A DNA stretch of 31,527 nucleotides from positions 66,151-97,677 of the forward strand of contig NW_003113962.1 in NCBI RefSeq assembly GCF_000003605.2, given 5' to 3'. A program made the position numbers and the translations under genes. The notes under the pieces were generated by a model that was not told the origin of the DNA, made no database searches, and saw only the letters and a list, made by a program, of their open reading frames with translations. How positions within the stretch are numbered: position 1 is the first letter of the stretch; each line of letters starts with the position of its first letter. Positions 1-31,527 of the stretch are shown piece after piece. Source of the DNA: Saccoglossus kowalevskii. Its lineage: Eukaryota > Hemichordata > Enteropneusta > Harrimaniidae.

Positions 1-87
1 ATATTATCTTCAATATATGGATGAAAAAGCAGACTGGATAAAATCTTTGACAGTTTATATATTACTTTGACGTTTAGCCTGACTTAC

Positions 88-543
88 CAGTATACCCAGG
101 ATGGCAGTTACACACCACGTTATTTGCAAACACTGAACATGTGGCACCATTTAGACATGTGTCATCATCACACAACCCAGTGCTGACTTCACAGTTGACA
201 CCTTGCCAATCAGCTGGGCACACACACCGATATTTGTTATCCAACTCCACACATGTCCCACCGTTATAGCAGGGATTCACAGAACAGTACCCTGCTTCGT
301 CTTCACAATGCTCACCCGTCAACCCAGGTGGGCATTTACAATAGTACTCATCAATGAAGTCTACACACGTTGAGATGTTTGGACATGGACTACTCAAACA
401 CTCGTCAATGTTTGTTTCGCAGTAAAGTCCTTCATAACCTGCCACACATTCACAGTGGAAGTCCAGAAAAAGATCTGTGCATGTCCCACCATTTTGACAA
501 GTATCAGAGGTACAAGTCTTGATCCACTCTGCACAAAAAGGAC
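88..543 (-). CDS. DNER-like: DNER-like exon 3: EGF repeats 4-7
   Basis: A 456-bp exon with acceptor CATACAG|GT and donor TACTG|GTAAGT on the minus strand, both phase 1. It completes EGF3 (P-F-C) and encodes EGF4, EGF5 (starting N-I-D-E-C, the calcium-binding consensus), EGF6, and EGF7 up to C-N-C-H-P-G-Y-T-G. The final Cys of EGF7 must lie on the next exon, left of the window. The ATG at 577 belongs to intron sequence and is not a real start. Confidence 0.8.
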
Positions 544-3319
544 CTGTATGAGACAAATTATTGTGATTAGTTTTCATTCAAATCTACAAAAATAATATAG
601 ACCATAAAAACTCAAAAGCTAAATGCATAATTTTATAGCGAACATGTTCTAACCTGGTTTCCAGCCATTTTGAGTACACCCAACATTGGCCTAATGAATT
701 GCTATGCAACTACGTAGTCGACTGATTGGCTGTCTCCATAACTTCAGTACATTGTTATTGGGGGAATACACATGCACAGACTGACTTGTATGCAAGACCC
801 AACCACTACACTCCAGACCATTGATTCACTAGTCTATTATATATAAAGTCTCACGATCATAGGTGCCATCTAGTCTAACGTTTCAAAAATGAGTTAAAAC
901 TGTATTCTTTTAGTTAACGCTAGTATAATACGTTATGCATAATATTGCAGGAAAATTTCTCAACAGAAGTACCATTTATAAACCCATAGGGAAGTGTACA
1001 GGGAAGTTTCTGTTTATTCTTTGTTGTTGGAAATATTGTTCATAACAATTTGTTGAGATACATGGAAATAAAATATACAAATAATGCAGTATATTTATAT
1101 TAGCACAGTACTTGACAGAAAGAAACCATACAGTACATGTATTAATATGTACATTTACCCATTTTATTAACAAGCCGGGTTTATTTACACTGCTATCCCA
1201 TAATATTACTACTGCATGTCAATCAACTTTTACAAAGTGTTATGAGAGTATCAGGTTACAAACTCAATTTGTACAGTTGAGTTATTACTGACAGCATCTG
1301 TCCTCATTGATTGAAACAAACTACCATATTTACACTATATTTCACATTTCACTAATATCTTCAGCCAGGTCATGGGATAATCTCTAGTGTCTGTGTTATT
1401 GGTACCATCATTTCAATTGCAATTTCTTTACCTTGTTCTAATTGGTTGATTGCATGTTTTTTATAACGCTATTAAATAGACAATATACCACAGTTTCCTG
1501 TGTTTAGGAGGAGGTGAATAACATACAGTAGGGTAAAATCCTCCTGTCAACCAAAATCGGCGAAATTGTTATTTTGCGTTCGGAACATTGCATGCAATGA
1601 AGAGCATTGTAACCCTTGGGAATTTTGAGTTCCAAAAAAATGCATGAAAAAAAAATCTTTTGGAATTACGCAAACAACGCCAAAAAAAAATGATTGCTGT
1701 TTGCAGTGGTTCACTCATGGATTCAGAAGTTTTGCCAATCAAAACATAATTGGGTGCACAACAATAATCGGTGTTCATATTTTTTTGAAATTATGTCAAT
1801 TTTACATATATCAAATTAGAATTGTTAAATTTTCTAAATAGTTGCAATAAAGATCGGCTTTATCTTATCTTTTATCTCTATCAACATCAATATGACTGAT
1901 AATGCACACTATAACAGTAAATGGCACCAGACAAGTGGGCACCTAGTGGATTTTGATGAAAGTGAATGCAAAGCGTTAATCTCTCTACAAACATGAGTAA
2001 ATAAAAATATTTGGTATGTGCCCAGATCTTGTATCTTTGTATACACAACTATTGTTCTATTGTAAACATAGATTGGCCAGCAGGGGAACGGTCAACAGTC
2101 AACACCAGCAACTTTCAAAATGGGACAATTGTTTAGTCACAACTCAAGCAGCTGTTAGTCAATTCACAAGTGAGTTTGCCAACTTGCATCAACCAAAAGT
2201 CACATGGGCTGTTGAATTTAATGTACAGTTGTATTGTAATGTCCGCAGCAGAAACAAATTCTTTTGATTAATATATATACTGTCTTACCTGTGTAACCTT
2301 CTTGGCATTCACACTGATACATACTAGACGACAGTTGAACACAAAAACCATAATTACAGACACCGTCACTACATTGTCCAACTAAACTAGAACACTCTGG
2401 TCCTGAAAAGAAAATATAATATGCAAGAAAAAACTATTATTTGTGACAATGAAAAATGTAAATATATAACTGATATATCAAGAAAATCTTAAGGATAAGG
2501 CTGATTCAAAATGAAATTTTTATAACATTTTCATTTTATTAATAGGTACTTACCGGCAAATCCTGGTGGACACTGGCAGGCAAATAAATTCCCAGCATGC
2601 CCTTGGATCATATCAATACATGTGCTGTTATAGTTGCAAGGGTTACCATGGCAACCATCAATCTCCTCACAATAGTCTCCGCTATATGGTGGATTGCAAT
2701 CACATTGAAACATACCGTCTTGCCGTCTGCTAAGGCAAACACCTTGGCCACTGCAAGTTTGTAAATTAGTATTCGCTTCACAGTTTCTTGGCTTCACTGT
2801 TACATTGAGTCGAAGACCAAAATCGCATCGGGAGAAAGCACCATCCGGAAGCTGTGCAAAGAAATTCACTCCAGGTTGCAGTAATGAAACATCAACAAAA
2901 ACAGTTTCAATCGTTGCATATGGAACAACTCTCAAAGCATCCGGATACTGGTCACCTGGACAATCAATGAAATCCTGGTCAGAGACTCTGGCTGCATCTA
3001 TATGTGGTAAAGGTATACCAGCAGGCACTAAGATTAGGAAGTCACCTTCCTGCATCTCTACAGGGCATAACTGAGGCAGATAAACAATACGAGAATTTTC
3101 AATTCCATGACATTCTTTGTAAGTGTCGCAGACTTGATCCAAAGACCAGGAAACCGTAATGTTAACAGGATTGTCTCTCCATATTGTCACATCACTATGG
3201 TTACAAGAAATGCTATTCACTTGATAAATGTGGAATAACATTAAACTCATCCACAAACAAATATCCATAGTTACTGAAGAGGCAAGCCATGGCATCAGCT
3301 TTATTCCACAAGCCGACAT
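88..3319 (-). CDS. DNER-like: DNER-like multi-EGF receptor, 5' part (partial gene)
   Basis: Exons in transcript order are 3319-2554, 2402-2289 and 543-88. All have GT..AG borders and all junctions are phase 1, so the reading frame stays open for about 445 residues before running off the left edge. A hydrophobic signal peptide lies at about residues 18-36. It is followed by a Cys-poor module (about 39-178) and then seven EGF repeats, the seventh unfinished at the last donor. The order of N-terminal beta-rich module, then CSGQGVC-type EGF, then a second EGF with an inserted G-H-A-G-N-L-F stretch matches my memory of the middle of vertebrate DNER, a neuronal transmembrane Notch-pathway ligand. 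Family membership is moderately sure; orthology is inferred. The transmembrane segment and cytoplasmic tail would lie outside the window. Any large EGF protein with a similar head is the alternative. Confidence 0.75.
544..2288 (-). other. Intron 2 of the DNER-like gene
   Basis: About 1.75 kb of A+T-rich sequence between the EGF exons. The short ORFs here (976-1173, 1569-1841, 2016-2267) have no splice context or recognisable motif. I see no RNA gene or element that I can support. Confidence 0.7.
2289..2402 (-). CDS. DNER-like: DNER-like exon 2: third EGF repeat
   Basis: This 114-bp phase-1/phase-1 exon has acceptor TTTTCAG|GA and donor ACAG|GTAAG on the minus strand. It supplies the last Cys of EGF2 (G-P-E-C) and almost all of EGF3, with Cys pattern QCSDGVCNYGFC...YQCECQEGYTG. 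A symmetrical phase-1 EGF exon is the classic unit of EGF-domain shuffling. It is too short for an ORF filter of 60 codons. Confidence 0.8.
2554..3319 (-). CDS. DNER-like: DNER-like exon 1: signal peptide, N-terminal module, EGF 1-2
   Basis: The first ATG is at 3319-3317, but Met18 starts a better signal peptide (MDICLWMSLMLF), so either Met may be used. Residues 39-178 form a module with Cys at 39, 64, 70, 85, 120 and 165. Possible N-glycosylation sites are N40, N53 and N172. EGF1 spans about C180-C217. EGF2 begins at C223, has NST at 231, and is completed by the next exon. The exon ends at a consensus donor (reverse strand GCCG|GTAAGT, phase 1). The plus-strand ORF at 2805-3074 is only its antisense shadow. 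Confidence 0.78.
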
Positions 3320-4654
3320 TCTGAGCTATTTAGGAAGGCAGTATGGAAGTATGTCAATGTTAATTTCACATCGCTGACAGAATTGAATGCAGCAATCACA
3401 TGACCATTTGTTTACTCTAATCACAATAGTATCTATTGTAGAATGTACTTTTGTTTTTTGAAAACACAACAGAAACAATTTATTTTCATTCAATAATTCT
3501 CATTGTCATATCTAATAATTGTCATCCTTTGAAAAATAATTTCAGAACATCTGTTTAAAATTAATAAAAAGATCACAGCTTAAAAATCAAAATCACACAC
3601 TAAGTCTGACCTGAAAATCTAATTTGCATCAAAATGAACAGTGTTCAATTTTAGTGTAATTTTGTTGGCACTTTTATATAATTTGCAAAATTTATAATGA
3701 ATCTAACTGTACTTTATTTCAAAATTTCTTACATATATTTACATATAACATATTTCAAAAATATACTCAATTTCTACAATTAGAAAAAAAAATCAGAAAA
3801 TAATAGGTACAACATTAAAATAAGATTTTATATAAATGATATTCTACTATGAATTTATTTATGCTCACTTATGAAATGGCAAAATGACAATAGTAAACTT
3901 GCGTTGGCAAATCAGTATAGAAAAAATCAACACAAAAATAATTGCCTCAAAATGACATTGCATTGCAGAATAAACCAAAAGCATCTCAGAAAGCAGAAAA
4001 ATACAAAAATTGCATAAATTATTTCATTTATATTTAAATTACATTAACACCTAAGGATATATTAATAACATATTTATATTTAAATCATAATGATATAGCT
4101 CTCATACAAGTGTGGGTAGGAACATTTGGTTAATATAGTATAGTGAAAAATTGTATTTTATTATCTCTCGCTATTAATCAAATTTTGAATAATAGGTTTT
4201 GTCACTTCAATGTGCAGTTATGTTATAATTTGTAATATACGAGGACTATTATTCCTCGTAACATATGGTAACTGTGATTTGCATATGTCAACATGTGATT
4301 AACCGACTATTAATCTGTTTTTTCTGTCACGTAAGTGTCATTCTGCAGTGTCGATGGAAATTAATTCTTTTCAAACAGAGAAGTGATCATTGTTTTTCTG
4401 AAAAAAAAAAGTTTATAAAAAAAATTATTGCAAAAATACATAGGAACTTACAGCTATGCAAGAAAGTATGGAAATAAATAAGTAAATGTGACATTGCTCA
4501 ATTTGTGTAGGATACCCAATGGTTTGAACACATACTGGTTATTGACAAAACAATGTGTCAATTTTTGGACTACTATAGTTGAAAAATGATAATCCTAGGA
4601 AAGAAATTGGTAGTCTACTAGAAATACAAGTATATCTGTGAAAGAAAAGGTTAG

Positions 4655-4866
4655 TACTGTAAAATACTTTATTTTAGCTGGAATTAATTTTTGCTGAAAA
4701 CACTTTTTAAGCATTTTGCATATAATTTATTTTCACTGATTTTTGACAAGTTAAATGTGAAACATAAGAAAAAAAGTATATCTGCTGGATTTTATTTTCA
4801 CTGAAACATTCCATCAGCGAAAATAGTGAAAATTAATTCTAAGTGAAAATAAAGTATTCTACAGTA
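4655..4866. mobile_element. 212-bp MITE, Tc1/mariner-type (TA target)
   Basis: The left end reads TACTGTAAAATACTTTATTT and the right end is its near-perfect inverse (AAATAAAGTATTCTACAGTA, one extra base). The outer TA fits a TA target-site duplication. Internal words ATTTTCACTG and CAGCGAAAATA recur in the copy at 16197-16408, which also measures 212 bp. It has no coding capacity. Confidence 0.65.
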
Positions 4867-6699
4867 TTTATTTTTTTCCTCCAATGTTAATGCACATTCA
4901 CAATAATCAAGAGTCACAATTCTTTATTACTGATACAAAATATAATTATTTTTCAATTACTGAACTTGTACATCAATTTGCAACACGTCATATAAATAAT
5001 AAAAATATTCTTTGTATAGATTATTGTATTGAAACTTGTATCAGAAGGGCGTGTTCACAGAAATTGAGGTACAATAACCTTTGACCTCACAGTGATCGTT
5101 TCACATACATAAAGATTTGACAAATACATTCATTGTTCAAAGAAACTTAATTAAAAGTTAAAATATTGCAATTATTATACCTTTGAAAAATAAATATTGA
5201 TATCACGGCCACTTTTATTAAACAAAATTCTGGGATCCAAACTATATTATTTGTTATTTTTCAATTCGCAGTACTCGAGAGTTGACCATTATGAATCATA
5301 CACAATATATTATCCTTAGTCCTGACAGACATAAGCTGCAAATATTAATATTTAATATACAAACAAATAACATATGTATTTAATGTGATATTGCTTAAGT
5401 ATATTTTATTTTACAAAATTATTAGTTAATATTTCAATTAAGAGAATAATTAGGATGTAATAACCATAATATAATAATAAAGTGGTTTATTGCCATAATA
5501 TAAAATGTAATGGGTTTTCACAGCAGTGTAGCATTTTTATTTAGAATTCAAAATGTTCAAAAAGAGTTAACCACCAAATATTTATCTCTATGTTATTTTA
5601 CCGTAATGCATTATCAATATTCAATTGGTGCAACTGTTAGGCAGCTGTATCCTTTATTTAGCATATCTACCCCGTAACCCGAGCATTTTCAGTTGTTGAG
5701 TTGGGTATTATGATATTAATATTTAGTAATCCCAGGGTTACATGGGCATGCATACAACGTTGAACGGGAGAGAATATGTAGAATGCCAATTTTGAGTCGC
5801 AAACATTGGCGAACATTTCCAAAAGTAGAAATCAAATCACCTGGCTGAAAAAAACAAGATTATTTGTCTTATTGAAATATTTTTAATGCCATAATTTTGC
5901 TAATGATTTTTTTTTTCTATAATTTATTTTTCAACTTTGAACCAATTTCCCATTTGGCTACAGCTTTTGATAAACATTTTTATAAAAAAAATCGGTAAAA
6001 TTATGTGGCTTTAGTTTTGGTGTTCAAGGAGTTACACTGAAATTGAGGTTGGAGATTGGCAAATAATTTATTCATATACAATCTTTTCAAACTCAGGTTT
6101 CATCTAGTAAACCAATAAATAACTCAAAATATTGTTGAATAATAAAGCTTCTACTACCATCAACAACAACAACTATCACTTTGACCACCTGTAACAGGTA
6201 AGCTATATTCTTACTACAGTTACTAACAAGTCCAGAGTGTTTACATGTAATAACCAACTTTAGATCAATATTATTACAATCATTTGTGATGAATTATTTA
6301 GACAATTTATTTGTATTGATTTTTAATAATGTACTAGTTTATCAGTGCTGGATCCAGGCATATGCCCGCTTACTTCCATGTGGAAGTCAGATTTACCATA
6401 AAGAAAACCAGGATCTGCTACCGAGTAGGGCTCAAAATTATTTCTTAGATCCCACATGAATAACTTGATGCAACGCAAAATAATCAAATATTTCAGTCAC
6501 GATTTCAATCAATGTAAGGTACTTTTAGTAATTATGGCCTGAAATTGAGTTCCTGCAACGAACAATGTTTAAGCCAAGATAGCTATTTAAATGTAAAACA
6601 TAATAAAAACACACTAATTTTGAAAACGCAATAAAATGTATACAGAAAAAAGTTGGTGTATTTCATAGGCACTGATGCATATTAAAAGAATTCCTACAT

Positions 6700-7852
6700 A
6701 ATGGCCGCAACTGACGAGTTACGTCACCTGTGCTATTGCTAAGATCCTTCACGAAGTGATAACGCTGTGGCTGACATGTACGATAATTTGTATGCACGCC
6801 AACAGCAGTACTTGATGAACTGATCGAAAGTCCCAGTGACAAACAGTCTTTACTTAGAAAATATTTAACGGTATAAATACTCCATTGGTAGTAGATATGT
6901 TGATTCTTTACAAAAAATCAACTCGGAAGGAAATGCGAACGATCGCCATTACAGAGCTTGAAGTACATTTGGAGGCGGAATACCTGCACAAAATAGAATT
7001 CAAAACAAAGCTGGAATAAAATTGCCAATCGGTTTCTTACCTCTGACGGCCACGCGAATTAAATCCCAGTCGAATATTTCACGAGTCTGTCAACTGATAT
7101 AAAATAACGCGTATCATTGACAATAGGGGGCATAACCACGGCATGTTGACGTTCTAAACGATCCATTGAAAAGCGAAAGGAATTCCTTTATTATAACAGG
7201 TGGAGCTAAATAACGTGCGCAGACGGGGTTACTTTTCAATTCAAACCGCGCATAACCAGCTGACTCCCTGGCTTACTCGCCTCTCGCTACTGAGCCATTG
7301 AAATTTCTATCATTCCGGCCTTTTGTTGTATATTTTTTAACAAAAGCATTCGCAACCACCAGCGACATCTTTAGTTGTTTGATTTAAATTAAAGTGTATT
7401 TTTTCAAAACGGGTATTAGGGTTTATAATCGGCGCCGTCCTAGGGAGTCATTATGCATTGCTGAGTACAAAATGGCTGGGCCCATTCATAAAATGGCTTT
7501 TCGTGTTAACAACAAAACAATGTCGTGATAAACTACACTTTATATTGTTATAGTGGTTGGCACCAGAGGTTAGTATTATTATACGTTATATGTTTTTATA
7601 GTAAAACTGATCGTCAAATACCGATTGTCAAATAAATCATTCAACCACGATACACCCTTGCGTTTCGACATTGATACCTGTCGATTTCACGTTCTGCATC
7701 GTTGTTTCCGGTACATTGCACCCCTCGTATTCATTTTTGTACAGGATGTATTCTGTCGTTGCCACGGTGCTTATTACGTATGGATTTATAGATCTCTATA
7801 ATCGATTGCCTTCATTTCCACAGAGTCCACAGAGCCGTACTCTGCCGTAATC
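6700..7852 (+). promoter_or_regulatory. Probable promoter / 5' UTR region of the MKRN2OS-like gene
   Basis: This is CpG-richer than the flanks and lies directly upstream of the ATG at 7853. It contains a half CRE (TTACGTCA near 6719), two AAATGGCT motifs near 7471-7497 that resemble YY1-type sites, and a possible 5' UTR donor GAG|GTTAGT near 7568. No TATA box is obvious. The transcription start cannot be placed from sequence alone. Confidence 0.35.
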
Positions 7853-8061
7853 ATGTCGTCTTTGGGTGTGCTGTGTTTCAACCATTGCAGTCCCGTCAAT
7901 ATATTTTGTTTTGAAATGCCCGATAACTGTCCACTATGTGGTACTTTACTTGACGTATCACCCTGCCAGTCACCGCCTTTCAGAATACCTAGTCCCTTTG
8001 CTAATGGTATAACCAAACCGTATAGTGTTGTTGTTAAACCTACAGAGGGAACTTTTCTTCA
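7853..8061 (+). CDS. MKRN2OS: MKRN2OS-like exon 1 (Cys-rich N-terminus)
   Basis: Residues 1-69 plus two bases of codon 70. It contains C8, H11-C12, C19, C26-x2-C29 and C38. The donor is TTCA|GTAAGT. The overlapping minus-strand ORF 7786-8016 is antisense shadow. Confidence 0.82.
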
Positions 8062-10286
8062 GTAAGTACATGTATAAGTGTTTTTAATTTAAGTGAAAAC
8101 TGACAGTCTTTGGAATTACACCTTAAGAATCTTTTATTTGTTTTTTGTTATCCTCAGAAGGATGGTCATAATATTAAAATACCGATAGTTAAATGAAACA
8201 CCATCTTCAAAATGAATGGTCATACAGTAACACTCAAAGTAACTTTTAAAAGACTACTACAGTAAAAACTAAATGATAGGATCAGCATACTAGTGGTAGA
8301 GTGTGACTAAAAGTGTATTCCCATGTTTAAATCCGGGATCCATGTGATGTAGATCTTATACAAGTCTGAATTAACATTCCAATTATTTATGTTTTTAGGC
8401 ATTACGAAAGAAATTCTAATCTTCATGTTGGCATTACAAGCTCAAAAGGTAGGTGTATACAGCTGTTTTTATTAATAATAATTGTTAAATCAGCTTGCTG
8501 TCTGTATAATGGGCTAGTTTTTTGCAATTAAAACATTTCCTCCACTGTCCATAGTTGCTTGTTATGTTCAGTTGTGTATTCTATCACCGTTGAGGGATGG
8601 TGATTCTATGCATCATTAATGATAGTCATAACTATTATGTAAAAAGGTGTGAATTATTTATTTATTTGTGGTGTGCTCTGTTTGTATACTCTTTTTTTAG
8701 AATGACTACCGGATATAACAAAATTAAATTAAGAAAGAAAATATATTATTAGCATGCTTTAAATGAATGGACAGTGATTTTTGGTTTTCTTCTCCAGGTG
8801 CCGTGTATAACTATGACGAGTATGGTCTACATAAAGTTAAAGATAAACATAGTTGGAAACAATCTGTAATTATACCGTTACTAGACAATCGCTATGACGA
8901 TGAATTGATGGAATTATGGGATGAATGTTTACAAAACTATGCAGTTACTAATGAGTGGGACCCAGACAAGTGAGTATAGGATCATTCCTCTATTTCTAGA
9001 TAAAAATGATTATTTGTTGCTAAGCGACATCACTTACATTACTGATAACACTTTTATTGTTAATTGAGAGCTTATTGCAGTCTGCTTTTGCATTGAAGTT
9101 CATCTCTCAGTGGTTATTTGGACCATTATTATGTTACCATGAGATGCCATGAGATGTTTTAGGACTTACTAAGTGGCATTCTGGGCTGTGAGTTACTTTG
9201 GGCATTCTGGAACGTCTGGTTACTTTGGGCATTCTGGGCTTTGGGGTTACTTTGAGCATTAATTGATGGGTCCTGTAACTGGGCATTATGGGCTGTGGGG
9301 TTACTTTGGGCATTTTGGGTTGTGGGCTACCTTCAGGCATTTTGGGTTGTGGGCTACCTTTGGTCATTTTGGGTTGTGGGCTACCTTTGGGCATTTTGGG
9401 TTGTGGGCTACCTTTGGGCATTTTGGGTTGTGGGCTACCTTTGGGCATTTTGGGTTGTGGGCTACCTTTGGGTATTTTGGGTTGTGGGCTACCTTTGGGC
9501 ATTTTGGGTTGTGGGCTACCTTTGGTCATTTTGGGTTGTGGGTTACATTTGGGCATTTTGGGTTGTGGGCTACTTTTGGGCATTTTGGGTTGTGGGCTAC
9601 CTTTGGATATTTTGGGTTGTGGGCTACCTTTGGACATTCTAGGCTGTGGAGTTAGTTGGGACATTGTGAGTTTAAGGTTACTTGGGACATTGTGAGTTAT
9701 AGGTTACGGTAGTTACTTTGGGGAACATTCTGGGTTGTTTGTTACTTTGGGACATTCTTCTTAAAGTGGGTTACATAAACTACTGAAAAAGGTTGATATG
9801 GTGGTTGTGGGTAGGATACACACACCCATGTGCTCAAATCATAGATTGTGACATACCAAGAGATGTCACATGGGATATCATTGATGTTTACCGCAGTTGC
9901 ACTTATATACTTTCATAAAACATTAATCTGATCAAGTCAGGTCACTCATAATATTCCTCTAAGAATTGTTGACCTAATTATTATATTTACAGCCATTGTA
10001 TGGCAGAAAGACAAATAAAATGTACTTATTTTATACAACCTTTAGAGAAAACTCATTATCTTACAGATATAATGAAGAAACTCACAATTGTTACGACTTT
10101 GTGATTGGTTTCCTGAATAACGTACAGTATAATGAGTTGATTGGAAAAGACCCACCGTACCTGACAAGAAAACAGTTCTGTACAGAATTCATCATTCCAC
10201 ACACCACCAAGGCTGCCCGTTACATTGATTTATACAGAAAAGTACAACAGGAAACATTTCTAGTCAAAGAAGAGTCTTATTGTTGA
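7853..10286 (+). CDS. MKRN2OS: MKRN2 opposite-strand protein homologue (DUF4796 family)
   Basis: Four exons (7853-8061, 8399-8448, 8798-8969, 10067-10286) join in phases 2, 1 and 2 to give 216 residues plus TGA. This is close to the roughly 220 aa I recall for the vertebrate protein. An N-terminal Cys-rich segment has NHC (10-12), C19 and CPLCG (26-30), and may bind metal. The core has LHVGIT at 78-83, G-A-V-Y-N-Y at 87-92, W127, then HNCYDF at 150-155 and a helical C-terminus. These landmarks match MKRN2OS as I remember it. The cellular role of the family is unknown to me. The His79...Cys152 arrangement resembles permuted papain-like enzymes (see findings). The start is the first ATG of the exon and fits the family N-terminus. 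Confidence 0.85.
8277..8345 (+). repeat. Degenerate tRNA-like sequence (possible SINE head)
   Basis: Within intron 1, TAGTGGTAGAGTG resembles a pol III A box. About 30 bp later GTTTAAATCC resembles a B box. No cloverleaf with a sound acceptor stem forms, so this is not a functional tRNA. The following word ATGTGATGTAGATCT also occurs at 11140 and, inverted, at 11484. Confidence 0.3.
8399..8448 (+). CDS. MKRN2OS: MKRN2OS-like exon 2 (50 bp, carries His79)
   Basis: Acceptor TGTTTTTAG|G and donor AAAAG|GTAGGT. The frame reads HYERNSNLHVGITSSK and joins its neighbours in phase without any adjustment. It was found from splice sites because it is too short to appear as a long ORF. Confidence 0.8.
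8798..8969 (+). CDS. MKRN2OS: MKRN2OS-like exon 3
   Basis: Acceptor TTCTCCAG|GT and donor ACAA|GTGAGT. It encodes AVYNYDEYG and the segment with VIIPLLD and ELMELWDECL, residues 87-143 plus part of K144. The ATG at 8767 is intronic. Confidence 0.84.
9134..9780. repeat. 27-bp G-rich minisatellite in intron 3 of MKRN2OS-like gene
   Basis: The core, about 9290-9650, holds some thirteen near-identical 27-bp units of the form GGGCTACCTTTGGGCATTTT followed by GGGTTGT. Decayed units flank it on both sides. Most units differ by one or two bases (for example GGTCATT or GGATATT variants). Each has three GGG runs on the plus strand. Because 27 is divisible by three, the array stays open in all three plus frames and in one minus frame (9-residue repeat PQPKMPKGS). 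These ORFs are not treated as genes. Confidence 0.9.
10067..10286 (+). CDS. MKRN2OS: MKRN2OS-like exon 4 (terminal, HNCYDF motif)
   Basis: Acceptor ATCTTACAG|A. Residues 145-216 include H150-N-C152-Y-D-F and end E-E-S-Y-C with TGA at 10284-10286. The upstream in-frame start at 9996 is intronic. Confidence 0.84.
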
Positions 10287-10345
10287 GGTTGTTTTTATAA
10301 ACTTTGACCTTTCGGCTTTGAACCTTAATACTGCAATAACCGCAC

Positions 10346-10351
10346 AATAAA
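10346..10351 (+). terminator. Polyadenylation signal AATAAA, MKRN2OS-like gene
   Basis: AATAAA lies 60 bp after the stop codon. A second AATAAA at 10544-10549 could give a longer 3' UTR. Confidence 0.55.
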
Positions 10352-11139
10352 CAGACTTGATGAATGTATTTTTTGGTGTTCACACATTTGTTCATGATGA
10401 CACTGGATTTATTTGTATCAAAAAAATGTTGTAATATCTTTTTGACAATTTAAACCATGTTTGTCCGTGTTAAATGTCAAATGCAAATTCAAAAATACTG
10501 TTCTTCTGTTTTTCCAATTTACACTGTAGTTGACCTTGCTATCAATAAATGTATTTATTATATTTTCATATTTTTTTTTAAATGTTGAACATTGACTGCT
10601 TTATAAAAAAACTGAATTTTCCACAAAGTACATTTAACAAATTTGTTATGTGTCCATGATTACTGAAATGCTCAGCTTTGCAAAGCTAGCATACCATATT
10701 TTCCCGGTCATAAGCCAAGAGGCCTCAATATGTAAAATCAGGGAAGGGAAAGTCATGGGTAAGCGTATAGATGATGACCACCTCACATTTGTTTAACATT
10801 GTAACCATGTTACCACCTTCTACAAATTATTCAAATTCCATTTTTCGTTCACCATGGCGAGCTAGGTGAAATATTACATCTTATAAGATCGTGTACTTAT
10901 GTTTTGTATCTAACACAATGATTATGTAGTGTGTGTACTTAATTATATAGTATACTGTCACAGTGGTTTTCAGGAGTTCAGGGAGTTTCATTAGAGAGAC
11001 TAATTGTCATCAGAAAAGCATATTTTGTTACTTAATTATTATATGTATATTTCTGTATTATATGTATTTATTCTAATAATAATACTATAGTATATATAAG
11101 TAAAGGATGTATAAGATAAGGGCATGCAACTAATATGAT

Positions 11140-11497
11140 ATGTGATGTAGATCTCAAAATCACAAGCGTACATTTCTCGATACACACATGTAAATGAGTG
11201 TGTCTGTGGATAAGTCGTTAGTTTCAGACTTTCAGATTACCTACCTGAATCTGTTTCTTCGCTTTGCTACCACATATTATGCAGATGTGGATCCAGGCAT
11301 ACACCCATCTACACACTGACACCAGTGTTGTAGTCACATTCACCAAAAATCACCCAAAACAGTCTTGGGTGATACTTACAGGGATAATGACTCATTTTTT
11401 ATTTACACAATTGAACATTTCCAAGCATCTACTGCATAATGTGATGTCATAGTTTAGAAATGTGTTTAACTGATACTCACATGGATCTACATCACAT
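11140..11497. mobile_element. Candidate 358-bp TIR element
   Basis: The left end ATGTGATGTAGATC and the right end GATCTACATCACAT are perfect 14-bp inverses. The interior is non-coding and includes GTGGATCCAGGCATA, which is nearly repeated at about 6352 (CTGGATCCAGGCATA). I see no clear target-site duplication, so the element boundaries are tentative. Confidence 0.4.
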
Positions 11498-12143
11498 TTC
11501 ACCATGCATGGAGGTTACATATCCTTGCCTTATAAGTTGTACCTTTGTATAAGTTATATTAATGCAAACACTTACAACAGTTGAAGCTCTCAGCTCTTCA
11601 AGTTGATCCTTTTACTTTCTTAAATATAAATGTATTACTGCATTTTTTTTTGACTGAAGTCGACTGCCACGCTCCTAGTTCTAATGAAATCTTTTTGATA
11701 TTGGTTCTTTAGAAAACACATCAAGAAAAAAGGGACAAGTTTGGGTATTTGTGCATATATACACGCTGGATGAAAAACATTTTTACAGCTCAGAGTATAG
11801 TGTTCATTTGGTAAATAACATTGCCAATGTGGCTTTGAATTAATGATATGGTATGTACCAGTAATTCAAATAACTTGAATGTGTAGTTCACTATCTCGTC
11901 AAAAAATGTTTTTTTTTTGTTAATTCAGAATCCAGTATGTACAATGAAAAATACTGACAAATGCTTAAATGTTTTGTTTTATTTGAAACAGAAGAGCCAT
12001 ATATAATATGTATATAATGCTTTATGAATTACATGGGTTACTGCATAGCTGGATGTCAAGTCTGTTATTCACTTTCAACTATTATCTCTTGCTGCCAACA
12101 CAATATATATTGAAATTCCATTATCTACTTCAATACTACTATA

Positions 12144-12302
12144 CCAGTTATCAGGTTAACATGGCAACTATCAAGTATGTATGCCAACTATCATATATAT
12201 ATATATATATATATGCAGACTATCAGTTATATATTCTGACTATTGGGTATATATGTCGACTATCAGGTATATATGACGACTATTGGGTATATATGCCGAC
12301 TA
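12144..12302. repeat. 20-bp tandem repeat with internal (AT)n tract
   Basis: About seven degenerate 20-bp units of the type CGACTATYRGGTATATATGN. The last three or four, up to 12302, are the cleanest. An (AT)11 microsatellite at 12193-12214 sits inside, apparently expanded from the TATATAT of one unit. Confidence 0.8.
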
Positions 12303-13365
12303 CATTTTTGGACTTAAGAATGGATATGGCTAACTAATAAAGGAGAGCATTTAAAAGTACTACAAATTTAACCATATATAAATATTTTTTTGCAAATATT
12401 TTGATCAATACCTGTTTACAATGACTAGTCCTGTCAATTTGTTTTCAACATTTATAACAAAGCAATTACAGAAAATTGCTGCAAGACTTGCAGATACTTT
12501 TAGAATGCATTAACCAATCTTTGTTACTTTTCTACTTTGAGCTTTATTGTACATCTTACTGGTGGTTTTAGTTGGTGGATATATAGTGTATAAATACTTG
12601 AATTGCATTAATAGCTTTAAATTGAAATATTAGCTAAATGTTTGACTTTGAATATTTCTTATCCGACATTTTCTTATTAATATAAATTTACCACCACCAA
12701 TTAAATCAAGATTGCTTTATATTATAATCTCTGTGGGAAAGGATTAAGTATATGGACATACTTTTTTCAAACTGTAAATAGTTTTATAATGCATGTTGCA
12801 TTAAATCAAATGCATCAAATAAAAAAATTATGTTGATTATTCAACTATGCAAAATACATTCTTCATATTAATTAAACAATTTACATATCAATGCCAACAC
12901 ATGTTGGTATCATCTTAAGATGGCTGACTTGAGTATATTTATTTTTTATATATCAACTATTGAATCATGCACATAATAATTACTGTAACACATGTAAATA
13001 AAGACTTCGTGCCATGCAGATTTGCTTACTGGTATGTAAAACCTCTATGAACGAATACATCTGTGAACTTAGCATTTGGTGTTTTGTTTAAACTTGTTTT
13101 ACTGTATATACATTGGGCCAGTATCTTTATTCTTGCATGTGTTATTTAAATAAAACCTTGAAATATTTCATTTTGCATATTCATTGTGTTTTATTTGCTA
13201 TTTTTATTACAATTTAATTGTTTTACATGTATTTATATGGTAAAGTAACACAATGCTGATATTTTCAGTCATTTCAGTTGTACAATGAATGAGAACAAAA
13301 ACAGATCTCACTACAACATAGTTACAAATCTTGACGTATTGATGTAATTAGTGCGAGCGTTTCAA

Positions 13366-13746
13366 CTATCCTTTCCCGACAAACTTTTCCCACTTCCTAA
13401 ATTTTATGTATAACTGATGTATAACATTAATGTTATTAAAACAATACTGATTGGTACATCGATATCTACAACCACTGAAAACAAACAGAAAAAAAAAGTA
13501 GGACGAAAAATGCAATGTCGGTAAAAACAAAATTAAACGACCTTTATGAGTTGGGGGCGCTATAGCTGAAGAGGAACAAATCAGAGCATAACAAACAAGC
13601 GAACAACGCGGAAGCTGAATCATTCAAGATCCAACCCGCCACGGATCCGGTATGTTTTAAATTATTTATGACGAAAATGACGGCGTCTTTCTGAATTTGT
13701 TGTTAGATAAGTTTCTTCATTGTGTGTAATTTGCTGGTGGATCTAA
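13366..13746 (+). promoter_or_regulatory. Probable promoter and non-coding exon 1 of pinocchio-like gene
   Basis: The sequence is GC-richer than its surroundings, with GGGGGCGC near 13553, GCGGAAG near 13608 and CGCCACGGATCCG just before a good donor (CCG|GTATGT at 13650). A 5' UTR exon ending at 13649 would splice to an acceptor at 15254 or 15303. The assembly gap starts 100 bp downstream. The minus ORF 13366-13623 here is judged accidental. Confidence 0.35.
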
Positions 13747-13911
13747 NNNNNNNNNNNNNNNNNNNNNNNNNNNNNNNNNNNNNNNNNNNNNNNNNNNNNN
13801 NNNNNNNNNNNNNNNNNNNNNNNNNNNNNNNNNNNNNNNNNNNNNNNNNNNNNNNNNNNNNNNNNNNNNNNNNNNNNNNNNNNNNNNNNNNNNNNNNNNN
13901 NNNNNNNNNNN
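13747..13911. other. Assembly gap (165 Ns)
   Basis: An unbroken run of N. The apparent ORFs across it are artefacts. Confidence 1.
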
Positions 13912-15254
13912 ACAATGGTTATTAACATAGCACCTGACCCCCTCTGCACTTTTTGTTTTGCATTTTAAGGTAAGAAATCGACATTTGAAACCGACAGGGT
14001 GTCGATTTACTAGGTGCCGTGTTTCACAACTTGTTTATTTATATATGTATAGCAGATGATTTTTTTTTTGAAAATTAGTATTTATTGATTTTCAGCCCCC
14101 AAGTGACTGTGCATTAACAGAAATAAAATGACAATTCAGAAGTGCATAAATTATAACACTAGAAAACTACCCGACCAAACGTGAAGAATTAAGCAGATTT
14201 CGATTAGACAACCATTATGCGAAAATTGAAACGGGTAGACTCGAAAAGAAAAAAAAATAGAAATTTCACCATATGTACTTCTTTAAAACAACAAACAGAT
14301 ATTGGACTACTATCTAAACTCACATGCTGAATATTGAATATGGATGCCATCAGATGCCAAAAATTGAATTAGACCAGAGAAAGCATACAAAATGCAATGA
14401 AATTTAAGATGAGATACATTTTAACACTTCATGCAGACTATTCACTAAACCGAGAAATACATTGTATTAATTTTTCCCAAAATCAAAGTACCAGTTCAAA
14501 CACCTCAATAAAATTCAAAAGTTTATTCATTAGTAAACACAAACAAAAAACTATTGCTAATGAAACTAATTGACTATATTAAAACAGCAATAACAATTCT
14601 ATTTTTTTTCCATTATTTCCATTATTAAACTTTAGTTTAACAAACATAATTTATACCCTTATTACACTTTTTAACTAAATTAGAAATGTATTGTTTCTTT
14701 TCGGTAGTAATAAATAAGTACACATAAAATTTGAACACAAGCTGTACTTACTTTATATATACTTATATATATATACTTTAGTAACATTAATGCTAATCTC
14801 ATAGACCCATGTCCGGTGTGTAGTACTTACTTGATGGTGGCTTACAGCGACCCAACACGCAAAAAGAAACGTTAACAAGAGCAAAATAAAGGTAGGGTAA
14901 GGTCAGTTGCAGCTAGCTGTGGTACTGCAGCTTATTTCTTCAGCTTCAGTGTTGTGAATAAATATAATATTTGCAAGTTAAAGTTTGAAACAAGTTTGAT
15001 CAGAGTTGGTTTGTGCGTTCTTCTGTCATGTAGCATGTGGAAAGACTTCATAATATTTTTGCTGATGATATTTTAAACATATATGACTTCATTAAAAACT
15101 GTAAAAAAAAATGCTTTATTTTATTTGTAACGCATACGTCTATAGTCAAAATACGTTATATTCAGTATATAACAAATTGTTATTTTTGATTTATTTGTGA
15201 TTCTATTGGAAATGACTTAAACCATGCTAAAAAACATTTCTATTTTTCAAACAG
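13912..15254. other. Sequence between gap and first coding exon of pinocchio-like gene
   Basis: A+T-rich, probably intron 1 of the downstream gene. A donor-like AAG|GTAAGA lies at 13970. A TATATA-rich microsatellite-like tract lies near 14754-14777. Nothing else is supportable. Confidence 0.5.
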
Positions 15255-15329
15255 ATATTCTGTAGTGCAATGCATTGTGGGTATAATCAATAACCCACCA
15301 CAGCTGATGAAAGTTTGTTTTCAAGAAAA

Positions 15330-15441
15330 ATGTGGAAGTTAGGATTGTGGGTAACATTTGAATCTGATAATGAAGATGAACATATGGATGATGATGGAGC
15401 AACAAGAGATAATCACCATGGTGATGATGAACCTGTGTCAG
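15330..15441 (+). CDS. pinocchio: Pinocchio-like coding exon 1 (acidic N-terminus)
   Basis: It starts at ATG 15330, with A at -3, and ends at CAG|GTACTA after one base of codon 38. The encoded 37 residues contain fifteen Asp/Glu. Possible acceptors are 15253-15254 (CAAACAG) and 15302-15303 (CCACAG). With the second one, extra in-frame residues (D-E-S-L-F-S-R-K) would precede Met1. Two short upstream ATGs lie in the presumed 5' UTR. Confidence 0.6.
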
Positions 15442-18400
15442 GTACTATTTATAATAGCATTAGAGTTATAATTTTAACTTTGATGAATCATAAATGAAGA
15501 AAAAGGTATACGAGGGGACAATGTTTGTTCTTGCTGTTTTTGTCATCTACATCTCTGGTGTAAACTCAAACAGTTAAAAATGTTAAAAATATTTTGAAAC
15601 AAACAATGAAATCAGTTATTCTGCTCTTACAATATTCAGAGCAATCCCAATGTCAAAATATCATTGGTTTTCTCTGTAATTAGATCTGTTGATTGCAGTA
15701 ACCTGATGTTATTTTCATTATGTAGTATAAATCATTTGTGTTGCCAAAAATTGACCAGTACTTTTCCCGCCAAAATGCTGGCCAGGATTTTTCTCCTTAA
15801 CTTTTGCTGAGATATATTGCTGTACCCTTTAGGAACTTTGTACAATTCATGTTATATTAATCTTACATTGAGATTAACACAGTACATGTAGTATTAATTG
15901 AAGAATGTGAATATTAATTACATTTTTTATGAACTTTTCGAGATCAAAAAAAAAATACAGTAACTGTTTTGAAGAAATCATGAGAAATTTCCACTTTACA
16001 AATTAAATTATGATGGCAGGCTTAATGGAGAGTAATCTGAAGCCTTCACCTCACATGTATGCCCAACAAGTGACAATGCAAGAATATGAAAAACAGTGTA
16101 AAGACTACACAAAACAGTCACTACAAGAGTTATTACAGAGTGAAGAGTATCAACGAAGATATAATACATGTTCCAGGTCAGTAATTGTAGATGATATACT
16201 GTAAAATGACTAATTTTCACTGGGTTTAAATTTCACTGATTTACCATTTCAGGCATATTCAGTGGGTTTTAAATTCACTGTTTCGTCATTTAGATAATGT
16301 GTTTTATGCTAAATTTTACATATTCACTGTGTTTTAATTTAGCGCATTTTTCCAGTCAGCGAAATAAGCTAAATTAAAACCCAGTGAATAATTACCCCCT
16401 TTACAGTAACACATGTTCCAGGTCAGTAATTGTAGATGATATATAATACATGTTCCAAGTCAGTAATTGTAGATGATATATAATACATGCATTGATTATT
16501 TTTATCACCAATCAAATCACTGAACACAATGAATATTGATATTCCCTTTGAGCCTTCAGAACTTTAATTTATGTGGTACCCATTAGATACTGAAATTCAT
16601 GTTCTACAGTGACTTGATGCTGCATTAGCCATCTAGCCATGTGTCTGTCTGTCCTTGAATAACTTCTCCTAAAACTCTGAACTGTGTTGGTATGTAGCTG
16701 GCTTGGGGGATTGGGAAACAGAATGAATTGAAATTTGATGAGGGTAGCATTTAATTTTGTTTTCAATTGGCCAGTTTAAACTAGATATGATTAAAAGACT
16801 TTCTAAATTGTGTTTAAATAGATACTCTATGACTTATTAGAAGATACCTTACTGGAATGATCTGAATTCTGATTGGTTACTGATCTAACTAGAACTAAAC
16901 ACAATTTTATAGTCATTTGGTTTGATGTAATTTGAGACAATGAACACTGTTATGTTTAGCGAAATGATGAACTAATTACACCACACCACAGTATTCTAGA
17001 CGAATAAATGAAATTATATTATTATATTTTGCCTGAAACTGTTAAATTTCAGTTGCAATGCATGCTGGTACAATGGTCACATGACACCAGGTTGCTCAGA
17101 GTGTGGTGGATATGCTATAAATAGATCCTGTGCGATATGTCATGGTAAATGTGTACAGATATGGACTAGAGATACAGATATGGTAAGTGTATACTGCCCC
17201 CTAGAGGCAATGTATTGATTGTAGAATCTGATCGCCCTCTAGTGGCAGTATTTAGATTTGCCAAAATTAATCGAACACTGATAAGGGTAAAATAATAAAG
17301 AAATTAAACAAGTCAAAATAAATACACATAAAAAAAATAAACAATAATATTAAATTACTACTGCTAATAATAATAACTATTGCAACTTTAGAAAAACATG
17401 TTATTATCAATATACAGGTATAGCAACAAAGAATAAAATAAAATGAAAATAATTGTGGATAAGACTACATATGTTTTTCATTTCTAGCTAGAAAAAAATT
17501 TTGTATGAATTTTTCTACAGATTTGATAATACGTTTATCTGTGCTTTGCAATAAATGAATGGATTTTTGGAGATTGGTTCATATTTCACTGGGTTATATA
17601 TGGGGATTTTATTTCTTAAAGTGAGCAATGATCACTAATTTGGTATTCTGAAGGTGTTTTTGGATTAGTATGCCTTCCTTTTCCAATTATTTATTTGATT
17701 CAGTATGGTTAAATATTGTATTTTGTTTTAAATGAAGCATCTTTGTCTTCCATCATACATGAAAACATTTTAATAAATTAAACTTGATTTGAAATATTGT
17801 TAATTATACTGCAAACATGTTGTCATGGTGACAAGTTGGTTTAAACTATGAAAGGCTATTGCTATAGATCATTCATAGAGAGAATATTAGCTGAACATTA
17901 ACCCTTTAAGTGCCCTATATTTATCCTACCTAAAGTTTGGTGCAAATATTTTCACATTTTATTAAATTCTCATTTGGGAGAAAACTATTTTGTATAAGGT
18001 TAAATCCATTAGGCGTTTTGACCATGTTATTTTTTATAACATGATCTTTTAACGTTATTTTGGTAAACTCATGTAAATAATATGTCTGAGTTTCACTAAA
18101 TAAGCTCCAGATCATAGTGCTGGCTTATTTGATTGCTGTTGCCATGGTTTTGAAATATTTACTCCATCCTTAGCAGCTGGATCATGTGTCTAAGGTCAAT
18201 GGATGTCATAAACTCATGTATTCCATGTGGGTCCCATACTATCCATAGTAACATATACACATTCTTGTTTATGTATAACACTTAAATGCACATAGCCAGT
18301 GTTTGAAATTACTGCCCATCTGTATGCCCAAAACAGGTAACTTTCAAGTCAGGTTAAAAATTAAAACTTGCATGCCCAGTGGTCTGTTAACAATTTTTCC

Positions 18401-21400
18401 TGGTCTGCTTCAATAAAAATGATATTTATTGATGAAGTTGGATGCCATTTACCTCTTATGGCTGATACACAGATTGTGCAACAAAAAATGCAACAATTAA
18501 AAATGGAAATAAATTATTTGTTTTGTGCATTTTTTGTGTTGCTTACTTGGAATGGGAACAGACGTATTTTAAATGCAGGGCTGATAAGCAACACAACATA
18601 TAATACATGCAACACTGAAAAATCTGGATGGTCTACCCTCGTTTAAAAGGTTACAAACTCGTCTCTCTAATGGACAAGGGATTACACAACTGTTATTTAA
18701 AAAGCTTGCAAGACACGAGTAACATTTGAAAAAGAAATCAATCATGATTTGGGGAATGCTTCAAGGAATGACTGCATATACAGATCAAAAATGTATGGCA
18801 CTTAACGGCTTAAGACGAGGTGCAATAAAAGTTCAGACGCTGATGATTTCATCTAGGTCTCAATGGAAATGGAAAAATAAATATTTTAGATCTTATCAAG
18901 ATATCTCTCATGCAAAGAAAACTGTTTACCTTAAGATTTTGTACTAATATATTTATTAACATTAATAACATGTACAACTGAGACGTCCACTTCCTTGTAA
19001 TGCTCAGACAGTGAAATGGGACTTGAATGTATACTGTCCTCTTGTGTTGAAGTATGTTGTCATGGTGACAAGTAGATTTCAAACAAATATGAAAGACTGC
19101 CCTCTATAGATAATTTGAAGAAAGAAATGCAATTTTCTTGAAATGTCATGTAAATCATGTTACAGATATTTTTCATTAAATTTCAACTAACTTTTATCAA
19201 AATATTACTGTAGAGAGAAAAACGATGACATTTATTGATATTTTACATGGTTGCATGGAATTTACAATTAAAAACCAGTGAATAATTAAATGTGTTCATA
19301 TGCTAGCTAAGAAGAACCATTGCCATTGTATCTAGCTATTTAAAATAGTTACTTAGAGCCACATTTACCAAATATTGCCTAATATACATGTATATCAGAT
19401 TCTTTAAAATTGGGGTTTGTGGTTACCATTTCACCTGGTTTTAAATTAGCATATTTAGCCAACAACAAAATAAGTGAGTGTAAAACTTGTAATTTAAACC
19501 CTATATACAGTATATTACTAGATTCAAGTTTTGCAGAATCAAAATTACAAATTGATCATGTATATTAAAGTAGAGCATGTCAGATTATATAACCTGTTCA
19601 TGCTTGATATTAGAAATCAATCTATTCAATTCATGGTCAGGTGAGGAAAGTAATCTGAGCTAGTGATACTGCTCTCGGCGTATTGTTGTATGATAGTTGC
19701 GTAGTCCTTCAACTGAATGCTTCAAAATGGCAGCTGCTTGCTTAGCAATTTTTGCTTTTATCAAAAAACATCAATATTTCCTATATTAATGGCTGTTCTA
19801 GCTAGTAACACATTTCTTAACAGGAATTCTGCGTAATTTTTCATAACATACTGAGTTACATGACTAGGTTTATAAAAAACAAGAAATTTGAATTTCTGGC
19901 CTAATAGTTGAGTATAATAAACAGTCTAGATTCAGTTCAATATTGTATTCAAATAATCTTCATTGTCACAATTTTCAATTCAAAATGGCCACCAGAATAT
20001 AAAGTATTTGTGTACTATAAAAGAAATATTCACTGGGTTTTGATGTTTGCAGGGATATTTCACTACTTTTAAATTCTTTACTTTTTTCTATTGTTTTTGT
20101 TGAGTTTTAATTTATCACGTTTAGATATCAAAGCAAAAAAACAAAACCAAGAAATAATTATAATTTCTGCTGCTTTAAAAAACACTTGTTTCCATAGATA
20201 AATGTAGTGGTATTTTTAATAATTACTCAAGATAATTATTTTTGGCGAGTATTCATTTTGCGTTCAATGAGTATTTATTGATGACTTTTTAGAATTAGGT
20301 TTTTTTAATTGTGTACTTAATATGACATTGTACAATGTGAGTGAGTGGAAAACATGTTTTGTATCATCAAATCTACTAGGCATGCCACAAATATACAAGA
20401 CTATTTTGATACTGTAAGTAGACTATTATGTGTGAGGTGGGTGGAGGTAGCAGGAACGATGTTTTTTTTGGCGGGGATGGGGAGTCATGTCTGAAATATG
20501 AATAGCATTGTATAGCCCAACCAGATAAATTGATGGAAGGGGCATGATTTGGTTTTTTTAGTCCACATAATATTGAGCCCTAATTACATACATGTATATG
20601 GTAGCAAATGAACATGCTTATAATAAAATGTTCAGGCTGCATGTGTGCAAGCCAGAAATTCAAACTCCAACAATGCATACATTTACATACTATTAGCATA
20701 AATTTACATATTATTAAGTCATGGTCATGTCATGACATGTCACTGTGTTTTCTTATCACATCAATTTGGTTCAGTAATATTTGGATTGAAAATGTGAAAA
20801 ACACAAAGATGAAAAACATGTCCCTTTTAATTCATAATTCTAAAACGTTGATATGACCAAATTACATTGACACCTGTACTATTTTGCTGTTAAGTAGAGA
20901 TAATACAGCACTGTTTGGTGCATTCATAAATACATAATTTCATTATGAGCTAAAAAATAAAAAAAAATGCAATTACGGTAATGACAAAAATATTGCCTAG
21001 CGTAGTTCATTTTCAAATCATGTTCATCTGCTAGCTGTCAGGGTCAGATTGTCAATTCATTTTGATATGTTGTTTTTAAAAGCCGCTTTATTAAAAATTT
21101 CACACCGGCACTGTCAATGCTTCATCCCTATAGCAAGTGCATTTTTGTCACTCTAATCAAAAAAACAATTTACAGAATATTTTGAGTAATTTCATTATTT
21201 ATCAATCAGTGTATGGCTTACTATGCCTAAAAAAATTACTCAATTTTTTGGTCAATTTATTCAAGCTTGGTACAGAGGCATTGTATTGTTTCACAAAGAT
21301 GGAATTTGAATAATGTGATGATCCAACCCAAGATGGTCAACTGCCAAACATTTATTTATGAAAATCTGAATTTTTTGTCTTTCATACACAATTATGGTTT

Positions 21401-24400
21401 TATCTCATATTTACACTGAGCTGTGAGGTCAAAACTTGTTACAAAGATGATTGTATTCATAAATGAATGTTTATCTGTGTCATAGTCTAATCTGAAATGG
21501 CCAACTGCCAGCCATTTTGTCAATACAATAGCTTGTAGTTTATGGTTACTGTGGGAGCATATACACGCTTGCTATATAAATTTAGCCCTTTATATCTATC
21601 CTGCTTTCTTATTCCATTCTAATTCCGACCAACTCCTGCCCATTTTGTTTTGTTTTCTCAGATACACTTGTACCAATTTTCATCAAAGCTGGTAAAAAGA
21701 CCAGATATAATGTTATGTATACATATGCATGTCAATTTGTTTTTCACTTTGTTGAATTTTAACCAACTACCAGCCATTATCGTCCAAAAAATCTAAACAT
21801 TTCATCAACTGTTTTGACTGGTGGTCATGTGGTTTTACATGACATAAGCAACCAAAAAGATGAGTCAAAATGGTATACTAGTATAACTGTATAATGCAAA
21901 ACATTACTTCTTTTCTTGAGACTGAAATCCAGGTCATTTTAATTAACCCCTGTCAGTATGACAGTTGATCTTTTTTGCACTACCAGGGGTCGAAATACTC
22001 TGGTGCACACTGCACTATGCACATAGATTATTAGCTAGTGCAAGTAAACTCAAAATATAATGTGCACGCTGTGCATGTAGAAATTAACACATTTTCTCAT
22101 TATATTCACTGAGCCTAAATTAAGTTCAACCAATATTGTAAGATAACCCAAAAAAAAACAAATTCTTTCATGATCGAATAGATCGAGAACCTGTAAATTT
22201 TATTAAAACTTTAAAATTGGTGGCCATGCATTTCACAACAAGTTAGTGCAGATAAATTTCAAATTCAACGTGCACACTGTGCATGCAGGGGAAAAATTCT
22301 ATTTCAATCCCTGACTACATACATAATAAAAAGACAGAGACCTAAAATCAATTCCAAAATTATTGACAATAAAGTCACATACAATCCCTGCAACACTGTC
22401 ATTATTGTGCATCTTGTCAGGCTCGTGAAATCATTTTGAATGTACAACAATCAACAGAGATCTGAAATCATATTCAATTTGCATATTCAAACCCAGGAAC
22501 AATGAAACCACAATTGTTTACACACAGTCGCACAGATCAGTACCCAAAACCATGTAATGGCTGTCCCGCCAAAAATATTGAAGTGTGAGCCACACACAGT
22601 AAGTGGCCTTTAAAACAAGTCATATGACTATTTTGATACTGCATAATACATCAGACTGCTGGCAATAGACTTCATTTGAATACTGAATAAGCCATGTCTT
22701 TAGTCATTGTAAGTAACTATATGAAAATAGTTTATAGTCATTTTATTTTATGACTCAAATTGGCTGAATGGCAGCTATGTTGATTTTATTTTTAAGTCAT
22801 CTTTTGACCAATTTTTTTTGGGGGCATCTTCACCAGCCTTGGTTTGTTTATTTGTCCATCATTTCACCATTAAACCATGGAAGGAATCCCACTATAAACC
22901 TGTTTATGCTCTGGTGTGTTTCCATGGTAAATGAAACAAAAAGTCATGTATTTTTGTCAATTAGTTATGAAGTGATATAAGATGGCTATTAAAGTCTATT
23001 GATTCAAATTTGAAATTGCTGTGGGTTGCTGATTGGTGGATCTAGCTCCTTGGCACACCCAATCAAATCATTCAATTTAACTGAGGTTAAATTTTCTTAA
23101 CATGATCACACATGGGTTCGTAGGGATGGCTGGGATGGCTTCAGTGGTACCGTGTAAATCAGATGATGACCAACTGGCAGCCATTTTGTTTTATATTTCA
23201 ATTCTCCTCCCCTTTGCTGACACACTAAACCATTTTCTAAAGTTTGTCACAAAAAGCAACTCATTACAGTTTCATGTCCATGCCAATGTTATGTGTTTCA
23301 TTGGAATTTTTTTGTCATTATTACTCTTTCCTTTGTTTTCTCAAATGCATCCAATACAGACGGAAACTCAAGTTCGTCCTTGACATTGGTATATATATGA
23401 GCTTGGGATATGACCTAAATTTCACACAAAACCTGAGAACGAAGAAATAGATACCCAGTCATAAATAATAATCATATTTAACATTACTAGATCATTGCAA
23501 GAATGATTTAGCAAATATGGTACATTAAACAATGTTTCTGAAATAAATCTCAGTCTTTGAATATTTCACACTTGGAAATCTGCTGAATATATAATAGTGT
23601 TCATGTTTTATTCATTTGATGCACGGATATTGCCACTTGAGCAAAGATGAGAGTAACCATAGCAATATCCTGCACACGCATTTGTGACAATCTTTCAAAA
23701 TGAGGTCTCAGTTCTCAGTTGAGATGAAATTTTTGATTATTTCAATGATGGGAGTCTTAGTTATCGGTAAAGTCAGTCAGTAGTGAAGTACTAAACCAAT
23801 AACAGATGACTTCATCTGTTCTGCATAAAACCAATAACATATGACTTCATCACTTCTGCATAAAACCAATAACAGATGAGTTATCGTGTTTGATGAAACA
23901 AATGCATTAGATGATTTCTGACCTCAAGAAAATAAAAACACATCAAATTTTAAAGTATCTGCCAGTTGCTTAGCAACCTATTAAATGCATGATAAGATCA
24001 AATGATGTCATGTTTCTAATGACACAATTTGAATAAAAACAATATTTTACTTACTGGTAATGTCCTAACTAATTTGTGTCAAACAAATCAAGGCTGTGAA
24101 AAAAGGAAAAAGTACTTCATGAGTCTCTACAGTGTTTTATGATTGCTTGCTTTGTTTCATCAACTAACCCTCATATATTGGCATTCTGTCATTTTTCTAC
24201 TCTAATCATGGTTTAACTTTTTCACCACCAGACTTCCGTGTCCAAATTTGTCTGCACATTTTTCTTATATTCTCCAATATTTTTGGAAATGAATACTAAT
24301 TTTGGAGCCAATAGACAAAATCTGTTTCAATTTTCAGTTTTTACTCAAAAAAGTTTTTTTTTTGTCCCAATCTTCTGAAGACAAGCCATGCATGACACAG

Positions 24401-27247
24401 TCCCTGTTAGTTACCGAATTTAAGATATATAGTTTTGTTTAATATAGCTGTAATATAAACATGTCAGGAATATGATTATGATGATTGTTTAACATTTAAA
24501 TGATTGACATTTGTATCTGATCGTTAAACAGTAATGAGAGATATTGCTCTGGAACAGCATTTATAATTAAAACAAAATCAGCTATTTTGAATACATGTAT
24601 AATGAATATATAAAATTTGAACATAGTCTGTCAAAGCATGTCAGAGATATTGCTCTAGAAGCCCATTCATTAAAACAAAATGACCACTAGTCAGCCATTC
24701 TGAATTCGATCTAAAAAATAAAATATTGTGCATCAGGAACCTGTAATGCCTAATGTATGTACCATGTTTGAACGAAATCCATCCAGAAATGCCAGAAATG
24801 CTTGATATTTGATGATTTTTTAGCACAAAAATGGCCACCATTTGGCCTTTTTTAATAGGATCGTCAAACCAATATATCTGTATATCTATGACATGATGTA
24901 TATTGAATATTTAAAATTTGGTTTGATTGAAAAAGTAAAAAGCCTGACATCATAACCAAATTAGGTGGCATGGTAAACCATTGATACAACCTTGATTAAA
25001 TTCTCTGAAAAACAATACCACTATTGTTGTGAATTATTTATCAAGCTGTGGATAATTTCAGAAATGTATTCCTATTAATTCTAATTTACACATATAATAT
25101 AATCAACACATACCTTTGGGTTTGTGGGCATGGATTGGTGATTTCTAAAAGTCCACAGACTCTATTTTTGACACCTTATCATGATGATTGATCAGCAAGA
25201 ATGTTAAAGGATCAAAGGTTTTGTGTTAATTGACACATATGTCTATCTGAGGTTATCCGCTGTGATCTCTATACCTGCTGGCAAAATGCATTCACTCTAT
25301 TGATACTAATTGCCCTCTCGGCACATGGTCTGATCACATCGCTATGTATATAAAATCGCTTGCCTGATTATAAGATGTTGAAAAGACGAATATATAGACA
25401 TCCCAGTGTGCTTCGGTCATCATTGTTTGGTCACATCCTTGCATGCATATAAGTGAAGTATTTAGCCATTTATTCTATTTATTGGGATATGCAGTATTTC
25501 TTGAAGGCTCATACAAATATGACTTATCATTGATTCACGGAAGGATGCTATTTGCATACAAATATGCAGCAATGTATAGTGATTGTGCAAATTAGAAAGT
25601 AATGCAAATATTCGTATTGAAGTTTCACCTGTAGTTTCAATCTCATTTTATTTACTGGTTATTTTACTTTTCAGTGAATATAATTCCCAGGAAGAGTGAT
25701 TGTCAGCACATGTATGCTGCCTTCGATTAATTTTAATGAACTCCACCAATTAAATTAACTTTCTAATCATACATTATAGTTGTACCATTTATAGAAGTGA
25801 TTGATGTTACCAGTAGTTTACATCTAAACCAATGATGGAACTCTTCAGCATACTGATACTTCTTTTCAATGTAATGAATACCTACATTGTATCTTGCCTA
25901 CAGTTCCCGGTATCTAATAGTTATGTGTCATATATATCTCCGGTTGGATACAAATCAAGTGCAGCACTGGTCTTGTCCCTTTTTGGCAAAACACACACCT
26001 CATATTTGAACATTTATATAGAGGTATTGTATATCAAAATATATATGTTGATATTTGATAGGAATTGTAGTTATAACTATTATGACTGTATCCTAAAAAA
26101 TTTTGAAAGTGTGACAGGGCCTTCAGAATGATTCAAAATATCCAGCTTTGTGGTATTCTACTTCTGATGTCAACAAGGAATATCCAAAACTCAATCTTCT
26201 TTTTCTTCTGACTTGCAGTAGAAGCCTACCGGTACTCATAAATAAGGATTTATTCTCTTACCAATTAATTGTACTCACAGGCAAAAGAAGGATATGACAA
26301 AATAGTTGGGAGTCACCAACATAATGTTTGAGAAAATAATAGTAGAGAGTGGCCATTTAAATAAACGTTTACAATTCAAATACAATTTAGTGCAAATTAC
26401 CCTGAGAAAGATGCATGTTTGTGGTATACATATCAGACACTTCAGACAGTTTTAAAGTAACCCTTCCTGCAAATATTTAATGATTCAACCCTTAATTAAT
26501 CACTAAATATAATTATTATGTATATCACGGAAATCAAGCAAATTGGATTGTTGAGGCAACACTGTTCATTAACATGCCATTTATTGATCAAATTTAGACC
26601 GCAGTTAACATGGGGAAATTTAATAGTAAATACTATAATTAAGTTACTTTAAACTTTGCAATTATGTGCTGCAATATACAGTATATGGTTTGTGATGATG
26701 CTTGCAAAGTGAGTGAAATTGCACGAGTTGATAGGTGTTGTCACTGCTATGATTGTGTATTATACATCTAATAATCATTTCACACAACACCATATTGTCT
26801 GAATATCTTAGAATTGCAACAGAAAACTATTTGATTATTTTTATCAGATTATTCTGAAAATGCCCATCATTGTTCATGGTTCCTTTACTTTATGTATGGT
26901 GTCTAAATAATATTAATCTTGATAATCATTGTGATTTGTTTTAGAGATATGAATTGAACACTGTTTCTCTTGAACTGCTGTCACATCTGATATATAATGA
27001 TAAAAAAATGATACAATTCAAAACCACAAAGAGTTGATTTATAAGATTTATTGGCAAACATCTAGTGATTGATTATTCTATAATTGTCTTCATCTTTTTC
27101 TCCATTTACTCCCAGTCTCACTCTATGAAATCAGCTCATTGGAATGGTAAGTGTGGGCTTTCAGAAACTGAACAACATGCATTTATTTTACATAGCTTAG
27201 TTGATGCCAATGAAGAAACCTTAAATGAAAGCATGGAAGATCTGTGA
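15330..27247 (+). CDS. pinocchio: Pinocchio-like Cys-rich protein
   Basis: Coding exons 15330-15441, 16020-16176, 17053-17182 and 27116-27247 join in phases 1, 2 and 0 and give exactly 176 residues plus TGA. The N-terminus is acidic (about 11-35). A charged helical stretch follows (57-86). The core has C88, C91-x2-C94, C104-S-E-C107-G-G-Y, C116-x2-C119-x3-C123 and W127-T-R-D130. The last exon continues S-H-S-M-K-S-A-H-W142-N-G-K-C146. The run C-x2-C-G-G-Y, R-x-C-x2-C-x-G-x-C, W-x-R-D, then S-H...W-x-G-x-C is what I recall of the insect protein pinocchio (olfaction-related by mutant phenotype). The paired CxxC motifs suggest zinc binding. Biochemical role is unknown. The N-terminus may extend into an earlier exon, since the frame is open upstream to 15294. 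Confidence 0.72.
16020..16176 (+). CDS. pinocchio: Pinocchio-like coding exon 2
   Basis: Acceptor GATGGCAG|G and donor TTCCAG|GTCAGT. It encodes residues 39-89, mostly a charged Gln-rich helix (QEYEKQCKDYTKQSLQELLQ), ending with C88. Its 3' end and donor belong to a 37-bp unit that is tandemly repeated just downstream. Confidence 0.7.
16162..16490 (+). repeat. 37-bp tandem triplication of an exon end and splice donor
   Basis: The unit TAATACATGTTCCAGGTCAG + TAATTGTAGATGATATA occurs at 16162-16198 (spanning the exon 2 donor), at about 16407-16443 and at about 16443-16479, followed by a partial unit. Copy 2 keeps CCAG|GTCAGT. Copy 3 has CCAA|GTCAGT. The 212-bp MITE lies between copies 1 and 2. 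Confidence 0.85.
16197..16408. mobile_element. 212-bp MITE inserted in the triplicated splice-donor repeat
   Basis: The ends are TACTGTAAAA and CTTTACAGTA, an inverted pair with TA at both borders, as in Tc1/mariner-type non-autonomous elements. The interior repeats ATTCACTGGGTTTTAAATT-like words in both orientations (for example AAATTAAAACCCAGTGAATA near the right end). It shares length, ends and internal words with 4655-4866. Removing it restores a contiguous tandem repeat, which marks it as an insertion. Confidence 0.75.
17053..17182 (+). CDS. pinocchio: Pinocchio-like coding exon 3 (CxxC core)
   Basis: Acceptor AATTTCAG|T and donor ATATG|GTAAGTG. Residues 90-133 carry seven Cys in four clusters, the G-C-S-E-C-G-G-Y signature and W-T-R-D-T-D-M. 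At 130 bp it is too short for a 60-codon ORF filter, so it was located by reading the frame across the splice. Confidence 0.78.
18368..18950 (+). mobile_element. Possible Tc1/IS630-type transposase relic
   Basis: Two peptide fragments resemble DDE transposases. MIFIDEVGCHL (near 18418-18450) is like the FIDE-x-G strand that carries the second catalytic acid. KKKSIMIWGML (near 18729-18761) is like the S-V-M-V-W-G block. Stops, frameshifts and a wider than usual spacing separate them. No terminal repeats were found. This is weak and could be coincidence. Confidence 0.25.
19206..19513. mobile_element. Decayed copy of the TACTGTA MITE family
   Basis: It begins TTACTGTAGAGA and ends with TATACAGTATA. 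Internal words AAAACCAGTGAATAATTA and TTTAAATTAGCATATTTAGC match the 16197 element. It is longer than 212 bp, so it is probably interrupted or rearranged. A further fragment (ATTCACTGGGTTTTGATG) lies near 20030-20120. Confidence 0.45.
21984..22313. mobile_element. 330-bp hAT-like non-autonomous element
   Basis: The left end CAGGGGTCGAAATAC and right end ATTTCAATCCCTG are inverted repeats with few mismatches. CAGGG is typical of hAT termini. ACTAC directly flanks both ends (21979-21983 and 22314-22318), though hAT elements normally duplicate 8 bp. GTGCACACTGTGCATG-type words lie near both ends in opposite senses. There is no coding capacity. Confidence 0.6.
23793..23881. repeat. 35-bp tandem repeat, about 2.5 copies
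   Basis: AAACCAATAACAKATGACTT starts at 23793 and 23828, and AAACCAATAACAGATGAGTT at 23863, a constant 35-bp period. Confidence 0.8.
24537..24750. repeat. Diverged 106-bp tandem duplication
   Basis: GAGATATTGCTCTGGAAC at 24538 and GAGATATTGCTCTAGAAG at 24644 start two copies. Both continue with a CATT..ATTAAAACAAAAT segment and an AGYCATTYTGAAT-like segment. Confidence 0.65.
27116..27247 (+). CDS. pinocchio: Pinocchio-like terminal coding exon
   Basis: Acceptor TTTACTCCCAG|T, phase 0, exactly matching the donor at 17183. It begins SHSMKSAHWNGKCGLS, the expected continuation of the family core, and ends with an acidic tail E-S-M-E-D-L before TGA. The upstream open frame from 27065 is intronic. 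Confidence 0.75.
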   Translation, partial: SHSMKSAHWNGKCGLSETEQHAFILHSLVDANEETLNESMEDL

Positions 27248-27305
27248 TCTACTTTTTACAAAGATTCTGACATTAGTGGTAGAAGAAATATGAAATTATA
27301 TGTAC

Positions 27306-27311
27306 AATAAA
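27306..27311 (+). terminator. Polyadenylation signal AATAAA, pinocchio-like gene
   Basis: AATAAA lies 59 bp after the stop codon, a normal distance for a short 3' UTR. Confidence 0.6.
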
Positions 27312-28051
27312 AATCACAGATCTGAAGTAAAAAATACAGCATATACTGAAGGAAATAAATACTATTGTTGCATTGTTTTACGAGGCAAATAAATGCTACC
27401 AGTACAGTATTGGAAAAAAATAATACCGCATGACGTGGACATTATTACATCACAAGTAATTGAGTAAATACATGCTATTGGTTTCTTGTATGTGTGGGTA
27501 GATTTAACAAAATTTTACCCAATTCAATACACGCTATATTCTGTATTTCAGGTGGCTTATTTTCGTAACCTTTAACAATTTAAAAATTTAACACATTACA
27601 TTTTACTTTTATACTTAACATTATAATATTTTCTCTTTCTTTATTATTTCATTATTATTATTATACTTTGTTATACTTTTATTGCTACTGTACTGATAGA
27701 AATACTGTATTTTTAAGATGCAAAAAATATTATTATTATTTATTTCTGTTTATTGATATCTAATGATTCAGTGATGTTTATATTCTAGGATATTTATATT
27801 TTTGGCACAACCATGTTTATTTATGTTAACAGTATCCACAGCTTGCTGTGAAACAATGTAAATATAATAATAAGGTTTTACTGTGTCTGCTGAGTTTTGT
27901 GATTATACAATTAATATTTAATGACACATTTAAATTATTTTAACTATAATGAACACAGTGGCACAGGAGTGTATATTCTTATTAACTTCCCTATACATGT
28001 ATGCCTCTATTTGCGTATATAGCTTATATAATATAACAAAATCCCTCTAAG
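27312..28051. other. Intergenic, very A+T-rich
   Basis: No ORF, RNA or repeat family that I can support. A TATATAATATA tract near 28025-28035 could be a TATA-like element for the downstream candidate gene or mere composition. Confidence 0.5.
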
Positions 28052-28172
28052 GACTCCAAAAGACGATTCCAAATAAACATGAGTCTATGGTGTCTGGATA
28101 TACATATGCAAGTACATTCACTGACGTCACAAACGAGATGCAGAGTATATTTCTGCACACATTAAAGGCCAA
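28052..28172 (+). CDS. Unidentified gene, segment 1
   Basis: Acceptor-like CCCTCTAAG|GA and donor CCAA|GTAATT. About 39 open codons containing ESMVSGYTYASTFTDVTNEM. A perfect CRE palindrome TGACGTCA (about 28121-28128) lies inside. A stronger donor, CATG|GTAAGA, follows at 28183 but is behind an in-frame stop. Confidence 0.38.
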
Positions 28173-31125
28173 GTAATTTCATGGTAAGAACGACTTTCCC
28201 TGGGAACATCATGCAGATGAAAACTCCTGATATAAATTACTGGTACATTACAAACACTCAAAACTGGGTTTGATTTCACGATCACGGCTAATGCACATCT
28301 CCACTGCAGGCAGACACACAGAAATTAGTTATTGCATATGTGATTAGCTAATTATATAAATTAACTAATTATTACAACTTCACGTTTGTTCTGATTATTC
28401 ATTGTAGTACAGTTTTAATTTTCAAACAGATTTCAGTTCATAAATAGCTGATATGTATGTATATTTTTTTTATTATGTGGATTTTAATTTTGTGAATTAA
28501 AATACATTGCGACTAAATCAAAGTTGTTCAGTAAAACTGTTATAATAAAATACCTGATGCATGCTGTGTTGAGGACTCATTTTGCAACAGTTCTTATTTT
28601 GAAGAGAACTAAAAAAAACCTCTTAAGCCAGATGTTTCTAAAATTCTCAGGCTAATAATGTTATTATTTTGGCTTCAGACGAACAATAATCAAAGATGAA
28701 ACTATCTGTGACCCACTGCTTCAAACTGAACACAAAATTACGTGATATGATCTCGTTTTTAAAGTATATGCACATTAAGTGGCTCATTTGCATAATACTT
28801 TCTGGTTACATGAGGGAGAAGTGTACTCACGAATGAAGATGGCCAGAATTTATACATTTAGCAGTACGTTGTACCCCTGCTCATTACAAGGATGTAGACT
28901 TTTAACAAGTTTGAAGTTGCATGGAAGCTAATAAATGGCAACCATTTTATCAGTGTTGGAACGATTTTATTATGGTTGACAGGGATATGATGCCACGAGG
29001 AAGTATACCAGATACGCGTCACCATAGTCTCGACTAACTGATACACTAGAATATCATGTACTACTTATCCGTCTAGACTTTGCACGTATATGTACCACCA
29101 GAAAGTGACAGGTTGTGTGCTCATATGAAGTCTTAAATAAGGTATATTGAATGTAATCTAAGTTTGTAATTTGATTAATATTATCAGACAGAGGTCCTGC
29201 CCACCCCATTAAACAATTATTTCTGATAAAGTAAATCAATTAGTACGAATGTACGATACGATATTGCTAATAAGATTACCATATAATTATCAAGTGTAAC
29301 GTGTCCTAATTCTATGATACCAACCTAATTAACTCCATCTCCCATTATTAAGAAATGCAAATCACAAAGAAAGAACAGTGAAGCGATATTTACAAGATGG
29401 TACATTTTGATGCATAATAATTCCACTATAAGTCAAGTTCAGTTTATCGGGAAGATGTATAGTAAATGTAGCTTCTCGAACAGTTTGTTTGTCGCTGTCT
29501 TTCTGAACACGTTGGCGTATACTCCCAGTAACTCTGAGTGACCCGGATGTTCGTCCCTGCAATTCTTTGATTTAACAACGATTGAAAGATGTAGGTTTGA
29601 ACTTGCCTGCTTTGTCAAGAAAGTGAATTCATCACGACCAATCATACTTGTTGACTATAAGGAGGAAATTCTGCAACAGATTAACCATATAAGTATTCTA
29701 AGGTATTTAGCAGAGTTTGGGTGTATATTTTACAACGTAATGTTGGCATCTCAGTGAGAACTAATTGTGCTCTTTGGTCGTAATTAAAGTACAAAGAAAT
29801 AAACATTTTAATTTCACATTCAGATATGCAGAACTGTCCATTGATGACCCTAAATTTAATGATTATATTCAACTGGTCAATCCAGGTGAGCTTATTAATC
29901 AATCTGTGTATTACATTTGACGGTAAGGGTCAATCTTCTACCAGACAATATGACAAACTAGATGCAATTCAATATAATCTTCATCAATTTTCTATTATTT
30001 ACCGCAATATCTTCTACCTACTGGGTAGCAGCTCATACGCTATTATGTTATGGCCTGTAGTACATATGCAAACATTTTTAAAGAGATATTGTTTCCATTT
30101 GTCCAAATTACTAAACCAGGGTTTGTAGAGAATGTTTTAAGCATGCTTCCATATGAAATATTTACTGAACCATACAACGCTATTAGTGACAAGATATTAT
30201 GTGTATGGTAGTGTATAGTTAGGTTATTTCTGTGTAGACACAGAGAGCCATTTTCGGTTTAAAAAAATTGAACCAAATAATAAACATATTCATTGATATT
30301 TGTTGATATACAATGAGCTTAAATGTGTGATTAAATGATGATCTCACATGACACTAATGTCACTTGTCAGATATAGACCTTACCGAAACCATAATAAGAA
30401 TATATATGAATATATGGCGGTTGCACCACGTGGAGCAGAATGTGCCCACTTGTTTCGAGACAACTTATTCATATCAGAGGTCAATGTATCTTTTTTTTAA
30501 TTATTTGTCTAATGTATATTCTGTGATGTCTTTGTCAGTTGTATATTTTTCTGCAGTGGATTGTTTGCCAGTCATTTGTATTCGTGGACATGTAAATTCT
30601 TCGAAAGTGTTGTTATTTTACATGTAAATTAGTGCTCAACACTCGTACACATCTGCCTTAAATCTGACACTGTCTAATCATAAATGCTGTTCCCATAACA
30701 CAAGGTGCTTTCCCAAAATATATGATGCATTTAATGCTTATTCGCCAAAATATGTCCATAAGTATTTATTACAATTATTCTATATTCAGTATATCCAAGC
30801 TGCTGCATTTAACCACCAAATTTGTCAAATCTTAAATGCTCAATGAAATGAAACAATTCAGTCAGTTGAAAATGCACGATATATATATTTTCTAACACGG
30901 TATGCTGTCAGTTAATTTGCTGACAGTACGATATGGAAGAGAGCATTGTTGTGGCATGTAATTTAGTCTACAATAGATAACTAATTAAGGTCTATATATT
31001 CATATAGTTTAATCCTAGTAACGCTGTCCAGTCACCTCGTTTTAAACCCACCAAGACTTTCTGTTTATTATTCTTTACAGGAAGGTCAGACTAAGCTGTC
31101 TTACATGTTTAATGTTCTCCAATAA
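28052..31125 (+). CDS. Unidentified multi-exon gene candidate, 3' part
   Basis: Exon-like segments 28052-28172, 29824-29885, 30120-about 30202, 30371-30479 and 31081-31125 each have splice-like borders and coding-like codons. Segments 1-2 join in phase 2 and 2-3 in phase 1. Segments 4-5 join in phase 0 and end at TAA. The 3-4 junction does not work in phase: the only phase-2 donor (30208) creates TGA. Segment 3 may instead read through to TAG at 30208-30210, with AATAAA at 30279, as a separate 3' end. The peptide shows no signal sequence, membrane segment or motif that I recognise. A 5' part could be missing; alternatively the ATG at 28088 may start it. It could be a real gene, a pseudogene, or in part chance. 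Confidence 0.4.
29362..29556 (-). CDS. Possible minus-strand terminal exon, unidentified
   Basis: On the minus strand an acceptor AGAATTGCAG|G opens a 64-codon frame to TGA at 29362-29364. It contains VREATFTIHLPDKLNLTYSG and has a high share of purine-first codons. The region is GC-richer than its surroundings. Other frames on both strands are also open for 35-45 codons, so coding status is doubtful. I do not recognise the protein. Confidence 0.28.
   Translation of the reverse strand, partial: GRTSGSLRVTGSIRQRVQKDSDKQTVREATFTIHLPDKLNLTYSGIIMHQNVPSCKYRFTVLSL
29824..29885 (+). CDS. Unidentified gene, segment 2
   Basis: Acceptor TTTCACATTCAG|A and donor ATCCAG|GTGAGC. The frame YAELSIDDPKFNDYIQLVNP is strongly protein-like. 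An alternative frame (from ATG 29826) is also open but hydrophobic and less coding-like. Confidence 0.42.
30120..30202 (+). CDS. Unidentified gene, segment 3
   Basis: Acceptor CTAAACCAG|GG continues segment 2 in phase as GFVENVLSMLPYEIFTEPYN followed by A-I-S-D-K-I-L-C. Candidate donors are 30201, 30203 and 30208. None gives an open join to segment 4 in the best frame. Without splicing the frame stops at TAG (30208-30210). Confidence 0.38.
30371..30479 (+). CDS. Unidentified gene, segment 4
   Basis: Acceptor CACTTGTCAG|A and donor CAGAG|GTCAAT. The frame contains NIYEYMAVAPRGAECAHLFR and ends D-N-L-F-I-S-E. It is rich in purine-first codons, unlike the flanking sequence. A second frame is open to 30627 but is less coding-like. 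Confidence 0.42.
31081..31125 (+). CDS. Unidentified gene, segment 5 (terminal)
   Basis: A strong polypyrimidine tract and acceptor TATTCTTTACAG|G lead into EGQTKLSYMFNVLQ and TAA. It joins segment 4 in phase 0. An AATAAA overlaps the stop (31121-31126) and another lies at 31323-31328, about 200 bp downstream. Confidence 0.42.
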   Translation, partial: EGQTKLSYMFNVLQ

Positions 31126-31184
31126 AATGCACTGATATCCATTTGATTCGTTGCTAACTCAAAATTACACGTTAATATTTAAAA

Positions 31185-31421
31185 TTGTCATTCTTATACA
31201 CCGGTCAAGTGATTGATAGCACGAGTAGCCAATTAGCGAGCATATACCAGCTTGCGATTTGTTGCATTAATGGCCAAAAATTCCACTGCAAACTAGACGC
31301 AGCTGGTGGTTTTATTTTAACCAATAAAGTCTTAAGGCATTTGTGGTCCTGGGCTTCTAACTGGCCAGTGTCAACAGATGATGGAATTGGAGATGATTTG
31401 TATATGGGGAAATTACGTTGA
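31185..31421 (+). CDS. Unassigned coding-like ORF near right edge
   Basis: An open frame with no ATG (the frame opens after a TAA near 31173) ends at TGA 31419-31421. Its second half, with K-L-D-A-A-G-G-F-I-L-T-N, then W-S-W-A-S-N-W and D-D-G-I-G-D-D-L-Y-M-G, loosely resembles the GG-A-G-F-I-L-S...DD-x-x-x-G region of GT31/fringe-type glycosyltransferases. It may be an exon with a non-obvious 5' border or a gene relic. Alternatively it is 3' UTR of the gene candidate to its left. Confidence 0.3.
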   Translation: MSFLYTGQVIDSTSSQLASIYQLAICCINGQKFHCKLDAAGGFILTNKVLRHLWSWASNWPVSTDDGIGDDLYMGKLR

Positions 31422-31527
31422 TCTGATCATATACTTAGAATTAGATTAAAACGTTTAGGGTGTATGTATCTATAACACCATGGACATCGGTAGTTGTTTC
31501 GGTCTATAAAAAGATGGCGTTTAGGAT

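Follow-up and report, generated by a model that had tools for sequence, protein, structure and literature searches.

Does the MKRN2OS gene at this locus encode a cysteine enzyme? The gene lies in a 31,527-nucleotide stretch of the Saccoglossus kowalevskii genome, and that whole stretch is called the window here. An earlier sequence-only reading had picked out in its product a His motif around H79, an Asn at residue 91, and an Asn-Cys motif around C152, and had proposed from these a thiol enzyme of the circularly permuted papain-like type. In our analysis H79 and C152 have the appearance of a cysteine-enzyme active site, with the conservation of both residues, a match to the RTE1 family through both motifs, and a published classification (PMC10318531, used here in excerpt) on the side of the proposal and the behavior of N91 against it.

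The borders of the coding exons were set from splice signals and from the Pfam match that runs across them, and GT-AG was found at all 3 of the 3 introns (Table 1). The reading had the length of 216 aa right, and its numbering of H79, N91, and C152 agrees with the spliced translation. Its span of 8399-10286 was too short, leaving out the first coding exon. A hydropathy scan of the 216-aa product gave a best 19-residue mean of 1.15 and revealed no long hydrophobic segment or anchor.

Table 1. Coordinates of the MKRN2OS gene and of other features in the window.
Feature	Position	Strand	Content
MKRN2OS gene	7853-10286	+	four coding exons, 216-aa spliced product
Coding exon 1	7853-8061	+	residues 1-70 (in part); DUF4796_N module with H11, C12, C26, C29; start of main domain
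Coding exon 2	8399-8448	+	residues about 70-87; H79 (codon 8424-8426) within L-H-V-G-I-T
Coding exon 3	8798-8969	+	residues about 87-144; N91 (8809-8811), Y92, W106, W127, W140
Coding exon 4	10067-10286	+	Y145, C152 (10089-10091) within Y-N-E-E-T-H-N-C-Y-D-F, stop codon
Minisatellite in intron 3	9280-9649		27-base unit, 13.7 copies, 92% matches
Long open frame (example)	9134-9703	-	189 aa
EGF-like open frames	74-577 and 2531-3325	-	repeated Cys-rich units, judged by eye
Run of unknown bases	inside 13717-14034		X in translation

Several other features of the window were noted in passing. The minisatellite in intron 3 leaves both strands with long open frames, which are no evidence of a gene. 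The Cys-rich frames on the opposite strand seem to belong, as exons, to a gene for an extracellular protein that runs divergently from the MKRN2OS gene, and the run of unknown bases is either an assembly gap or a masked stretch.

Both Pfam parts of DUF4796 were matched by the product, with the N part before the C part. DUF4796_N scored 41.9 bits (E=8.5e-11, curated cut-off 27 bits) at residues 5-31, and DUF4796_C scored 175.8 bits (E=6e-52, curated cut-off 28 bits) at residues 42-203, covering profile positions 1-152 of 152. The reading had named the product an MKRN2OS homologue, which these matches bear out. We take the gene for an MKRN2OS orthologue with an ordinary four-exon structure, a member of a little-studied family. 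Beyond these two parts and RTE1, nothing else in Pfam matched the 216-aa product at E up to 10. We also searched the 572-Mb assembly (4830 contigs) with profiles, a search in which the DUF4796_C counts are lower bounds. At least two DUF4796_C matches were found, one in exon 3 (33.5 bits) and one in exon 4 (59.1 bits) of the MKRN2OS gene, and because both are exons of this same gene it looks single-copy. The MKRN1_C profile, which bears on synteny with MKRN2, gave 0 matches in the assembly and 0 in its controls, and we claim no absence from this.

Relatives of the product were also sought farther afield, with pattern scans that reach close relatives only. These confirmed 0 of 3 pattern stretches in viral contigs and 0 of 28 in prokaryote genomes, and a degenerate pattern, with the same reach, had 0 matches in viral contigs. 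The product matched nothing in phage records; its best match was at E=0.13 in PHROGs and at a chance-like E=0.28 in a sequence search of the PDB. MKRN2OS-family proteins are described in human and worm; DUF4796 has human MKRN2OS as its type, and its worm members are W10D9.3 and GVD-1 (PMC10320718, likewise used in excerpt), and a member is now seen in the genome of the window too. GVD-1 is a diverged DUF4796 paralogue in C. elegans; late-larval cell divisions fail in gvd-1 mutants, and a GVD-1 reporter suggests a nuclear location (PMC10320718). Because GVD-1 is a diverged paralogue, this phenotype bears only loosely on MKRN2OS.

The reading had described both motifs as kept in vertebrate MKRN2OS. 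We gauged conservation by rescoring single-residue substitutions of the window protein against the Pfam profile of the DUF4796_C domain. Ala was placed at 58 of the 162 domain positions, which were chosen non-randomly to take in every His, Cys, and Trp together with conserved-looking or polar residues. The largest losses were at W140 (7.1 bits), W106 (6.6), C152 (6.5), H79 (6.3), W127 (6.3), and Y145 (6.3), followed by Y92 (6.0), F155 (5.8), Y153 (5.7), and Y196 (5.7). C152 thus ranked third and H79 joint fourth among the 58 changes, and every other residue in the top ten is a Trp, Tyr, or Phe. Because profile scores give extra weight to rare residues, the other His and Cys are the fair comparison. 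When replaced by Ala, the other His changed the score by -0.3 (H71), -1.1 (H98), +0.2 (H104), -2.4 (H150), and -0.1 bits (H189), and the other Cys by -1.8 (C130) and -2.8 bits (C182), so that, of the domain's six His and three Cys, strong conservation is confined to H79 and C152. The next polar residues were N151 (-3.4 bits), E147 (-3.4), and D128 (-3.3). Conservative swaps were poorly tolerated as well (C152S -6.7, C152T -6.7, and H79N -5.8 bits), while G81 of the H-x-G-I stretch is weakly kept (G81A -1.6 bits). Along the chain the conserved His precedes the conserved Cys, which stands last, and this is the order of permuted papain-like enzymes.

A motif pair of this kind could also arise by chance in a protein of some other fold, in which H79 and C152 would be structural or would bind metal together with a Cys/His-rich N-terminus. 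A loose form of the pair (H-x-[GA]-[IVL], a polar residue at +12, and a later N-C-x-x-[FYH]) did occur in 115 of 200,000 composition shuffles of the product, a figure that flatters the pair because the pattern was written after the sequence had been seen; conservation in the Pfam profile is the better test. The N-terminus does have conserved His and Cys of its own. In an Ala scan of the 48-aa N-terminus, starting from 45.6 bits, the losses were 8.9 bits at H11, 7.0 at C26, 6.9 at C12, 5.2 at C29, 5.0 at P23, 4.6 at P27, 2.4 at C8, and 1.0 at C19, with N10A gaining 0.3 bit. A small zinc knuckle could retain an H-C...C-P-x-C set of this kind. The chance explanation is nevertheless very improbable, since the similarity to RTE1 requires both motifs and since the survey in PMC10318531 places the family among papain-like proteins.

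The RTE1 match is the strongest support in the analysis that the two motifs belong together. RTE1 (PF05608) matched the whole protein at 22.2 bits (E=1.6e-4) and the core residues 73-172 alone at 25.4 bits (E=1.7e-5); none of 9 controls, made up of 8 shuffles and 1 reversal, matched it. Both scores lie below the curated cut-off of 29.4 bits, and we class the protein as a relative, not a member, of RTE1/TMEM222. From 22.2 bits the score fell to 18.9 with H79A, 19.0 with H79N, 20.2 with G81A, 18.8 with G87A, and 20.3 with Y92A, and likewise to 18.0 with W127A, 18.9 with D128A, 17.1 with Y145A, 18.4 with N151A, 18.0 with C152A, 17.3 with F155A, and 19.0 with N161A. H79A, G87A, Y145A, N151A, C152A, and F155A each removed 3.3 to 5.1 bits, and none of the substitutions made within 51-68 and 179-198 took the score outside 22.1 to 22.3. 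The best printed alignment covers 124-167, the Cys half only; the His half contributes to the match as well, because changes at H79, G81, G87, and Y92 lower the score. N91D lifted the score to 24.6, RTE1 preferring Asp at the position where the window protein has Asn, and rises that carry no such meaning were seen with C130A (24.9), E147A (23.6), D93A (23.5), and E148A (23.5). PF05608 gave 0 matches over the assembly and its controls likewise gave 0, so we do not claim that TMEM222 is absent.

Asn at position 91 had been put forward as the third residue of the site, and this part of the proposal is not supported. We scored all 20 residues there and converted the scores to frequencies with the help of background values. 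The column held E at 0.19, N at 0.12, S at 0.11, K at 0.08, D at 0.07, A at 0.06, Q at 0.06, and H at 0.05, with less of the rest, and its information was 0.41 bit, so that it leans polar and is not fixed. The scores for E, N, S, K, D, Q, and H differ among themselves by no more than about 1.2 bits, and N91H costs only 0.4 bit. In the excerpted survey a Cys-His-Ser site is said to be one that might hold for DUF4796 (PMC10318531). Ser84 and Ser85 were tried as the third residue and rejected; they are little conserved (-0.4 and -1.6 bits to Ala) and do not explain the published guess. Ser at column 91 might explain it for some members of the family, though not for the window protein. Because the third position varies in DUF4796, the catalytic unit would be a Cys-His pair with an exchangeable polar helper.

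This variability also suits a pseudo-enzyme, in which the same fold would have been retained for binding or scaffolding, with H79 and C152 kept for the fold or for a ligand and not for catalysis. Some papain-like families lack a working site (PMC10318531), and the excerpts of PMC10318531 and PMC10320718 report no tested activity for the MKRN2OS family. Even so, the profile does not exchange the Cys for Ser, Thr, or Ala, and no other His or Cys of the domain is strongly conserved beside H79 and C152. We regard a pseudo-enzyme as unlikely, though it is the most serious of the alternatives, and catalysis by the window protein as probable.

The same assembly supplied LRAT sequences for direct comparison, 7 matches (loci L003-L009) in a profile search. 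In L003, L004, and L006 a His is followed by G at +8 and a second His at +12; the window protein repeats this spacing with H79, G87, and N91, the last of these being polar and not the second His of LRAT. L005 has no such arrangement, and the matches of L007, L008, and L009 begin after that part. N-C-E-H-F surrounds the Cys in L003, L005, L007, and L008, an N-C-x-x-F stretch like that at the putative nucleophile of the window protein, while other letters surround it in L004 and L006. In L004, L005, L007, and L008 a Tyr stands seven residues before the Cys, as Y145 does before C152. L003, L004, L005, and L006 carry a G-D pair, of which there is none in the 216 residues of the window protein. G-D on strand 1 is characteristic of cluster II of the survey, where MKROS is placed all the same (PMC10318531).

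From these likenesses one could suppose an LRAT/PLAAT-like acyltransferase or lipid hydrolase in place of an isopeptidase or thioesterase acting on protein. The His spacing and the N-C-x-x-F motif speak for such an enzyme, and the lack of G-D and of a hydrophobic anchor speaks against it. The product had no Pfam match to LRAT (PF04970) at E up to 10. Direct similarity was sought with an own-genome LRAT profile built from six sequences, to which the window protein and 2000 shuffles of it were submitted; the best alignment did set C152 on the LRAT Cys, but the protein ranked 105 of the 1586 scored, which is not significant, and this comparison was rejected as evidence. The link to LRAT therefore rests on motif likeness and the published classification, and we consider an LRAT-like activity improbable.

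Two of the LRAT loci deserve a remark of their own. The best LRAT-type match, L003 (G000:C3427, match 1501-1860, minus strand), matches PLAAT3 structures at E=8.8e-12 and has an in-frame TAG just before N-N-C-E-H-F, which points to a pseudogene, an exon boundary, or an error in the sequence. In L009 (G000:C253, match 1501-1701) Ser replaces the nucleophile Cys (N-S-E-H-F), and this locus is perhaps an inactive LRAT-type relative.

The whole is best explained, mechanism included, by a permuted papain-like thiol enzyme domain of the RTE1/TMEM222, DESI/PPPDE, and LRAT/PLAAT group, an explanation that we hold to be probably correct; for the papain-like fold taken by itself our confidence is high. 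It is favored by membership of DUF4796, a family grouped with LRAT, DESI, and TMEM222 (PMC10318531), by the third and joint fourth ranks of C152 and H79 among the Ala losses, with neither Ser nor Thr replacing the Cys and Asn not replacing the His, by the RTE1 match through both motifs, which none of the controls gave, and by the G +8 and polar +12 spacing common to three LRAT loci. Against it stand the sub-threshold RTE1 score, the poor rank with the LRAT profile, the lack of an LRAT or PPPDE match in Pfam at E up to 10 and of a PDB match better than E=0.28, the missing G-D pair, and the unconserved N91. Structure prediction covered exon 4 alone (72 aa) and gave a mean pLDDT of 51.9 and a pTM of 0.29; this model was set aside and not used as evidence.

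In the papain-like enzyme that we favor, the strand bearing H79 would come first in the chain and the nucleophile helix bearing C152 last, as a circular permutation. H79 would activate C152, which would attack an amide, isopeptide, or thioester to form a covalent acyl-enzyme, and this could be resolved by water, as in a hydrolase, or by another acceptor, as in a transferase. The polar residue at the third position, here N91, would be an exchangeable helper of the Cys-His pair, and through H11, C12, C26, and C29 the N-terminal module may bind metal and help to hold the substrate. As the protein has no long hydrophobic segment, a soluble substrate is likelier than a membrane-anchored role. Tentatively, one may picture an active enzyme of two parts, a small metal-binding H-C...C-P-x-C reader and a permuted papain-like domain whose Cys-His pair would be invariant and whose third residue would be exchangeable, that would work as a soluble deconjugase or thioesterase and have its catalytic ancestry in common with TMEM222 and with RTE1, a plant protein of ethylene signalling; this fuller picture is possible and clearly less secure than the papain-like reading itself.

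In outline the papain-like reading is right and already known. A 2023 survey lists DUF4796 and human MKROS as papain-like in its cluster II, which also holds DESI1/2, TMEM222, LRAT, and PLAAT, and the novelty of the reading is low for that reason (PMC10318531). Our analysis adds that the third residue varies, that the resemblance to RTE1 can be traced to single residues, and that the N-terminus keeps a possible metal-binding H-C...C-P-x-C set. Should the Cys-His pair prove functional, a role for the MKRN2OS family could be found with point mutants and activity probes, and the argument would extend to TMEM222 and plant RTE1. Separately, an E3-ligase and NF-kappaB role is ascribed to MKROS in the survey (PMC10318531). 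In the excerpt the reference behind this role, number 201, is a study of MKRN2, and we did not adopt the E3-ligase role; the citation is likely a mix-up that could spread into annotation.

Among known systems, the closest is the DUF4796 family itself (human MKRN2OS/MKROS and C. elegans W10D9.3 and GVD-1), with the same two Pfam parts in the right order. H79 and C152 agree with the columns that the family conserves most, and no difference from the family was found in the window protein. In DESI1 the nucleophile is flanked by a stretch closely similar to that of the window protein. At E up to 10 the 216-aa product had no Pfam match to DESI/PPPDE (PF05903, MEROPS C97); the permuted papain-like order and the published cluster are common to DESI/PPPDE and DUF4796 (PMC10318531, in excerpt). 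RTE1 and TMEM222 are called transmembrane proteins (PMC10318531), in contrast to the window protein with its lack of a long hydrophobic segment. The match to the profile of plant RTE1 and human TMEM222 draws on contributions of H79, G81, G87, Y92, W127, D128, Y145, N151, C152, F155, and N161, which take in both the His and the Cys of the putative active site.
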